In this document: in pieces, positions 1 to 64,000 of the stretch
Layout: every line of letters begins with the position of its first letter
Position numbering within the stretch: position 1 is the first letter of the stretch
DNA from: an uncultured Opitutia bacterium
GTDB lineage: Bacteria; Verrucomicrobiota; Verrucomicrobiia; Opitutales; Opitutaceae
Assembly: GCA_903896015.1 (NCBI GenBank)
Contig: CAITWF010000027.1
Span: 62,001-126,000 of the forward strand
DNA length: 64,000 bases
Reading direction: 5' to 3'
Program-made: the position numbers and the translations under genes
The notes under the pieces: generated by a model
What the model saw: only the letters and a program-made list of their open reading frames with translations
Database searches by the model: none
Told to the model about the DNA's origin: nothing

Positions 1-52
1 CGCCCTCGATCTGTTTGAGATCGAATCCGCGAAGTTGTCGGCGCTTGGGCAT
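1..52 (-). CDS. N-terminal fragment of an unidentified gene leaving the window
   Basis: An ATG on the minus strand at position 52 opens a frame (MPKRRQLRGFDLKQIEG) that runs off the left edge without a stop. It begins 7 bases after the stop of the upstream FAD oxidoreductase gene, so it may be the next gene of the same transcript. Only 17 residues are visible and I do not recognise the family. No clear Shine-Dalgarno sequence precedes the ATG. It could also be chance. Confidence 0.35.
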   Translation of the reverse strand, partial: MPKRRQLRGFDLKQIEG

Positions 53-59
53 GGACGCG

Positions 60-1643
60 TCAGCGTTTCGCCGCCGGCACCGGCTTCGTCCATTCCAGCA
101 ACTGCCCGTCCGCGAGCAGCCGCGCGCGCAGTTTCGGGTAGTCGATCCTCTGCACCGCCACGCCCTCGTCGATCGCCTGCACCGCCGCCGTCGCCGAGGA
201 CTGCCCGAGAATCATGAACACCGGCTCCATTCGGATCGAACCGTAGGCGATGTGCGAGGCTGAGAGGCAAACCGGCACGAAGAGATTCTCGCACTCGCCC
301 GACTTCGGCACGATCGCGCGATACGAAATCGGATAAGGACTCATTGGAGGCACCTGCACATCGCCCTCGTTCTCGACGTGACCGTCCCGCACGATCCGGC
401 GGGCGTTGTGCGAATCCATGTTGTAGGCGGCCAGTCCCACGGCGTCGTCAATGACTTCGACGCGGCGGCAGTTTTTTTCGCTCATCACGAAGTCGGAAAT
501 CATCCGCCGCGCCTCACGGACGTAGAGTTGATGCGGCCAACCACCACTGTCGGTAAACTCATCCTTCGTCAGACCCCATTCACCCATCTCGGCGCGGATC
601 GAAGCCGGCACGCGGGGACTCGTGGCAAGATAAGTCAGAAACCCACGCACGTAATCGAGGTGTTCACGGTAGATTTTTTCCCGCTCGGCATATCTCGCCT
701 CCGGCCATGGGTAGCTGCCGCCGATAAAGTCTGTCGAGAACGCACCGTTGTTGTTGATATCGGTCTTCTCCGGCGTAACCAAATCGATCTTGATCAGCTG
801 TTTCAACGTCAGCGTCTTTCCCGCCGCCGCGATCGCCTCGAAGTAGCGGCCGAGCAGTTCATACTTCGACGGATCGTAGTTAGCCGGCGCGTCGATCGGC
901 TTGCGATTGGCCGGATTCTTGGTGAGGCAGAGCCGCAAATTATAAGCCTGCACGCAACGATCGCCGTCGCCTTCGCGGCCAAGCGGTTCTGCCTGGATGA
1001 ACGGCAGCAGCCCGCTCGCCGCGTCACCCGGCTTCACGTAGGGATCGACCGCCACGAGAAACTGGTGCTTCGGCGTCGTGCCACGCACGCCATCGAGCGT
1101 CTCGCCGTAGGTCGCGTTGGCCTCGCGCCCGACAAAATAGCTCACGCCCGCCTTGGCCATCAGGTCACCCTCGTAGGTGGCATCGACAAACATTTTTGCC
1201 CGGTAAACGTCGCCACCCTCAGTTGAAATTTCGACGATGCGAGCACCAGATTTTTTTACTGAAGCAAGCCGCTGATTAAAACGAGCGATCACTTTCGCCT
1301 CCGCCAGAAGTGCGTAAAATTCGCGCTCCGCCACGCTCGGCTCGAACGTCCATGCCTCGTCCCTGCCATAGTGCTTGCCTAGGCTCCGGTAGAATTCCCG
1401 AGAGAGTCCGCCAATTGCGGATTTGTTACCGATGTCGGTGAACCCGAGCCCGCCCGAAGTGAGCCCGCCGAGATGCCGGCCCGGCTCCACAACGATCGCG
1501 CAGCGGCCTAGCTTCGCCGTCTGCACCGCCGCAATCACCCCGGCCGACGTGCCGCCGAAAACACACACGTCCATCGTGATAATTTCGGACCGGACCGCAA
1601 CGACAGCCCCCAGCCAGAGGAGGAACAGTTTTGTTCGTCTCAT
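60..1643 (-). CDS. exported FAD-dependent oxidoreductase (FAD_oxidored family)
   Basis: A 527-residue protein. The start is placed at the ATG at 1643, because the residues after it (MRRTKLFLLWLGAVVAVRSE) form a typical signal peptide; the longer frame runs back into rnhC. Just after the signal comes a dinucleotide-binding motif (VFGGTSAGVIAA, about residues 28-39) followed by ERGRHLGG-like FAD contacts (EPGRHLGGLTSGGLG). This arrangement is characteristic of the FAD_oxidored family (PF12831), often found in carbohydrate-degrading Verrucomicrobia and Bacteroidetes and sometimes labelled xanthan lyase-like. It lies one base after the rnhC stop, so the two are probably co-transcribed. The substrate is unknown; an exported sugar or polyol oxidoreductase is an inference. 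Confidence 0.85.
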   Translation of the reverse strand: MRRTKLFLLWLGAVVAVRSEIITMDVCVFGGTSAGVIAAVQTAKLGRCAIVVEPGRHLGGLTSGGLGFTDIGNKSAIGGLSREFYRSLGKHYGRDEAWTFEPSVAEREFYALLAEAKVIARFNQRLASVKKSGARIVEISTEGGDVYRAKMFVDATYEGDLMAKAGVSYFVGREANATYGETLDGVRGTTPKHQFLVAVDPYVKPGDAASGLLPFIQAEPLGREGDGDRCVQAYNLRLCLTKNPANRKPIDAPANYDPSKYELLGRYFEAIAAAGKTLTLKQLIKIDLVTPEKTDINNNGAFSTDFIGGSYPWPEARYAEREKIYREHLDYVRGFLTYLATSPRVPASIRAEMGEWGLTKDEFTDSGGWPHQLYVREARRMISDFVMSEKNCRRVEVIDDAVGLAAYNMDSHNARRIVRDGHVENEGDVQVPPMSPYPISYRAIVPKSGECENLFVPVCLSASHIAYGSIRMEPVFMILGQSSATAAVQAIDEGVAVQRIDYPKLRARLLADGQLLEWTKPVPAAKR

Positions 1644-1644
1644 G

Positions 1645-2655
1645 TTAATTCCACTCTGTTTTTTCCTTCGGCTCGGGAAGCGGCAACTCTTCGAGTTTGC
1701 CCGCGTCTTTGACCACCTCGTAGGCCGTGCGGAAATGCAGCTTCGCAAATTCGCCCAGAGCCCGAACCCCAAACTTATTGATGATTTCGTGCGCCTGTTG
1801 CTTCACCAGCGGACCGGCACCCTTTTGGAGTTTTGCGCCAAACTTTTTTGAAAGCAGGTGCATCTGCCGCACGAACTCTGCCCGAGCGACGACGGACGCC
1901 GCTGCGACGACCGGGTCTTCCTCGGCCTTCGTACGCATCGCCAGATCGAAGTCTTTCACGCCTTTCTTCTTCAGCTCGTTCTGCACGAGCGGTGATGTCG
2001 TAAACTGATCGAGCAGGCCGCGCGGCACGCGCTTCACCGTGAGCGCCTGCTCGAGCGCGGTGGCATGCTGCCACGCAAGGAGTCGGTTGAGATTCGCGCC
2101 GGGGCGCGACATCAGCTCGTTGTATTTTGGCATGCCGCAAAAACAGACGCGCACGGCGACGCCCTTGGTCTCGCGAATCAACTTGTCGAGTTTGATGATT
2201 TGGGTCTCGGCGATTTTCTTTGAGTCCTTCACCCCCGCGGCAATCCATGCATCGATTGCAGGCTTGTCCGCGATCACAGTCGCCGCGATCACCGGGCCGA
2301 AAAAATCACCCTTGCCGCTCTCGTCGAGTCCGGCGTGCGACTCGAACCAATCCGGGTGCAGCACCTCGTCGTAACCGAGTTTCGCGGCGCCGGTGATCTC
2401 CGGCTCAAGCACGTCGCGCACGAACTCCTCGGTGCCTTTGCCGGCGACGACGACCTTGCCGCTCGTATAGGCGCTGACGTTCACCTTCAGATGATCGGCC
2501 TTATAGGCGAAATGCGTGTAGCCGACCTCGAACGGCGTCCAACCGCGCGCCTCAAGCAGCGCGCCCAGTTTCTTCATCTGGGTGTCGTCGAGTTTCGCTG
2601 TATAAGATGCGAGTCTCTTTGGTGGCTCTGGCTCATCGGAAAATTTCTTCGCCAT
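1645..2655 (-). CDS. rnhC: ribonuclease HIII
   Basis: A 336-residue protein that cleaves the RNA strand of RNA-DNA hybrids. The ATG at 2655 (MAKKFSDEPEPP) is chosen because the upstream in-frame extension lies in a repeat-like intergenic element. Residues 1 to about 95 form the N-terminal TBP-like substrate-binding domain that separates RNase HIII from HII. The catalytic motif GLDESGKGDFFGP is at about 109-121 (Asp111, Glu112), followed by KDSKK near 143-147 with a further acidic residue. The C-terminal part carries the AAASVVARAEF helix of the RNase H2/H3 fold. It is divergent from mutY across a 104-base gap, so two DNA-maintenance genes face each other. Confidence 0.93.
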   Translation of the reverse strand: MAKKFSDEPEPPKRLASYTAKLDDTQMKKLGALLEARGWTPFEVGYTHFAYKADHLKVNVSAYTSGKVVVAGKGTEEFVRDVLEPEITGAAKLGYDEVLHPDWFESHAGLDESGKGDFFGPVIAATVIADKPAIDAWIAAGVKDSKKIAETQIIKLDKLIRETKGVAVRVCFCGMPKYNELMSRPGANLNRLLAWQHATALEQALTVKRVPRGLLDQFTTSPLVQNELKKKGVKDFDLAMRTKAEEDPVVAAASVVARAEFVRQMHLLSKKFGAKLQKGAGPLVKQQAHEIINKFGVRALGEFAKLHFRTAYEVVKDAGKLEELPLPEPKEKTEWN

Positions 2656-2664
2656 GCAGGAATC

Positions 2665-2748
2665 GCCGCAAAAAGGCGCGGAAAGCGCAAAAAAGAAAAC
2701 TCCGCGATCGCCGGGTATTTTCTTGCGACTTCTGGGTCTCTTTGTGGC
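2665..2748. repeat. imperfect inverted-arm intergenic element (copy A)
   Basis: The gap between rnhC and mutY is almost filled by two arms of about 26 bases (2665-2690 and 2723-2748) that pair imperfectly (about 19 of 26 positions) around an AT-rich centre. The style (GCCGCAAAAAGGCG... against ...CTCTTTGTGGC) resembles the elements at 21967-22026 and 25489-25557. It sits in the divergent promoter region, so it could affect expression of both genes. Confidence 0.5.
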
Positions 2749-2759
2749 CAATCCTTTAA

Positions 2760-3899
2760 ATGCCGCGCGATTCCGCCTCCGTCTTCACGGCTTCCGCGCC
2801 GGACTTCCAACGCGCCCTGCTCGCGTGGTATCGCGCCAGCGCCCGCGCCCTACCGTGGCGCGAGTCACCGTCGCTCTACAAAACGGTCGTCAGCGAGTTC
2901 ATGCTCCAGCAGACACAGGTGAAGACCGTGCTACCCTATTTTGCCCGCTGGCTCGACGCTTTGCCGAACTTCGCCGCGCTCGCTGCCGCACCCGAGTCAC
3001 GCGTGCTGAAACTTTGGGAAGGCCTCGGCTATTACTCGCGCGCGCGAAACCTGCACAAACTCGCGCAACAGCTCAACGCTTTGCCAGCCGAGCCGCGCAC
3101 GCCCGCTGAATGGCGCGAACTTCCCGGCGTCGGCCCCTACACCGCCGCCGCGATCACGAGCATTTCCTTCAGCGCGCCGGCCGCCTGCGTCGACGGTAAC
3201 GTCGTCCGCGTCCTCGCGCGACTCACCGCCGAAGCGACGGAGTTTCGCGACAGCGCCAGCGCCGCGAAAGTCTTCACGCCACTGGCGGAAGCAATCCTCA
3301 CCGTCGAATCGCCAGGCGATCACAATCAAGCGATGATGGAGCTCGGTGCGACCGTCTGCTTCCGCCAAAACCCGCTCTGTCTTACCTGCCCGGTGCGCGT
3401 ATTCTGCGCCGGCGTCCGCACGGGTGAACCAGAGAGTTTTCCGCGACTTGCGGCCAAGAAAATGGAGCAGCGCTCCGTCGTACGCGTGTGGTGCGAACGG
3501 CGCGGCGCGCTCCTCCTGCATCGTGCCGAAGCCGGCGCGCGACGCTTCGCCAACATCCACGAACTGCCCACGCCCGAGCAAGCCAGCCTGGATCCGAAAA
3601 ACGCCGTGCGCGGTCCGCTCCTCGCGACGAAGCGCCGCGGCATCACTCGTTTTCAAATCACCGAATCGATCCACGAAGTCGCGGCACCACGCGGAAAGAC
3701 TCCTGCCGGAGCCGTGTGGGTGCGGGTCGCCGAGCTCAACGACGTCACGCTGTCCGGCCCGCACCGCCGCTGGATCACAGAAATTTTGCAGCGCGAAACC
3801 GCACGCGCAATTAAATCTTCTGCGCCAGCAGAGCCTCGACGTGCGACTTCGAGACTTTCACGTCGTCGACCGTCAGACGCGGACCGAACTCCAGCGTGA
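2760..3899 (+). CDS. mutY: A/G-specific adenine glycosylase
   Basis: A 379-residue base-excision enzyme removing adenine mispaired with 8-oxoguanine. The HhH-GPD fold is clear: SEFMLQQTQV carries the catalytic Glu46, the helix-hairpin-helix is ELPGVGPYTAAA (120-130), and ACVDGNVVRV carries the conserved Asp145. The [4Fe-4S] loop is complete, with Cys200, Cys207, Cys210 and Cys216 in the C-x6-C-x2-C-x5-C spacing. The rest resembles the NUDIX-like 8-oxoG recognition domain. The frame overlaps the converging TIM-barrel gene by 89 bases, and its last 30 or so residues (rich in R, S, P) look low-complexity, so the natural end may have been lost or extended. Confidence 0.93.
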   Translation: MPRDSASVFTASAPDFQRALLAWYRASARALPWRESPSLYKTVVSEFMLQQTQVKTVLPYFARWLDALPNFAALAAAPESRVLKLWEGLGYYSRARNLHKLAQQLNALPAEPRTPAEWRELPGVGPYTAAAITSISFSAPAACVDGNVVRVLARLTAEATEFRDSASAAKVFTPLAEAILTVESPGDHNQAMMELGATVCFRQNPLCLTCPVRVFCAGVRTGEPESFPRLAAKKMEQRSVVRVWCERRGALLLHRAEAGARRFANIHELPTPEQASLDPKNAVRGPLLATKRRGITRFQITESIHEVAAPRGKTPAGAVWVRVAELNDVTLSGPHRRWITEILQRETARAIKSSAPAEPRRATSRLSRRRPSDADRTPA

Positions 3900-4761
3900 G
3901 CCGATGTTCTGGCCGCCAGAATTCACTGACCATCTTGAAATCGATGTGCCCCGAACCGATCGGCTGGTGATCGTTGCCGGCGGCGCTCACATCATGCAGA
4001 TGAAAACCGATCAAGCTCGGCGCCATCTTCGTGAGGTGCGCGCGATGATTGAGCAGGCCCATCCCTTCCTTGATGTCGGCGTGGCCGGTGTCGTGCCAGT
4101 AGCCCAGCGGTGCCGTCGGCGGAAAACTCGAAATAAATTCTGCGTAATCCGCATCGATCGGCAACTCCTCGAATTTTTCGCGGTTCTCGAAACCGAGTTT
4201 CACGCCCTTATCGGTCGCGTACGCGAGCACTTCGTTGATGCTCGCCTTCACTTGGGCCCAGAAGGGCGGCATCCGCTTGCGAAGTTTCACGAGGCATTTC
4301 GCCAACAGCGCGTGATAGGCCTTGTCGTCAGACGTGCGCCCCGCATCCGGGTGATCTCGCAGGTAGACGCGCAAATCGCGCGCCGGGTTGAACCAAAAAA
4401 ACGAAACGCTTCCCAAGTGGCAGACGAGCACGCCCGACCTCACCTGCGCCGCAAAATCGATCGAGCGCTTCGTATGGCGCAGCCATTGGTCGTGCTCCTG
4501 GTGGGCGCTCACGGACGGTTCAAATAGGTTCGGCGCCGGTTGCACCACGCCGGTCGGCAGTGGGCAAAAATTGTGGGTCGACGAGACCTTTACGACGCCT
4601 TCCTCAACCGCCCGGATGATCCCCGGCACGAGTGTGATACGAATGCCATGACTCAGTTCGACGTGTTCGAAGCCCAGCCCCGCCATCTCTTCCAGCATCG
4701 CGTAGCCGTCCTTGTGGCGGTGCGAACACCAACTGGTGGAAAGGGCTAGGATCGGTTTCAC
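3811..4761 (-). CDS. sugar phosphate isomerase/epimerase-like TIM-barrel protein
   Basis: A 316-residue protein of the xylose isomerase-like TIM-barrel superfamily (PF01261). Visible landmarks are the N-terminal strand LALSTSWCS, GFEHVELSHG, the metal-ligand style segments VKLGFENRE and YWHDTGHADI, and IGFHLHDVSA, then LEFGPRLTVDDV near the end. The spacing of the Glu, Asp-x-x-His, His and Glu ligands fits an endonuclease IV/xylose isomerase-type metal site. There is no signal peptide, so it is cytoplasmic. The reaction and substrate cannot be named from sequence. It converges on mutY with an 89-base overlap. Confidence 0.8.
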   Translation of the reverse strand: MKPILALSTSWCSHRHKDGYAMLEEMAGLGFEHVELSHGIRITLVPGIIRAVEEGVVKVSSTHNFCPLPTGVVQPAPNLFEPSVSAHQEHDQWLRHTKRSIDFAAQVRSGVLVCHLGSVSFFWFNPARDLRVYLRDHPDAGRTSDDKAYHALLAKCLVKLRKRMPPFWAQVKASINEVLAYATDKGVKLGFENREKFEELPIDADYAEFISSFPPTAPLGYWHDTGHADIKEGMGLLNHRAHLTKMAPSLIGFHLHDVSAAGNDHQPIGSGHIDFKMVSEFWRPEHRLTLEFGPRLTVDDVKVSKSHVEALLAQKI

Positions 4762-4822
4762 GCTGGAATCTTCAAAGACGAAGCGTCACGCCGGGAAGTT
4801 GCACGAGCAAAAACTAGTTAAG

Positions 4823-4860
4823 AAACAAAAAACCGCGCTACCGACTAATCGGTGGCGCGG
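4823..4860 (-). terminator. intrinsic terminator downstream of rpsU
   Basis: A strong hairpin occupies 4833-4860: CCGCGCTACCGA pairs with TCGGTGGCGCGG (one T-G wobble) around CTAA. On the minus strand it is followed by a T-rich run (complement of AAACAAAAAA at 4823-4832). Its position 39 bases after the rpsU stop, and its orientation, fit a Rho-independent terminator for rpsU. Confidence 0.8.
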
Positions 4861-4898
4861 CAAAGTGTAAGCGCGGCGGGTTCGCCGCAAACGCTCGC

Positions 4899-5096
4899 TT
4901 ATTCCGCGTAGCGGCGGCGGAGCATTTGGGTGAAGGCCTGAACCTTCTCCTTGCGGCGACGCTTTTCGCAGGGCTTCTCATAGTAGCGCTTCGCGCGGGT
5001 GCCCTTGATGATGTTCTCGCGATCGAGCTTCTTCTTCATACGGCGCAGGGCGCGATCGATGGGCTCGTTTTTGCGGATTTTGATTTCGATGGACAT
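4899..5096 (-). CDS. rpsU: 30S ribosomal protein S21
   Basis: A 65-residue, strongly basic protein. MSIEIKIRKNEPIDRALRRM is the classic S21 N-terminus, followed by the KRYYEKPCEKRRRK segment and an Arg-rich end. The ATG at 5096 is preferred over an upstream in-frame start because it gives the family's usual length. S21 binds the small subunit near the 3' end of 16S rRNA and helps initiation. It is followed by a good intrinsic terminator and appears to be a single-gene unit, divergent from dnaE. Confidence 0.95.
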   Translation of the reverse strand: MSIEIKIRKNEPIDRALRRMKKKLDRENIIKGTRAKRYYEKPCEKRRRKEKVQAFTQMLRRRYAE

Positions 5097-5215
5097 GTGA
5101 ACGGACGTGTTGGTGAAAGGAAAAGCCGACAACTAGGCCAATCCGCGCGGCCTGCGTCAATGGCTTTTTTCCCTCCTTGCGCGCAGCCCGCGATGGGCTT
5201 GTTTGAACCCCTCCC

Positions 5216-8200
5216 GTGCCGTCTGCCGACAAAAATTTCGTCCACCTCCACGTCCACTCGGACTACAGCCTCCTCGACGGCTGCTGCCGTATCGACCGCC
5301 TCATGGACAGAGCGCTTGAGCTAGGAATGCCCGCCCTCGCCCTCACCGACCACGGCAACCTCTACGGCGCGATCGAATTCTACAACCAAGCCAAGGCCAA
5401 GGGCATCAAACCTCTCATCGGCTGCGAACTCTACCTCGTCGAAACCTCCCGCCTCGAGAAAAAAGGCCGCAACGACGACGAGGGCAAAAGCATCTTCCAC
5501 CTCGGACTGCTCGCCAAGAATCTCACCGGCTACCAGAATCTCCTCAAACTCGTCTCGGACGCGCACCTGAAGGGTTTCTATTACAAGCCGCGCACCGACA
5601 TCGACACGCTCGCCCAATTTTCCGCGGGCCTGATCGGATTTACTGGCTGCCTCGCCTCGCTCGTCCCGCAACGGCTGCTGGCCGGGGACTACGAAGCCGC
5701 CCGCAAAGCTTGCGCCCGATTCGTAGAAATCTTCGGCCGCGAAAACTATTTCGTCGAAATCCAGGACCACGGCATCCCCGAGCAGCGCCAAATCATCCCC
5801 GGACTCCTCAGGCTCGCCGAGGAATTTAAGCTTAACGTGATCTGCACGAACGACGTTCACTACGTCCGCGCGCAGGACTCCGGCCCACACGATGCGATGC
5901 TTTGCATCCAAACGGGTGCGAAAATCGACGACGAAAAACGCATGCGATTCGATGGCACGCAGTTTTTCCTGAAATCGCGTGATGAGATGGCCAAGCTCTT
6001 CGCCGAGGTTCCGGAATCGCTGACGAACACCCAGCTCGTCGCCGAGATGTGCGACCTCGCGATCCCGTTTCCCAAAGGCAGCGAGCGCTACCCGAAATAT
6101 CCGCTCCCGACCGAGGTCAAAACCGATCGTATGGGTTACCTCAAAGACTTGTGCATAGCGGGCCTCAAGAAACGCTACGGCCTAGACTACGCATCGCCTG
6201 AAAAACACGCCGATCCCGCGCTCGGCAAGACCCTCGTCGATCGCCTCGACTTTGAACTCTCGATCATCGGCAAGACCGGGTTTATCGACTACTTTCTCGT
6301 CGTCTGGGATTTCATCGACTGGGCCAAGCATCACGGCATACCCGTCGGGCCCGGCCGCGGCTCCGGCGCCGGCTGCATCGTCGCCTACCTGCTCGGCATC
6401 ACGAATCTCGACCCGCTGCGATTCAAACTCCTCTTCGAGCGCTTTCTCAACCCCGAACGCGTTTCGCCGCCCGACTTCGACATCGACTTCTGCATGCGCC
6501 GCCGCGGCGAAGTAATCGACTACGTCCGCCAGAAATACGGCAACGACTGCGTCGCGAACATCATTACCTACGGGACGCTCGGCGCGAAGATGGTTATCCG
6601 CGACGTGTCGCGCGTCCATAACCTCCCCTACGCCGACGCCGATCGCCTCGCGAAAATGATTCCGGACGAGCTGAACATCACGCTCGAGTCCGCCCGCGAG
6701 AAGTCTGCCGAACTCCGCGACGAAGTTTCCAAGAATCCTGTCGCCAAGAAAATCTTTGAACAGGGCCTCGTGCTCGAGGGCATGGTGCGCAACACCGGCA
6801 AGCACGCCGCCGGCATCATCATCACCGACCGGCCGCTCGAGGAATTTGTCCCGCTTACGTTGCAGGAAGGCGATGTCACCGTGCAGTTCGACATGAACGC
6901 CGTCGGCAAGCTCGGCTTGCTGAAGATGGACTTTCTCGGCCTCAAGACGCTCACCGTCATCGCCGACGCCGTCGACAACATCCGCCGCACCGCCGATCCA
7001 AAGTTCGACATCGAGACGATTCCGCTGGAGGACGCGAAGACGTTTGCGCTCCTCAACTCCGGCCGCACGACCGGCGTGTTTCAGTTGGAATCCGGCGGCA
7101 TGCAAAATCTCTGTCGCCAGATCGGTCTCTCCTCGATCGATGAAATTGTGGCACTCATCGCGCTCTACCGCCCCGGCCCGATGGAGTGGATTCCGGATTA
7201 TGTGCGCGGAAAAAAAGATCCGACCACGGTTAAATTTCCGCACAAGCTCCTTGAGGACGTCTGCCGCGAAACCTATGGCGTGATGGTTTATCAGGAGCAG
7301 GTCATGGAAGCCGCGAAGATCATCGCGGGCTACACGCTGGGCGGCGCCGACATGCTCCGGCGTGCGATGGGTAAGAAGGACGAAAAGGCGATGGCGGCCG
7401 AGCGCACCAAATTCGTTGAGGGCGCGAAGAAGGTGAATAACATCGACGCGAAAACCGCCGACTCGATCTTCGACATCCTAAATAAATTCGCCGGCTACGG
7501 CTTCAACAAATCCCACTCCGCCGCCTACGCGATTCTCAGCTACCAGACCGGTTTTCTGAAGGCGAATTACCCGGTGCAGTTCATGGCGGCCATGCTCAGC
7601 TCCGAACTCGGAAACTCGGAAAAAGTCTCCCACTTCGTTGCGGAGTCCGAGGCGATGGGTCTCACGGTGCTTGGCCCCGATGTGAACGAGTCTCGCGAAA
7701 TGTTCACGCCCGTCGGCGCGAAGATCCGCTTCGGCCTCGCCGGCGTGAAGGGCGTCGGCGAGCTCGCCGCGCAGAAGATCATCGAGGAACGCGAGAAGAA
7801 CGGCCCCTATGGCGACTTCGATGATTTCGCGAAGCGGGTCGACGGCCGCGCGATCAACAAGCGCGTGCTCGAGCATCTGGTGAAGACCGGCGCATTCGAT
7901 TTCAGTGGCGCGCCGCGCAAGTCACTCTTCGATGACATCGACGGCGCGATTGCCGGCGCCGCCTCCGCCGCGCGAGACAAGGCCGCCGGCCAACACAGCT
8001 TCCTCGACATGCTCGCCGAGGAGGCCCCGAACAAAAATGGCAATGGCAAGGCCGCGACGAAAGCCGCGCCCAACGGCGCGCCGACTCCCACGGTCCATTC
8101 GACGGCAGGAGATTTTTCTCCAAACGAGCGCCTCGCCTTCGAGAAGGAACTGCTCGGCTTCTACGTTACCGGCCATCCGATGAACGCCTACGTCGGCATC

Positions 8201-8806
8201 GCCGACGCGCTCGACACGTTCGCCGTCGAAGAATTGTTACAGCAGCCCGATCGCACGGAGTTCCGCCTCTGCGGCATCGCTAGCAACCTAGTGAAGAAGC
8301 TCTCGAAAAAGGACAACCGCCCGTGGGTCGCCTTCACGCTCGCGACGAAGAAAGTCTCGCTCGCGCTCAATATGTTTGCCGACTCCTACGAGAACTACGG
8401 CGCTTCGCTCGCCGAGGGCGCGCTCGTGCTGGTGCAAGGCAACATCATCGTCGGGACCGAGGGCCCGCGTATCAACGTGAAGGAATGCTACCCGCTCGAC
8501 GTGCAGGTCGCGAGCAACGTCCGCAAGGTCATCTGGCTTCTTCACCCCGCGCATCCCGAACTGCCCACGTTTCTCCACCAACTTCGCGGCACGCTCAACG
8601 CGCAGGTCGGCGATACGCGCGTCGAGTTCGCTTTCGTGTTCGAAAATCGCATCGCACCGATCGCTGAGGCGAGTTCGGCGCTCGCCTGGAAGCTCAACGC
8701 CGCAACATTTCAGCAGCTTCGTTCCCATCCGGCCGTCGCAGGTGTGCAACTCGAAACAAAGCGCCTCGAACTTAAACAGGATCGCCGCTGGTCGAAGCGA
8801 TCGTAG
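5216..8806 (+). CDS. dnaE: DNA polymerase III alpha subunit
   Basis: A 1196-residue replicative polymerase, the usual DnaE length. It starts at a GTG (5216); the PHP motif FVHLHVHSDYSLLDG follows almost at once (about 8-22). The palm shows GPGRGSGAG near 378 and the catalytic pair in PDFDIDF near 419-425, with the third acidic site in KMDFLGLKTL near 571. QLESGGMQ and YQEQVMEAAK are typical of the fingers. An Ala/Lys/Gly/Asn-rich linker at about 940-970 separates the helix-hairpin-helix part from the C-terminal OB fold (FRLCGIASN...PWVAFTLAT). No intein or 3'-5' exonuclease insertion is seen. It overlaps the converging kinase gene by 35 bases. Confidence 0.97.
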   Translation: MPSADKNFVHLHVHSDYSLLDGCCRIDRLMDRALELGMPALALTDHGNLYGAIEFYNQAKAKGIKPLIGCELYLVETSRLEKKGRNDDEGKSIFHLGLLAKNLTGYQNLLKLVSDAHLKGFYYKPRTDIDTLAQFSAGLIGFTGCLASLVPQRLLAGDYEAARKACARFVEIFGRENYFVEIQDHGIPEQRQIIPGLLRLAEEFKLNVICTNDVHYVRAQDSGPHDAMLCIQTGAKIDDEKRMRFDGTQFFLKSRDEMAKLFAEVPESLTNTQLVAEMCDLAIPFPKGSERYPKYPLPTEVKTDRMGYLKDLCIAGLKKRYGLDYASPEKHADPALGKTLVDRLDFELSIIGKTGFIDYFLVVWDFIDWAKHHGIPVGPGRGSGAGCIVAYLLGITNLDPLRFKLLFERFLNPERVSPPDFDIDFCMRRRGEVIDYVRQKYGNDCVANIITYGTLGAKMVIRDVSRVHNLPYADADRLAKMIPDELNITLESAREKSAELRDEVSKNPVAKKIFEQGLVLEGMVRNTGKHAAGIIITDRPLEEFVPLTLQEGDVTVQFDMNAVGKLGLLKMDFLGLKTLTVIADAVDNIRRTADPKFDIETIPLEDAKTFALLNSGRTTGVFQLESGGMQNLCRQIGLSSIDEIVALIALYRPGPMEWIPDYVRGKKDPTTVKFPHKLLEDVCRETYGVMVYQEQVMEAAKIIAGYTLGGADMLRRAMGKKDEKAMAAERTKFVEGAKKVNNIDAKTADSIFDILNKFAGYGFNKSHSAAYAILSYQTGFLKANYPVQFMAAMLSSELGNSEKVSHFVAESEAMGLTVLGPDVNESREMFTPVGAKIRFGLAGVKGVGELAAQKIIEEREKNGPYGDFDDFAKRVDGRAINKRVLEHLVKTGAFDFSGAPRKSLFDDIDGAIAGAASAARDKAAGQHSFLDMLAEEAPNKNGNGKAATKAAPNGAPTPTVHSTAGDFSPNERLAFEKELLGFYVTGHPMNAYVGIADALDTFAVEELLQQPDRTEFRLCGIASNLVKKLSKKDNRPWVAFTLATKKVSLALNMFADSYENYGASLAEGALVLVQGNIIVGTEGPRINVKECYPLDVQVASNVRKVIWLLHPAHPELPTFLHQLRGTLNAQVGDTRVEFAFVFENRIAPIAEASSALAWKLNAATFQQLRSHPAVAGVQLETKRLELKQDRRWSKRS

Positions 8807-10931
8807 CGGCCGACTTCCGCGCACCAAGTCCATCGCTTTTGGCTGGGACGGCATTCCCGTCCAGTCTGGCCGGGATGAAAACCTTAAACGTAGCGCCCAA
8901 TCCCGGCTCGCTTTCGACGGTCACGGTGCCGCCATGGCCATTGACGATTCCGTGCACCGTCGACAGCCCTAGACCCGAACCTTCTCCGACTTTCTTCGTC
9001 GTGAAAAATGGATCGAAGATTCTGGGCTGCACCTCACGCGGAATGCCCCGGCCCGTGTCCGCCACTGCAATCATCACGAAGGATCCGACCCGGTCCCACG
9101 GATTGCGGGTCGACGCAGATTTGGTCAGCTGAGTGTTGCAAGCGCTCAGCGTCAGCGTGCCGCCGAGAGGCATCGCCTCGCGCGCGTTGGCGCATAGGTT
9201 ATCCAAAACCTGCCGTAGCTGCTCCGGATCCGCAGACACCGGCCAGAGGCCTGGTGGAATCTGCTCCGTGAGCGCCACGCATGCCGGCAGACTCGCCCGC
9301 CAATGCTGGGCGGTCTCCCGCAGCAGCGGTGCGATTTCGACCTGCACCCGGTTCTCGGCGAGGCTTTGGCTGAATCCCATCAGCTGCCGGACAATCATCG
9401 CTCCGCGCCGCGCGCCCGATTCCAGCGACGCGAGCAATTCGCGATCGCGCGGATCGGCCACCTTGTCGTGGAGCACTCCGCTGGCCATCAGCATCGGCGT
9501 CAGAATATTGTTCAAATCGTGGGCGACTCCGGCGGCCAGCGTCGCGACCGACTCCAGACGTTGCGCGTGGAGCACGCGCGCCTCGAGCACCTTGCGTTCG
9601 GTAATATCGGTGTGAGTTCCGAGCATCCGAGCCGGCTTACCCTCACTGTCGAACGTCGCAATTCGTCCAATGGAGCGAATCCACTTCCAGTCCCCCGAGG
9701 CGTTCCTCCTTCGATATTCCAAAATATGGGTCTCCGCCGTCGCCAGACAGCTCCGAAACGCCCGCTCCGCTGCCTCCCGATCGTCGGGATGAACTCCGCC
9801 CATCCACTCGTCCGCTGACACGTTGAAGTCCTCCGGCGGCAGCCCGATAATCCGCGCATACTCGGCACTCGCCCGACCTGCTCCCGACCGGACGTCGATG
9901 TCGAACCAGCCCTGATTCGATGCCTCCAATGAAAGACGCAGCCGCTCCTCTTGCACGCGCAGCGCCTCCTCCGCGCGAATCCGATCGCCGATGTCACGCA
10001 GAGAAATGATCAGACGCTTCTGGCCCGCGATTTCACCCGCCCTCACCCCCACCTCCGACCAAAACACGTCCCCGTTGCTTCGCCGGTTCCGCCAGATCCT
10101 GAGTTGGGGGCCCTTCGCCAGCGCGCACTCCAGCACCGCCTCCGCTTCCTTCCTCGAATAAGGACTAACGCCGAGGGAAAGGTCATCGAGCGAGCGACAC
10201 AACGCCGTCTCCCGATCATAGCCAAACAGACTGCACATGCGCTCATTCACATCGATGGTTCGGCCCGTGGCATCCAAGATGATAAGCGCATCACTCGTGG
10301 CATTGAAGATTTCCCGGTAATTCTGCTCGCTCGCGGCTAACCTTTCCCGCGCCTGCGAAAGCCGCCGATGCTCCCCATCGTAGGTTTCCAAGATGAAGCG
10401 CGCGATCGCCGCAACTGCGAGGCAGCTGCAGAGTGCACCGGTCGTCAAATCGATGAGCTGGTCCGACGGATTGGAGAACGGGGTGGTCAGCGTCGGCACG
10501 AGGAATTCCAGCACGAGCAGCCCGCACAAGTTGAGTACCACGGAAGTCGCCAGCACCAAACGAAGCCGTCCCTCAAAGATCGCCACGGGATAGAGCATCA
10601 GCGGGAAATAATAATAGGAAATGCTCCCCGCCGCCCCGCCATTGAGGAACCACACCGCCATCAGGGTCCCTACCAATGCCAGAAAAAGACCGAAGAAAAA
10701 ATGACGGCCACGCCGTGATGCCCAATAACAGTAGCCACCGAAAACTCCCAGAAACGTCACCGCCACATTGACCATTTTCGGCAGGTTCTGAAAAAGATTC
10801 ATCGGCAGGATGACCGCGAGGCAAAGCACCGCCACGGTCAGACAAAAGAGCCGAAATAGCCGCACTCGCAGCGGCACCGATTCCCCGGTCGCCGATGCCT
10901 CGATGAGTTCTTTCTGCCACTGAGAGAGCAC
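8772..10931 (-). CDS. membrane PAS-domain sensor histidine kinase
   Basis: A 719-residue protein. Residues 1 to about 185 hold five or six hydrophobic segments forming an integral-membrane sensor. Next come a PAS domain (YREIFNATSDALIILDATG) and a PAS/PAC unit (LSLEASNQGWFDIDVRSG ... GTHTDITERKVLE). The phosphoacceptor helix is AAGVAHDLNNILTP (His near 469), with the ATPase boxes DNLCANAREAM, DTGRGIP, IFDPFFTTK and GSGLGLSTVHGIV. The C-terminal 30 residues are low-complexity. No receiver domain is attached and no response regulator gene is adjacent, so the partner is unknown. Its H-box and FFTTKKVGEGSGLGL resemble NtrB-like kinases. Confidence 0.88.
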   Translation of the reverse strand: MLSQWQKELIEASATGESVPLRVRLFRLFCLTVAVLCLAVILPMNLFQNLPKMVNVAVTFLGVFGGYCYWASRRGRHFFFGLFLALVGTLMAVWFLNGGAAGSISYYYFPLMLYPVAIFEGRLRLVLATSVVLNLCGLLVLEFLVPTLTTPFSNPSDQLIDLTTGALCSCLAVAAIARFILETYDGEHRRLSQARERLAASEQNYREIFNATSDALIILDATGRTIDVNERMCSLFGYDRETALCRSLDDLSLGVSPYSRKEAEAVLECALAKGPQLRIWRNRRSNGDVFWSEVGVRAGEIAGQKRLIISLRDIGDRIRAEEALRVQEERLRLSLEASNQGWFDIDVRSGAGRASAEYARIIGLPPEDFNVSADEWMGGVHPDDREAAERAFRSCLATAETHILEYRRRNASGDWKWIRSIGRIATFDSEGKPARMLGTHTDITERKVLEARVLHAQRLESVATLAAGVAHDLNNILTPMLMASGVLHDKVADPRDRELLASLESGARRGAMIVRQLMGFSQSLAENRVQVEIAPLLRETAQHWRASLPACVALTEQIPPGLWPVSADPEQLRQVLDNLCANAREAMPLGGTLTLSACNTQLTKSASTRNPWDRVGSFVMIAVADTGRGIPREVQPRIFDPFFTTKKVGEGSGLGLSTVHGIVNGHGGTVTVESEPGLGATFKVFIPARLDGNAVPAKSDGLGARKSAATIASTSGDPV

Positions 10932-11107
10932 TATAATCCTTCAATGCGAGATCGCTGCCTCTGGCTCAAGTGCGGAAGCTTCGCAGCGGGCGGCGGTTAA
11001 TACGGTTCCTTCCTCCGGCCTGTGACGAACATCCCGAGGCCGATCAATCCGCGGAAAATGACATCGCGCTTCGCGCCTGGGCGCGACCTAATCCTCGTCA
11101 CACATCG

Positions 11108-12211
11108 ATGCCCGACCAAACCACGCTCAATCACGCCGCGCAGATTCTCGGGGCCGTTTCGGCAAACGAGCGCGCCGACACCGCCCTGCGCTTCTACTTC
11201 GAAAGCCACCGCTACCTGGCACCGGCGATGAAGCGCGCCGTCACTCAATCCGTCTTCGCTTACTTTCGCTGGCTGTCGTGGCTGGATCCAAAAGCGTCGC
11301 CGCAAAAGCGACTCGAACAGGCCGCCGACATGCATGCGCGCTTCGCCGCGGATCCGAAATGCGTGAAGGCCGAGGCGCTGGCCGTGCGCGCCGTTCCCGA
11401 GTGGCTCTGGACCGAACTCGATCTCCCGGCCGAGGGCAAAGCTGCCTACCTCCGCCAACTCCAGCGCGATCCCGCGTTGTGGCTGCGTGCGCGGCCGGGC
11501 CAGCGCGAGGCGCTCGCGAAGTCGCTCTTCGCTTGCGAGCCTAGCGACCGCGCGCCAGATGCGCTGCGATTCACCGGCACGCAGGATTTGTTCAAGACGG
11601 AGCAGTTTCGCACGGGTGAATTCGAAATCCAGGACCTCGCCTCGCAACTCGTCAGCGTCGCATGCGCGCCGAAACCGGGCGAAACCTGGTGGGACGCCTG
11701 CGCGGGCGAAGGCGGCAAGACGCTGCACCTCGCCGACCTCATGGCGAATAAGGGCACCGTCTGGGCGACCGACCGCAACGCGCGTCGCATCGAAACGCTC
11801 AAGCGTCGCGCCGCGCGAGCGAAGATTTTCAACTATCGCACCGATTTTTGGGACGGCGGAAAAATGCTCCCGAACAAAACCAAATTCGACGGCATCCTCC
11901 TCGACGCGCCATGCAGCGGCGTCGGCACCTGGCAGCGCAACCCCCACGCGCGCTGGACGACGACCATGGATGACGTCCGCGAACTCGCGGCCATGCAGCT
12001 CGCGCTGATGAACAACCTCGCCGGCTCGCTGAAGCCCGGCGGCCGGCTGCTCTACTCCGTCTGCACGCTCACCCGCAGCGAGACAACCGCAGTCGCGGAT
12101 GCGTTTTCGGCCGCCCACCCCGAACTTGAGCCCGGCAAACGCGAGTTCCTCTGGCCGCACGAGTTGAACGCGAACGGTATGTTCATCGCCGCGTGGACGC
12201 GAAAAAAATAA
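11108..12211 (+). CDS. RsmB-type RNA (cytosine-5-)-methyltransferase
   Basis: A 367-residue NOL1/NOP2/Sun-family enzyme. The ATG at 11108 (MPDQTTLNHAAQILG) is preferred to a longer frame whose leader looks non-coding. The N-terminal part resembles the NusB-like domain of RsmB. The SAM site is WWDACAGEGGKTLHLADLM, with VWATDRNARRIETL as motif II. The two functional cysteines are visible in LLDAPCSGVGTW and YSVCTLTRSE. It probably methylates C in 16S rRNA or another RNA. The target is not certain, because the protein is shorter than E. coli RsmB. It overlaps the next methyltransferase by 19 bases. Confidence 0.87.
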   Translation: MPDQTTLNHAAQILGAVSANERADTALRFYFESHRYLAPAMKRAVTQSVFAYFRWLSWLDPKASPQKRLEQAADMHARFAADPKCVKAEALAVRAVPEWLWTELDLPAEGKAAYLRQLQRDPALWLRARPGQREALAKSLFACEPSDRAPDALRFTGTQDLFKTEQFRTGEFEIQDLASQLVSVACAPKPGETWWDACAGEGGKTLHLADLMANKGTVWATDRNARRIETLKRRAARAKIFNYRTDFWDGGKMLPNKTKFDGILLDAPCSGVGTWQRNPHARWTTTMDDVRELAAMQLALMNNLAGSLKPGGRLLYSVCTLTRSETTAVADAFSAAHPELEPGKREFLWPHELNANGMFIAAWTRKK

Positions 12212-12963
12212 CCGCTGCCACGGTCCGCGCCGATTTCAACGACGCCGTCGCGGTCGCGCACTACGCCCGCGCCGCCCACTTCCTTGGGCTCTGGGAATCC
12301 GAACGCATTCTCATCGATCGCTTTTTTCGGAACAAGAATGCTCCGCTGATCGAAGCCGGCTGCGGCGCCGGGCGCGCCACCCTCGGCCTCTGGCAGCTCG
12401 GCTATGCCAATCTCACCGCATTCGACTTCGCCGAGGAGTTGGTCGCGCAGGCGCGGTTTCTTGCGGAGGGCCGCGGCGCGACCGCGATCCGTTTCAAAGT
12501 CGCCGATGCAACCGCCCTGACAACGTGTCACGTAATACGTGACACTGCGTTTTCGGGTGCGCTGTTTCTGTTCAATGGTCTGATGCAGATTCCCGGTCGC
12601 GAGCAGCGCCGCGCGGCGTTGCGCGAGCTGCACCGTGTCTGCGCGCCCGGCGCGCCTCTGCTGTTCACGACGCACGATCGCGATGCGTCACCGACCGAGC
12701 GGGTGCTGTGGCGCCTGGAAACCGAGCGATGGATCCACGCCCAACAGGATCCGCGCCTCGTCGAATTTGGCGATCGCTACTTTGAGGACGAGGCGGGGCG
12801 GACGTTCATGCACCTCCCCGATCGCCGCGAAATCCTTGAAGACCTGGCCGGGACGGGCTGGACGCACGCGTTTGACGCGATGCGCACGGAGATCGCGCGC
12901 GAATCGCGGGCGGTGAAGGACTTTTCGGACGAGTGCCGGTTCTGGGTCGCGCGCAAAGCCTGA
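12193..12963 (+). CDS. class I SAM-dependent methyltransferase
   Basis: A 256-residue protein with a GTG start inside the end of the preceding gene, so the two are translationally coupled. Motif I is LIEAGCGAGRATLGLW (around 52-67), then LTAFDFAEELVAQAR. FNGLMQIPGREQRRAALRELHRV and PLLFTTHDRD match motifs IV to V of ubiquinone/methyltransferase-like (methyltransf_11/25) proteins. The substrate is unknown. Between motif III and FNGLMQIP the residues TCHVIRDT are encoded by a perfect 21-bp palindrome (12525-12545), where relatives as I remember them have a simple LPFPD-type loop. The frame is intact. Confidence 0.85.
   Translation: MDAKKITAATVRADFNDAVAVAHYARAAHFLGLWESERILIDRFFRNKNAPLIEAGCGAGRATLGLWQLGYANLTAFDFAEELVAQARFLAEGRGATAIRFKVADATALTTCHVIRDTAFSGALFLFNGLMQIPGREQRRAALRELHRVCAPGAPLLFTTHDRDASPTERVLWRLETERWIHAQQDPRLVEFGDRYFEDEAGRTFMHLPDRREILEDLAGTGWTHAFDAMRTEIARESRAVKDFSDECRFWVARKA
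12525..12545. repeat. perfect 21-bp palindrome inside a methyltransferase gene
   Basis: Arms GTGTCACGTA and TACGTGACAC flank a single A. The palindrome is read in frame as residues around 111-118 of the methyltransferase. Its composition and symmetry differ from the surrounding GC-rich coding sequence, and it falls in a loop region. It may be an inserted mobile palindrome or a protein binding site. Confidence 0.75.
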
Positions 12964-12971
12964 GCGCGGCC

Positions 12972-14816
12972 TCAGAAGCCGGATTGCACCGCGAGGCTCA
13001 CGCGGCTGGCGAACTTATCGTGCTGGCGGATGTCGCCGGAGTAACCGAGGGTCGCACTCCACTGCTTGCCGAGGGCAAGCGTCGCGGCCCCACCGATCTG
13101 AAAACCGCGACCGTCACCGTCAGTAATACCGATCGTCGTGGGAGCGGTGAAATTGTTGGCGAGCTGGCCGGCCACATTGCGCGTCTGGTCGCTAAATTCA
13201 CCATGCCAGGCGGCGGTAAAGTCAAAGTGCAGCGCGCGCGAAGCGAGTTTCGTATCGGCGCCGAAATCGAGGCCGACACCGCCGGCCGAGCTTTTTGCCG
13301 TCTGCGCGGCAAAGGCCATCGTGAGCGTCGGCACATCACGCTCGGTGTAGGCGTCAAGCTCCACCGTCGCGGTGCGCAGCGAGATCCATGGCCGCAGGCT
13401 GAGGCCGCCGGCATCCGCCGCCCAGGTAAGCTTAGCCCCGGCGCCGTAGTGGGTGCCACCGGTCTTGCCGTTGGTTTGAAAACCGCCGAAGGCCGTTGTG
13501 CGGCGCGCACTCTTCACGCTCGCGACGCCGTAGTCGGCATCGATCGCGAGGGAAAGCGGGCCACCGCGCCACAGGGAGAAAAGCCGGCCCGATTGATCTT
13601 CGAGGGTGAAGCTGCCGGCACCGGCGCTGATTTTCGAGACGAGGCGCGCCGTGTCGAGGGCGCCGCCAAAAGCGAAACTGTCGCTTACGCGACCATCCAC
13701 GCCGGCGGTGACGACCTGCGCATCATAACCGAATTTCGGCCGCCAACCGTCAGCGGCGCGATCGCCGGAGCCATAGTTGAACGTGGCGAAGGCATCGGCG
13801 CGGCCGATTGCGCGCGTGGAGGTCGCGAGCTGCGCGAGACGCGAGTCGATCGCGCTGGCGGAGAGATTTTGCAGCGCGAGTGCGGCGGTGCCCTCGCTCG
13901 CGGCGAAGCCGAGGACGGGCTCGGGGTTGAGCGCCTCCGTGACGACGCGCGCGAGGAGTTGGTGGGTTTTCGCGGAGGGATGGATGCCGTCGAAGAAGGC
14001 GTAGCCGCTCGGATCGCCGCCACCGCCCTGGCTCGCGGGCAGGATGAGGCCGCTGGTGGCGTTGGCAAAGCCGAGCGCCTTGAAATCGACCTGCACGCGG
14101 GCGATGAGCGCCGCCGCGTCGATGCGCGTGATCCGCACATCGGGCGCACTGGCGGCGATCGCCTTGAGGCGCGCGTCGAACTCGGCATTGTAGGCGAGCG
14201 AGCCGGCGGTGAGCAGAGAGCCGCCGCCGGAGGAGAGACCGGCGGGCGTGAGGCCGATGTCGGGCATGTTGAGAACGAGGATGTTTTTCGCGCCGAGACC
14301 AATGAGCGTCTGAATTGCGGCGGCCGTCGCGCCCGCGGCGTTGGTGCCGGAGGGCGCCATGGCGTTGGGATCGGCGCGCGATGCGGTGTTGAGAATGTCA
14401 TTCGCGCCCATCCAGACGGTGAAGAGATCAGTTTTTTGGATCGTGATCGCGTGCGATTGAAAGAGACCAAGTTGCGCGGTCAGCGAGGGAAACGGCACGG
14501 CGCTCAGCGCCGCCACCGCCGTCGCACCGCCAAACGCGAAGTCGATGCTCGACTTCACGGAGGTCGGGGAGGTGGCACCGGTCGCGAGTGTGTTGCCCAG
14601 CAGTTCGACGAAGGTCGGGCCGTTGGACCAACGTCCGCCGAAGTTCAGCGGATTAGTGTTGATGGTGCCGCCCGAGGCGAGGAAGGCGTTGCCATTGTCG
14701 CTGAGGCTGTCGCCGAACGTGTATTGGTTCGTGAAGGTGCGGTTTTGCGCGAGCGCGGCGACTGCGAACAAAACGCAGCCGAGCGCCACGCCAGAGGCGC
14801 GGAGGGTTTGATTCAT
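12972..14816 (-). CDS. GDSL esterase/lipase autotransporter
   Basis: A 614-residue secreted protein. The ATG at 14816 begins a signal peptide (MNQTLRASGVALGCVLFAVAALAQ); the longer frame has no support. The passenger is a GDSL/SGNH hydrolase: FGDSLSDNGNAF holds the catalytic Ser, GGRWSNG and GANDI are blocks II and III, and DGIHPSAKTHQL holds the Asp/His pair. Residues from about 330 form an autotransporter beta-barrel, with alternating aromatic strands and the terminal signature SLAVQSGF ending in Phe, as needed for BAM-dependent insertion. It likely stays at the outer membrane as an esterase acting on lipids or acylated glycans. It converges with the methyltransferase 9 bases away. Confidence 0.9.
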   Translation of the reverse strand: MNQTLRASGVALGCVLFAVAALAQNRTFTNQYTFGDSLSDNGNAFLASGGTINTNPLNFGGRWSNGPTFVELLGNTLATGATSPTSVKSSIDFAFGGATAVAALSAVPFPSLTAQLGLFQSHAITIQKTDLFTVWMGANDILNTASRADPNAMAPSGTNAAGATAAAIQTLIGLGAKNILVLNMPDIGLTPAGLSSGGGSLLTAGSLAYNAEFDARLKAIAASAPDVRITRIDAAALIARVQVDFKALGFANATSGLILPASQGGGGDPSGYAFFDGIHPSAKTHQLLARVVTEALNPEPVLGFAASEGTAALALQNLSASAIDSRLAQLATSTRAIGRADAFATFNYGSGDRAADGWRPKFGYDAQVVTAGVDGRVSDSFAFGGALDTARLVSKISAGAGSFTLEDQSGRLFSLWRGGPLSLAIDADYGVASVKSARRTTAFGGFQTNGKTGGTHYGAGAKLTWAADAGGLSLRPWISLRTATVELDAYTERDVPTLTMAFAAQTAKSSAGGVGLDFGADTKLASRALHFDFTAAWHGEFSDQTRNVAGQLANNFTAPTTIGITDGDGRGFQIGGAATLALGKQWSATLGYSGDIRQHDKFASRVSLAVQSGF

Positions 14817-14988
14817 GCGGGAAGGGGTTGCGGTGAAGAAACCGCGCCGGGGGCGGAGGGCAAGCCCGGGTTCAGGACAGAATGCAGTTGGTTGCGGCCG
14901 GTGCAGTCCTTGCGATTTTGCGTGCAAGAATTGCGCTGCCGCTGCGTGAGTCTTGCCCAACGGGCCGGCGCCACTACGGTGGGGGAAG

Positions 14989-15837
14989 ATGTTCGCCGAC
15001 CTAACCGATCGCACTTGGCTGTGGAGCGCCGCGGGATTTTATCTCGCGGGCTTCGTGCTGGGCACGTGGTCGTTGTGGCGCACGGGCCGCCCCGCGAGCG
15101 CCGCCACCAACGCGCTGATCGCGATCGGCTATGCCTTCCAGCTCATCGGACTCGGGCTACGAGGCAAAGCTGACCAGGGTTGCCCGATCGGCAACACGTT
15201 TGAGATTTTCCAATTCACCGCGTGGTCGGCGATCACGCTCTACGTCGCGATCGGCGTAACCTTCCGCTCGAGCCTCCTCGGCTATTTCACGTCGTGTCTT
15301 TCGGCTGCGCTCACGCTCGTATCGCTGGCGATTCCCGCGTGGGACGCCACCCGACGCACGCACATTTTCGGCGGCAACACCCTCGTCGAACTGCACGCCG
15401 CGCTCGCGCTCTTCAGCTACGGGGTGTTCGCGATGCTCGCGCTCACGTCGGTGATGTTTCTGCTGCGCCATTTTTCGCTGAAGGCAAAAAACTTCGGCGG
15501 CGTCTTCACCTTTCTCCCCTCGATCATCGATCTCGATCACATCGGGGTGAGGCTGCTGATCGCGGGGGTGGCGTTGCTCGGCGTGTCGCTTGCGATGGGG
15601 CTGACGTTTTGGGCGCAAGGCGTGGGCGCGGTCGATTTCGGGAAGTTTGTTTCTCCGCTGATTGTCTGGGCGGCCTACATTCTCACGCTGACCCTGCGCC
15701 TGCGCGGGCAGCTCCTCGCCAAACGATTCGCGTGGACGTGCCTCGCGCTCTTCGCGCTGGCGCTGCTTTCGCTGGGTCCCGTCGACGCGAGCCGACATCC
15801 TATCACGCCTGCGGCCAAGGCCGCGCAACGCCGATGA
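14989..15837 (+). CDS. cytochrome c assembly protein, CcsA/HemX-like
   Basis: A 282-residue integral membrane protein with about eight transmembrane segments. The ATG at 14989 is preceded by a purine-rich GGGGGAAG; a start 12 codons upstream is less likely. The segment CPIGNTFEIFQFTAW is typical of CcsA/HemX/CcmC-type haem-handling proteins, and LTFWAQGVGAVDFGK with conserved aromatic residues lies where the WWD-like periplasmic motif is expected. Its stop overlaps the hemA start (ATGA), and the hemX-hemA arrangement is common, which supports a role in haem delivery for cytochrome c maturation or control of GluTR. Confidence 0.82.
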   Translation: MFADLTDRTWLWSAAGFYLAGFVLGTWSLWRTGRPASAATNALIAIGYAFQLIGLGLRGKADQGCPIGNTFEIFQFTAWSAITLYVAIGVTFRSSLLGYFTSCLSAALTLVSLAIPAWDATRRTHIFGGNTLVELHAALALFSYGVFAMLALTSVMFLLRHFSLKAKNFGGVFTFLPSIIDLDHIGVRLLIAGVALLGVSLAMGLTFWAQGVGAVDFGKFVSPLIVWAAYILTLTLRLRGQLLAKRFAWTCLALFALALLSLGPVDASRHPITPAAKAAQRR

Positions 15838-16916
15838 GTGCCGACGGACTATTCGTGATCGGGGCGACCCACCACCGCGCGCCGCTTGAGGTGCGCGAGA
15901 AACTTTCGCTCTCCAAGGAAGGGGCTGCGGCACTGCGCGCCGAGCTGGCCGAGATCGCGGCGTTGCGCGAGTTCGCGCTGCTGAGCACATGCAACCGCAT
16001 TGAGTTTTACGGCGTGGGCGCAGAGGCCGGCGCCGCGGCGCAGGTGGCGGCGGCGTTTTGCGCGCGCCAGAATTTCCCCACGGTTGAGTTCGAGAAAATT
16101 CGCCTCAGCCTGCGCGGTCGCGAGGCGGTGCAACACCTCCTCGAAGTCGCCGCCGGCCTGGATTCGCAGCTCGTCGGCGAGACGCAAATTTTCGGTCAGG
16201 TGAAAGACGCCTACGCCGCCGCGCAAGCGAACGGCTCGACCGGCCCCGTGCTGAACCGCGTTTTCCAAAAAGGCTTCCAGGCTGCAAAAAATGTCCGCAC
16301 CAACACCGCGATCACCGAGGGTCAGGTCAGCGTTGCCAACGTCGCCGTCGATCTTGCACTGACGATTTTCGGCGGGCTCAGCGACGCACGCATCCTGCTG
16401 CTTGGCGCGGGCGACGTCGGCGAGAAGACCGCGAAGGCGTTTCAAAGCCGTGGTGCGGGATCGCTCACGGTCGCGAGCCGCCGGTTTGAGCGTGCGATGG
16501 AGCTCGCCACTGCGCTCGGGGGGAGCGCGATGCCCTTCGAGCAGCGCGAGACGCGGCTCGCAGAATTCGACATCGTGGTCTGCGCCACCTCGGCGCCGAG
16601 CACGGTCGTCGCGGCGCCGGCAGTCGCCGCGGCGATGAAGCGCCGCCCGGCCCGGCCGCTATTCTTCATTGATCAGGCGCTGCCGCGCGACGTCGAGCCG
16701 GCCGCCGCCGAGCTCGAAAATGTCTATCTCTACAACCTCGACGACCTCGCCAAAATCGCCGATCAAAACCGCGCGGCACGCGAAGCCGAGCTGATCAAGG
16801 GCCGCGCCATCATCGCGGAAAAGGCGGAAGCGTTGTGGCGGCACGTCGCGCCACAGGTCGAGGCGCTTGCCGCTGGCGCGCTGGCAGATTCGGTGCGCCG
16901 CGAGGAGCCGGCCTAG
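15834..16916 (+). CDS. hemA: glutamyl-tRNA reductase
   Basis: A 360-residue enzyme making glutamate-1-semialdehyde from Glu-tRNA and NADPH, the first committed step of C5 tetrapyrrole synthesis. The ATG at 15834 overlaps the upstream stop. Diagnostic motifs are VIGATHHRAPLEVREKL, the nucleophile Cys53 in LLSTCNRIEFY, GETQIFGQVKDAY, and the Rossmann motif LLLGAGDVGEKTAKAF. The length is slightly below the typical 420, because the C-terminal dimerisation domain is short (it ends soon after IIAEKAEALWRHV). It converges on the hybrid kinase with a 4-base overlap. Confidence 0.93.
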   Translation: MSADGLFVIGATHHRAPLEVREKLSLSKEGAAALRAELAEIAALREFALLSTCNRIEFYGVGAEAGAAAQVAAAFCARQNFPTVEFEKIRLSLRGREAVQHLLEVAAGLDSQLVGETQIFGQVKDAYAAAQANGSTGPVLNRVFQKGFQAAKNVRTNTAITEGQVSVANVAVDLALTIFGGLSDARILLLGAGDVGEKTAKAFQSRGAGSLTVASRRFERAMELATALGGSAMPFEQRETRLAEFDIVVCATSAPSTVVAAPAVAAAMKRRPARPLFFIDQALPRDVEPAAAELENVYLYNLDDLAKIADQNRAAREAELIKGRAIIAEKAEALWRHVAPQVEALAAGALADSVRREEPA

Positions 16917-19900
16917 CCCTTTGGTCGCGCAATCCGCGCCCGATCGAGTGCCGCCGCGAGTTCATCGGTCTTAATCGGTTTGCTGATATAGTCGTCCATG
17001 CCGGCGGCGAGGCACACTTCGCGGTCGCCCTGCATCGCATTCGCCGTGAGCGCGATGATCCACGTACGCGGCCCGCCGGACGGCTCGCGCGCGCGGATTT
17101 GGCGCGAGGCTTCAAGCCCGTCCATTTCGGGCATCTGCACGTCCATGAGAATGATGTCGTAGCGCTGCCGCCGAACGGCCTCGATCGCTTCGTGGCCGTC
17201 GGCGGCAATGTCGGCGCGAAAGCCGAGTTTGCCCAGCATGAGCAGTGCGACCTTTTGGTTCACCGCGTTGTCCTCGGCGAGCAGCAGCCGCTCCGTCCGC
17301 GTCGCCGCCGCCGCCGCCGCCACCACAAACGGATGCTCGGAAATCGCCGCCGCCACCGTCGGCTCGTTCTTGAACAACGCCGCCAGCACCTCGAACAACT
17401 GCGCGGGCTTCGCCGGCTTAGTCAGGCGCGCCGCAAAAATTTCAAACTCCACTCCGGTTTCGCCCTGTCCAATCGAGGAGAGCAGCACGAGCGGCATTGA
17501 GATCGCATCGCGCAGCCGCCGGATTTCTTGCGCGAGCATGAGGCCGTCCATTTCCGGCATGTGCATATCGAGCACCGCGGCGTCGAACAACTGCCCCTCC
17601 CGCAGCCGCACCAGCGCCTCGCGCCCCGTGGCGATTGCCGTGACCTCCATGCCCCAGCTCGCACCGACATCCGCGAGGATGCGGCGGTTGGTGGCGTTGT
17701 CATCGACCACCAGCAGTCGCCGGCCGGAGAGATTCGCCGCACCGGCCGTGGTCCAAGCGCGCGGCTTGCTCGGGCAGGGCTCGACCGCGATCGTGAAATG
17801 AAAGGTCGAGCCGCGGCCGAGCTCACTTTCGACCCACATCCGCCCGCCCATCAGCTCCGCGAGCCGCTTGCTAATCACGAGCCCGAGCCCGGTGCCGCCA
17901 AACTTGCGCGTCGTCGACGTGTCGACCTGCGAGAACGATCGGAAAAGTTTTTCACGCCCCTCCTCGGAAATGCCGATGCCCGTGTCGCGCACGGCGAAGG
18001 CCAACTCGATGCGCCCCTCCCCGCCAGCTTGCGCCTGCACGCCCAGCATCACCTCGCCGCGCTCGGTGAATTTCACCGCGTTACCCAGCAAGTTGACCAG
18101 CACCTGCCGCAACCGCGTCGGATCGCCGCGCACAAGCGTCGGCACGCCATCCGCCACCTCATAAAGCAGGTCGAGCCCCTTTTCGGCGACCCGCGGTGCG
18201 AGCAGATCGAGCGCGGCCTCGACGCACTCGCGCACCGCGAACTCTGTGTTCTCCAGCTCCAGCCGGCCCGATTCGATTTTGGAAAAATCCAGGATATCAT
18301 TGATAATCGTCAGCAGCGAATCACCGCTGTGCCGGATCGTCTCGACGTAGTCTTGCTGCTCGGGGCTGAGCTTCGAATCGAGCAGCAGCGAGGTCATGCC
18401 GATCACGCCGTTCATCGGCGTGCGGATTTCGTGGCTCATCATCGCGAGGAACTGGCTCTTCGCGACATTCGCCGCCTCCTTGGCCACGCGCAACTCGTCC
18501 GCCTGATTCTTCTGCGCTGTGATGTCCACTACCGTCGAAAGATCCACGTGGCTGCCGTCGGCATAGCGCTTGCGCTCGAACTCCACCACCACCCACACCG
18601 TCGCACCGTCGAGCCGCACGTAGCGTTTCTCGATCGAGAATCGATCGATCGCGCCGGACTCGAGTTGCGCGCGCAGTTCGCGCTGGCGCGCCTTCTCGGC
18701 CGGATGACTGATCCGATCGAAGATGCCCGGCTCTTCGACCTGCGCCCGCGTCAAGCCGCAGATGCGCAGGTGGGCCTCATTGATCAACCGCACCGGGGCT
18801 CCGTGCACCGGCGTGAAACGCCACGACACGCCGACCGGCATCGCGTCGAAAATAAACCGGAAGCGCTCTTGCTCGCGCGCCGTCTCTGCCTGTGCCTTTT
18901 TCAAATCGGTGATGTCGACGAGGGTCGTCACTTCGAGCGGCACCGCTTCCGCGGTGTCAACATGCAGCGCCGTCGACATCACGGCCCACACCACGCGTCC
19001 GTCGGGCCGCAGGTAACGCTTCTCCAGCGAAAAATGCGTGATCTCGCCGTGGTAGAGCTGCTGAAGCAGCGCGTGTTGCTTCACGGCATCCTCGGGATGG
19101 GTGATCTTAAAATAGTTTTCGGTGTTCTTCGCGTCCGCCGCACTCACGCCCGTGATCCGTTCGTGCGCGGAGTTGACGAGCCGTGTGCTCGCATCGCGCC
19201 CGTGCATCCACGAGATCCCGATCGGCGCCTGCTCGAAGATGAAGCGAAACTGCGCCTCCTTGCGCGCGAGCTCCGTCTGGAAGCGATGGCGCTCGGTGAC
19301 GTCGAGTTGCAACGCGACGAAACCCGAGGTCACACCGGAATCGTCGCGCAACGGCTGGACATCAAGTTCGATCCAACGCTGCCCGCCGGACTTCGTGTAA
19401 TTCAAGATTTCCCCTTTGAAAGCCCGGCCGGCGTCCGCGGCTGCATTGATTTCGGCGAGCACGTGCACGTCGGTGTCCGGGCCGTGCAACACTTCACTCG
19501 GGCGGCGGCCCTTCACCGCGCCGAGCGTGTGTCCGAAGATGCGCGTGAAACTCTCATTGACCCACTCGATGGCCCAGTCGGCGTCCATAATGACCACAGA
19601 ACTCGCCGTATGGCTCGCCACCAGGGCGAGGCGGCGAGTGGTGACGTTGGCCTGCACAAGCTCGCGGGTGGCATAGCCCGCCGCTTCGAGCGCCCGCGCA
19701 CGTGCACCCACGAGCAGCCAGGTAAAAGCCGCCCCACCGACACTCATGATCAGCCCGCCGGCCAGCAGCACAGGGGCGAGCCACGAGTTGCCTCGTTCCG
19801 CAAACGTGTCAGTCGTGCGCAGCCGCAGCAGCCATGTGCGGCCGAAGATCGGCACAGTCAGCGTTGTCGCAAGGGCCCCCTCCTGATTCGCCAACACGTG

Positions 19901-20740
19901 AGGCCAGTGCGCGTCGTCGAAACGCAGCAAACCGTCCTGATCGAATAGGACCGTCTCAGCATCCGCCTTATTGTCGTCAAACGCCTCGAAGTCCACCTGC
20001 CCTTCCGTCGCCTCGGCCACGCCTCGCAGAAGCCAGTCGAACCGCAGCGACGCATAAATCCAGCCGCGCAATGCGCTCACCCGGCCGGCCTCGTCCGCCG
20101 GTTCGCCGCCTTTGTAGACCGGTAGAAACAGCAACCCGCCGATCGCCGTCTTGTCCCCTGCAATTACCTCAAGTCGATGCGTGATCGTCGGCAGTGCCGT
20201 GCGCATCGCCACATCGGCCGACGACCGCCGCCGACCCGTCGGACTCGCGGCAAGATCGATGCCGAGGGCCCCCCGATTTTGTGCGAACGGCTCAAGATTC
20301 GTGACCACATAGGCCCACGGGTCCTTGCCATCGCGCTGCGCCTTGAACTCCTTCTGACCGAGAACACGCACGCGCGATTCAAGCGCCCCAAGCTGCCCTC
20401 GCTCGACCCGCTGGATGATCCCAATTCCCAGCACGCCGCGGTCAAAAAAGCGCGACTCCGACGCCACGAAGCCCGCCCACTGGGCCGCCGGCATCTCCGC
20501 CGCCGATTCCATCAGCGCCCGCCCGCCATACAGCGTCTGCACGGCGGCCTGAAAGCGCGAATTCACCGCCATCAGCACGCGTTCCTGCAACCGTTCAAAT
20601 CGCGCCGCATCCTGCCGCTGTAGCTCCCGTCGGGTCGCCTGCCAGCTCACGATCGCCGCGACCGCTCCCGCCGCGAACACCAACCACGGCAAGGCCCGGC
20701 TGCGGCGGCGAGGAGGTGGTTTGGAGTCCGGGCCTGACAT
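16913..20740 (-). CDS. CHASE-PAS hybrid histidine kinase with two receiver domains
   Basis: A 1275-residue multidomain sensor. After a transmembrane helix (about 19-36), residues of about 60-300 form a CHASE periplasmic domain ([29 protein letters not shown]), then a second helix near 325-350. Three PAS/PAC modules follow: [35 protein letters not shown] and [16 protein letters not shown]. HisKA is [19 protein letters not shown] and HATPase boxes are [18 protein letters not shown] and [13 protein letters not shown]. Two receivers end the protein: [10 protein letters not shown]...[11 protein letters not shown] and [11 protein letters not shown]...[14 protein letters not shown]...YISKPI. There is no Hpt domain, so phosphorelay to a separate Hpt is likely. 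It is adjacent to, and co-directional with, lpxB. Confidence 0.93.
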
Positions 20741-20793
20741 CGGCGCGCAGACGAAAACGCAAATGCCGCGCGTTGGCTACACCGCAATTACCT

Positions 20794-21960
20794 TCAACCC
20801 GCGAACTGGCGCGCGACCCATTCCGCCGCCGTTCCGCTCGCCGGCACGCTTAACAACGCCCGCAACCGCATCGCTTGCTCCGCCGTCCGCGCACGCCGCG
20901 CCGGATCGTCGATGCTTGCGCGCAACTCCGCCGCCAGTGCCGCCGGCTTGGCCGCGCCCTGGATAAACTCAGGATACATCGCTTCACCCAAGAGCAGATT
21001 CGCGATGCCGAGATACTCAACCTTCACGAGCAGGCGCCCGAGCAGATACGTCAGCGCATCCGCCCGATACGCGATCGCTCCGGGGATTCCGGCGAGCGCG
21101 CAGTGCATCGACATCGTCCCGCTGGACGTAAGCACTCCCGCCGCCGCGACTGGCTCGCCCGCACGCTGCAGCCGCACATCCGGCGGCATGGCAATCGATT
21201 GCAGCACCCTGAGAATCTCGTCGCTCGGATAGATCACGGTCGCGCTCACCGCGTTTTTCCGCGTCCGCGCAAACTCCGCAAATGCCCGCAGCAACACCGG
21301 AAAAATCCGCCGCACCGCCGAGGCCCGGCTCCCCGGCAGAAGCAGCACCGGCCCCGCCGGATCGAATCTCACCGGCGCAACGTAGTCCGAAGCGACGAAC
21401 GGATGCCCGACGAATTCGACCGGCAGCGCGGTGTCCGCGTAAACCTTCGGCTCGAACGGAAAAATCGCCGCGAGACCATCAAGGTGTTTCGCCATCTCAA
21501 ACCGCCGCCCCGCGCGCGACGCCCAGATTTGCGGACTGATGTAGTAAAGAGTCTTTGTCGGTCCGCCCGCTTTCGCCGAAAATCCGCGCTCAAACAAACC
21601 GCGCGCGATCCGCAGATTGAGCCCCGACGAATCGACAAAGCACACCGCCCGCGGCTGGTGCGCCCCTACCCACCGCACGACCTCGGCGATCAACGCGCGG
21701 TAGAACGAAAACTTCTTCAGCACTTCACCAAACCCGAGCACCGACCGCGCCGTGAGATCGACGAGCAACTGCGCGCCCGCCGCCGCGAGCCACGGCCCAC
21801 CGAGCGCCGCGACTGCGAGAGCCGGTTGCTTCGCTCGCAGTTCGCGCACCATCCGCGCCGCGTGCTCGTCGCCCGAGTGCTCTGCCGCGACGATCAACAA
21901 GTCGACGCGTCCCGCCGTCGGCGGCTGCAAACGAAACGGCAACTGTTTTGGCTCAATCAT
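20794..21960 (-). CDS. lpxB: lipid-A-disaccharide synthase
   Basis: A 388-residue GT19 glycosyltransferase that joins UDP-2,3-diacylglucosamine and lipid X. Family landmarks: LIVAAEHSGDEHAARMV (LxxGExSGD variant), ALGGPWLAAAG, VLGFGEVLKKF, CFVDSSGLNLRIAR, YYISPQIWASRAGR, AIFPFEPKVY, FVGHPFV, LLLPGSRASAVRR, and LTSSGTMSMHCALAGIPGAIAYR near the end. It shows that the organism makes an LPS-type outer membrane. It is downstream of, and probably co-transcribed with, a Gfo/Idh/MocA oxidoreductase, separated by an inverted-repeat element. Confidence 0.93.
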   Translation of the reverse strand: MIEPKQLPFRLQPPTAGRVDLLIVAAEHSGDEHAARMVRELRAKQPALAVAALGGPWLAAAGAQLLVDLTARSVLGFGEVLKKFSFYRALIAEVVRWVGAHQPRAVCFVDSSGLNLRIARGLFERGFSAKAGGPTKTLYYISPQIWASRAGRRFEMAKHLDGLAAIFPFEPKVYADTALPVEFVGHPFVASDYVAPVRFDPAGPVLLLPGSRASAVRRIFPVLLRAFAEFARTRKNAVSATVIYPSDEILRVLQSIAMPPDVRLQRAGEPVAAAGVLTSSGTMSMHCALAGIPGAIAYRADALTYLLGRLLVKVEYLGIANLLLGEAMYPEFIQGAAKPAALAAELRASIDDPARRARTAEQAMRLRALLSVPASGTAAEWVARQFAG

Positions 21961-21966
21961 GGTTTG

Positions 21967-22026
21967 GCCACTGAGTCACAGGGACACGGAGGAAAAACAT
22001 TCTCTGCGGCTCCGTAACTCCGTGGC
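21967..22026. repeat. imperfect inverted-arm intergenic element (copy B)
   Basis: Arms 21967-21991 and 22002-22026 pair at about 17 of 25 positions (GCCACTGAGTCACAGGG... against ...CTCCGTAACTCCGTGGC). The element fills the gap between the oxidoreductase gene and lpxB, within what is probably one transcript, where it could act as an attenuator or RNA-processing site. Confidence 0.55.
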
Positions 22027-23006
22027 TAATTTGCTTTCCGAATCTGCTCCGTGATGGCGATCGCCACCTCGAGCGCGCTCTTCCCGAGCGCCGCGCCAAC
22101 CTTCGGCTGCTTCGCCTCCTTCACCGCTTCGACGAAACTCGCCAGTTCCAGCGCCAGCGGCTCGCCCTTCTCGATCGGAATCTCCTTCACCGGAATCGCC
22201 GAGAGATCGCCCGCCTTTAAGAGTCCGATTTTCATCTTCAGCCCGTAGGCGATGATGTCGCTCTTCTTCACGAGGTGACCCGCCTGGTTCATGAAATCGA
22301 GCGAAAGGTAGGCGTCGCCCTGAAAGATTCGGATCTCGCGCGCCTTCTTCGTGCTCATCCGGCTCGCGCTGAGATTGGCGACACAGCCGTTCACGAACTG
22401 GATGCGCGCATTCGCGATGTCCTCGCTCTTCGAGAGCACCGTCACACCCACGCTGTCGATCTTCGCGATCGGCGATTTCACGAGCGCAAGCACGATGCCG
22501 ATGTCGTGGATCATCAGATCGAGCACCACGCCGACTTCGGTGCCACGCGGCTGATAGGGAGCAAGCCGCTCCGCGGTGATGTAACGCGGCTCGTCGATTT
22601 CCTTTTCGAGAAAACTCATCACCGGGTTGAAGTGCTCGATGTGTCCGACCTGCACCACGCAGCGCTTCGCCAGCGCCGCCGCGAGCACGCGTTCCGCCTC
22701 TTCGAGCGAGGCGCAGAGCGGCTTTTCGATGAGCAGGTGGCAGCCCTTCGCGAGCAGGGGCAGCGCGACCTGCTCGTGCTTGTCCGTCGGAACGACGATC
22801 GAAACGGCCTCACAGTTGGTCGCCAGCTCGTCCAACGTCTGAAAACGCCGACAGTTAAACTTCGCGCAAATTTCCGCCGCACGCGCGTCGCTCGTCTCGA
22901 AAATGCCCGCGAACTCGACGCCGGGGAGTGACGTGTAGATCCGCGCGTGGTGCTGTCCGAGCGACCCGACACCGACGACGCCGCATTTGAGCTTGGGCTT
23001 TGCCAT
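22026..23006 (-). CDS. Gfo/Idh/MocA oxidoreductase, candidate UDP-GlcNAc 3-dehydrogenase
   Basis: A 326-residue NAD(P)-dependent oxidoreductase. The ATG at 23006 (MAKPKLKCGVVGVG) puts the Rossmann motif GVVGVGSLGQHHARIY at the N-terminus. EKPLCASLEEAERV is the conserved EKP motif with its catalytic Lys, and VVLDLMIHDIGIVLALV holds the active-site D-x-x-x-H-D-type residues. No signal peptide. It lies immediately upstream of lpxB. In Acidithiobacillus ferrooxidans, gnnA (same superfamily, UDP-GlcNAc 3-dehydrogenase) lies between lpxA and lpxB, so a GnnA-like role in making amide-linked lipid A is plausible. No GnnB transaminase is visible here, so the function is inferred. Confidence 0.82.
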   Translation of the reverse strand: MAKPKLKCGVVGVGSLGQHHARIYTSLPGVEFAGIFETSDARAAEICAKFNCRRFQTLDELATNCEAVSIVVPTDKHEQVALPLLAKGCHLLIEKPLCASLEEAERVLAAALAKRCVVQVGHIEHFNPVMSFLEKEIDEPRYITAERLAPYQPRGTEVGVVLDLMIHDIGIVLALVKSPIAKIDSVGVTVLSKSEDIANARIQFVNGCVANLSASRMSTKKAREIRIFQGDAYLSLDFMNQAGHLVKKSDIIAYGLKMKIGLLKAGDLSAIPVKEIPIEKGEPLALELASFVEAVKEAKQPKVGAALGKSALEVAIAITEQIRKAN

Positions 23007-23130
23007 GCCGCCGACCGTAGCGGTGGGCGGGAGCGCGGCCATAAAAATCTCCGCGCGCTCTAGGGTAGTTAGTCCACCGTTTTCGATTGGCCGCAGACGG
23101 ATAATCTCGGACTATCGCGATCTTCTCTCG

Positions 23131-23607
23131 ATGCGCCCCTCCGTCCTTTTGCGCTACTCGCCACTCACGGTCGCCGCCGTCGGCACCCTGATCGCAGTGC
23201 TCGAGTCCGTCGCCATCGCGCTGTTCGCGTTCTGGCTCATTGAGCTGCCCGCGGCAAAAGTGTTCAACGCCCTCGTGATCACCGTTCTTTGCCCCACCCT
23301 CATCGCGCCCCCGATGATTTATTTTCACTGCCTTGCCGTGCACCGCGGCGAGCGCGCCCGGCAGGAACTCGCCGTCGCCAACGAAAAGCTCGAAGCGGCT
23401 CTGCGGGAAGTGCGCGAGCTCACGGGTCTGCTGCCGATTTGCGCGTGGTGCCACAAGGTCAGGGAGGACGACGGCTATTGGACTAAGGTGGACGCATTCC
23501 TGCAGAGCCACACCCGCGCGGAAATCACCCACAGCATCTGTCCGGACTGCTCGGAGCGGGTGTTCCCAAAAATACCGCTGACACCTACGCCAGACTGCCC
23601 GCCGTGA
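23131..23607 (+). CDS. small membrane protein with a CxxC...CPxC motif
   Basis: A 158-residue protein. Starting at ATG 23131, two hydrophobic segments (about 15-40 and 47-68) are followed by a predicted coiled coil (RARQELAVANEKLEAALREV), then GLLPICAWCHKVREDDGYW and ITHSICPDCSERVFP. The C-x2-C...C-x2-C block with its conserved Trp is the same signature seen at the C-terminus or between domains of many PAS, GAF and response-regulator proteins; here it is on its own behind a membrane anchor. It may bind a metal or FeS centre. The function is unknown. The last 23 bases overlap the converging lolD. Confidence 0.7.
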   Translation: MRPSVLLRYSPLTVAAVGTLIAVLESVAIALFAFWLIELPAAKVFNALVITVLCPTLIAPPMIYFHCLAVHRGERARQELAVANEKLEAALREVRELTGLLPICAWCHKVREDDGYWTKVDAFLQSHTRAEITHSICPDCSERVFPKIPLTPTPDCPP

Positions 23608-24238
23608 GCATCAGCTGCCGGCGCGTCTTGGCTGCATGCGAGGCATTGTGGGTGACCAACGCGAGCGCCGTGGCCGTGTCCCGGCACAGCCCGAGCAACA
23701 GTTCGATCACCGCGTCGCCCGTGCGCTCGTCGAGATTGCCCGTCGGCTCGTCGGCGAGAATGAGCTTCGGCGAATTCATCAGCGCCCGCGCCACCGCCAC
23801 GCGCTGGCGCTCGCCACCGGAAAGCTGCGCGGGCAAGTGCGTCGCCCGTTCCGCGAGCCCCACTCTCGCGATCAATTCTTTCGCCCGCGCGCGCTCCACT
23901 GCGCCCGGGGCACCGATCATGCGAGCGGCCATAAGCACATTCGCGAGCGCATCGATTTCGGGAATCAGGTAAAACGACTGAAATACCATCCCGAGAAACT
24001 TCGCCCGCGCGTCGACATGCACCGACGCGCCGGCCCATGCGAGTTCACCGCCATCGGGCGAATCGAGCCCCGAAAGCAAGTTGAGCAGCGTCGACTTGCC
24101 CGAGCCCGACTCGCCGCGAATCGACACGCTCTCGCCCGCGGCGATTTCCAAGTCCACGCCGCATAGCACCTCGATGCGGCGATCACCGCTCACGTAGCTC
24201 TTGGAGAGCCGGCGCGCGCTAAGGATGGGTTCACTCAC
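23585..24238 (-). CDS. lolD: LolD-type ABC transporter ATPase
   Basis: A 217-residue ATPase. Walker A is GESGSGKST (42-50), the Q-loop is FQSFYLIPEIDALANV, the ABC signature is LSGGERQRVAVARAL, Walker B is LILADEPTGNLD, and the switch His is in LVTHNASH. The length and the ERAT..LPAQLSGGE wording fit the LolD/MacB group. The gene overlaps the end of the permease gene by 8 bases, so the two form a unit that would release lipoproteins from the inner membrane for outer-membrane targeting. Confidence 0.9.
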   Translation of the reverse strand: MSEPILSARRLSKSYVSGDRRIEVLCGVDLEIAAGESVSIRGESGSGKSTLLNLLSGLDSPDGGELAWAGASVHVDARAKFLGMVFQSFYLIPEIDALANVLMAARMIGAPGAVERARAKELIARVGLAERATHLPAQLSGGERQRVAVARALMNSPKLILADEPTGNLDERTGDAVIELLLGLCRDTATALALVTHNASHAAKTRRQLMLTAGSLA

Positions 24239-25475
24239 TGCGAAGCGCCTCCACGGGTTTGAGTTTCGCTGCGCGCCACGCGGGCAGCAATCCGGCGAGC
24301 GTTGAAATCCCGATCGAGCCGATGATCGTCGCGACCAAATAAGCCGGATCGGTGTAGGCCGGCAGGTGGCTGAACTGATAGAAACGCAGCAGCGCCGCCT
24401 CGCTTTGCGTCAGCTTCGTGAAGACATGGACGATGTCGTCGCGAAAATGCAGCACGCCAAAGCCGAGCCCGAGGCCGACCATAGTACCGCAGACGCCGAT
24501 GAAGAATCCCTGGAAGCAAAAGCACGCCGCCACCTGCCGCGGCTTCGCGCCGAGTGCGCCGAGCAAACCGATCTCGCGCGTCTTCCGCACGACCGAGATG
24601 AGCAGCGAACTCGTCACGGAAAACGCCGCCACGACCACGATGAACATCAGGAGAAAAAACATCATGTTCCGCTCGAACTGCAGCACGAAGAGAAAGTCCT
24701 GGTTGATTTCGATCCACGAGCGGGCGCGCAGGTGAAGCGACGCCGGCAACGCGGCGTTGATGCGATCGGCCATCGCATCGGCGTCGAGGCCGGGCGCGAT
24801 CTTCAGGTTGATGCCGTGGACCGCGCGGCCGAGCCCGTAGAGATTCTGCATCGCGCGCAAGGGCACGAGTGCGACGGAGCCATCGAGCGCCTGATGGCCG
24901 AATTCAAAATAGCCGACCACGCGCAACTGGCGCGGCAGGAGCACCTCGTCCCCCTTCGACATTTTCAATTTTTCGAAGGCGAGCGGCGTATAGACTTCGA
25001 CCGTGTCGCCCACCCGCGCCCCGAGCGAGATCGCGAGCTGCGAACCCAGAATGATCGAGTCGTCGTCGAGCGCGGCGAGCGCCCCACCATGCACGTATTG
25101 CTGAAGCGGGATCACGTTCGTGATGTGATTCACGTCGATGCCCTGCATGCCGGGAAACTGCGGCTTGAGGTTGAAAATGACCATCACCGCGCCTTCGGCG
25201 AACGGCGTCGTCGCCAGCACGCCGGGAATTTTCATCAACTGCGCCTGCACCGCCGCCGGGTCAGCGATGAGCCCGTCCCCGCGCACCTGCACATCGCCCT
25301 GCGTGTCGACCGTCATCTCGCGAATCTTGTGGCCGAAACCGCCCATCACGCTCGACGAGATGATCAACACCGCCACGCCGAGCGACACGCCTAGGATCGA
25401 GATCGCGGTGAAGAACGGAAACCGCCGCCCGGTCGGGAAAAGCTGTTTTAGGGCAAGATAGAGATACCAAGGCAT
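24231..25475 (-). CDS. LolC/LolE-type lipoprotein-releasing permease
   Basis: A 414-residue protein with the FtsX/MacB-like topology: an N-terminal transmembrane helix (FFTAISILGVSLGVAVLIISSSVM), a periplasmic domain of about 230 residues, and three C-terminal helices. LGVSLGVAVLI, PLQQYVHGGALAALDD and VVAAFSVTSSLLISVVRKTREIGLLGALGAKPRQVA are typical of LolC/E. Only one permease gene is present, so it probably works as a homodimer (a LolF-like arrangement). It sits between lysS and lolD in one minus-strand series. Confidence 0.9.
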   Translation of the reverse strand: MPWYLYLALKQLFPTGRRFPFFTAISILGVSLGVAVLIISSSVMGGFGHKIREMTVDTQGDVQVRGDGLIADPAAVQAQLMKIPGVLATTPFAEGAVMVIFNLKPQFPGMQGIDVNHITNVIPLQQYVHGGALAALDDDSIILGSQLAISLGARVGDTVEVYTPLAFEKLKMSKGDEVLLPRQLRVVGYFEFGHQALDGSVALVPLRAMQNLYGLGRAVHGINLKIAPGLDADAMADRINAALPASLHLRARSWIEINQDFLFVLQFERNMMFFLLMFIVVVAAFSVTSSLLISVVRKTREIGLLGALGAKPRQVAACFCFQGFFIGVCGTMVGLGLGFGVLHFRDDIVHVFTKLTQSEAALLRFYQFSHLPAYTDPAYLVATIIGSIGISTLAGLLPAWRAAKLKPVEALRSE

Positions 25476-25488
25476 GGCGGACTATTTA

Positions 25489-25557
25489 CCACGAAGGACA
25501 CGAAGCTCACGAAGAAGATACATGGAAAAGTCTTCGTGTCCTTCGAGCACTTCGTGG
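25489..25557. repeat. inverted-arm intergenic element (copy C)
   Basis: The strongest of the three such elements. Arms 25489-25515 (CCACGAAGGACACGAAG...) and 25531-25557 (...CTTCGAGCACTTCGTGG) match at 22 of 27 positions around a 15-base loop. It fills the gap between lysS and the Lol permease, downstream of lysS on the minus strand, and could terminate or attenuate transcription. Confidence 0.65.
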
Positions 25558-25572
25558 GGAACCTGAATTGCC

Positions 25573-27057
25573 TTACGCGCCCGGCCGCAACTGCGGGAAA
25601 AGAATCACGTCCCGGATGCTCTCCGCGCCCGTCAGCAGGATGCAGAGGCGATCGATCCCGACGCCCATGCCACCCGCAGGCGGCATGCCGTGCTCCAGCG
25701 CGAGCAGGAAGTCGTAATCGATGTTCTGCTTTTCTTCGCCGGCCTGCGTCTCGAACATCGCGCGCTGCACGTCGGGATCGTTCTGCTCCGAATAAGCGGG
25801 CGCGACTTCCATGCCGCCGATGGTCAGCTCAAACACGTCGAGCACGCTCGGGTCCTCGGCGTTGAGCTTCGCGAGCGGGCACAGCTCCTTCGGCAGGTGC
25901 GTGACGAACGTCGGCTGAATCAGCGTCGGCTCGATTTTCTTCGAAAAAATCTCGTTCGTGATCTCGAACTCTTCCCAGCCGGGATGAACCGAAAGGCCCA
26001 GCGACTCAGCCTTCGCAATTTTCTCCGCTTTGATACGCGAGAACCACTCGGCGTCGCCGGTCGCTTCCTTGATGAGGTCCTTGTAACGGACTTCGCGCCA
26101 CTCGCCGCCGAAGTCGATGTCCTGCCCGCTCGCGGCGTGCTTGATCTTGAGCGAGCCATCGGCGGGCTTGATCACGTCGCGCACGAGCGACGTGAGCAGA
26201 TCGCGGATGAGCGTCATCATCCCGCGGTAGTCGCTGTAGGCCTGATAAACCTCGAGCATCGTGAACTCGGGATTGTGCCGGCGCGACACGCCTTCGTTGC
26301 GGAAGATGCGACCGATCTCGAAGACGCGGTCGTAGCCGCCGACGAGCAGGCGCTTGAGGCGGAGTTCGGTTGCAATGCGGAGAAAAAAATCGGCGTTGAG
26401 CGCATTGTGGTGCGTCACGAACGGCCGCGCGGCAGCGCCGCCGGCCGTATTTTCCAGCACAGGCGTCTCCGCCTCAATGAACGAGCGCGCCTCGAGAAAA
26501 TTCCGGATGTGCGAAACAACGCGCGAGCGCAGCATCAGCCGCGCGCGCGACTCCGCATTCATGATCAGATCGAGGTAGCGCTGGCGATAAATCGCCTCGG
26601 GGTCGGTGAGGCCGTGGAATTTTTCCGGGAGCGGACGCAGCGCCTTTGAAACCAGCGTGAAGGCGTCGACGCGCACGGTAATTTCGCCGGTCTTCGTTTT
26701 GAAGAGCGCGCCGGTGACCCCGATGATATCGCCGAGATCGAGCTGCTTCTTAAAGACGTTATAGCGCTCCTCGCCGAGCACATCGCGGCGGAAGTAGAGT
26801 TGGATCGGGCCCTGTTGATCCTGGACTTTCACGAACGAGCTGCCGCCCTGCACCCGGAAGGTTACGAGCCGGCCCGCGACCGTCACCGTCACGGAGTAGT
26901 CCGCGCCGTCGACGTATAGTTTTTTCGCATCAGCGGAGAAATGCGTCGGCGCGACGTTCGCGCGAAACGGATCGGCGCCGGCGGCGCGGAGTTCGGCCAG
27001 CTTTTGCCGGCGGACCGCGTGCTGGTCGTGACTGATGTCCTGTGGATTCTCGCTCAT
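25573..27057 (-). CDS. lysS: lysyl-tRNA synthetase, class II
   Basis: A 494-residue synthetase of normal length; the ATG at 27057 (MSENPQD) is preferred to an upstream start 13 codons away. The OB-fold anticodon domain is at about 50-150 (VTVAGRLVTFRVQGGSSFVKVQD). Class II motifs are visible: motif 1 near ETPVLENTAGGAAARPF, motif 2 IFRNEGVSRRHNPEFTMLEVYQAY, and motif 3 GGMGVGIDRLCILLTG. RYLDLI and RSRVVSHIRNFLE are typical of LysRS2. The last residues, DVILFPQLRP, are the family's usual end. Confidence 0.97.
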   Translation of the reverse strand: MSENPQDISHDQHAVRRQKLAELRAAGADPFRANVAPTHFSADAKKLYVDGADYSVTVTVAGRLVTFRVQGGSSFVKVQDQQGPIQLYFRRDVLGEERYNVFKKQLDLGDIIGVTGALFKTKTGEITVRVDAFTLVSKALRPLPEKFHGLTDPEAIYRQRYLDLIMNAESRARLMLRSRVVSHIRNFLEARSFIEAETPVLENTAGGAAARPFVTHHNALNADFFLRIATELRLKRLLVGGYDRVFEIGRIFRNEGVSRRHNPEFTMLEVYQAYSDYRGMMTLIRDLLTSLVRDVIKPADGSLKIKHAASGQDIDFGGEWREVRYKDLIKEATGDAEWFSRIKAEKIAKAESLGLSVHPGWEEFEITNEIFSKKIEPTLIQPTFVTHLPKELCPLAKLNAEDPSVLDVFELTIGGMEVAPAYSEQNDPDVQRAMFETQAGEEKQNIDYDFLLALEHGMPPAGGMGVGIDRLCILLTGAESIRDVILFPQLRPGA

Positions 27058-27117
27058 GGAACCGGCCAACGTGGCGGGCGGCACCCCGCTCGGCAAACGG
27101 AAAACTCGACCGCGACC

Positions 27118-27696
27118 CTACTCGGCTTGCAGCTGCTCGACCCGCCGGTCGGGCATGAAATACATGAGGGCCGGAAAGACGATCAGCGCCATCGCAAGGC
27201 CGGAGGAAAGCGAGGCCACGCCGATCGCCACGGCTTAGATCACGAGGGCCAGCCGGTTTTTCCGGAGCAGGCGCGCGTGGAGTTCGAGCAAGCGAGCGTC
27301 ATCTTGGTGCTGTTTGGCGATCGCACACCTCAGCATGTAGTAGCTGAAAGCCGCGGCAAAAGAGACCACGCCGTAGAGCGCGACGGCGAGCTTCGCGGCA
27401 TGACTCTCGCCAAGGTAGGCGGTGACAAACGGGATCAACGAGAGCCAGAACAGCAGGACGATGTTATACCAGAGCATGGGGCCGTCGACACACCGCGTGA
27501 GGTGGATCAGGTGGTGATGGTTCACCCAGTAGATCGCGACGAAGAAAAAACTAAAGACGTAATAGAGAAACACCGGCGCGACACTGAGCAACCCACTCAG
27601 GCTCGCCTCGTGCGGCGCCTACAATTCCAGCACCATGATCGTGATGATGATCGCGATCACGCCGTCGCTAAAGGCTTCGAGTCGCGTGGATTTCAT
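27118..27696 (-). pseudogene. TMEM175-family potassium channel gene with two in-frame stops
   Basis: Reading one frame from ATG 27696 to TAG 27118 gives a 192-codon protein that matches the TMEM175 (DUF1211) family along its length. The first segment is MKSTRLEAFSDGVIAIIITI with the R-x-x-x-FSDG filter motif. Then come the YWVNHHHLIH segment, LFWLSLIPFVTAYLGE, and the C-terminal helix ending MYFMPDRRVEQLQAE. Two stops interrupt it: TAG at 27619-27621, where relatives as I remember them usually have K (LELK-AP), and TAA at 27235-27237. There is no frameshift. An internal ATG at 27591 could at most give a 118-residue piece missing the filter helix. This looks like a recently decayed gene, or less likely a recoded one. 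Confidence 0.85.
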
Positions 27697-27779
27697 CGAA
27701 AGGGTTTTTGCGGGGACCGCGACACGCGCCAAGGGCAAAATCTTGCGCCAACGCGGGCCGCGCGCGAAGTTTGCGTCAC

Positions 27780-29699
27780 ATGTCGCCTGCAATGTCATCC
27801 GAGCCCGACCGCCAGGCGTGGAAAATTTTCACGTTGGGTACCGTCCTCGTTGCGGCGGCGTTACTGGCGTGGGCGAACAGCTTCGAGGGAGCCTTTGTGC
27901 TCGATGACCTGCCCGCCATCGCGGAAAACCCGACGATTCGCGCGTGGGCGACGGCCCTCTCGCCGCCGGGCGACGGCCAGACGGTCAGCGGCCGGCCATT
28001 GGTGAACGCGTCGTTCGCGCTCAACTGGGCGCTCGGCGGCGACAGCGTGCGCGGCTATCACGCGTTCAATCTCGTCATCCACGCGCTCGCCGCGCTGGTA
28101 CTCTTTGGCCTCGTGCGGCGCACGCTGCGCTCACCCGCGCTCGCCGACCGCTTCAGCGAGCAGGCCACGGCTATCGCGGCGGTAATCGCGGGGCTCTGGG
28201 TGTTGCACCCGTTGCAGACCGAGTCGGTTACCTATCTTTCGCAACGCGCCGAATCACTCGCGGGCCTGTGTCTGCTCGCCACCCTCTACGCCGCGACGCG
28301 CGGCGCCGAGACCGGCGGATCGCTCGCGTGGAACGCAGCCGCAGTGGGCGCGTGCCTGCTCGGCATGGCGACGAAGGAAGTCATGTATGCCGCGCCGCTG
28401 CTTTTGTGGCTGCACGATTGGATTTTTTTTGGCGGGACGTTTCGCGAAGCGCTGCGGCGGCGCCCGGCGTTTTATGCCGCGCTCGCCGCGACGTGGCTGT
28501 TGCTCGGCTGGCTCGCGTGGCGCACCGGCAACCGCGGGATGACCGCCGGCTTCGGCCTCGGGATTTCACCGTGGACCTACCTGCTCACCCAATGCGCCGC
28601 GCTGATCCACTACGTGCGGCTCGCGCTCTGGCCCACGCCGCTCGTCTTCGACTACGGGACAGCGACGCTCGATTCGCTCGCCTCAGTCTGGTGGCAATCG
28701 CTGGCGCTGTGCGCGGCGTTCGTTTGCACGATCGTGGGCGTGGCGCAGCGGGCGCCATGGAGTTTTTTGGGCGCGTGGTATTTCCTGCTGCTCGCCCCGA
28801 GTTCGAGCGTCTTGCCCGTCGCCACGCAAACCGTCGCCGAGCACCGAATGTATTTGCCGCTCGTCGCGCTCCTCGCCGCCGCGACGCTCACCGCCTCAAC
28901 CACAATCGGTCCACGCAGCCGCTGGCTGCCGATCGCTCTGGCCCTCGCGCTCGCGTTGCTTACCGCGCAGCGCAACACCGCCTATCGCTCCGCGATCAGC
29001 ATTTGGCAGGACACGATCGCGAAGCGCCCCGACAATGCCCGCGCTTTCGGCGAACTCGCCAACGCGCTCTTCACCTCCGGCCACCTCACCGAATCGCTCC
29101 CGATTTACGAACACGCCCTGCGGCTTCTGCCGCGTTACCCAAAAGCGCAGCACAACTATGCCGGCGCCCTCGCCGCGGCCGGCCGGCTCGACGAAGCCGC
29201 CGCTCACTTCGAACTCGCCATCACCCAATCGCCCGGACTCGCCGATGCCTGCTACGGCCTCGGCAATGTCCGCCGCGAACAGCGCCGCCTCCCCGAGGCC
29301 ATCGCGTGCTACGAGGCTGCCCTGCGCCTCCGTCCCGATTTTGCCATGGCGCACAACAATCTCGCCAATCTCCTCGCCGCTGCCGGCCACTCCGCCGACG
29401 CCCTCTCCCACTACGCCGCCGCCGTGCGCGCCCAGCCAAATTTCCCTGACGCCGAATACAATTGGGCCAACGTCCTCGCGAGTGCCCAGCGTCCCGCCGA
29501 GGCGTTGCCGCACTATCAAAACGCTCTCAGCCTCGCGCCCGGTTTCGTCGCCGCCCACGAAAATCTCGGCGTCACACTCCTTATGCTCGGCCGCCTGCGC
29601 GAAGGCATAGCCGAGCTCGAAACCGCACTCCGCCTCGATCCTTCCCGCGAGTCCGCTCGCCAGAATCTTGCCGTCGCCCGCGCGCAGCGCGCAAAGTAG
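27780..29699 (+). CDS. TMTC-like membrane glycosyltransferase with C-terminal TPRs
   Basis: A 639-residue protein (ATG 27780; ATG 27792 is equally possible). The first 420 or so residues contain about ten transmembrane helices with the luminal motif GAFVLDDLPAIAENP, typical of GT-C mannosyltransferase-like proteins, and HPLQTESVTYLSQRAESL, a signature of the bacterial TMTC/DUF1736-type family. The C-terminal 200 residues are four to five TPR units (KAQHNYAGALAAAGRLDEAA, ADACYGLGNVRREQRRLPEA, AMAHNNLANLLAAAGHSADA). It probably transfers a sugar from a lipid carrier to an exported protein. Target and sugar are unknown. It stands upstream of lipA and divergent from the channel pseudogene. Confidence 0.82.
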   Translation: MSPAMSSEPDRQAWKIFTLGTVLVAAALLAWANSFEGAFVLDDLPAIAENPTIRAWATALSPPGDGQTVSGRPLVNASFALNWALGGDSVRGYHAFNLVIHALAALVLFGLVRRTLRSPALADRFSEQATAIAAVIAGLWVLHPLQTESVTYLSQRAESLAGLCLLATLYAATRGAETGGSLAWNAAAVGACLLGMATKEVMYAAPLLLWLHDWIFFGGTFREALRRRPAFYAALAATWLLLGWLAWRTGNRGMTAGFGLGISPWTYLLTQCAALIHYVRLALWPTPLVFDYGTATLDSLASVWWQSLALCAAFVCTIVGVAQRAPWSFLGAWYFLLLAPSSSVLPVATQTVAEHRMYLPLVALLAAATLTASTTIGPRSRWLPIALALALALLTAQRNTAYRSAISIWQDTIAKRPDNARAFGELANALFTSGHLTESLPIYEHALRLLPRYPKAQHNYAGALAAAGRLDEAAAHFELAITQSPGLADACYGLGNVRREQRRLPEAIACYEAALRLRPDFAMAHNNLANLLAAAGHSADALSHYAAAVRAQPNFPDAEYNWANVLASAQRPAEALPHYQNALSLAPGFVAAHENLGVTLLMLGRLREGIAELETALRLDPSRESARQNLAVARAQRAK

Positions 29700-29773
29700 G
29701 ATGCAAGTTCGCCCATCGCTCCGCCCCAAACCCCGCTTGTCATCCCACGCGTTTCGTGTCCATTCCTCGCGCG

Positions 29774-30688
29774 ATGTATCCTGCCTCGTCCACCGACACC
29801 ACGCGCAAACCAGCCTGGCTGCGGGCCAAGCTCCCGGGCGGCCCCGGCTATAAAGCCACGCGCGATCTCGTCGACGCCAACGCGCTCCACACCGTCTGCC
29901 AGAGCGCGCAGTGCCCCAACCTCGGCGAATGCTGGTCGCGCGGCACAGCCACCGTGATGATCCTCGGCAACATCTGCACCCGCTCGTGCAACTTCTGCGC
30001 GATCGCCACCGGCCGCCCCACCGAGCTCGACCTCGGTGAACCCGCCCGCGTCGCCGACGCCGTCGCGAAAATGAATTTGAAGCACTGCGTAATCACGAGC
30101 GTCGCACGCGACGAACTCGCCGACGGCGGCGCGAGCGTCTGGGCCGCGACCGTCCGCGCCATTCGTCACCGCTGCCCGCAGACCGCGATCGAAATCCTCA
30201 CGCCCGACTTCAAGGGCAACCTCGCCCATGTGGACGTTGTCCTCGACGCCAAGCCCGACATCTTCAACCACAACCTCGAAACCGTCGAGCGCCTCCAGAA
30301 ACCCGTCCGCGTGCAAGCCCGCTACGATCGCTCGCGCTCGGTGCTCCGCCACGCGAAAAGCCGCGGCTTCACAACAAAGACCGGCATCATGCTCGGCGTC
30401 GGCGAAGAACATCACGAAATCGAGCAGGCGCTCCGCGACATCGCGTCCGACAAAACCGACATCCTCACCATCGGCCAATACCTGCAACCGACGCCGAAGC
30501 ATTTGCCGATTTCACGGTGGGCGACGCCCGAGGAATTTCTGCACTGGAAAAACTTCGGCCTGAGCCTCGGCCTCGGGGTCGTCGAAAGCGGCGCCCTCGT
30601 CCGCTCGAGCTACCACGCCGACGAACAGTCGCAGAAATACACCGGCGTCGAACACCTCAACACGGCCAACGCGCTGGCGGGCGAGTAG
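29774..30688 (+). CDS. lipA: lipoyl synthase
   Basis: A 304-residue radical SAM enzyme that inserts two sulfurs into octanoyl groups on lipoate-dependent proteins. The ATG at 29774 is chosen because the conserved WLRAKLPGG...LHTVC follows directly. The auxiliary cluster motif is CQSAQCPNLGEC (C-x4-C-x5-C), and the radical SAM cluster is ICTRSCNFC (C-x3-C-x2-C). RSSYHADE near the end carries the conserved Ser ligand in R-S-S-Y. DILTIGQYLQPTPKHLP is also diagnostic. The octanoyltransferase gene lipB is not adjacent. Confidence 0.97.
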   Translation: MYPASSTDTTRKPAWLRAKLPGGPGYKATRDLVDANALHTVCQSAQCPNLGECWSRGTATVMILGNICTRSCNFCAIATGRPTELDLGEPARVADAVAKMNLKHCVITSVARDELADGGASVWAATVRAIRHRCPQTAIEILTPDFKGNLAHVDVVLDAKPDIFNHNLETVERLQKPVRVQARYDRSRSVLRHAKSRGFTTKTGIMLGVGEEHHEIEQALRDIASDKTDILTIGQYLQPTPKHLPISRWATPEEFLHWKNFGLSLGLGVVESGALVRSSYHADEQSQKYTGVEHLNTANALAGE

Positions 30689-31107
30689 ACCTGATTAGGC
30701 AACAAAGACTATTGCTGGCCGAGCATGCGAAGGCCCGCATGCAACCGATCATAACTTTCGTAGGGCTATTGATCGTGATCATTCTGAACGAAGCATTCGG
30801 ATCGGAAATTGAACCTACCTCTCAGAACAGGTACGAACGCAGAATTCGACTAACGCTATAGTGAGTGGTGGCTCCTGAGGTTGCCCCGATTTGACGGACA
30901 CGAGTTGAGCATAAAGCAAGGATTCAACCATGGCGAAGAAGAAGGAAGCCGGGGCCACGCCCCGGCAGTATGACGCCGCGATCAAGGACGAGGCCGTGCG
31001 GAGAGGCAGAGTAACGTTTGAGCGCGCCGTGCATTTCGCCAGAGAATTTTTGGCGAAGTTGGCGCGCCAACACCAGAGAAGGTCGGCCGATTTTCTCGTG
31101 ACGCCGA
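30689..31107. other. 419-bp gap with hairpins, tiny AT-rich ORF and an IS remnant
   Basis: No confident gene. A perfect hairpin (GCATGCG, loop AAGGCC, CGCATGC; 30723-30742) follows lipA. A 40-codon frame at 30739-30861 (MQPIITFVGLLIVIILNEAF...) has a hydrophobic start, but it overlaps the hairpin, is AT-rich, and may be chance. From 30876 the sequence resembles an IS3-family left end. Near 31035-31071 there is a 7-bp inverted repeat (TTCGCCA/TGGCGAA) and the 14-bp palindrome GTTGGCGCGCCAAC, possibly a terminator for the gluconate dehydrogenase-like gene. Confidence 0.6.
30876..31010 (+). mobile_element. IS3-like left-end remnant with start of orfA
   Basis: TGAGGTTGCCCCG...GACGGACAC at 30876-30900 has the TGA...CCC...GGACAC layout of IS3-family terminal repeats. 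A possible orfA beginning follows at 30930: MAKKKEAGATPRQYDAAIKD then EAVRR, like the Q-Y/F-x-x-x-x-K-x-EAVR helix of IS3 OrfA. After that the frame becomes unlike a transposase, and no orfB or right end is present. It is probably a short relic. The family call rests on the terminus and about 25 residues only. Confidence 0.35.
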
Positions 31108-31689
31108 CTACGTCGCCCAAGCGTGCTCGCCTTTTTTGTAGGGGGCGCCGCCGTTGAACGATCCCGGCACCTCGGCGAAGCGCAGCGCCTGCGTCGTGCC
31201 GATCTCCGAGGTAAAGTAGCCGAGGATCGTCAGCTCCTTCAGCACGCGGAAAGCGTGGGGCGGCTCGGCCGGCTGCTTTTTCTTCATATGGGACTTCTGC
31301 TCGCGATCGAGGGCGTTGAGAAACTCCGTGCGCTCCGTCGCCGGCGCACCGACAAACGCGTGGCCGTGCTTGGTGCGATAGTCCGCCGCAAGTGTTACCC
31401 ATCCCGCACGCACCGCAGTCTGATCCTTCGCGTCGTAACACTCGCGCAGCATCATCGTGATGAAGGCGCCGATGCCGACGGCCTTCGCGCCGGGCACATC
31501 CGACGCCGGGATGATCGTGTCGCCAATCTCGTCGAGCAACGCGAGATCGTCGGCGCTGGCACCGTTCGCGGAGGCGGGCGCATCAGCGTCCCACGCTCCC
31601 GCGAGCAGCCGCGGGCCGACCATGGTGCCGCCCATCAAGAGTGCCATCCGCACGATGGCTTCACGTCGATTCAATGTGGTTGTGGCCAT
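31108..31689 (-). CDS. Tat-type gluconate 2-dehydrogenase subunit 3-like protein
   Basis: A 193-residue small subunit. ATG 31689 starts MATTTLNRREAIVRMALLMG, a Tat-like twin-arginine leader. The mature part has DEIGDTIIPASDVPGAKAVGIGAFI and YFTSEIGTTQALRFAEVPGSF, wording typical of PF13618 (gluconate_2-dh3). It begins 1 base after the stop of the GMC oxidoreductase, so the two form the catalytic and small subunits of a periplasmic membrane-linked dehydrogenase. The cytochrome subunit often seen in such complexes is absent here. The Tat leader presumably carries the GMC partner across the membrane. Confidence 0.88.
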   Translation of the reverse strand: MATTTLNRREAIVRMALLMGGTMVGPRLLAGAWDADAPASANGASADDLALLDEIGDTIIPASDVPGAKAVGIGAFITMMLRECYDAKDQTAVRAGWVTLAADYRTKHGHAFVGAPATERTEFLNALDREQKSHMKKKQPAEPPHAFRVLKELTILGYFTSEIGTTQALRFAEVPGSFNGGAPYKKGEHAWAT

Positions 31690-31690
31690 G

Positions 31691-33373
31691 TCAGATGTTT
31701 CCTTTCTTGAGTTCGCTGACAGCGAAGTCCGCCGCGCGCGCGGTGAGCGCCATGTAGGTGAGCGAGGGATTGACGCAGGCGGCAGAGGCCATGCACGCGC
31801 CATCGGTCACAAAGACGTTTTTCGCGTCCCACACTTGGTTGTGACTGTTGAGCACGGAGGTCTTCGGGTCGCGGCCCATGCGGGCGCAGCCCATCTCATG
31901 GATGCCCTGACCGAAGGTATAACCCGAATCCGTTTTTTTCACCTGCTTGACGCCGGCGGCCTCGAGCATTTCGGCGCCATTGTCCATCATGTCGGCGCGC
32001 ATCTTTTTTTCGTTCTCGCGAATCTCGCAGTCGATCGCGAGCACCGGCAGGCCCCACTTGTCACGCTTGTCGCGGTTGAGCGAAATTCGGTTGTCGTGAT
32101 ACGGCAGCGTCTCGCCAAACGCCGTCATGCCGATCATCCACTGGCCGGGCTCGCGCAACTCCTCCTTGAGCGGCGCGCCGATGCCGAGCTCCGCAATCTC
32201 GCGGCTCCATCCCTCGCGACTCGCGCCACCCTGGTAGCCGAAGCCGCGCGTGTAGGTCCGCTTTTCGCCGCCCGGCAGATTTTGGAAACGCGGAATATAA
32301 AAACCGTTGGGCCGGCGACCAAAAACAATCTTGTCCTCGTAACCCTCGACGTGCCCGCTCGCGCCGCAGCGGAAATGGTGATCCATCACATTGTGACCGA
32401 GTTCGCCGCTGCTGCTGCCGAGGCCCTCGGGCCAGAGGTCGGTCGCGGAATTCATCAGCACCCACGTCGAGTTGAACGCCGAGGCGCACAGGAAAACGAT
32501 CTTCGATTTGAACTCGTAGGTCTGCTTCGTCTCCGCGTCGAGGATCTCCACACCGCGCGCCTTCATCGTGTTCTTGTCATAGACGACGCGCGTCACGATC
32601 GAGAACGGGCGCAGCGTGAGGTTCCCGGTCTTCATCGCGGGCGGGAGCGTCGACGACTGCGTGCTGAAGTAGCCGCCGAACGGGCAGCCGAGCCAGCACT
32701 TGTTGCGATACTGGCAGTTTACGCGCGAGGCGAGCGGCTGCGTGAGATTGGCAACCCGCCCGATGATCATCCGGCGCGAGTCGTTGAAATGCTTTTTGAT
32801 CCGCGCGGCTACGTCTTTCTCGACGCAGTTGAGCTCCATCGGCGGCAGGAACTTTCCATCGGGCAACTGCGGCAGGCCCTCGAGCGAGCCGCTGATGCCG
32901 GCGTGCGTCTCGACATAATCATACCACGACGAAATGTCCGCGTAACGGATCGGCCAGTCGGTGCCGACGCCTTCCTTCGCGTTGGCCTCGAAATCCAAAT
33001 CGCTCCAGCGGTAACTTTGCCGGCCCCACGTGAGCGAGCGGCCGCCGACGTGATAGCCGCGGAACCAGTCGAAAGGCTTTTTCTCCTCGTAGGGGCACTC
33101 CTTCTCATCGGCCCAGTAGCTGAGGTTCATCTCGTTCAGCACGTAATCGCGCCGGAGCACCGGGTGATCGCTGTGCTGCTGCTGCGTGACCTTGCCGCGG
33201 TGCGGCACTTGCCACGGCGGTGTGAGCGCGGTCGCGTACCCGCTGATGTGCTCGATATTGCGCCCGCGCTCGAGCAGCAAAACCTTCAGGCCTTTTTCGG
33301 TCAGCTCCTTCGCAGCCCAACCGCCGCTGATGCCGGAGCCAACGACGATCGCATCATAAGTTTCGGTTTCCAT
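31691..33373 (-). CDS. GMC oxidoreductase, glucoside 3-dehydrogenase-like large subunit
   Basis: A 560-residue FAD enzyme. The FAD-binding motif VVGSGISGGWAAKELTEKG is at the N-terminus, with the GMC signature GGRSLTWGRQSYRW near 110-125. A cysteine-bearing segment, YRNKCWLGCPFGGYF, and C-terminal GQGIHEMGCARMG and ASAACVNPSLTYMALTARAADF contain the active-site His/Asn region. It has no signal peptide and probably travels with the Tat-signal small subunit encoded next. This pairing occurs in gluconate and sorbitol dehydrogenases and in glucoside 3-dehydrogenases (LacA/LacC type). I favour a sugar 3-dehydrogenase but cannot prove the substrate. Confidence 0.88.
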   Translation of the reverse strand: METETYDAIVVGSGISGGWAAKELTEKGLKVLLLERGRNIEHISGYATALTPPWQVPHRGKVTQQQHSDHPVLRRDYVLNEMNLSYWADEKECPYEEKKPFDWFRGYHVGGRSLTWGRQSYRWSDLDFEANAKEGVGTDWPIRYADISSWYDYVETHAGISGSLEGLPQLPDGKFLPPMELNCVEKDVAARIKKHFNDSRRMIIGRVANLTQPLASRVNCQYRNKCWLGCPFGGYFSTQSSTLPPAMKTGNLTLRPFSIVTRVVYDKNTMKARGVEILDAETKQTYEFKSKIVFLCASAFNSTWVLMNSATDLWPEGLGSSSGELGHNVMDHHFRCGASGHVEGYEDKIVFGRRPNGFYIPRFQNLPGGEKRTYTRGFGYQGGASREGWSREIAELGIGAPLKEELREPGQWMIGMTAFGETLPYHDNRISLNRDKRDKWGLPVLAIDCEIRENEKKMRADMMDNGAEMLEAAGVKQVKKTDSGYTFGQGIHEMGCARMGRDPKTSVLNSHNQVWDAKNVFVTDGACMASAACVNPSLTYMALTARAADFAVSELKKGNI

Positions 33374-33403
33374 GGGATAACTACAAATAAAGGTTAACGA
33401 AAA

Positions 33404-35356
33404 CTAGCTCTCTGCCCGCGCCTTCGCGTCGGCTTCGACCAATTTGTTCAACGCATCGAGCGTGGCGCGGGTCTTGGCTTTGACGGCGGCGAGTTCACCC
33501 GCGTTTCCGACTTTTTCGTTCGCGAACAAATAAAACTTCATCTTCGGCTCCGTGCCGCTGCCGCGCGCCGCAAACGAGTAGCCGTTCGAGAGCGTGACAA
33601 TGTAGAGGTCCTGCGCCGGGATCAGTTCGCCATCGGCATCGAAGATCTGTTCGCGGCCGAAATCCTGGAACTGGGTGACGCGCACGTCGCCAAACGCTTT
33701 CGGCGGGCTCGCGCGGTAAGTCTCGAGAATTTTTTTGATTTTCGCGTTCCCGCTCGCGCCCTCGTAGTAGATGTTGATCACTCCTTCGAGGTAAAAGCCG
33801 TGGCGCAGGTAAATCTCATCGAGATACTCTGGCACAGTGAGTCCGCGCGCTTTTACCCACGCACACACCTCGGCAAACATCAGGCACGCGGAGTTGCCGT
33901 CCTTGTCGCGGAGGAAATCGTTGGGCAGGTAGCCATAGCTCTCCTCGGTGCCGAACGCGTAGAATGTGCTGTGCAGTTGAAGCAGCTTCGCACGCTCGGC
34001 AAAGGGCGTGGCTTCGTAGTCGAAGCCGGGCCCCATCACCGCGCGCAACTTCTCCTCGTAGCCGCGAATCTTCGCCGCGATCCATTTGAAACCGGTGAGC
34101 GTCTTGATGACTTTCACCCCATGGCCGCGACCGATCGCGTCCTGAAGCTGCGTCGTGACAAAAGTATTGATGATCGCGACGTGCTCACTGCCGGCCGCCG
34201 GAATCCACCCGAGTTCCTTGAACTTCGTGAGTCGGTAGTCCGCGAGCACCGCGCCGATCTGGTTGCCCGTGAGCAGCTCCATTTTGCCGGCGCGGTTGCG
34301 CACCGCCACGCCCATTCGATCTGCGTCGGGATCGGTGGCCACGACAACGTCGTAGCTTTCCTTTTCCGCGAGCGCGACGGCGCGTGAGAGCGCCTCGGCG
34401 TTTTCCGGATTCGGCGATTTGACCGTCGGGAAGCGCGCGTTAAATGCCAGTTGCTCCTGCACGGCCTTCACGTCGCAGCCGGCGTGCAGCAGGAGTGGCA
34501 GCGAATGCACCGCGCCGGTGCCGTGGATGTTCGTGAAAACGACTTTCGGCCGCGCCTGCTTAAATACCGACGGATCGATCACGGCTTTCGATGCGACCGC
34601 GAGATAGGCGTCGTCCGCGTCGCGGCCGAGCGTCGTCACACCGCGCAGATCGATTTCGAGAAATGCGGACAGTTCGCCGAGCGGCACGGAGTTGACCTCG
34701 GCGACGATGCCCTTGTCGTGCGGCGCGATGACTTGAGCGCCGTCGTCGAAGTAAGCCTTGAAGCCATTGTCGTGGGGCGGATTGTGGCTCGCCGTGATCA
34801 CGACGCCCGCATGCGCCTTCAGCCAGCGCACGGAGTAGCTGAGCTGCGGAGTCGGCCGCGGTCCATCGAAGATGAACGCCTCGCCGCCAAGCCGCGTCCA
34901 TGTTGAAGCCGCCAGTTCGCAGAAGTGCCGCGAGAAGTGCCGCACATCGTGCGCGATCACGAGGCGGGGCTTGGTCGTTGAGCCGCGGCTCGAAAGATAT
35001 TTTTGCGTGTAACGCGCCAAGCCGACAACTGCGCGGATGAGCGTGAAGTCGTTGAGCATGTTTGCCCCAATCGCGGCGTACTCCGGCGACCCACTCGCGC
35101 TGAGCGTGCCGGTCTCAGCGGTTGCCGGCACCACGCCGATCGTGCGCCCGCGCATGCCGCCGGTGCCAAACTCAAGGTAGCGATAAAACCGATCGTTGAG
35201 CTCGGACCAGGCCTGATGGGCGACGAGTTCCTCAATGCTGGCGTGCGCCCAGGCGGGAAGTTTGGCCGCGAGAAACGCCGCGAGATTCTCAGCGGCGCTG
35301 GGCATCAACTGTCCGGCTTTCGTGGCGGCGTGGATCCGATCAAGAGTGCTGCTCAT
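33404..35356 (-). CDS. phosphoglucomutase/phosphomannomutase
   Basis: A 650-residue alpha-D-phosphohexomutase. ATG 35356 (MSSTLDRIHAATKAG) is chosen over a longer low-complexity frame overlapping the upstream gene. FGTGGMRG is at the N-terminal domain, the phosphoserine loop is ITASHNPPHDNGFKAY, the metal loop is TDPDADRMGV, and the phosphate-binding loop is ARGSGTEPKMKFY. Longer than typical PGM (about 550-580), resembling PgcA/Pgm2-type enzymes. It begins 5 bases after the UDP-sugar pyrophosphorylase stop, so the two likely supply sugar-1-phosphate and then nucleotide sugar for glycan or envelope synthesis. Confidence 0.92.
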   Translation of the reverse strand: MSSTLDRIHAATKAGQLMPSAAENLAAFLAAKLPAWAHASIEELVAHQAWSELNDRFYRYLEFGTGGMRGRTIGVVPATAETGTLSASGSPEYAAIGANMLNDFTLIRAVVGLARYTQKYLSSRGSTTKPRLVIAHDVRHFSRHFCELAASTWTRLGGEAFIFDGPRPTPQLSYSVRWLKAHAGVVITASHNPPHDNGFKAYFDDGAQVIAPHDKGIVAEVNSVPLGELSAFLEIDLRGVTTLGRDADDAYLAVASKAVIDPSVFKQARPKVVFTNIHGTGAVHSLPLLLHAGCDVKAVQEQLAFNARFPTVKSPNPENAEALSRAVALAEKESYDVVVATDPDADRMGVAVRNRAGKMELLTGNQIGAVLADYRLTKFKELGWIPAAGSEHVAIINTFVTTQLQDAIGRGHGVKVIKTLTGFKWIAAKIRGYEEKLRAVMGPGFDYEATPFAERAKLLQLHSTFYAFGTEESYGYLPNDFLRDKDGNSACLMFAEVCAWVKARGLTVPEYLDEIYLRHGFYLEGVINIYYEGASGNAKIKKILETYRASPPKAFGDVRVTQFQDFGREQIFDADGELIPAQDLYIVTLSNGYSFAARGSGTEPKMKFYLFANEKVGNAGELAAVKAKTRATLDALNKLVEADAKARAES

Positions 35357-35361
35357 GGGGT

Positions 35362-36783
35362 TCAGGCAAGATACAGACCGTCGCGGATTGCGGGCGGCGG
35401 GGAAAGTTTTTTCCACGCGTCGGCGAAAGAATCTGCATCGTAGCCGAAGAGCGGTGAGACTTCGATCGCGTGCGCCGGCTTGCCGCTGCGATCGGTTTCG
35501 ATCGCGGCGCCGTTGGCGTGCAGCCACCGCGCAAACTGCCGCAGCTGATCGTCGCGGCAGGTCTGGGGCGAATCGACGCCCTCGGCGTTCTTCACCGGCG
35601 AGAAATCGTCCGCGCGCAGCGTTTCAATCACGACGGGGTTCTTCGCGAAGGGCAGCGCGTCAAACACGAACATCTCGAACTTCACGCCATTCGCCTTGTC
35701 CGGCTTCACCACCGCGCCACTCGCGTCGATCGTCGGGATTTTTTTGTCGGCGCGGTGAAACGGCAGCGCCACGCCCTCGCTGCCCGCCGCGATGTGCCGC
35801 ACGAACTCCCGATCAAGCACGTGAATCGCGATGCTGCCCGCGAGGTAGCGGAGCTGGCCGCTCGCATCGGTCTCGCGCTGCACCTCCATCGGCAAATCGG
35901 AATACTCGACGACGATCGTCTGGCCGCGCTGCGTGCAGAAGTGCCCAACCTTTTCCTCGGCGTAGGCCTTCGGCACCATCTTGCTCGACATCTCCGACTG
36001 CCGCGAGACGTGCCAGCCGATGAACGCTGGATCGATGCAGCGCACGAGGGGATTATCGACTTGGAAATAACTCAACGTGTCCACGCCCTCTCGCTTCATC
36101 AGATCGAGCGCACCGCTGCGATCGAGCGCGCGGAGCGAGCCGCCGTGGCCGTCAGGCGAAAGCGCCAGCGAGCCCGGCGTCTCCAGCATGATTTTGCCAT
36201 CGAAGTTCACGGCCGGCATGCGGCCCTGCCGGAAGAAATGCACGCGGCCGCGGTCGAGCCCGAAGCATTTGTTCTCAGCGAAAAACGCCTCTGTCGCGGC
36301 GTGGTTCGCGTGACTCGTCATGATAAACCAGTGCAGCGGCTTTCCATAGCGCCGGCCGGCAGCGAGAATTTTTTCCGCGAAAACCTGAAAGAGCGTTTTC
36401 TGCCTCACCGGCGTCACGGGGAACGTCCCCTTCGGTCCATCGTAGCCGAGCCGCGTGCCCTGCCCGCCCGCGACCGTAAACGCCGCCACACGCCCCATGC
36501 GCAACGCCGCCTCACCGACTGCTTTTGCCCGCGTCCAGGCCGCCACGTCGCCGCCGTGCTCCGGTCGGCGCTCGTAAGGCGCCGGCGCGAGCCCCTCAAG
36601 GTCGATCCCTGCGGTGGCTCCTTTAGTGAGCAGAGTGCGCGTCAGCCGTTCGACCTCAGCGAGATCGATCTCGGCAGCTTCGGCCAGCAGTGCACGTTGG
36701 GCCTCGGGCGAAAGCCGATCAAAGAACGCGAAAATATGCGCCTGTCCGGCGCGAGAGAATTTTTCGATCAGGGGATGGGACAT
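35362..36783 (-). CDS. UDP-sugar pyrophosphorylase (UDPGP family)
   Basis: A 473-residue enzyme of the eukaryote-like UDPGP/UAP1 family. FTVAGGQGTRLGYDGPKGTFPV is the nucleotide-binding signature (G-x-G-T-x-L-G-x-x-x-P-K). YFQVDNPLVRCIDPAFIGWH and SSKMVPKAYAEEKVGHF are typical of UDP-GlcNAc/GalNAc pyrophosphorylases, as is KFEMFVFDALPF near the C-terminus. It would form UDP-GlcNAc or UDP-glucose from UTP and the sugar-1-phosphate; the exact sugar is uncertain. It lies upstream of the phosphohexomutase in the same unit and 55 bases after the ftsB-like gene. Confidence 0.9.
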   Translation of the reverse strand: MSHPLIEKFSRAGQAHIFAFFDRLSPEAQRALLAEAAEIDLAEVERLTRTLLTKGATAGIDLEGLAPAPYERRPEHGGDVAAWTRAKAVGEAALRMGRVAAFTVAGGQGTRLGYDGPKGTFPVTPVRQKTLFQVFAEKILAAGRRYGKPLHWFIMTSHANHAATEAFFAENKCFGLDRGRVHFFRQGRMPAVNFDGKIMLETPGSLALSPDGHGGSLRALDRSGALDLMKREGVDTLSYFQVDNPLVRCIDPAFIGWHVSRQSEMSSKMVPKAYAEEKVGHFCTQRGQTIVVEYSDLPMEVQRETDASGQLRYLAGSIAIHVLDREFVRHIAAGSEGVALPFHRADKKIPTIDASGAVVKPDKANGVKFEMFVFDALPFAKNPVVIETLRADDFSPVKNAEGVDSPQTCRDDQLRQFARWLHANGAAIETDRSGKPAHAIEVSPLFGYDADSFADAWKKLSPPPAIRDGLYLA

Positions 36784-36838
36784 GGAAGGGAAAAAAGCGG
36801 AGCTTGGTGATAAAAACGACGGCGTGGCGACGCGCCGG

Positions 36839-37117
36839 TCATTTCTCGTAGCGGAAAATGTATTCGCCGGGTTTCAGATAACCACGCTGCCGCAGCACTT
36901 TTTCGACGAACGCAGGATCGGTGCGCAAGCGCTGGAGGATTTTCTCCTGTTCGGCAAGCCGGGCCTGCGCCGCGGCCAGCCGCCGCTGGCTCGCGGCCTC
37001 GGCCAGTTTGAGCTGCTGATATTCCGCCTGCGCGTCGACGAACAGCGCGCCGGCACCCACGCCACTCCCGATGAACAACAGGGCGTAAAGGGCGATGAGC
37101 AGGCGGCGTTGAGTCAC
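36839..37117 (-). CDS. FtsB/DivIC-like septum formation initiator
   Basis: A 92-residue protein with a GTG start. One transmembrane helix (LLIALYALLFIGSGVGAGALF, about 5-25) is followed by a coiled coil (KLAEAASQRRLAAAQARLAEQ) and the conserved end RTDPAFVEKVLRQRGYLKPGEYIFRY, the hallmark of the FtsB/DivIC family. It should join FtsL/FtsQ at the divisome. It is first in a minus-strand set with the pyrophosphorylase and mutase, and divergent from the gspA-like gene. Confidence 0.88.
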   Translation of the reverse strand: MTQRRLLIALYALLFIGSGVGAGALFVDAQAEYQQLKLAEAASQRRLAAAQARLAEQEKILQRLRTDPAFVEKVLRQRGYLKPGEYIFRYEK

Positions 37118-37241
37118 AGCGGACCGCGATCAACGGCGCCGTGCGGGCGCGAGTAAAGGAGATTTCAAATCGGACGGCGCCACGGACGCGCGGAGAAATT
37201 GGCGTGCGTTTCATTTCCCGCCGCGCCAAAGTAATCCCTCG

Positions 37242-38057
37242 ATGTATCTGAGCTATTACGGGTTTCGGGAGATGCCCTTCAACATCACGCCCGACCCGCG
37301 TTTCCTTTACCTCAGCCCCACGCACCAGGAGGCACTCCAGCATCTCAAATACGGCGTGCGGGAGAAAAAAGGCTTCATCGTGCTCGTCGGCGAAGTCGGC
37401 TGCGGCAAAACCACCCTCTGCCGCCGTTTCCTCAACGAACTCGATCCCGCGCATTACGACACCGCACTGATTCTCAACCCGCGCGTCACCGAGACCCAGA
37501 TGCTCAAGGCCATCCTGACCGAACTCGGCGAAACGAAGCTCGCCCGTAGCCAGAACGACCTCGTCGCGCAAATGAATCGCGTGCTCCTCGAGCGCATCGA
37601 AAAGGGCCGCGACATCGTGCTCATCATCGACGAGGCGCAAAACCTCAGCAACGACGTGCTCGAGCAAATCCGCCTCCTCTCGAACCTTGAGACGGACAAG
37701 CAAAAGCTCCTGCAAATCGTGCTCATGGGTCAGCCAGAGTTGAAGGAGGTGCTCGCACAGGAGGAACTCCGCCAACTCCGCCAGCGCATCCTCGTCCACT
37801 ACGAGTTGCACCCACTCGCGCCGACAGACATAGCGCATTACATTCAACACCGCCTGTCGCTCGCGGGCGGTTCGGGCCGCCCGAGTTTCACGAAGTGGGC
37901 GCTCCGCGCGATCCACCGCGGCAGTGGCGGCATTCCGCGCATCGTGAACAATCTCTGCGACAAAGCGATGCTCGCCGCCTTCATCCGCGAATCAGACGAG
38001 GTCAATTACTGGGACGCGCGCCGCGCGATCCGCGATATGCAAAACCTCATCGACTGA
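37242..38057 (+). CDS. GspA/ExeA-like AAA+ ATPase
   Basis: A 271-residue protein beginning MYLSYYGFREMPFNITPDPRF, the standard ExeA/GspA start. Walker A is GEVGCGKTT, Walker B is IVLIIDEAQNLS, and sensor residues lie in LLQIVLMGQPELKEVL, with RQRILVHYELHPL. It lacks the C-terminal peptidoglycan-binding domain found in Aeromonas ExeA. Paired with the GspB-like gene 27 bases downstream, it probably assists assembly or energising of a type II secretion or polysaccharide-export machine. No other gsp gene is near. Confidence 0.88.
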   Translation: MYLSYYGFREMPFNITPDPRFLYLSPTHQEALQHLKYGVREKKGFIVLVGEVGCGKTTLCRRFLNELDPAHYDTALILNPRVTETQMLKAILTELGETKLARSQNDLVAQMNRVLLERIEKGRDIVLIIDEAQNLSNDVLEQIRLLSNLETDKQKLLQIVLMGQPELKEVLAQEELRQLRQRILVHYELHPLAPTDIAHYIQHRLSLAGGSGRPSFTKWALRAIHRGSGGIPRIVNNLCDKAMLAAFIRESDEVNYWDARRAIRDMQNLID

Positions 38058-38084
38058 CGTGCGTCCGCTCCCCTCCCTCTCGCG

Positions 38085-38777
38085 ATGAGTCTGATCAACG
38101 AAGCGCTGAAAAAAGCGCAAAAGCACCGCACCGGCGAACCGGAGACACTCGCGCCCGCCCCCGGCGGCAGTGGTCACACCATGATCACGCGCCGGAGCGA
38201 ACCCCGCACCACGCAGCAAATCGTCCTCATCTCCGCCGGCGCACTCGTGCTCATCGTCCTCTCGATCGTCGGCACGTTTTGGTTCGTCAACCGCACTCCC
38301 GCACCCAAGCCCGCCCCGAAACCGGTCGCTAACAAGCCTGCCGACGCCTCCGCTCCGAGCCCGATCGTCGTCGCGCCCGCAATCAAGCCGCCCGCCGTAG
38401 CCATCGAGTCCGCGACTAAAGCGCCCGCGCCCATTGCGGTCGCTCCAATGCCTGCACCCGCGCCTGTCACTCCAACTCCTCCTCTCCCGGAAAAAGTCGC
38501 GCCGGCTCCCGTGGAGCCGTTGAGCGCCGTGCCCCCACCCGCCGCGAACGCCACTCCACCCGCCTTCGATCCACGTGTGCACGCCTTTGTCGACGCCGTG
38601 CGCGTCGCCGGCATTCGCTCCTCCGCCAGCGGTGACAGTCGCGTGCTCATGAACGATCGCGTCTACCGCTTGAACGACATCGTTGACCGCACCCTCGGGA
38701 TCCGCCTCACCAAGGTGGAGCCGAACATCCTCACGTTTACCGACGCCAACGGCGCGACCTACGTGAAGAATTTCTGA
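38085..38777 (+). CDS. GspB-like type II secretion accessory protein
   Basis: A 230-residue protein. MSLINEALKKAQKHR is the conserved cytoplasmic start of GspB-like proteins. One transmembrane helix (IVLISAGALVLIVLSIVGTFWF, about 44-66) leads into a Pro/Ala-rich periplasmic linker of about 90 residues, then a globular C-terminus with FVDAVRVAGIRSS and RLNDIVDRTLGIRL...VKNF that matches the T2SSB domain. It would span the periplasm to help the secretin through peptidoglycan, together with the upstream GspA-like ATPase. It converges with the sugar transferase 7 bases away. Confidence 0.85.
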   Translation: MSLINEALKKAQKHRTGEPETLAPAPGGSGHTMITRRSEPRTTQQIVLISAGALVLIVLSIVGTFWFVNRTPAPKPAPKPVANKPADASAPSPIVVAPAIKPPAVAIESATKAPAPIAVAPMPAPAPVTPTPPLPEKVAPAPVEPLSAVPPPAANATPPAFDPRVHAFVDAVRVAGIRSSASGDSRVLMNDRVYRLNDIVDRTLGIRLTKVEPNILTFTDANGATYVKNF

Positions 38778-38784
38778 CGCTTGC

Positions 38785-40206
38785 TCAATAGGCTGTCTTC
38801 GGCGGCCGAACCACGTGCCAGAGTGTGCGCAACGTGATCTGGAGGTCGAGCCACACCGACCAGTGCGTGATGTAGTAGACGTCCCAGTAAACGCGCCGGC
38901 TCAACATCTCCTGCTCCAAAATTTCCCCGCGGTAACCCAAGCTCTGCGCGAGGCCCGCGATCCCCGGCTTTACGAGGTGGCGCGTCCGGTAGCCGCGCGT
39001 CTGCTGGCGAAATTCCTCGTCGAGCAGCGGCATGTAGGGCCGGGACCCGACGATGCTCATGTCGCCCACAAGCACATTCCAAAATTGGGGAAACTCATCG
39101 AGACTGTGCGACCGAATGAAACGGCCGAACGGGAAAATCCGCTCGTCCTCCGACTTCGCCTGACGCGACTCCGCCGCCTCGTCGCCATCACCTGCGAACA
39201 TCGAGCGATACTTCAGCATCCGAAAAATTTCGCCGCGCTGCCCCCGCCGCTCGCGCACGTAAAACAGCGGCCCCGGCGCCTGCGCCCGCTGATTCGCCCA
39301 CACCCAAAAGCAAAGCGGCGGCAGCACCACCACGACCAGCGGTAGCGCAATCACCACGTCGAAGGCGCGCTTCACCAGCCGGTTCAACGGATCTTCGAGC
39401 GGCTCTTCTTGCAGCGTATAAAAATGCCGCCCTTCTTCCATCGTCGGCACCAACGGATGCGTGTAACGCTCCGCCAGATTGTTGTGGATCAGCACACGAC
39501 AGCCGTGCTCCTGGCAGATCGCAATGAGGTTGCGCGCCTCCTCATCAGTCGCAGGCAACTCCAGCAGCAATACTTGGCCGACTTGTTTCTCGGCCAGCAC
39601 GCGCGGCAGATCCGAAACTTTCCCGAGCCATGGCGCCGGCAGCGGCGTGCCCCCTTCCGGCGGCGGATCGTCGGACAGCAGCGCGACCGGATAGATTCCG
39701 AGGGGCTCCTTGTTGGCGATCCACTCGTTGAGCCGCGCGAACGACGAGCGTCGCCCAATAAACACCGTGGGCAGCCGGTGCCCGCGTTGAAACACGATCC
39801 GCGCAAGCGCGCGCGGAAGTTTCGCGTTCAGGAGCGCGAGTCCCATCCAAGCCCACAGCAGAAACGATCCGAGAAACAGGCGGCTCATGTAGTGATCCAC
39901 CGTCGCCCACATCATCGTGAACGTGAGCACCGCGATTAGTCCGACCTGCCGCGCCGCAAGCTGGGTTGCTCCTCCGAAATCGAGCACATGAAAACGCGTC
40001 GCCAGCCGCGACAGATCACGCGCGGAGAGCACCATCCCAGCCACCACGCATAGAAAATACGGCAGCAAATTCACCGTCGGGCTCAGCTTCACCACCGGCA
40101 CGTAGGCCATGATAAACTCCGCGTAGACCCAGAAGAATACTCCCACCAGCAGCGTGCTGACTGCCAGGTGAAGATTGGCGAGGCCGCGCGCGCGCGTGGT
40201 GATCAT
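38785..40206 (-). CDS. polyprenyl-phosphate sugar-1-phosphate transferase (WbaP-like)
   Basis: A 473-residue membrane protein with an N-terminal set of about four transmembrane helices, a CoA-binding-like middle domain (PTVFIGRRSSFARLNEWIA), and the C-terminal bacterial sugar transferase domain (PF02397). That domain shows KRAFDVVIALPLVVVVLPP, GPLFYVRERRGQRGEIFRMLKYRSM, RSHSLDEFPQFWNVLVGDMSIVGSRP and KPGIAGLAQSLGYRG. It would start exopolysaccharide or O-antigen repeat units on undecaprenyl phosphate. It lies alone rather than in a glycan cluster, 32 bases after polX on the same strand. Confidence 0.92.
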   Translation of the reverse strand: MITTRARGLANLHLAVSTLLVGVFFWVYAEFIMAYVPVVKLSPTVNLLPYFLCVVAGMVLSARDLSRLATRFHVLDFGGATQLAARQVGLIAVLTFTMMWATVDHYMSRLFLGSFLLWAWMGLALLNAKLPRALARIVFQRGHRLPTVFIGRRSSFARLNEWIANKEPLGIYPVALLSDDPPPEGGTPLPAPWLGKVSDLPRVLAEKQVGQVLLLELPATDEEARNLIAICQEHGCRVLIHNNLAERYTHPLVPTMEEGRHFYTLQEEPLEDPLNRLVKRAFDVVIALPLVVVVLPPLCFWVWANQRAQAPGPLFYVRERRGQRGEIFRMLKYRSMFAGDGDEAAESRQAKSEDERIFPFGRFIRSHSLDEFPQFWNVLVGDMSIVGSRPYMPLLDEEFRQQTRGYRTRHLVKPGIAGLAQSLGYRGEILEQEMLSRRVYWDVYYITHWSVWLDLQITLRTLWHVVRPPKTAY

Positions 40207-40238
40207 TGGTCGCGGTTATGCCGGCCGGCCCGAAATCG

Positions 40239-41999
40239 TCAACGGCGCGCCGCAAAGACATGCTCGACCTCTTCGCGCGAACGCGTGTTCAGCACGTGCG
40301 CCTTCGTCAGCCAACCCTTGCGCGCCGCATTTATCCCCGCCCGCACGTGCTCCAATCCCGCCGTCTCGTGCGCATCGGGATTGATCGCGCACATCAGGCC
40401 GCGTTCGGCGGCTTTCCGCCAGTGACGCCAGTCCATGTCGAGCCGCCAGGGGCTCGCGTTCAACTCGATGATCACGCGGTTCGCGATCGCCGCGTCGATC
40501 ACTTTCCCGGCGTCGACCTTGTAGCCTTCGCGCCGCAGCAAGAGCCGCCCCGTAAGATGCCCGAGCATCGTCGTATGCGAATTTTCGATCGCGCGAATGA
40601 TCCGCGCCGTCATCGTCGCTTCGTCTTGCGTGAAGACATTGTGCACCGATGCGACGACGTAGTCGAGCTGCGCCAGCAGCGCGTCATCGAAGTCGAGCTG
40701 CCCGTCGGGCAGGATGTCGCACTCGGTGCCCGAGAAAACGTGTGTCGTGAATTTCTTCGACGCGTTGAGCGCCTTGATCTCTGCGATCTGTTTCTCCAGC
40801 CGCTCCTCGCTCAGGCCCTTCGCCTGGAAACTCGACTTCGAGTGATCGGCCACGCCGAAATACTCCCAGCCGAGCGCCTGCGCCGCGGCCGTCATCTCGG
40901 CGAGTGTGTTGCGACCATCCGACGCCGTCGTGTGGTTGTGCCACGCCCCACGCACATCTTTCAGCTCGATCAAGTGCGGCAACTCTCCCCGCTCCGCCGC
41001 CTCGATTTCGCCTAGCCCTTCGCGCAATTCGGGCGGAATGAACGTCAGCCCGAGCGCCGCGAACAACTCCACCTCGGTATTCGCCGCGGTGCGCAGCGCG
41101 TTGTTTTCCGCTTTCTCCTTCGCCGTGCCCTCGCCCTCCGCCGGCACGAGGCCCCATTCGCTCATCGACAGCCCGCGCGCGAGTGCGCGCTGCCGCATCT
41201 GGACGTTGTGATCCTTCGAGCCCGTGAAGTGGTGCAGCGCAAAGACAAATTGATCCTCCGGCACGATCCGCAGATCGGCCTGCAACCCGCTCTCGAAGCG
41301 CACGCTGGCCTTGGTCTTGCCCTGCGCTGTGACCTCTTTCACGCCTGGCATCGCGACAAACCACTGCACGATCGGTTCAAACTCCGTCGCCGCCACCAGA
41401 AAATCTAGATCGCCGATCGTGTCCGCGCCGCGGCGCAGACTTCCCGCGGCTTCCGCCCGCTGCACCTGCTGGAGCGCCCGCAATCCCGCGACGATTGGCT
41501 GCGCAACCTCCCACGCGTCCCACCACAAGTGCCGCCGGCAATACGCCTCGCGGTTCTTGATCCCGGCGAGAATTTTTTCCTGGGTCTTTTCGCCGAAGCC
41601 ATCGAGTCCGGCGACCTTGCCCGCGTGGCACGCCTCCGTGAGCGCCGCGATGCTCGTGACGCCCAGCTGCTTTTTCAGCACGATGATTTTTTTCGGACCA
41701 AGCCCGGGAATATGCAGCATCTCCGCCAACCCGGGCTCGATCGACGCCTTCAACTTTTCGAAATACTCCAGCTTTCCCGTCGTATGCAGCTCGGTGATCT
41801 TTTGCACGAGCGCCTCGCCAAATCCCTTGATCGTTCCAAGTTTTCCCTCGGCGATCAGCCGGCTCAACTCCGCCTCCTCGACTGCTTCGAGCGCCCGCGC
41901 GCCGGTCTGGTAGGCGCGGACCTTGAACGGATTCTCGCCCTGCAACTCCAGCAGCGTGCCGATCTCGTTCAGCACGTCGGCGATTTCATTTTTGGTCAT
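40239..41999 (-). CDS. polX: family X DNA polymerase with PHP domain
   Basis: A 586-residue repair polymerase of normal PolX length. The N-terminal helical domain and HhH ([20 protein letters not shown]) precede the palm motif [19 protein letters not shown] with its catalytic Asp pair, and a further Asp in LQADLRIVP. The C-terminal PHP domain has [38 protein letters not shown], and [11 protein letters not shown], giving the metal-binding His/Asp set of a 3'-5' exonuclease. Likely a role in base-excision repair. Confidence 0.95.
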
Positions 42000-42010
42000 C
42001 CCGCAGAATT

Positions 42011-42044
42011 AAATCGAAAATCTAAAATCCCAAATCGAAAATGG
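42011..42044. repeat. AT-rich short repeat, intergenic copy
   Basis: A run of near-repeating units (AAATCGAAAATCTAAAATCC and on to CAAATCGAAAATGG) lies just before the thioesterase start, in an otherwise GC-rich region. It strongly resembles the minus-strand sequence at 43950-43984 inside menE: about 16 of 18 positions match over the core. Its last bases touch the ATG-proximal region of the thioesterase, where it may influence translation. Confidence 0.6.
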
Positions 42045-42048
42045 CGCC

Positions 42049-42456
42049 ATGCCCTTCGTCCACGAACGCACAGTGCGCCTCGCCGACACCGACGCCGCGG
42101 GCGTCGTTTTCTTCGCGCGCACCCTCGCGATCTGCCACGAGGCCTACGAAGCATCCCTCGCCGCCGCCGGCATCGATCTCAACGAACTGCTCGGCGGCAA
42201 CGGCATCGTCGTCCCGATTTCCCGCAGCGAAGCCGACTACAAGCGCCCGCTGCGTCCCGGTGAAAAGCTCCGAGTCACCGTCGCGCCCGTGCTCGTTTCG
42301 GAAAACACCTTCGCGATCCGCTACGAAATTTTTAAGCTCGGCCCGCCGGAGAAACTCGCCGCGATCGTGCGCACCGAGCACGTTTGCACGGCGCCCGCCA
42401 AACGCGAACGCGCCCCGCTTCCGCCCGCCGTGCGTGCGTGGGTGCAGGCCGGCTAG
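42049..42456 (+). CDS. hotdog acyl-CoA thioesterase, probable DHNA-CoA thioesterase
   Basis: A 135-residue 4HBT hotdog protein. The start, ERTVRLADTDAAGVVFFARTLAICHEAYEA, is the active-site signature (D-T-D-A-x-G-x-V-F), with the catalytic Asp at about 14. EADYKRPLRPGEKLRV is the conserved second block. It sits beside menE and menC (opposite strand), so it probably hydrolyses 1,4-dihydroxy-2-naphthoyl-CoA in menaquinone synthesis. The link is from context. It shares 4 bases with the converging cupin gene. Confidence 0.85.
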   Translation: MPFVHERTVRLADTDAAGVVFFARTLAICHEAYEASLAAAGIDLNELLGGNGIVVPISRSEADYKRPLRPGEKLRVTVAPVLVSENTFAIRYEIFKLGPPEKLAAIVRTEHVCTAPAKRERAPLPPAVRAWVQAG

Positions 42457-42908
42457 TTCTTCGCCGGCGCCGGCTGCGCGCGAATTGAAATCACCACATA
42501 GGTCGCAGGCGTCGCGCCCACGTTTTTGATCGCGACCGAATCCTTCGGCGCGAAATAGAATACCGAGCCCGGCCCGATCGTCTGGTGGCGATTGTTCATC
42601 CAGACTTCCACGGTGCCCTCCTTGACGATGGTCAACTCCTCGACTAGGCCATTCGTGTTGTGCGGATGCGCCGCGCCGGAGGTCTCGCCCACTTTCAACG
42701 TCGTGACGTGGCACTCGAGATTCGCGAGCGACGCCGTCGGATTGTCGAACACCGCTCGCCGCTCGCCACTCGGCCGCGTTTCGCTTTTCAGATCATTCCA
42801 GTCGAACACCGTCGACTCTGTCATTTTCGCCTTCGGCTCAGTCGCTGTCTGGGCGAAACCGATCGAGGCGATGCAAAGCAAACCAAGCACATCTGCGGGG
42901 ATTTTCAT
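42453..42908 (-). CDS. exported cupin-domain protein
   Basis: A 151-residue protein. ATG 42908 starts a signal peptide (MKIPADVLGLLCIASIGFAQ); the longer frame has no support. The cupin 2 barrel is seen as CHVTTLKVGETSGAAHPHNTNG, with the H-x-H metal ligands followed by LVEELTIVKEGTVEVWMN (the Glu ligand), then HQTIGPGSVFYFAPKDSVAIKNVG. The metal and substrate are unknown. It lies between the thioesterase and menE but is exported, so it is probably unrelated to menaquinone synthesis. Confidence 0.82.
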   Translation of the reverse strand: MKIPADVLGLLCIASIGFAQTATEPKAKMTESTVFDWNDLKSETRPSGERRAVFDNPTASLANLECHVTTLKVGETSGAAHPHNTNGLVEELTIVKEGTVEVWMNNRHQTIGPGSVFYFAPKDSVAIKNVGATPATYVVISIRAQPAPAKN

Positions 42909-42955
42909 GGGACCAAAGGCATGGGCGAACGCCCGCGCCGCCGCAATGCCACACG

Positions 42956-44107
42956 TTAGCCGCGGGCGAGCGCCGCCGCACGTAGCGCTGCGCGATTCAC
43001 CTTGCCCTGTGCATTCCGCGGCCACTCCGCGATCGCGACGAAACGCTTCGGCCGTTGGTAGCGCGTCAGGCTCGTCGCGATCGCTCGCTTCACCCGCCGG
43101 AGATCGGGTCGCGTTTTTCCCGCTGGGTAACACGCCACGACGCGCTCACCCCACTCCGCGTCCGGCAAACCGATCACGGCCACGTCGGCAAACTCTCCCG
43201 TCGCACGCAACGCGGCTTCAATCTCGGCGGGCTGCACTTTTTTTCCGCCGGTGATCATCACCGCGTCGCGCCGGCCGCGCACCGTCAGAAAACCCCGTAC
43301 GTCGATGACGCCAAGATCTTCCGTCGCAAAACTGCGCACTCGCTTTATCAGAGGCAAATATCCGCGAAAGACCGATTCGCCAGAGATCGTCACGACTCCG
43401 CTGCCCCCGATCGTCACGCGTGCGTGCGGCAGTGCTCGGCCGGAGCTGCGCTCGCCCGCCAGAAATTCCTCCGGGCGCAATGCCGTCACCATCGCCGCCG
43501 TTTCCGTCATGCCATAGCTGAGGGCGACACGGAGTTTCGCGCGCGCCGCCGCGTCGAGCAGCCCGGGCCACGCCGGTCCTCCGCCGACAAAAATGATCTT
43601 AAAGCCGCGCAGCCAGTTGACCGCCGAGCGCGATTTCAGCAGCCGTTGGAGTTGCGTCGGCACCAGCGAAATCACCCATGGACCGCGTAGCCGCGGCAGC
43701 TCCGGCCGCCGCCCCGCCTCGATCTGCTTCCAGCCCCACGCGAGATGAATACCGCCGGTCGCCGCACAACGCACGCGCGCCATCAGGCCGCTCACGTGAT
43801 GCGCCGGCAGCACGCCGACGGCATTCACGCGGCCGAGATCGAAGTGCGCGCAGAATCCGCGCACGGCGGCCATGAGGGTTTTCTCGTCGTGCCGCGCAAA
43901 CTTGATTCCGCCGCTCGTTCCCCCGGTCGGCAGACACAACCAGCCATTCCGGATTTTCAATTTTGGATTTTCGACTTTGGATTGCAGCTTTGTCACCTGC
44001 GCGCGTTGCGCCTCACTCCACTGCGGGTCGCAGAGAAAAACAAAGCCGCCACGCTCTTCGGCGCAGCCGGTCGCCCTGACGAGTTCTTTCAGCTCAGCGC
44101 GCTCCAT
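42956..44107 (-). CDS. menE: o-succinylbenzoate-CoA ligase (AMP-binding)
   Basis: A 383-residue ANL-family ligase. ATG 44107 lies within the end of menC (19-base overlap, translational coupling). The P-loop is CLPTGGTSGGIKFARHDEK, A5 is VALSYGMTETAAMV, the hinge is RGRRDAVMITGGKKVQPAEIE, and the catalytic Lys is in RNAQGKVNRAAL. Adjacency to menC supports the o-succinylbenzoate specificity. It is shorter than usual (about 450), because the N-terminal subdomain is reduced. Residues 41-54 (LQSKVENPKLKIRN), just ahead of the P-loop, are encoded by an AT-rich repeat, so part of the protein seems to come from an inserted element. Confidence 0.88.
   Translation of the reverse strand: MERAELKELVRATGCAEERGGFVFLCDPQWSEAQRAQVTKLQSKVENPKLKIRNGWLCLPTGGTSGGIKFARHDEKTLMAAVRGFCAHFDLGRVNAVGVLPAHHVSGLMARVRCAATGGIHLAWGWKQIEAGRRPELPRLRGPWVISLVPTQLQRLLKSRSAVNWLRGFKIIFVGGGPAWPGLLDAAARAKLRVALSYGMTETAAMVTALRPEEFLAGERSSGRALPHARVTIGGSGVVTISGESVFRGYLPLIKRVRSFATEDLGVIDVRGFLTVRGRRDAVMITGGKKVQPAEIEAALRATGEFADVAVIGLPDAEWGERVVACYPAGKTRPDLRRVKRAIATSLTRYQRPKRFVAIAEWPRNAQGKVNRAALRAAALARG
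43950..43984. repeat. AT-rich short repeat inside menE, in frame
   Basis: The minus-strand sequence CAATCCAAAGTCGAAAATCC followed by AAAATTGAAAATCCGG encodes about 12 residues of menE without a stop. It resembles the intergenic copy at 42011-42044. Its AT content contrasts with the rest of the gene, and it precedes the ATP-binding loop, a region where an insertion would be tolerated. Confidence 0.6.
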
Positions 44108-45105
44108 ACAGCATCCCCATCGAGTCGATCGACATCGTCCCTGCGAAGAAAGGGCGTCGCATACGGGCCGTCGAAGCGCGCATCGGCAAACAACGGCCAC
44201 ACGCCGAAGCCCAGCGCGCGTTTTTCGCCCGGCCAGGCAAACGCCACACGCAGCGCCGCCCGCGCGCCGATTGCCGTCTCCAGCGCCGAGGAAAACACCA
44301 CATCCGCCTTCGCGCAGGCGAGCGCTTTGATCGCACCCGCCGCGTCACCCAGCAAACTCGGCTTCACGATCCAAACGCCCGGCCAGCCCGCACCGATCCA
44401 GCGCTCGATGTCGCCATCACTCGCGATCGATTCGTCGAGCGCGAGCGGCGTCGGCCAGTCGTGCGCGAGCCCGAGCAACACGTCGGCCGCACCTTTCGCT
44501 TCCACCGCAATCGGTTGCTCGATGAATTCGACCGGCCGCTCCGCACAGCACTCCAGCCACCGCTCCGCCTTGCGCCGCTCCCACGCGCCGTTCGCGTCGA
44601 GCCGCAGCTTTGCGCCGTTGGGCAGTGCCGCGCAGACGTCGTCGAGCAACGCGAGCTCATCGGCCAAATCTCCCACGCCTACTTTCCACTTAAAAACACG
44701 AAAGCCCATCTCCGCCTTCGGCGAAATCGCGGCGAGCACCGCGCGACCCGCCGGCAGAACCGCCGCGACCCCGAGCGTTTTCGCATGGGTTGCTCCGTCC
44801 TTGTCGCCCGTCTGATCGCGCCGAGCCGTCGCGAGCGCGTTTTTTAAACACCTTAGCCGCGCTGGCACGGCGTTCAGCCGCGCATCGTCGATGTTCACAC
44901 TGAGTTCACGACACGCCGCTTCCGCCTCGTCCGCCGTCTCCGTGCCGAACCACGGAATCACCGCCGCCTCGCCGAAACCCACCACACCGGTCTCGCTCTG
45001 CAGTCGCACGATCACGCCCTCGCGCTCCGCCCACGCGCCGTGAGCCGTGCGCACCGGGGCGCGGAACGGCAGCCGGTAGCGCCGCGATTCGAGACGATAC
45101 TTCAT
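44089..45105 (-). CDS. menC: o-succinylbenzoate synthase
   Basis: A 338-residue enolase-superfamily enzyme that dehydrates SHCHC to o-succinylbenzoate in menaquinone synthesis. ATG 45105 (MKYRLESRRYRLPF) is chosen on homology. Catalytic features: K-x-K in FKWKVGVGD, Asp in LRLDANGAW, Glu in VEFIEQPI, Asp-Glu in LALDESI, and Lys in IVKPSLLG. The EMGFRVFKWK and FGVWPLFAD segments are typical of MenC. It is translationally coupled to menE. The rest of the pathway (menF, D, H, B, A) is not in the window. Confidence 0.92.
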   Translation of the reverse strand: MKYRLESRRYRLPFRAPVRTAHGAWAEREGVIVRLQSETGVVGFGEAAVIPWFGTETADEAEAACRELSVNIDDARLNAVPARLRCLKNALATARRDQTGDKDGATHAKTLGVAAVLPAGRAVLAAISPKAEMGFRVFKWKVGVGDLADELALLDDVCAALPNGAKLRLDANGAWERRKAERWLECCAERPVEFIEQPIAVEAKGAADVLLGLAHDWPTPLALDESIASDGDIERWIGAGWPGVWIVKPSLLGDAAGAIKALACAKADVVFSSALETAIGARAALRVAFAWPGEKRALGFGVWPLFADARFDGPYATPFLRRDDVDRLDGDAVWSALS

Positions 45106-45232
45106 TTCGCCAATCTGACCGCTAACCAAAGGGGGCCAAGCCCGATCACGACCGCTCGCCAATTTTTGACCGAGACCAAGCGGAGCTAATAGTTCGCCCG
45201 CGATCTCACCTTTCGCTGCCGCTTCGCTTAAA

Positions 45233-45251
45233 TCGGACGTGTTCCGTCCGA
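45233..45251. promoter_or_regulatory. palindrome in the menC-chemoreceptor divergent region
   Basis: Perfect arms TCGGACG and CGTCCGA flank TGTTC. It lies about midway in the 207-bp divergent gap between menC and the chemoreceptor. It could be an operator for a dimeric regulator or a small hairpin. Apart from this, I see no clear promoter in the gap. Confidence 0.35.
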
Positions 45252-45312
45252 CTATTTCTGCACGGCACTGCGCCCAGTCGCTTCCCGCAGCTTGGGACGC
45301 TACCCCACTCTT

Positions 45313-46830
45313 ATGCAGCTATCACTTCGAGTCCGCTTTCTCGTGCTCATCGGCGTGCTTTGCGCCGTGGCCGGAACATTCGGCGTCGCCTCGTTCTACC
45401 TTAACTACACCTCCCAAAACCGGGCGCGCGAACTCGACACCTCCGCGCGCGCGTTGCGCCAACACATGGAGGGCGACATGCTGCATGATGCGCTCCGCGG
45501 CGAAGTTTATGCCGCGCTCGTCCTGGCGGCAGACCCCAAGTCGCCGCGCCGGGACACCCTCCAATCGGAAGTGAAGCACGACGCCGCTGAATTCCGCGCC
45601 CAACTCGCCGCCAATCTCAAACTCGATCTCAAGCCGGCTCGGCTGAGCGGATTCGAAGCGCTGCGCACCCCGATCGACGAGTACTGCAGCCTTTGCGAAG
45701 AGCTCGTGGAACTGGCGTTCACGGATGCCGCAGCTGCACGCGCTCGCCTGCCGCAACTCGAGGAGTCGTTTCAAAAACTTGAGGAGCTACAGGACAAAGT
45801 CAGCGAGGCCCTCCTCGCCGACGACACCGAGGCCCGCGAAGCGACCCGTACCGCCGGCGTCCTGTTTTTGCGCGTGCTTGTCGTCACCTTCACCGTCGCC
45901 GGCGGCATCTACGCCTTCCTCATCTACAAGCTCGAATGGGTCACCCGCTGCCTGCAAAGCGTACTAAAGGAACTCGATCGCGCGACCAAAGGCACCCTGT
46001 CCCGCGCCAACCTCCTCGCCGACATGAGCGGCACGTTGGCCAACGGCTCCTCCCAACAGGCTGAGTCGCTCCAAACCAGCAGCTCTTCCCTGACGCAGAT
46101 GGCGGCGATGACCAAGCGCTCCGCCGAACACGCGCGTTCCGCCAAGGAACTCGCCAACCGCACCCGCCTTTCCGCCGACTCCTCCATCTCGGACATGCGC
46201 GCGATGCAGCAAGCCATGGATGGCATCCATGAATCGAGCGTCCAAATCGCCAAAATCACCCAAGCGATCGACGAGATCGCCTTCCAAACCAACATCCTCG
46301 CCCTCAACGCCGCCGTCGAGGCCGCGCGCGCCGGCGAAGCGGGACTTGGATTTGCCGTCGTCGCCGAGGAAGTGCGCAACCTCGCCCAACGCAGCGCCCA
46401 GTCCGCCCGCGAAACAACCCGCCAGATCACCGAGGCCACCACGCGTAGTGCCGACGGCAAACGCCTCAGCAAAAACGTCGCCGACAGCCTCGACGGCATG
46501 GCCCGGCTCACCTCCGATCTCGACCGCGTGATCGGAGAGATCGCCACCGCTGCCGCCGAACAAAGCGAAGGCATCGCCCAAGTCACCGGCGCCGTCGGTG
46601 AAATCGATCAGGTCACGCAGACTAACGCGTCCCACGCTGCCAACGTCACCAATCTCGTGTCGCAGTTGCGCGAACAGGCCCAGCAGTTGCAGCACCCGAT
46701 CTCGCTGATCGTCTCCCTGCTCTACGATCGGCCGGTGCGCGAGTTGAAGGCCGATGCTCCTCCCGCCCCGCCGGGGCGCCCTCGTGCCCCGGCCCGCACG
46801 AATCGCGAGATTGAATTTGCCGCGAACTAA
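45313..46830 (+). CDS. methyl-accepting chemotaxis protein
   Basis: A 505-residue chemoreceptor; ATG 45313 ([14 protein letters not shown]) is preferred to an upstream TTG. Two transmembrane helices (about 9-33 and 187-208) bracket a helical periplasmic domain of about 150 residues. There is no obvious HAMP domain: a short linker ([17 protein letters not shown]) leads directly to the signalling coiled coil. The hairpin tip, [24 protein letters not shown]...[15 protein letters not shown], is well conserved. The C-terminus is a Pro/Arg-rich tail without a CheR-binding pentapeptide. It fits with the flagellin gene about 10 kb away; no che genes are nearby. Confidence 0.93.
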
Positions 46831-46921
46831 CCGCCTCGGCGGGCGCTCCCCGCGACGTGCGCAAACCCGCACGCTGACGGAAAATTCGGTTGCGCTCCGC
46901 CAGTGAAGGCCTACCCCGTTC

Positions 46922-48514
46922 ATGGCAACTATGCCGAAGGTTGCCACGACTTCCACCGCCGCCGCAGACGCCGAATTTTATCTGCCCGCCGAAGCCTTTT
47001 TCCGCGCCAACCTGCCCACCGCGCTGACCTTCGACGACGTCTCTCTGGCGACACTCTACTCGGAAATCCTGCCGAAAGACGCCGACACCTCGACCGCACT
47101 CAGCGACGCACTCCGCCTCTCCATTCCGATCATTTCGTCGGACATGGACACCGTAACCGAATCGCGCATGGCGATCGCGATGGCACTCAACGGCGGCCTC
47201 GGCCTGATTCATTACAACATGCCTGCCCGCGAGCAGGTGAAGGAAGTCGCCCGGGTGAAACGCCACATCCATGGGCTCATTCAGGATCCGATCACGGTCT
47301 CACCCAACCAGCATATCGCCGGTGTGCTCTCAATGATCGAGCAGCATCACTACGGCTTCCAAACGTTTCCCGTCGTCGACGATCAGGGCCATCTCATCGG
47401 CCTCCTGCCCGGATCGATTGTGAAGGAGCGCTACAAGGCGAAAAAGATCACCGAGGCGATGACGCCGCGCGCAAAACTCATCACCGTCAAGGAACGCGAT
47501 CTCGGCAAGGACCCGATCAAATACGCCGACAAATTTTTCAGCGAAAATATCGGCATCAACAAAATGCTCGTCGTCGACGCGTCGGATCGCCTGCGCGGAC
47601 TTGTCACGAGCACCGACGTCGAGCGCCTGATGGGCGAGGTGAAATCCCGCCGCAAGCCCGCCCGCGACGCCGAGATGCGCCTCGTCGTCGGCGCCGCGCT
47701 CTCGACGATCCGCCAGCCCAACGGCGAGCTCGATCGTGAAAAGATTCTGGAGCACGTCGGCCAGCTCGTCGCCGAGCAGGTCGACTGCGTCGCCGTCTCG
47801 ACCGCGCACGGCCACACCGCCGGCGTCGGCGAGGTCGTGAAACTCGTCCGCGGCCAGTTCAAGGATCTCACGATCATCGCGGGCAACGTCACGAGCGCAT
47901 CTGGCGTCGAGTTCCTCGCCGTTTGCGGCGCCAACGCGATCAAGATCGGCCAGGGACCCGGATCGATTTGCACCACCCGCATCGTCGCGGGCGTTGGTAT
48001 TCCGCAGCTCACCGCACTCCATGTCGCGAGCAGCACCGCGAAGAAAAAGGGTGTGAAGCTGCTCGCTGACGGCGGCATCACCAAGAGCGGTGACATTGTG
48101 AAAGCGCTGACTCTCGCCGACGCCGTGATCTGCGGCGGCCTCCTCGCTGGTTGCCGCGAAGCACCCGGCGAAATCATGGAGATCAGCGGGAAGATTTATA
48201 AACAATATCGCGGCATGGGCTCGCTCGCCGCGATGAAAGCCGGCAGCGCCGCACGCTACGGCCACAGCGCCAACGACAACTCGCGCAAGGTCGCCGCCGA
48301 GGGCATCGAGGCACTCAAGGAAGTGTCCGGCTCGGTCGATGATGTGCTCTCGACACTCGTCGGCGGCGTGCAATCCGGCATGGGCTACCTCGGCGCCGCC
48401 AACCTCGGCGAACTCCGCACCAAGGCGCGCTACATCCGCGTCTCACCCGCCGGCCAGAAAGAAGCCGCCCCGCACGACGTGGTCGAGGTGTCGACGCGGA
48501 CGAGCAACGCGTAG
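46922..48514 (+). CDS. guaB: inosine-5'-monophosphate dehydrogenase
   Basis: A 530-residue enzyme making XMP from IMP and NAD in GTP synthesis. The TIM barrel is interrupted by a CBS pair (about 120-240). The IMP loop is [22 protein letters not shown], with catalytic Cys350, then [15 protein letters not shown] and [10 protein letters not shown]. The mobile flap region is GQ..., with YGHSAND preceding it. One oddity: the usual D-x-(A/S)-(H/Q)-G-(H/N) motif that contacts NAD is [13 protein letters not shown] here, with Ser293 where Asp is normal. The N-terminal 20 residues are extra. SSDMDTVTE replaces the usual SAAMDTVTE. Confidence 0.93.
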
Positions 48515-48620
48515 GCGCACGTGCCCGCGCCGGCGCCAGGCGGCGGACAAATTCGTGCTGCGCCACGCCGCAGCCGCATTTGAGTATTGGCTCAAGCGGT
48601 GCACCGCCTAGTTGTCTGCC

Positions 48621-49565
48621 ATGCCCCGTCCGCACGAGTCTGCCTCACTCACGCGTCGCAACTTCCTCGCGCTCTCCGGCACCGCCGCCGCTGCCGGCGC
48701 GCTATTGAGCCGCGGAATTGTTTCACCGGCGAACGCCGCCGAAACTCCCGCCGCTCCGCCACCACCGTCGTCAAAGAAATATCCCATCGGCCTCGAGCTC
48801 TATTCCGTGCGCGGCGAGCTCGCGAAGGATTTGCCCAACACGCTCCGCACCGTCGCGAAGATCGGTTACGAAGTCGTCGAGTTTTTCTCGCCGTACTTTG
48901 CCTGGACTTTTGCCTACGCCAAAGACGTCCGCCACCAGCTCGACGATCTCGGCCTGCGCTGCCTCTCGACGCACAACAATTTTCCATCGCTCAATCCCGG
49001 CACCGAGACGATGGCCCGCGCGATCGAGCTCAACCAAATCCTCGGCACGCGCACGATCGTCATGGCCTCGCCGCCGCCGAACACCAAGACCGGCGACGAT
49101 TGGAAACGCGTCTGCGCCCAGCTCACGACCTCCGTCGGACAGCTGAAAATCCACGGGCTCACCGCGGGATTTCACAATCATCGCATCGAGTGGACGCCGA
49201 CCGCCGAAGGCCCGCGCGTGATGGACATCATCGCCGCGAACACCCCGCCTGAGTTCGTCCTCCAGTTTGACGTCGGCACCTGCATGGAAGCCGGCGCCGA
49301 TCCGATCGCGTGGATCAAGGCGAACCCCGGCCGGATCAAGAGCGTGCATCTCAAGGACTGGACGCCCGGCGACAAAAAGGACGAAAAAGCCTACCGCGTG
49401 CTTTTCGGCGAGGGCGTTTCGCCGTGGAAAGAAATTGTCGCAACGGCCGAGGAGGTCGGCGGCGTCGAGTATTACCTGCTCGAACAGGAAGGCAGCCGCT
49501 TCTCCGAATTCGAGACGGCGCAACGGTGCCTCGACTCGTGGCGGGCGCTGCGGAAACCCGTTTAG
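48621..49565 (+). CDS. Tat-exported sugar isomerase/epimerase-like TIM-barrel protein
   Basis: A 314-residue protein; ATG 48621 is preferred to a TTG three codons earlier. A Tat leader ([22 protein letters not shown]) with a Pro/Ala linker precedes a xylose isomerase-like barrel (PF01261). It carries [68 protein letters not shown] and [11 protein letters not shown], giving the His/Asp/Glu metal ligands in order. The exported location suggests an extracytoplasmic sugar-converting enzyme, possibly a 3-keto-glycoside lyase or epimerase. That function is inferred. It is followed by a CE1-like esterase. Confidence 0.87.
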
Positions 49566-49610
49566 GGAGGATGCTCGAAGATTTTTGCCCCGCCCCGCTT
49601 TCACGCCCCC

Positions 49611-50765
49611 ATGAAATCCGCCACCCTGCTCCGCGCTTCCGCCTCCCTCTTTTCTTTGTTCGCAGTCGCCGCGGTCTTTGCCGCCGATCCTCCGGCCACG
49701 CCGGCGCCCGCTTCCGCCGCTCCGCGAGTCGCGCCACCCGCGCCCTTTATCTCGCCCGAGATCATGCCCGACCGACGGGTCGCGTTCCGCCTCCGTGCGC
49801 CCAACGCCAAGGTCGTCACCGTTTCCGGACAGTTTCAGAAAAATGCAGCGCCCCTCACCAAGGATGAAAACGGTGTGTGGAGCATCACCGTCGGCCCCGT
49901 GGAACCCGGCGTCTACGAATACAACTTCTCCGTCGACGGCGTGGCCATGATTGATCCGGGCAATCGCGACATCAAGCCGATGCGCGCACCGCGCACCAGT
50001 ATCCTTGAGATTCCCGGCATGCCGCCGCTGCTCTACGATTTTCAATCCGTGCCCCACGGGAAGGTGACGCTGCATTGGTATGCTTCGAAATCCCTCGACC
50101 GCCGCCGCGCGTTGCAGGTTTACACGCCGCCGGGCTACGATGCCGACCCGACGGCGCGCTTTCCCACGCTCTATCTTTTTCACGGCTCCGGCGACAACGA
50201 GGCCACCTGGGTCGCCCATGGCCACGCGCACTGGATTCTCGACAACCTCATCGCACAAAATCGCGCGAAGCCAATGATCGTCGTCATGCTCGACGGTCAT
50301 GCTGTCGCGCCCGAATCGCCCGCCGGGCGCGGTGGCAACACCGCCGCCTTCGAGCGCGATCTGCTCGACGACGCCATGCCGCTGGTCGTCGCGAATTACC
50401 GCACGCGCGAAGACGCCGCCGACCGCGCCATCATCGGCCTTTCGATGGGCGGCGGCCAGTCGCTCACCATCGGCCTGAAGCATCCCGACCTGTTTGCATG
50501 GCTTGGCGGCATGAGCAGTTCGGTCGGCAACGCTGCCACGCTGCTCGGCGACAGCGGGGCGCTGAATCGTCAGCTCAAGCTTTTCTGGTTCGCCTGTGGC
50601 CGCAACGATTCGCTGCTCAAGGTCAATCAGGATTTCGACGCCGCGCTGACGGCTAAGCAGGTCCGCCATCAGTTCGTCACGACCGCCGGAAATCACAGTT
50701 GGCCCGTTTGGCGCGGCTACCTCGCTGATTTCGTTCCGCAAATTTTCCATGACGCGCCCCCTTGA
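49611..50765 (+). CDS. secreted CE1/enterochelin esterase-like carbohydrate esterase
   Basis: A 384-residue protein. The signal peptide is MKSATLLRASASLFSLFAVA (about 1-24). An N-terminal E-set/CBM48-like domain (RVAFRLRAPNAKVVTVSGQF...GVYEYNFSVDG) precedes an alpha/beta-hydrolase of the esterase D type. TLYLFHGSGDNEATW is the oxyanion region, IIGLSMGGGQSL carries the nucleophile Ser near 280, WFACGRNDSLLK the acid, and TTAGNHSWPVWRGYL the His. Such proteins deacetylate or de-feruloylate plant polysaccharides. A truncated esterase-like start lies 15 bases downstream. Confidence 0.9.
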   Translation: MKSATLLRASASLFSLFAVAAVFAADPPATPAPASAAPRVAPPAPFISPEIMPDRRVAFRLRAPNAKVVTVSGQFQKNAAPLTKDENGVWSITVGPVEPGVYEYNFSVDGVAMIDPGNRDIKPMRAPRTSILEIPGMPPLLYDFQSVPHGKVTLHWYASKSLDRRRALQVYTPPGYDADPTARFPTLYLFHGSGDNEATWVAHGHAHWILDNLIAQNRAKPMIVVMLDGHAVAPESPAGRGGNTAAFERDLLDDAMPLVVANYRTREDAADRAIIGLSMGGGQSLTIGLKHPDLFAWLGGMSSSVGNAATLLGDSGALNRQLKLFWFACGRNDSLLKVNQDFDAALTAKQVRHQFVTTAGNHSWPVWRGYLADFVPQIFHDAPP

Positions 50766-50780
50766 CGCCTCCCGCACCCC

Positions 50781-51146
50781 ATGACCCCAACAAGATCCGC
50801 CCCGCTCCTCGCTTCCCTTGTTCTCTTCGTCGCGATCACTTCCGTTCCCGTCGCCCAAACCCCGGCGCCCGCGACCTCCGCGCCTGCGCCGAAGGCCAAG
50901 GCCCCGCCGCTCCCGATCAGCGAGGTCGCCTCGCCGGCGCGCACGAAGGATAACGTCGAATTCGTCATCGGCCCCGACTTAAAGCCGCTTTCGGTCAGCG
51001 GCTCCGCTCTCGCTTGGAATCCAATCAAGCGCACGAAGCGCTCCCGCGCGCCCATCTCCTCAACCGTTGGCCCACCCCGGCTACCGTTCTGCTTGCCTCA
51101 TACGGCGGGCTTTCGGGACGCGATACGATTTTTGCAACAGCGCTAG
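50781..51146 (+). pseudogene. truncated exported-esterase N-terminus
   Basis: A frame of 121 residues with a good signal peptide (MTPTRSAPLLASLVLFVAIT, then SVPVAQ). The mature start, EVASPARTKDNVEFVIGPDL, has the F-V-I-G-P wording common at the beginning of secreted esterases of this kind. After about residue 73 it turns into unstructured, Arg/Pro-rich sequence ending at a repeat region. It is probably the beginning of a second esterase gene, cut off by deletion. It may be translated, but would not be functional. Confidence 0.45.
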
Positions 51147-51156
51147 GCATTCTATC

Positions 51157-51226
51157 GTAGGGCGCCAGTCTTGCTAACGCCGTTATCCGAACCCTCCCGG
51201 AGCGACGTAAGCAAGGCTAACCCTAA
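51157..51226. repeat. REP-like element, two inverted copies
   Basis: GTAGGGCGCCAGTCTTGCTA then ACGCCGTTAT (51157-51186) is a degenerate copy of the REP-like unit seen at 55465, 60351 and 62966. A second copy in opposite orientation lies at 51201-51226 (AGCGACGTAAGCAAGGCTAA then CCCTAA). The pair can form a long hairpin between the esterase remnant and the helicase stop, and the last bases overlap the stop. Confidence 0.65.
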
Positions 51227-53892
51227 GCAGAACCGATCGGCCGCACCTCGACCAGCCGCACGACCGCTCGATCCTCGGCGCGGGACGCCGTGAGCGACAC
51301 GACAAAGATTGCTTCCCAATCGTTCGCGTCCTCGGTGTCGATGAGCACCTGAGCGACTTCGATCTCGTCGGGGCCGGCCAAGCCTTCGCCCGTCTTTTCC
51401 GCGAAATGCGTGTGCTTCGCGGCACGCCCCTCCGGATCGAGAAGGAAGCGATCGCGCTCGGCGAAATACGGTTCGAACATCCGGTAGCTCGTTTCCTTTT
51501 CCTTCTCAGCCTCGTCCTGCGACGGCGGTGCAGAACGCCCACCGGCCGCGCTCCAGCGCGCCGCGCCTTGCAGCAGCAGATAAATCTCAGCGCGCACGAG
51601 CCGGTGAAACGATGGCGCGTCGCGCGTCACGTCGTAGCTCGCCGGCCGCGCGGGCTTCCCCGCGCCGCCCGCGTCCACCGCGATCCACTCGGGGTCCTTC
51701 ATCTTCTCCCATTCTTCGATGAGGCTGGCGTCCACCCCGCGAATGAGTTCGCGGAAATACGCCTCCATCTCTGCGACCTCTTCGGTTTTCGCGCTGTCGG
51801 GCACGGTTTGCGCGAGCACTTTCCACACTTGGGAGAGATGACGCAGCAGCAGACCTTCGACGCGCTCGAGGCCATAGTCCTTGATGTAATCGCTGAAACT
51901 CAGATAGCGCTCGAACATCTCCCGCGCGATCGATTTCGGCCTCACGTTCTCGGCCTCGACCCACGGGTGCGCCGCGGCAAACGCGTTGAAGGTCTCGTAT
52001 AAAAATTCCCGCAACGGCTTCGGGTGTGCCACTTCCTCAAGTTTCGCGATGCGCTCCTCGTATTCGACGCCGGCCGCCTTCATCTCCGCCATCTTCTCCG
52101 TCTTCGCTCGGTTCACCTGCGCCCGTAGAATCTGCTCCGGGTCCTCGACGATTGCCTCGCAGAGCGTTAGCACCTCAAAAGGATAGTCCGGCGACTCGCG
52201 GTTCAGCTTCGGCAGCGTGTCCAACAGGTAGAGCGACAGCGCCTGATGCAGCGAGAAGTCCTCCTGCAGTTCGATATTCACGCGGAGCTTTCGTCCTCCG
52301 AGGTGGGGCCGGCTCTCAGAGCCGGCCTGAGTTCCAGCGTGATTCGCATCCTTAGCGGGATTCGCCCCCGGCAACTCAGGCCGTTTCGGAGAAACGGCCC
52401 CAACCTTCGGAATAATTTCCACAATTCCCCGCTCCACCAGCGCGCGAAACAACTGCCACGCGCGCTTCCGCAGCGCGACTTTCCGCATCGCCGGTTCGTG
52501 GCTCTCGCGAATCAACCGCTGCATCGCGCGGCATCCGTCCTCTTTCTGTCGCCCGAGCAGGAGCAACATCATGCCGTGCGACACCGCGAAGCGGGAAACG
52601 AGATTTTCCGGCGGCGCCGTCTGCAGTCGCTCGAAAGTTTTGATGTCCCAGCCCACCGCGCCCTCGGGCGCGCGCGCCTTCACGAGTTTCCGCAGCTTCT
52701 GCGGATTGTCCTTCAACTTCTCCTCGTTGCGCTTGTTCTCGATCACGTGCTCCGGCGCTTGCGCGATCACGTAGCCCTTGTCGTCGAAACCTTTTCGCCC
52801 CGCGCGCCCCGAGATTTGCCGAAAATCGCGCACGGCGAGGATGGCCGCCTTCTTGCCGTCGTATTTCCAGAGCTGAGTGAAGAGCACCGTGCGGATCGGG
52901 ACGTTGATGCCCACGCCGAGCGTGTCGGTGCCGCAGATCAGCTTGAGCAGGCCCTTTTGCGCAAGCTGCTCGACGAGGATTTTGTATTTCGGCAGAAGGC
53001 CCGCGTGGTGCACGCCGATGCCGTGACGCAGCCAGCGTTTCACATCCTTCCCGTGCGGGCTGTTGAATTTCACCTTCTCTAACTCCGCCGCGATCGCCGC
53101 CTTCTCCTCGCGCGTGCACACGTCGAGACTCATCAACGCCTGCGCCGCCTCAGCCACGTCGCGCTGCGTGAAATGCACGAGATACACCGGCGCGTGCCCA
53201 TCCGTGAGCGCCTGCGCCGCGCGTTCGGCGAGCGGCGTCTCGGAATATTCAAACGCAAGTGGCACCGGCCGCGTCTCACTCCGCACCGTCACGGCCCGCG
53301 CGCCCGTCACCCGCTTCAGTTCACGCTCGAAGAACTCCGTCGGTCCGAGCGTGGCCGACATCAGCAGGAAACGCGCGCCCGGCAGCGTGAGCAGTGGCAC
53401 CTGCCATGCCGTGCCACGATCGGCGTCCGAGTAGTAGTGAAACTCGTCCATGATTACCGCCTTGACTGCGGCCGCGCGCGGGCCGCCGCCGAGCGCGATG
53501 TTCGACAAAATTTCCGCCGTGCAGCAGAGCACGGGCGCGTCGAGGTTCACGCTCGCGTCGCCCGTCATCATACCGACGTTCTCCGGCCCGAAGTCGCGGC
53601 ACAGGGCGAAAAACTTTTCGTTCACGAGCGCCTTGATCGGGCAGGTGTAGACCGAACGTTCTCCCGCGCACAGCGCCTTGAAATGCAGCGCCGACGCGAC
53701 GAGCGATTTCCCGGACCCCGTCGGCGTCGCGAGGATCACGTTCTTCCCGTCGAACAATTCGAGGATCGCCTCCTCCTGCTCCGGATAAAGCGCGAGCCCC
53801 TTCGCCGCCGCGACAGCAACGAATTTGTCCAGCACCGCATCGACCGTCGGCCTCCCAGCCAACGGAGCAAGCGGAGCAGAGTGCGGCGTCAT
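51223..53892 (-). CDS. Ski2-like DEAD/DEAH-box helicase with DUF3516
   Basis: An 889-residue superfamily 2 helicase. Motif I is [11 protein letters not shown], motif II is [10 protein letters not shown] (DEFH), motif III is LLMSATL, and motif VI is [15 protein letters not shown], with [13 protein letters not shown] as in Ski2/Mtr4/Brr2 enzymes. From about residue 530 the C-terminal part matches the DUF3516-type region of bacterial relatives. Residues of about 497-530 are encoded by a roughly 100-bp palindromic element without breaking the frame. Its role is probably in RNA processing or decay, but no specific substrate is known. It is divergent from the GH28 gene. Confidence 0.9.
52303..52402. 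repeat. complex palindromic element inside the helicase gene, in frame
   Basis: Two perfect hairpins flank a core. The first has arms GGCCGGCTCT (52307-52316) and AGAGCCGGCC (52318-52327). The second has arms GGCCGTTTC (52379-52387) and GAAACGGCC (52391-52399), loop GGA. CCTGAGTT (52326-52333) pairs with AACTCAGG (52373-52380), enclosing two 12-base direct repeats with one mismatch: AGCGTGATTCGC (52336-52347) and AGCGGGATTCGC (54354 minus 2000, that is 52354-52365). The whole is translated as about 33 residues with no stop. Confidence 0.85.
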
Positions 53893-54025
53893 CCAACCAG
53901 AACGGCAACAAGAACGACTTCACACAAGCTTCAGGCGACGCCGAATCAGCCTACAATCGCATCTCTCCGCGTTCCGCTGCGTCTTTCTGCGACAAGTGTC
54001 CTTCGTTTCTTTCTGAAACTTCACC

Positions 54026-55456
54026 ATGAAAACCCCCTGTCGCATATTTACCGCGTCGCTTTGCCTCGCCGCCTTGGCCGGTCGCTCCTTGTCGGCCGAT
54101 GCAACTAAGCCGAACGGCGACGAAATCGTCGCAGCACTGCCGGTCATTCCCAACGCCACGTTCAACCTCGCCGATTTCGGCGGGGTCGGTGACGGGAAGA
54201 CGTTCAATACCGATGCGTTCAAGAACGCGATCGCTGCCATCACGAAAGCGGGAGGCGGGCATCTTATCGTGTCGGCCGGCATCTACAAGACGCTGCCGTT
54301 CTCGCTCGCGAGTCACCTCGATCTTCATCTCGAGCCCGGCGCGGTGATTAAGGCACCGTCGACGTTCAAGGATTACGGCCTGCCCGATCCGAACGAGCCC
54401 CTCTCCGCGCCTGCGTCCGGGGGGGCGCCAACTGTCGGACGCGTTCGCGGGCCGGGCGGGCCCGGCTGGGTGGCACCGTTGATCTCGGGCGCGAACCTCA
54501 CCGATGTCGCCATCACCGGCGACGGCACGATCGATGGATCGGGCGCGGTCTTCTGGGCGTGGTCCGACAAGCACGCGCGGATGTATTCCCCGGGCCGCCG
54601 CATCGTTTTCCGGCCGCACCTGATGGTGTTTACCGGTATGCAGCGGCTGCACATCGACGGCATCACGCTCTCCAATTCGCCGATGTATCACATCGTGCCG
54701 AGCGGCACGGACATGTTGTTCGAAAATATCCGCATCGTCGCACCCTACGACGCGCCCAACACCGACGCCATCGATCCGTCCGGCACGCGCATCGTGATCC
54801 GCCACTGTGAAATCGACACGGGCGACGACAACGTGGCCGTCCACGCCGGCTCAAAGGATGTGTTAATCGAGGATCTCACGTGCCTGCACGGCCACGGCAT
54901 TTCCGTCGGCAGCGGCACGCGCGCCGGACTCGCGCACATGATTGTCCGCCGCTGCACGTTTGACGGCACCGACAATGGCCTGCGCATCAAATCCTACCGC
55001 GGCAACGGCGGCGAGGTGCACGACATCTGGTATTCCGACCTCACGATGAAAAACGTCCGCCGACCCTTCGACATCAACATGCTCTACCACGGCAACGATC
55101 CCACGCCGTGGGGCGACGTCGGCCCGCGGCAGGCCGAGCCAGGCGAAACGCGAGACATCCCAAACTTCCACGACATCCACGTCTCGAACGTGACGGTCAC
55201 ACGCTCGCCGGTCGCCGGCCGCATCCTCGGGGTGCCGGAGCAGATGGCGCGCGATATCACGTTTACCAATGTGAAGATCGAATCGACGCGCGGCTTCCTC
55301 GTGCAGGACGGAAAAAATATCGTCTTCGACCACGTACAAATCACGCCAAAGATCGGCGAGGCCATCGTACTCGACAATGGCAGCGTGACTTTGAACGGCG
55401 TGGCCAAGTCCGGCACAAGTGGCGGCTCGGCGATTCCGTTTTACAACGGCAACTGA
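54026..55456 (+). CDS. GH28 polygalacturonase-like glycosidase
   Basis: A 476-residue secreted protein. The signal peptide is MKTPCRIFTASLCLAALAGR. The parallel beta-helix begins with NLADFGGVGDGKTFNTDAF, the usual GH28 opening. All GH28 catalytic motifs are present: NTD in DAPNTDAIDP (about 243-246), DD in DTGDDNVAVH (about 265), GHG in LHGHGISVGSG (about 288-290), and RIK in GLRIKSYRGNGG (about 320). It should hydrolyse alpha-1,4-galacturonan or rhamnogalacturonan. Neighbouring genes are unrelated apart from a REP-like element after the stop. Confidence 0.95.
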   Translation: MKTPCRIFTASLCLAALAGRSLSADATKPNGDEIVAALPVIPNATFNLADFGGVGDGKTFNTDAFKNAIAAITKAGGGHLIVSAGIYKTLPFSLASHLDLHLEPGAVIKAPSTFKDYGLPDPNEPLSAPASGGAPTVGRVRGPGGPGWVAPLISGANLTDVAITGDGTIDGSGAVFWAWSDKHARMYSPGRRIVFRPHLMVFTGMQRLHIDGITLSNSPMYHIVPSGTDMLFENIRIVAPYDAPNTDAIDPSGTRIVIRHCEIDTGDDNVAVHAGSKDVLIEDLTCLHGHGISVGSGTRAGLAHMIVRRCTFDGTDNGLRIKSYRGNGGEVHDIWYSDLTMKNVRRPFDINMLYHGNDPTPWGDVGPRQAEPGETRDIPNFHDIHVSNVTVTRSPVAGRILGVPEQMARDITFTNVKIESTRGFLVQDGKNIVFDHVQITPKIGEAIVLDNGSVTLNGVAKSGTSGGSAIPFYNGN

Positions 55457-55464
55457 AATTCACC

Positions 55465-55492
55465 TTTGCAGGGCGTCAGCCTTGCTGACGCC
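55465..55492. repeat. REP-like palindrome, best-preserved copy
   Basis: TTTGCAG precedes perfect arms GGCGTCAGC and GCTGACGCC around CTT (55472-55492). It lies between the convergent GH28 and TIGR03067 genes, 9 bases after one stop and 7 before the other, so it can act as a bidirectional terminator. Related copies are at 51157-51226, 60351-60379 and 62966-62991. Confidence 0.8.
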
Positions 55493-55499
55493 CAACGCC

Positions 55500-55937
55500 T
55501 TACTTCGCGCGTGCGTAGTCGACGAGGTAGAGCTTCGTGCCCGGAGCGGTCTTGAATTCCGTCGGGCGCTTCTCGCCGGAGAGATCGTAGCAGATGCGAA
55601 GCGTGTCGCCGGTGATTTCGTAAATCGCGGGAAACGTTTTTCCGGCGTTAGGGCCGGTCACACCGGCGACCGTCATCGCCTTCGGTTTCGCCGCGGAATC
55701 GAACGTGACGGTGCCGTTGTCGGAGCTCGGGCCTTTCGGCGTCTGGACGATCACTTCGTAATTCGCGCCGTCCATTTTGAGCGTGATGCTGTTGAGAATC
55801 GGCGGAGGCATGGGCTGGCCGGCGAGTTCGGCCTTCGTGGGTTTCCACGTGCCGCGCAATGCTGCGAGATCATCGGCGGCGCGAGCGGTGACTGAAAGCG
55901 AAGCGAGCAGACAAACGAGGAGGGCGCGAAAGTTCAT
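55500..55937 (-). CDS. exported TIGR03067-family protein
   Basis: A 145-residue protein with a signal peptide (MNFRALLVCLLASLSVTARA). The mature part starts DDLAALRGTWKPTKAELAGQ, the mark of TIGR03067. It then runs through GTVTFDSAAKPKAMTVAG and IYEITGDTLRICYDLSGEKRPTEFKT, which predicts a small beta-barrel (lipocalin-like). The family is expanded in Planctomycetes and Verrucomicrobia; its function is unknown. A run of nine G residues lies immediately upstream of the start codon on the plus-strand reading. Confidence 0.88.
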   Translation of the reverse strand: MNFRALLVCLLASLSVTARAADDLAALRGTWKPTKAELAGQPMPPPILNSITLKMDGANYEVIVQTPKGPSSDNGTVTFDSAAKPKAMTVAGVTGPNAGKTFPAIYEITGDTLRICYDLSGEKRPTEFKTAPGTKLYLVDYARAK

Positions 55938-56493
55938 GGGGGGGGGGTAAAGGGAACTCCTAAAATTTCGATTGAGCGTGCGGACGTTTGCAAGATTTCT
56001 GGATGCCCCGCGGCAGCCGCCGATCGCTCGCGGACTCGTTTTGCACCCGGGTATCGCGATCGGAGCAAGCGCCGCAGATTAATCCAGAGTGAGCATCGCG
56101 CTAATGCTCGTTCGCCACGGGTAAAGACCGGGCGGAAACGAAACGATAGGTGGTGTGTCGAGGCCAAGAGTGCCACGACCAGCGCGACCGGAGCTGATAA
56201 TCCGATCACTGTTCAGACCTGCCTTAACGCGCGACTGGAGTGATTGCCAGGCGCGTCGTGCCCGACCCCTCAGCGGTTGTCTCGGTCGGGCGAAGGATCA
56301 GTGCCAGAGCGGTCAGGTGAGGAAGTTCCGTTCATTGAGATTCGCACCCCCATCGGATTCTCCCGTCGGGCACTCGCGTGCGCGGCGATTCGGAAACTCT
56401 TTGCGGCATTTGCCGCATACGGCGCGGTCTACGCCGCCTATCAGGGCCCGTGGCGACGACGGATAGTCGCATCAGCACAAGGAAAGTAATCCC
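55938..56493. promoter_or_regulatory. 556-bp leader region upstream of flagellin
   Basis: No gene is supported; an 81-codon frame near the end looks like chance. The segment presumably carries the flagellin promoter and a long 5' leader. A weak sigma-28-like match (TAAAGACC at 56122 and AACGATAG at 56142, spacing 12 instead of 11) lies about 345 bases before the ATG. A hairpin with arms CCCGACC and GGTCGGG spans about 56261-56290. A good ribosome-binding site, AAGGAAAG, is at 56479-56486. Confidence 0.45.
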
Positions 56494-57273
56494 ATGTCAG
56501 TCGTGATTAATACCAACTACGCGGCGACGGTTGCCTCAGACAACCTCGCCATGTCCAATGCCAGTCTGCAGAAAAGCCTTAACCGGCTCTCAAGCGGATC
56601 GAAAATCGTCAACCCGTCGGATGACGCGGGCGGCCTCGCGGTCGCCATGAAGTTGTCGGCGGCGGCCAATCGTTCGGCCGCAACCAGCTCCAACATCGGC
56701 AACGCGGTCTCCTACCTGCAGACGCAGGATGGCGTCCTCAAAGTCGCCGGCAAGATCCTCGACCGGATGAGCCAGCTCGCGACGCTCCATACGGACGTGA
56801 CCAAGAACAGCGACGACGTCGCGAACTATGAGTCCGAGTTTACCCAGCTCAAAACTGAGCTGAGCAATCTCGCCGGCTCAAAGTTCAACGGTATCTCACT
56901 GTTCGGCTCGAACAACCTCACGGTCCAAACCAATGAGGACGGATCGCAGTCGGCCACGCTCACGGGCATCACGCTCAACACTCAGACGAGTGGCGTGACC
57001 ATCACCGACCTCAGCTCGATCACCGACGCCATCAAGTCAGTCGCCACGGATCGCGCCACCAACGGCGCCTTCCAGAGCGTCCTCGGTTTCGCCTCGGAGG
57101 TGCTCTCGACCAACCAGACCAACCTGCAAGCCGCCACCAGCCGCATCACCGATGTGGACGTGGCCTCGGAGTCCACTCAGCTCGCCAAATGGAACGTCCT
57201 GGTGCAGTCCGGCACGGCCATGCTCGCCCAAGCGAACCAGAGCGCGCAGAGCGCACTCAAGCTCTTGGGTTAA
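56494..57273 (+). CDS. flagellin
   Basis: A 259-residue flagellin. The N-terminal D0/D1 domain has MSVVINTNYAATVASDNLAMS and LQKSLNRLSSGSKIVNPSDD with AGGLAVAMKL. The C-terminal D1/D0 has ITDVDVASESTQLAKWNVLVQSGTAMLAQAN...ALKLLG. The variable centre is only about 80 residues, so D2/D3 domains are missing, giving a thin minimal filament protein. AAGGAAAG seven bases before the ATG is the best ribosome-binding site in this part of the window, as expected for an abundant protein. No other flagellar gene is in the window. Confidence 0.96.
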   Translation: MSVVINTNYAATVASDNLAMSNASLQKSLNRLSSGSKIVNPSDDAGGLAVAMKLSAAANRSAATSSNIGNAVSYLQTQDGVLKVAGKILDRMSQLATLHTDVTKNSDDVANYESEFTQLKTELSNLAGSKFNGISLFGSNNLTVQTNEDGSQSATLTGITLNTQTSGVTITDLSSITDAIKSVATDRATNGAFQSVLGFASEVLSTNQTNLQAATSRITDVDVASESTQLAKWNVLVQSGTAMLAQANQSAQSALKLLG

Positions 57274-57310
57274 CCAGTCCCTCAACACGGATCGTCCTTG
57301 ATTCGCCCAA

Positions 57311-57340
57311 GTCCGACCGCCGCGAAAGTGGCGGTCGGAC
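57311..57340 (+). terminator. flagellin terminator hairpin
   Basis: A perfect 11-bp stem (GTCCGACCGCC with GGCGGTCGGAC) and an 8-base loop (GCGAAAGT) lie 38 bases after the flagellin stop. There is no T-run, so it may work as a bidirectional block or as an mRNA-stabilising structure. It also faces the converging oxidoreductase gene. Confidence 0.7.
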
Positions 57341-57364
57341 ATTCGGCGTACGAAGATCGGATGC

Positions 57365-58528
57365 CTACCCGGCAATCCGCCGCGCCGCCAGCTGCGCTTT
57401 CACGCCAAGCTCGGCCGCGAGGAAGGCGTGGCTTTGCGTCATGGCAATCTCGGTGCGATTCAGGCAATCGAGGATGAGCTCGCCGAAGTAGCGGTAGCCC
57501 ACTTTGCCCGCGACATCGATGTGCTGCATCGCCTTGTCGTCGCCGATGTAGACATGGCTGCCCCCGCGCTCGCGCGCCAGATCGAGATATTTGCGGAGCT
57601 CGATGAAGCCTTTGGTGCCGAGGATGAACGTCCGGCCATCGCCAAACGCGGAGATTGAATCGGGTGTGAACCAGTCGACGCGCACGTATTGCGTGGAGCC
57701 ATTGTCACCGAGGAGATTCGCTTCGCCGAAATCCTCGAACTCCGGATGTTCCGGGTGTGCGTAGTTGGCAATCGCAGCGTGCATGACCTCGGCTTTCTTG
57801 ACGCCGGTGTAGGCGATGAATTGCTCGAACTGGTGGCTGCCGATGTCGCAGAGGATGCCGCCAAATTTTTCGCGGACCCAGAACCAGTCCGGGCGCGTGG
57901 GTGCGCTGAGGCGGTGCGGTGCGAGGTTAACGACCTGAAGCACGCGGCCGATCGCGCCCTGCTGCACGAGGTCGGTAGCGAACATCGCCGACTCGTTGCT
58001 CAGTCGCTCACTGTAGCAAACCATGAATTTCTTGCCGGTCTTCGCGACAGTCGCCTTCGCCTGCTCGAGCTGGGCCATCGTCGTGAGTGGCGCCTTGTCC
58101 GTGAAGTAGTCTTTGCCGGCCTCCATCACTTTGCAGCCAAGCGGGCCGCGGAGGCTGGTGATCGCGGCGGCGGCGACCAAACGGACCTCCTTGTCGTCGA
58201 GAATTTCCTCGAGCGAACGCGCCGCCTTGGCGGTCGGGAAACGCTTCTGGAAGGCGGCGGATTTTTTCGCGTCGGGCTCGTAGACCCACTTCACCACGCC
58301 GCCCGCGTCGACGAGTGACTTCGTCATGCCGTCGATATGTGAGTGATCTAGATGTGCCGCAGCGAAGATGAACTCGCCGGGCTTCACGACGGGCAACTTC
58401 GGCTTAGGACCGGGCTGATAACGCGAGTTGGTCGCGGGCACAACGGGCTCTTGGGCGAGCAGACGGGGCGTAATGGACGCGGCGGCCAGCGTGGCCGTAG
58501 TCGTGGTGAGGAATTCGCGACGATTCAT
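57365..58528 (-). CDS. Tat-exported Gfo/Idh/MocA oxidoreductase
   Basis: A 387-residue protein. MNRREFLTTTTATLAAASIT is a Tat leader. Then comes an NAD-binding-like domain with FIFAAAHLDHSHIDGMTKSL in place of a normal GxGxxG, VYEPDAKKSAAFQKRFP, and a variant EKP motif, DYFTDKAPLTTMAQLEQAK (DKAP, with Lys retained). The second domain has GGILCDIGSHQFEQFI with the conserved Asp and His. The cofactor binding is probably of the tight kind seen in glycoside-acting members (GH109-like, glucose-fructose oxidoreductase). Substrate unknown. It may belong to secreted sugar oxidation. Confidence 0.87.
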   Translation of the reverse strand: MNRREFLTTTTATLAAASITPRLLAQEPVVPATNSRYQPGPKPKLPVVKPGEFIFAAAHLDHSHIDGMTKSLVDAGGVVKWVYEPDAKKSAAFQKRFPTAKAARSLEEILDDKEVRLVAAAAITSLRGPLGCKVMEAGKDYFTDKAPLTTMAQLEQAKATVAKTGKKFMVCYSERLSNESAMFATDLVQQGAIGRVLQVVNLAPHRLSAPTRPDWFWVREKFGGILCDIGSHQFEQFIAYTGVKKAEVMHAAIANYAHPEHPEFEDFGEANLLGDNGSTQYVRVDWFTPDSISAFGDGRTFILGTKGFIELRKYLDLARERGGSHVYIGDDKAMQHIDVAGKVGYRYFGELILDCLNRTEIAMTQSHAFLAAELGVKAQLAARRIAG

Positions 58529-58722
58529 AGTGGGATAAAGGAATTAAGGGTAAACGCAGCGTGCGGGCCCGCGGGACCTTGGTCAACGCGGGAGAGCGGG
58601 CACAGTTTCGACCCATGGGAGGGACTGTTCCCAGAGCGGTCAGTCGATGCGCGTTGCAGCCGAAAACACCGTCATTGCGGCGTGCCGCGCCTTCGCCAAG
58701 AAAGCAGGCGGCATCATTGGCG

Positions 58723-59856
58723 TCAGACCAAGCTCCCGTCGGCCGCGACGACTGCGTGGCCGATCTTACGGCCCTGATTGTAGTGCGTGCCGATATTGGC
58801 ATCCAGCTGCACCCGGCCGGCCTCGAACAGCATCACAATATCCGAACCGCCAAACGCGAAAAATCCGAACTGCTCTCCTTTTTCCACGGTCGCGCCCACC
58901 TCCGCCGTCAGGTTAACCGAGGAAACCTGAGCCATGCCGATCGGCAGCACGGCAGCTAAGCCCAACGGCGAGTCGATGACGACGAGCCCGCGATCCTGAG
59001 TAAATTGGTAGCCCGTTCCGTCGACGATCCCGAGAGAACCATCCGGCTTCTTGATAACATCCATCCTTACCCGGCCGGGAATCTTCCTCACCTCTTTGAT
59101 CACGCCGCCCACCGGAACGTGAAACCAGTGGTAGTCGTTTACGTTGAGAAAACTGTGTGCAAACGTCCCACCTCGAAACATGCGCTGGTATGGACTGCCA
59201 TCAAGCAGAACGTTCACCGACCACGTCAGGCCTTTCGCGGTAATCGTCGCATCACTGGTAATCTGCCACTGCCCCTGAAAGACGCTGTCCGCCGGAGACA
59301 CGACAACACTTTCATCGCAGCGACCATCCACCGGCCGTCGGCCGGGCCGCACCTGCCGCGCGAAAAACTGATTGAACGTGAGCCAACCACTCGGCGCGAC
59401 AAAGTAATCCTCGATGTGATAACTGGGATTACTGAAGAAGCCTTTGATACCATCGGCGGAGTCAGTCGTGTCGAGAAAGGCGCCCCACTCCTCGGCGAAC
59501 TTGCCGACCCAACTCTGAAACGCCGCGTCGGTTTGCAGCACGGCGTTGGGCGACAGGTCGATGAGATAGTAGAATTTCAGGACGAAGGCGTTGAGGTCCC
59601 GATCGGTCGGGATCAGGATGACCATTGCATCAAGGAAATCGAAGTATTGGATCCGGCTCGTGACATCCGGGCATTTCGCCTCGCCGATCGACGCTTGGAG
59701 CGCGTCCGACAGATCAGGCCTCTCGTGCAGCAGCGCAATCAACTCGGTGACGATCGGCAGATGCCTGGGCGTGGTCTTGCCGAAGAAAATCACTTCGTCG
59801 TCGCTCGATTCTTTGCGAGGCGAGATCGGTTCCAGCGCGTCGGTTGGTGATTTCAT
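58723..59856 (-). CDS. phosphatidylserine decarboxylase-family protein
   Basis: A 377-residue protein. The C-terminal 200 residues match the PSD family: SPADSVFQGQW, then FLNVNDYHWFHVPVGGVI (the usual FLSPxDYHRxHxPxxG block), GMAQVSSVNLTAEVGATVEKGEQFGFFAFGGSDIVMLFE. In classical enzymes the self-cleavage site is LGST. Here it is FGGSD, with Ser338 as the likely pyruvoyl residue, giving a 40-residue alpha chain. The first 150 or so residues form a separate domain similar to those in PSD-like proteins of other phyla. It may decarboxylate phosphatidylserine or an amino acid derivative. Confidence 0.82.
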   Translation of the reverse strand: MKSPTDALEPISPRKESSDDEVIFFGKTTPRHLPIVTELIALLHERPDLSDALQASIGEAKCPDVTSRIQYFDFLDAMVILIPTDRDLNAFVLKFYYLIDLSPNAVLQTDAAFQSWVGKFAEEWGAFLDTTDSADGIKGFFSNPSYHIEDYFVAPSGWLTFNQFFARQVRPGRRPVDGRCDESVVVSPADSVFQGQWQITSDATITAKGLTWSVNVLLDGSPYQRMFRGGTFAHSFLNVNDYHWFHVPVGGVIKEVRKIPGRVRMDVIKKPDGSLGIVDGTGYQFTQDRGLVVIDSPLGLAAVLPIGMAQVSSVNLTAEVGATVEKGEQFGFFAFGGSDIVMLFEAGRVQLDANIGTHYNQGRKIGHAVVAADGSLV

Positions 59857-59995
59857 GGGAAGGCGATGAGCCGCACGGCATCATCGTCGTGAGGATGCCT
59901 TGGGCGCAGAGGAAGGGCCATGGGTTCTTACCCTGCCGACCTAATTCGCGTTGATTAGTGCGATTGGCAGGCAACCCTGTCCTAATCTCAATTCC

Positions 59996-60289
59996 ATGAA
60001 GAAAACTTTTTCGCTCCAAGCCGCCGGCAAAGAAGACGCACGCGTGCGCGATAAAATCCGCCACGAGATCAACAAATACGTGCGCCGCGAACGGAAGAAG
60101 GCCGTGCCCGAAGGCTTCGACCTGTGGAACCTCAACTGCAAGGTCGGCGCGAGCGCCGAGAGCGCTGAGGCGCTGCCGCTGAAGGAAGTCGGCGACGCTA
60201 TCGATCGCGTCGCGGCCGACGGCGCGACTGCCGTGTTCGTCGAGATCGTCGCTGTGGCGGGACATCGGACGTTTAAGCGGGCGCTATAA
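59996..60289 (+). CDS. DUF6172-like small protein
   Basis: A 97-residue basic protein; ATG 59996 (MKKTFSLQAAGKEDARVRDK) is preferred to a start 15 codons upstream. It has KYVRRERKKAVPEGFDLWNLNCKVG and a C-terminal half, with ATAVFVEIVAVAGHRTFKRAL. This fits DUF6172, a family of unknown function in Gram-negative bacteria, as far as I can recall. It lies alone between a phosphatidylserine decarboxylase-like gene and the GPx gene. The sequence just upstream (59942-59968) resembles a degenerate repeat (TAATTCGCGTTGATTAGTGC). Confidence 0.75.
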   Translation: MKKTFSLQAAGKEDARVRDKIRHEINKYVRRERKKAVPEGFDLWNLNCKVGASAESAEALPLKEVGDAIDRVAADGATAVFVEIVAVAGHRTFKRAL

Positions 60290-60350
60290 GGCGGGCGACC
60301 GCAGAGGGCCTGGCACGGGCAGACGCCACCTCGGGGTCATTTCGCACAAC

Positions 60351-60379
60351 GGCGTCAGCAGGACTGCTACCCCTACAAA
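60351..60379. repeat. REP-like element, degenerate copy
   Basis: Reading the minus strand gives TTTGTAGGGGTAGCAGTCCT then GCTGACGCC, clearly related to the copies at 51157 and 55465 including the TTTGTAGGG flank. It lies between the DUF6172-like gene and the convergent glutathione peroxidase gene, where it may terminate transcription. Confidence 0.65.
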
Positions 60380-60418
60380 TCGGTGCGGGAGTCTCGGACA
60401 GGCGCCCCTCTCTCTCGG

Positions 60419-60964
60419 TCATTTCGCCGCGAGCGCGGCTTCGATCGCTTTGACCAGTTCGCGGGATTCGGGCTCCACACCCGAGTCGAAGCGCGCGACG
60501 ATCTTACCGTCGCGGCCAACTAGAAACTTCGTGAAATTCCAGCCGATGTCGCCGGGAAACGGCGAGGCCTTGCCGGCGAGCGCAACGTAGAGCGGGTGGC
60601 GGAGCGGCCCGTTGACCTCGATCTTGTCGAACATCGGAAACGTGACGTGAAACTTCGAGGAACAGAACTGCTTGATCTCGGCGTTGGTGCCGGGTTCCTG
60701 CTCGCCAAACTGGTTGCAGGGGAACCCGAGGACCGTGAGACCTTTCGCCTCGAATTTCTTGAAGATGGCCTGAAGGCCCTCGTATTGCGGGGTGTAGCCG
60801 CACTCGGAGGCGACGTTGACGATGAGGAGCACGCGGCCCTTGAGCGGCGCGAGCGCGCTCGCTTTTCCGTCAATGTCCTTGATGGCAATTTCGTAGAGCG
60901 AGTCGGCGCGGGCGATCACGAGTGAGAAGAGAAACAGCGGGGCGAGGCGAAGCACGAAGCGCAT
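60419..60964 (-). CDS. exported glutathione peroxidase-like thiol peroxidase
   Basis: A 181-residue protein. ATG 60964 starts a signal peptide (MRFVLRLAPLFLFSLVIARA). The active site is VNVASECGYTPQYEGL with Cys55 (a Cys, not Sec, enzyme). FPCNQFGEQEPG carries the resolving-Cys candidate Cys83 and Asn84/Gln85, and GWNFTKFLVGRDG the conserved Trp/Asn. The family reduces hydroperoxides, in bacteria usually with thioredoxin. The signal peptide places it in the periplasm. Confidence 0.93.
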   Translation of the reverse strand: MRFVLRLAPLFLFSLVIARADSLYEIAIKDIDGKASALAPLKGRVLLIVNVASECGYTPQYEGLQAIFKKFEAKGLTVLGFPCNQFGEQEPGTNAEIKQFCSSKFHVTFPMFDKIEVNGPLRHPLYVALAGKASPFPGDIGWNFTKFLVGRDGKIVARFDSGVEPESRELVKAIEAALAAK

Positions 60965-61019
60965 CGCAAAACGAGTGGCCGCGAAGGCCGCGTTGTCAAA
61001 CGGCAGGCGCCGGACCGCA

Positions 61020-62876
61020 TCAGGGCTGCGCGGGCTGATAGGCGCCGGGCACATAGACGTCGCGCTTCGGCCAGCCGAGAAGCTGGCGAACGTCGTCCGG
61101 CAAGGGCGCGCTGGCAGCGGGAACCCGGGCGAAGTCGTAGCGCTTCAACGCCGGACTGCGCAGCATGCCGCCGAGATCGCCGGCGATGAAAAGACTCTGC
61201 GCCTCGAACGCGGGAAATACTTTCACAAATTCGGAAAGGGATGTGAAGTTGGCCTGGGATTGCTCTCCGGTCGCTGGCGCCCACGTGATGAGCGCACCGC
61301 GGCTGCGATCGCCGGCGACAACGTAAATATTGTGATCGACCTCGGTGGGCTGCGGCGTGGTAAGCTTCCTGTGGAGCGCGGGCGATTGCACCAGGCGCAG
61401 CAGCGGCCGCATGAACGTTGCATCGGCCGCAAGCGCGTTGCCCACAAAGCAGTGACCCTGGCGCTGATCGATGTCGGGACCGGTGGTGATGTGCCAGCCG
61501 AAGTGGTCGCCAACGTTGCTGCGCTCGTTGCGCTCGATCGTGGCGGGCGCGTTGACGAAGGTGTTCTGATAAATGCGCGCATCACGGCTGTTGAGAATGT
61601 GGACGCCGTTGCCGCAATTCACGAAGACGTTGCCCGCGCAGGTGACGCCCTTCGAGATTTCGAAGAAGAAGCCATCGAGGCATCCCTCGATCCAGTTGTT
61701 GACGAAAACGCCGTCGATGTTGCCGACATCATACCAGATGCCGTTGGAGTTAGGCTGATCGATAACAAGGTTGTCGCGGCAGACGACGCGGCGCGTCTGG
61801 TTAAAAATTTTCACGGCCGCCGGGTAGTAGCCGGTGAGCAACTCGACGTTGTTGCGCGCCATGATATTTTTTTCGAGCAGGCAGTCCGATGACGCGATCA
61901 CGTAGATGCCCTCGGTGCTCGTGTCGCTCACGAGGCAGTGGCGGATGACAAGCTGATCGCCGCGAAAATAACCGCCAACGCGCGAGCAGTGCGTGATCGC
62001 ACAATCCTCCAGGAGCGTGCCGACGACCTCTTTGCCGAACGTCGCCGGGTCCGCGATCCCGACGGGATCGTCGGTGGGCTCCTCGGTCGGCGGGACGGAG
62101 CCGCGTTTGCCCTCCACCTCGAGCGCGCGGTAGGCGTATTGAGTGAACGTGATGCCACGAATCGCGGGGCCACGGCGATCAGCGGCTTTGCCGTTGGCGG
62201 GCTTGCCGGTGATGACGAGCGCGCTGTCACGCGCGGTGATCTCGATGAGGTGGCCGGCGGGATCGTTTTTTAGGTAAACATAGCCGGTGTCGTAATCGAT
62301 GTAGTAGTTGTCGCCGGTCAACTCGCCCTCCCAGCCGGCGGATTGGAGTGCGCGTCCGTCAACGAAAACCATGTCATTGTTGAAGCGGTGCAACGGCGTG
62401 CGCATGCCCTCATGGTTGCGTTGCCACCAGTCGCGCGGCTTGCAGGGAAAGAGCGCCGGCCACTTCGTGCGCCAGATACCTTCGCGCAGCGGCTCCCATT
62501 TTTCGGCGATGCGCGTGCCTTTGATCACGGGCGACTCGTCGCGATAAGGCTGAACGGTGATGCCCTGGTTGAGCACGAGGCCACCCGTGCGATACGTGCC
62601 GCCACGGAGAATGATCGCATCGCCGGTCACGACGCGCGCAATGGCGTTTTCGATCGTGGTCGGCGCTTCGGACGTTGCGCCGAGGGCATCGGCTTTGCCC
62701 TCAGGTGCGACGTAGTAAACGTGCGCGGCATCCGCCGGCACCGCGTAAGTTTGCGGCTGCGGACCGTAGGGTCCGCCGGAGGGCTGGGCGCGGCTAATCA
62801 GCGGGGCGGCAACGATCGACGATAGCCAGACCAGCAGCGAGGCGACGTGCTGCCGGTGAACGCAAGGCAAGTTCAT
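61020..62876 (-). CDS. secreted right-handed beta-helix protein, polysaccharide lyase-like
   Basis: A 618-residue protein with a signal peptide (about 1-30, ending SRAQ). Its N-terminal part, YYVAPEGKADALGATSEAPT and DAIILRGGTYRTGGLVL, is the opening of pectate lyase-like/DUF1565 beta-helices. It then shows repeated strands with N/G/V-rich turns (SDCLLEKNIMARNNVELLTG, NNWIEGCLDGFFFEISKGV, NGVHILNSRDARIYQNTFVN). The CAZy family is not clear to me. A role in binding or cleaving acidic polysaccharide fits the GH28 gene nearby. There is no GPI/PEP-CTERM anchor. Confidence 0.85.
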   Translation of the reverse strand: MNLPCVHRQHVASLLVWLSSIVAAPLISRAQPSGGPYGPQPQTYAVPADAAHVYYVAPEGKADALGATSEAPTTIENAIARVVTGDAIILRGGTYRTGGLVLNQGITVQPYRDESPVIKGTRIAEKWEPLREGIWRTKWPALFPCKPRDWWQRNHEGMRTPLHRFNNDMVFVDGRALQSAGWEGELTGDNYYIDYDTGYVYLKNDPAGHLIEITARDSALVITGKPANGKAADRRGPAIRGITFTQYAYRALEVEGKRGSVPPTEEPTDDPVGIADPATFGKEVVGTLLEDCAITHCSRVGGYFRGDQLVIRHCLVSDTSTEGIYVIASSDCLLEKNIMARNNVELLTGYYPAAVKIFNQTRRVVCRDNLVIDQPNSNGIWYDVGNIDGVFVNNWIEGCLDGFFFEISKGVTCAGNVFVNCGNGVHILNSRDARIYQNTFVNAPATIERNERSNVGDHFGWHITTGPDIDQRQGHCFVGNALAADATFMRPLLRLVQSPALHRKLTTPQPTEVDHNIYVVAGDRSRGALITWAPATGEQSQANFTSLSEFVKVFPAFEAQSLFIAGDLGGMLRSPALKRYDFARVPAASAPLPDDVRQLLGWPKRDVYVPGAYQPAQP

Positions 62877-62965
62877 GGGGTTGCCTTCACCAAAACACCC
62901 CGTCTCCGCTCGCCAAACGCGCCGCTGCTCTAACGGTAGACGCGAGCCGGCTCAGCCGGCGTGTT

Positions 62966-62991
62966 AGGCGTCAGTCTTCCTGACGCTGTCG
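62966..62991. repeat. REP-like element, degenerate copy
   Basis: AGGCGTCAGTCTTCCTGACG then CTGTCG. Arms GCGTCAG and CTGACGC flank TCTTC (62968-62986). It has the same unit as at 55465-55492. It lies in the 158-bp gap between the beta-helix gene and the gene at 63035. Confidence 0.65.
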
Positions 62992-63034
62992 TCCTGTAAA
63001 CGCTGAGCGACGGCATCGAGCCTAACACAAAAAA

Positions 63035-63685
63035 TCAGAGCATACGGAAACCCAGCGCAACGAGTTCGCTCATTGCGAAGGGAGCGCTCGCGAGCACTTC
63101 CTGAAATTTTTCGAGCACTGAGGTCATCGAAGGCACATCGCAACGCGCCGCTCCGTCGTCGCTGTCGTGAATATGCAATGACCAACCCGAGAGTGCCGGA
63201 TCAACGCTGAGCTGAAGCACGGAGCCGTAAAGATAGTTGCCTGGCAGCCCGACATTCGGGCCTGCCCCCGGCACGAGGAAGAGCGAGTGCACCGGATCAT
63301 GTGCGATCACGCCGCCGTGCTTGCGGTGGTGCGCGGGCCGGCCCGCGACGTCAAGGCGGCGGGCCTCGGCCTTCGAGCGCCGGTCCGCCGGCAGCGAAGC
63401 GACGTAACGATCGAAAATTCGCGCGTTGGTCTCAAGCGCGTCTGGCGCAATGGTGCCGGCGATGAGCGCATCGAGATTGGACGCGTGAAAACTCGGCCGC
63501 GTCGCGAGCGATCGGACGGTGACATGCCCATCCTTGTAATCGGCGTCGGCATAGACCTGGTGCGACGCGTAGAGCCGCGTTAACGCATCGCGGTGAGACG
63601 GGGTATTCGGCGCCGCCCCGATGGGGCTGCGCTCGATCATTTCCAACACGGATTCATCAAACGCTGCGTGAGGGTTCACGGACAT
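63035..63685 (-). CDS. unidentified conserved-looking protein
   Basis: A 216-residue protein; the ATG at 63685 (MSVNPHAAFDESVLEMIE) is chosen because the longer frame upstream looks non-coding. There is no signal peptide or transmembrane helix. Visible features are a short helical N-terminus (PSHRDALTRLYASHQVYADADYKDGHVTVRSLA), a middle segment rich in His (GRPAHHRKHGGVIAHDPVHSLFLVPGAG), and WSLHIHDSDDGAARCD near the C-terminus. Codon use matches the rest of the window. I do not recognise the family; it may be lineage-specific. Confidence 0.65.
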   Translation of the reverse strand: MSVNPHAAFDESVLEMIERSPIGAAPNTPSHRDALTRLYASHQVYADADYKDGHVTVRSLATRPSFHASNLDALIAGTIAPDALETNARIFDRYVASLPADRRSKAEARRLDVAGRPAHHRKHGGVIAHDPVHSLFLVPGAGPNVGLPGNYLYGSVLQLSVDPALSGWSLHIHDSDDGAARCDVPSMTSVLEKFQEVLASAPFAMSELVALGFRML

Positions 63686-63871
63686 GGCGCGAAGCAAAGG
63701 GACGTTGCGCAAGGAAGACGAGGTTTCATCTTGGACCGGTAGTGACGGCCAGAAAGCCTGCGTGTCATTGCCTCCGGTTTTTGTTTGCGCTCGCCCCGCT
63801 CGTCGCGTTTTCCCTTCACGGCAACAGGGGTCTCCCATTTCGAGGACATCGGTTGCCGCGCTTCCCGCACC

Positions 63872-64000
63872 ATGTCACTCATCCCTTTTTCCAGCCAGCT
63901 TATCGCCGACGTCGGCATCTCCCTCGGCGACGAAGGAAAGGGCCGGCTCATCCCCGAGGTGGCCGACGAACTCCGCGGCACGCGCGCGGCGGTCAGCGTA
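63872..64000 (+). CDS. purA: adenylosuccinate synthetase, N-terminal fragment
   Basis: The first 43 codons of a gene leaving the right edge. [20 protein letters not shown] then [14 protein letters not shown] contains GDEGKG, the P-loop of adenylosuccinate synthetase (usual wording G-x-Q-W-G-D-E-G-K-G-K). The preceding QW is replaced by ISL, and Arg follows instead of Lys, so this is either a divergent PurA or a PurA-like protein. It starts 186 bases from the divergent gene at 63685. Confidence 0.7.

Follow-up and report, generated by a model that had tools for sequence, protein, structure and literature searches.

A GTAG-class REPIN read in frame in a Ski2-like helicase gene, and the repeated filling of one helicase loop by REP sequences

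How does a strongly palindromic stretch of DNA come to lie within the open reading frame of a bacterial helicase gene, and what would it mean for the protein and for the repeat itself? The question is raised by a gene on the reverse strand of the window (the whole stretch of DNA analyzed here, 64,000 nucleotides in length), in which a preliminary description made from the sequence alone had proposed a palindromic, perhaps mobile insertion translated as part of a Ski2-like helicase. The proposal is supported: copies are dispersed, the frame stays open through the element and most orthologues lack it. The element is very probably a non-autonomous REPIN of the GTAG class that inserted into the helicase gene, left its frame open and has been tolerated in a disordered loop of the protein. 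The features, in window coordinates, are the following.

51223 to 53892, reverse strand: gene for a Ski2/Mtr4-like helicase with DUF3516, 889 amino acids (open reading frame; Pfam DEAD, Helicase_C and DUF3516; fold)
52302 to 52404, no strand assigned: REPIN of 103 bp, two GTAG-class REP monomers in opposite orientations (hairpins, shuffles, model R1, fold)
52302 to 52338, forward strand: REP monomer 1, with foot GTGG, stem-loop and tail TGAGTTCCAGC (59.2 bits against R1, a member by construction)
52368 to 52404, reverse strand: REP monomer 2, with GTTG in place of GTRG at the foot, stem-loop and tail TGAGTT (54.6 bits against R1, likewise by construction)
52307 to 52327, no strand assigned: perfect 10-bp hairpin of monomer 1 (arms 52307-52316 and 52318-52327)
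52379 to 52399, no strand assigned: perfect 9-bp hairpin of monomer 2 (arms 52379-52387 and 52391-52399)
52326 to 52380, no strand assigned: outer pairing of tail with tail, CCTGAGTT with AACTCAGG (52326-52333 with 52373-52380), which unites both hairpins in one long fold
52339 to 52367, no strand assigned: spacer between the monomers; the imperfect direct repeats at 52336-52347 and 52354-52365 lie partly within it

The element consists of a 37-nt repeat present twice in inverted orientation, both copies having stems of 9-10 bp, TCTCNGA as loop region and TGAGTT as tail, and at 103 bp it is slightly longer than the span first given to it (52303-52402). It makes up helicase codons 497-531, with base 52404 opening codon 497 on the coding strand, and the frame runs through it with no stops; the preliminary description had the open frame right but ended the added residues at 530. 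Both perfect hairpins and the outer pairing are exactly as it had claimed, while its two 12-base direct repeats are present but identical at only 11 of 12 positions. Loops of 1-3 nt on stems of 9-10 bp agree with the class, for which stems of 5-13 bp and a small loop are expected. Two or more stems of at least 9 bp appeared in none of 2000 dinucleotide shuffles of the element, which rules out a chance palindrome, and the predicted RNA fold (-61.2 kcal/mol, z -6.07) was equaled by none of 200 shuffles. Within the 64-kb window a strict detector found no further hairpin of this kind, and the next best matches to R1 there are weak, with E-values of 0.41 and 7.3.

When the genome from which the window comes (G000, an incomplete draft of 4.96 Mb in 123 contigs) was searched at the DNA level, scattered copies were recovered, many of them as inverted pairs, so the other genomic copies on which the proposal depended do exist. 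Twelve monomers from G000 and two from G031, a relative in another genus, went into the covariance model R1; the scores of the two window monomers express membership by construction, since both were among these 14. At E ≤ 1 R1 matches at least 31 monomers in G000 and at least 48 in G031, and at least 29 of 57 relatives have one match or more. From the 79 matches 72 were used (seven were left out), and these cluster into 42 elements, of which G000 has 18 and G031 has 24, and 29 of the 42 contain two or more matches. The stems of the family covary: in 12 cells both partners of a pair had changed, a number reached in none of 500 shuffles, and the covariation score and percentage paired also exceeded all 500, although two cruder measures of the five did not (160 and 193 of the 500 shuffles were as good). 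Most members carry an unpaired foot GTAG or GTGG, as expected of the class, and they form inverted dimers with a spacer that are dispersed through the genome, as expected of REPINs. Many of the REPINs in G031 (among them L142, L143, L144, L147, L150, L151 and L152) share the 12-nt flanks tgacttYtccga ... aatagtccaa, and several are found at the ends of contigs, which would fit a REPIN carried in a larger repeat.

Foot, stem-loop, inverted pairing and a neighboring REP-associated tyrosine transposase (RAYT) are given as the marks of GTAG REPs and REPINs in the sections available of three earlier papers (PMC3733652, PMC3116915, PMC8266576), and REPs flanking a RAYT are found in relatives of the window's genome. 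The candidate is an open reading frame of G031 (P0001), a clipped query that scores 79.5 bits against NCBIfam REP_Tyr_transpos (NF047646; cut-off 80) and 17 bits against Pfam Y1_Tnp, under the cut-off of 23. REPs of the R1 family start 8 nt past its stop codon, and R1 matches (E ≤ 1e-4) adjoin P0001 or its relatives in five of 30 loci (L381, L382, L383, L393 and L394, in G031, G030, G011, G026 and G025), while a strict GTRG hairpin lies within 600 nt of a P0001-type gene in 24 of the 30 and on both sides in 19. It may be by such a RAYT that the REPIN was moved. In the draft of G000 no relative of P0001 was found at E ≤ 1e-10, so the REPINs of this genome look like a population without a mobilizer, unless the gene is absent from the draft. 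A second RAYT does occur in G000 (L031 on contig C60, open reading frame at about 1324-1956; 85.6 bits against NF047646 and the sole Y1_Tnp match in that genome), with neighboring hairpins, read by eye, that are CGTCAG-CAAGA-CTGACG-like and belong to another REP family; it was rejected as the mobilizer on account of this difference in type. Comparison of filled with empty sites by eye, among relatives that have diverged, revealed no target site duplication of the sort that accompanies the terminal inverted repeats of an IS-derived MITE. A GTGG-footed REP family tied to a candidate RAYT makes testable the guide-base rule that the available part of one account describes for other REPtrons, one of which is reported to be cut at CC under the guidance of GTGG (PMC8266576).

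The host gene is identified by its DEAD, Helicase_C and DUF3516 domains and by a Ski2/Mtr4-like fold, with matches to Mtr4, Ski2 and Hel308. The preliminary description was right as to the Ski2-like host, but its placement of the element between the helicase core and the DUF3516-type region is only roughly right, because the Pfam DUF3516 match falls in two stretches, the best of which is residues 529-883. In an AlphaFold model (28 sequences, mean pLDDT 73.9, with parts of the C-terminal half also of low confidence) residues 497-533 have pLDDT below 50 and no secondary structure and lie between two short strands, so the insertion site is better described as lying beyond the helicase core in a predicted disordered loop flanked by these strands. 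The eukaryotic Mtr4 and Ski2 proteins have an arch insertion; in a comparison with it sequence similarity stops near residue 380 and structural alignments give range ends only. A second recurrent site of strict REPs in the same helicase, near residue 800 and about 780-915 nt past the linker, is seen in the orthologues L185, L205, L209, L253, L307, L311 and L361.

The helicase is present in 186 of the 252 genomes of the family, and its 234 loci gave 232 linkers (L047 and L309 gave none), 169 of them unique when taken with 30-nt flanks. The linker is 2 residues long in 85 of the 169 and 5 residues in 30, and the REPIN segment is absent from most of them, so the conservation among orthologues against which the preliminary description had set its proposal is not seen. 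Strict REP hairpins, with a GTRG foot and a stem score of at least 7, nevertheless stand in the linkers of 10 of 168 unique helicases (L055, with a negative linker length, was excluded from densities), and the 15 hits in 10.9 kb of linker, compared with 45 in the remaining 418 kb of gene, amount to a density about 13 times as high (binomial p = 2e-11, ignoring common ancestry). Among linkers of at least 12 residues 10 of 35 contain a strict REP, where 60 rounds of shuffled linkers gave a mean of 0.17 and a maximum of 1. Mapped on a FastTree tree of the helicase (168 tips including L055; L357 was excluded as too short), the trait takes 10 changes for its 10 tips, or 17 changes for 21 tips when degenerate linkers labeled by eye are counted. 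The flanks of the named helicase loci held 56 hits in 393 kb, with 5 in 19 kb outside open reading frames of 120 codons, too crude a proxy for judging whether the linker exceeds intergenic DNA.

Nine linkers were compared with their own genomes, and among the matches listed further copies were found for eight, those of G249, G176, G114, G004, G174, G158, G105 and G107. The hairpin in the linker of G011 (L037) passes the strict detector but had only two genome matches among those listed, one of them itself, and was not accepted as a dispersed repeat. Counting G000 and G031, dispersed palindromes occupy the loop in 10 genomes of seven genera (g1, g31, g19, g63, g7, g4 and g61), three of which (G158, G105 and G107) have linkers that fail the strict detector. 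By our own grouping on foot, loop and identity there are about six types of palindrome; the monomers of G000 and G004 are 80% alike, in a comparison of eight monomers that ranged from 38 to 100%. The presence of other REPs of the same kind at the same spot in relatives marks the site as tolerant of insertion. The linkers of L304 and L188/L294 contain tandem copies of SGERQQADPSGLPR, up to 93 residues in all, in the same helicase loop; this unit is probably an expanded one derived from a palindrome.

Might the segment instead be a native, conserved linker of the helicase, palindromic by chance and never mobile? Such a linker would explain why G031 carries this element at an identical position and with similar residues, but the dispersed genomic copies already contradict this reading and are the ground on which it was rejected; the association with a RAYT and the absence from most orthologues also oppose it, and we regard it as scarcely credible. 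The insertion of the REPIN probably took place in the common ancestor of G000 and G031. Between the two genomes the insert is 81-83% identical (12-codon windows) and the neighboring gene 82-83% (40-codon windows), so that insert and gene are about equally diverged and the insert is old in these lineages; sliding identity has no peak at the insert, for which reason a local exchange of the linker by recombination between the two genomes was rejected. This agreement in divergence, and the unusual arm GGCCGTTTC and related spacer common to both, argue against two independent insertions of the family into a common hot spot, a history that we consider rather unlikely although two further genomes speak for it. 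The linker of G001, a member of the window's genus, is 14 residues long and lacks the element, so that a common origin with G031 would need a loss in G001 or two gains. In G249, which belongs to a third genus and is nested on the tree among relatives with linkers of 5-7 residues, the site holds a pair of this REP family of its own, most simply a separate gain.

Since the frame is intact, translation of the REPIN would yield a peptide of about 35 residues, and these would be borne at little cost to the helicase because the frame stayed open and the loop is disordered in the model; the insert may be neutral or nearly neutral, and the repeated uptake of REPs by the loop would follow from the survival of insertions there under selection. 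The insert could on the contrary be useful and not merely tolerated, either through an mRNA hairpin that serves as an interdomain translational pause or as a flexible spacer, with REPs being recruited repeatedly. The excess of REPs in the linker, the roughly ten separate changes on the tree and the strong RNA fold all favor such a role, as does the identity of 36 of 36 stem bases between G000 and G031, stems that stayed unchanged while the spacer, the least conserved part of the REPIN, drifted, which could mean selection on the hairpin. Yet the same spacer differs at 7 of 10 residues, without codon-level constraint; 25 of the 35 long linkers have no strict REP, so plain lengthening occurs too; the hits share ancestry and are not independent; and survival bias predicts the same pattern, insertions in the domains being removed. 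Purifying selection on the insert peptide was rejected at a dN/dS of about 0.40, compared with 0.10 and 0.15 in the flanks, figures from one pair and 34 codons that are not decisive. We hold usefulness of the insert to be very improbable, and find it quite improbable that the loop is a repeated landing site of different REP types because a hairpin or spacer is useful there (for example as an mRNA pause or as a source of sequence for an added arm), with selfish repeats a regular source of protein segments in the family. Selfish REPINs tolerated in a disordered loop remain the best reading.

How far is this a new kind of element? In the preliminary description a structured, mobile DNA that makes peptide would be a notable find in this lineage; the element is structured and dispersed, but not of a new kind, for GTAG-class REP dimers in the lineage were reported in 2013 (PMC3733652). 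The available sections of that paper (Di Nocera et al. 2013) already describe GTAG REP dimers within genes, with the largest numbers in Opitutus terrae, 'RNA helicases' among their hosts and, in the GTAG-20 family of O. terrae, mostly GTGG feet. The helicase REPIN shares with these dimers the foot, the short stem-loop, the inverted dimer of about 100 bp and the in-frame genic location, as well as the bacterial family and RNA helicase hosts, a likeness drawn from their description. With the REPINs of Pseudomonas fluorescens SBW25 (Bertels and Rainey 2011, PMC3116915) it shares the inverted REP pair with a spacer, the one long hairpin and the link to a RAYT; those are described, in the part of the account available, in extragenic space, whereas the helicase REPIN lies in what reads as an open coding frame. 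The Rickettsia palindromic elements are likewise palindromic repeats in frame in protein genes, but of another lineage, and the likeness is drawn from the portions available of their descriptions (PMC3733652, PMC10969869); RPE-4 and RPE-6 are there said to correspond to CGTC repeats (PMC3733652).

The point of interest is recurrence at one site. The available text of the 2013 paper notes one gene pair with REPs at about the same site, the recB genes of Xanthomonas (PMC3733652), whereas here one linker was filled in many lineages, and we did not find repeated filling of one helicase loop by different REP types in the literature searched, supplementary tables aside. Within one protein family, occupied and vacant sites together make a well-sampled natural series of how selfish palindromes turn into protein, one that bears on whether insertion is random and filtered by tolerance or is steered or rewarded.

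REPs also stand in frame in other genes of these genomes. G000 and G031 have in common a second in-frame REPIN, between the DUF5939 and cyclase domains of a DUF5939-cyclase of which two of eight orthologues contain a REP. An HrpA with DUF3418 in G031 (L154, C36:4533-4617) has an in-frame REP with Pfam domains on either side, and the HrpA of G024 (L427), in a different genus, has a single REP in the same interdomain linker. HrpA is matched in 37 of 57 genomes, but strict REPs occur in this linker in only two of the 30 loci examined, although it is long in many genomes without one, and it was rejected as a site comparable to the helicase loop. With the helicase counted, in-frame elements supported by Pfam number 3 of 18 in G000 and 3 of 24 in G031, few open reading frames having been scanned for domains and the remaining elements judged from the open reading frames alone. 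Of 174 frames of REP dimers 112 contain no stop, which gives an insertion a fair chance of leaving a gene open. In a TIR_2 protein of G000 (L175, C26:77376-77452) an in-frame REP pair follows the TIR domain, and it lies directly before a hydrophobic stretch that resembles a membrane segment.
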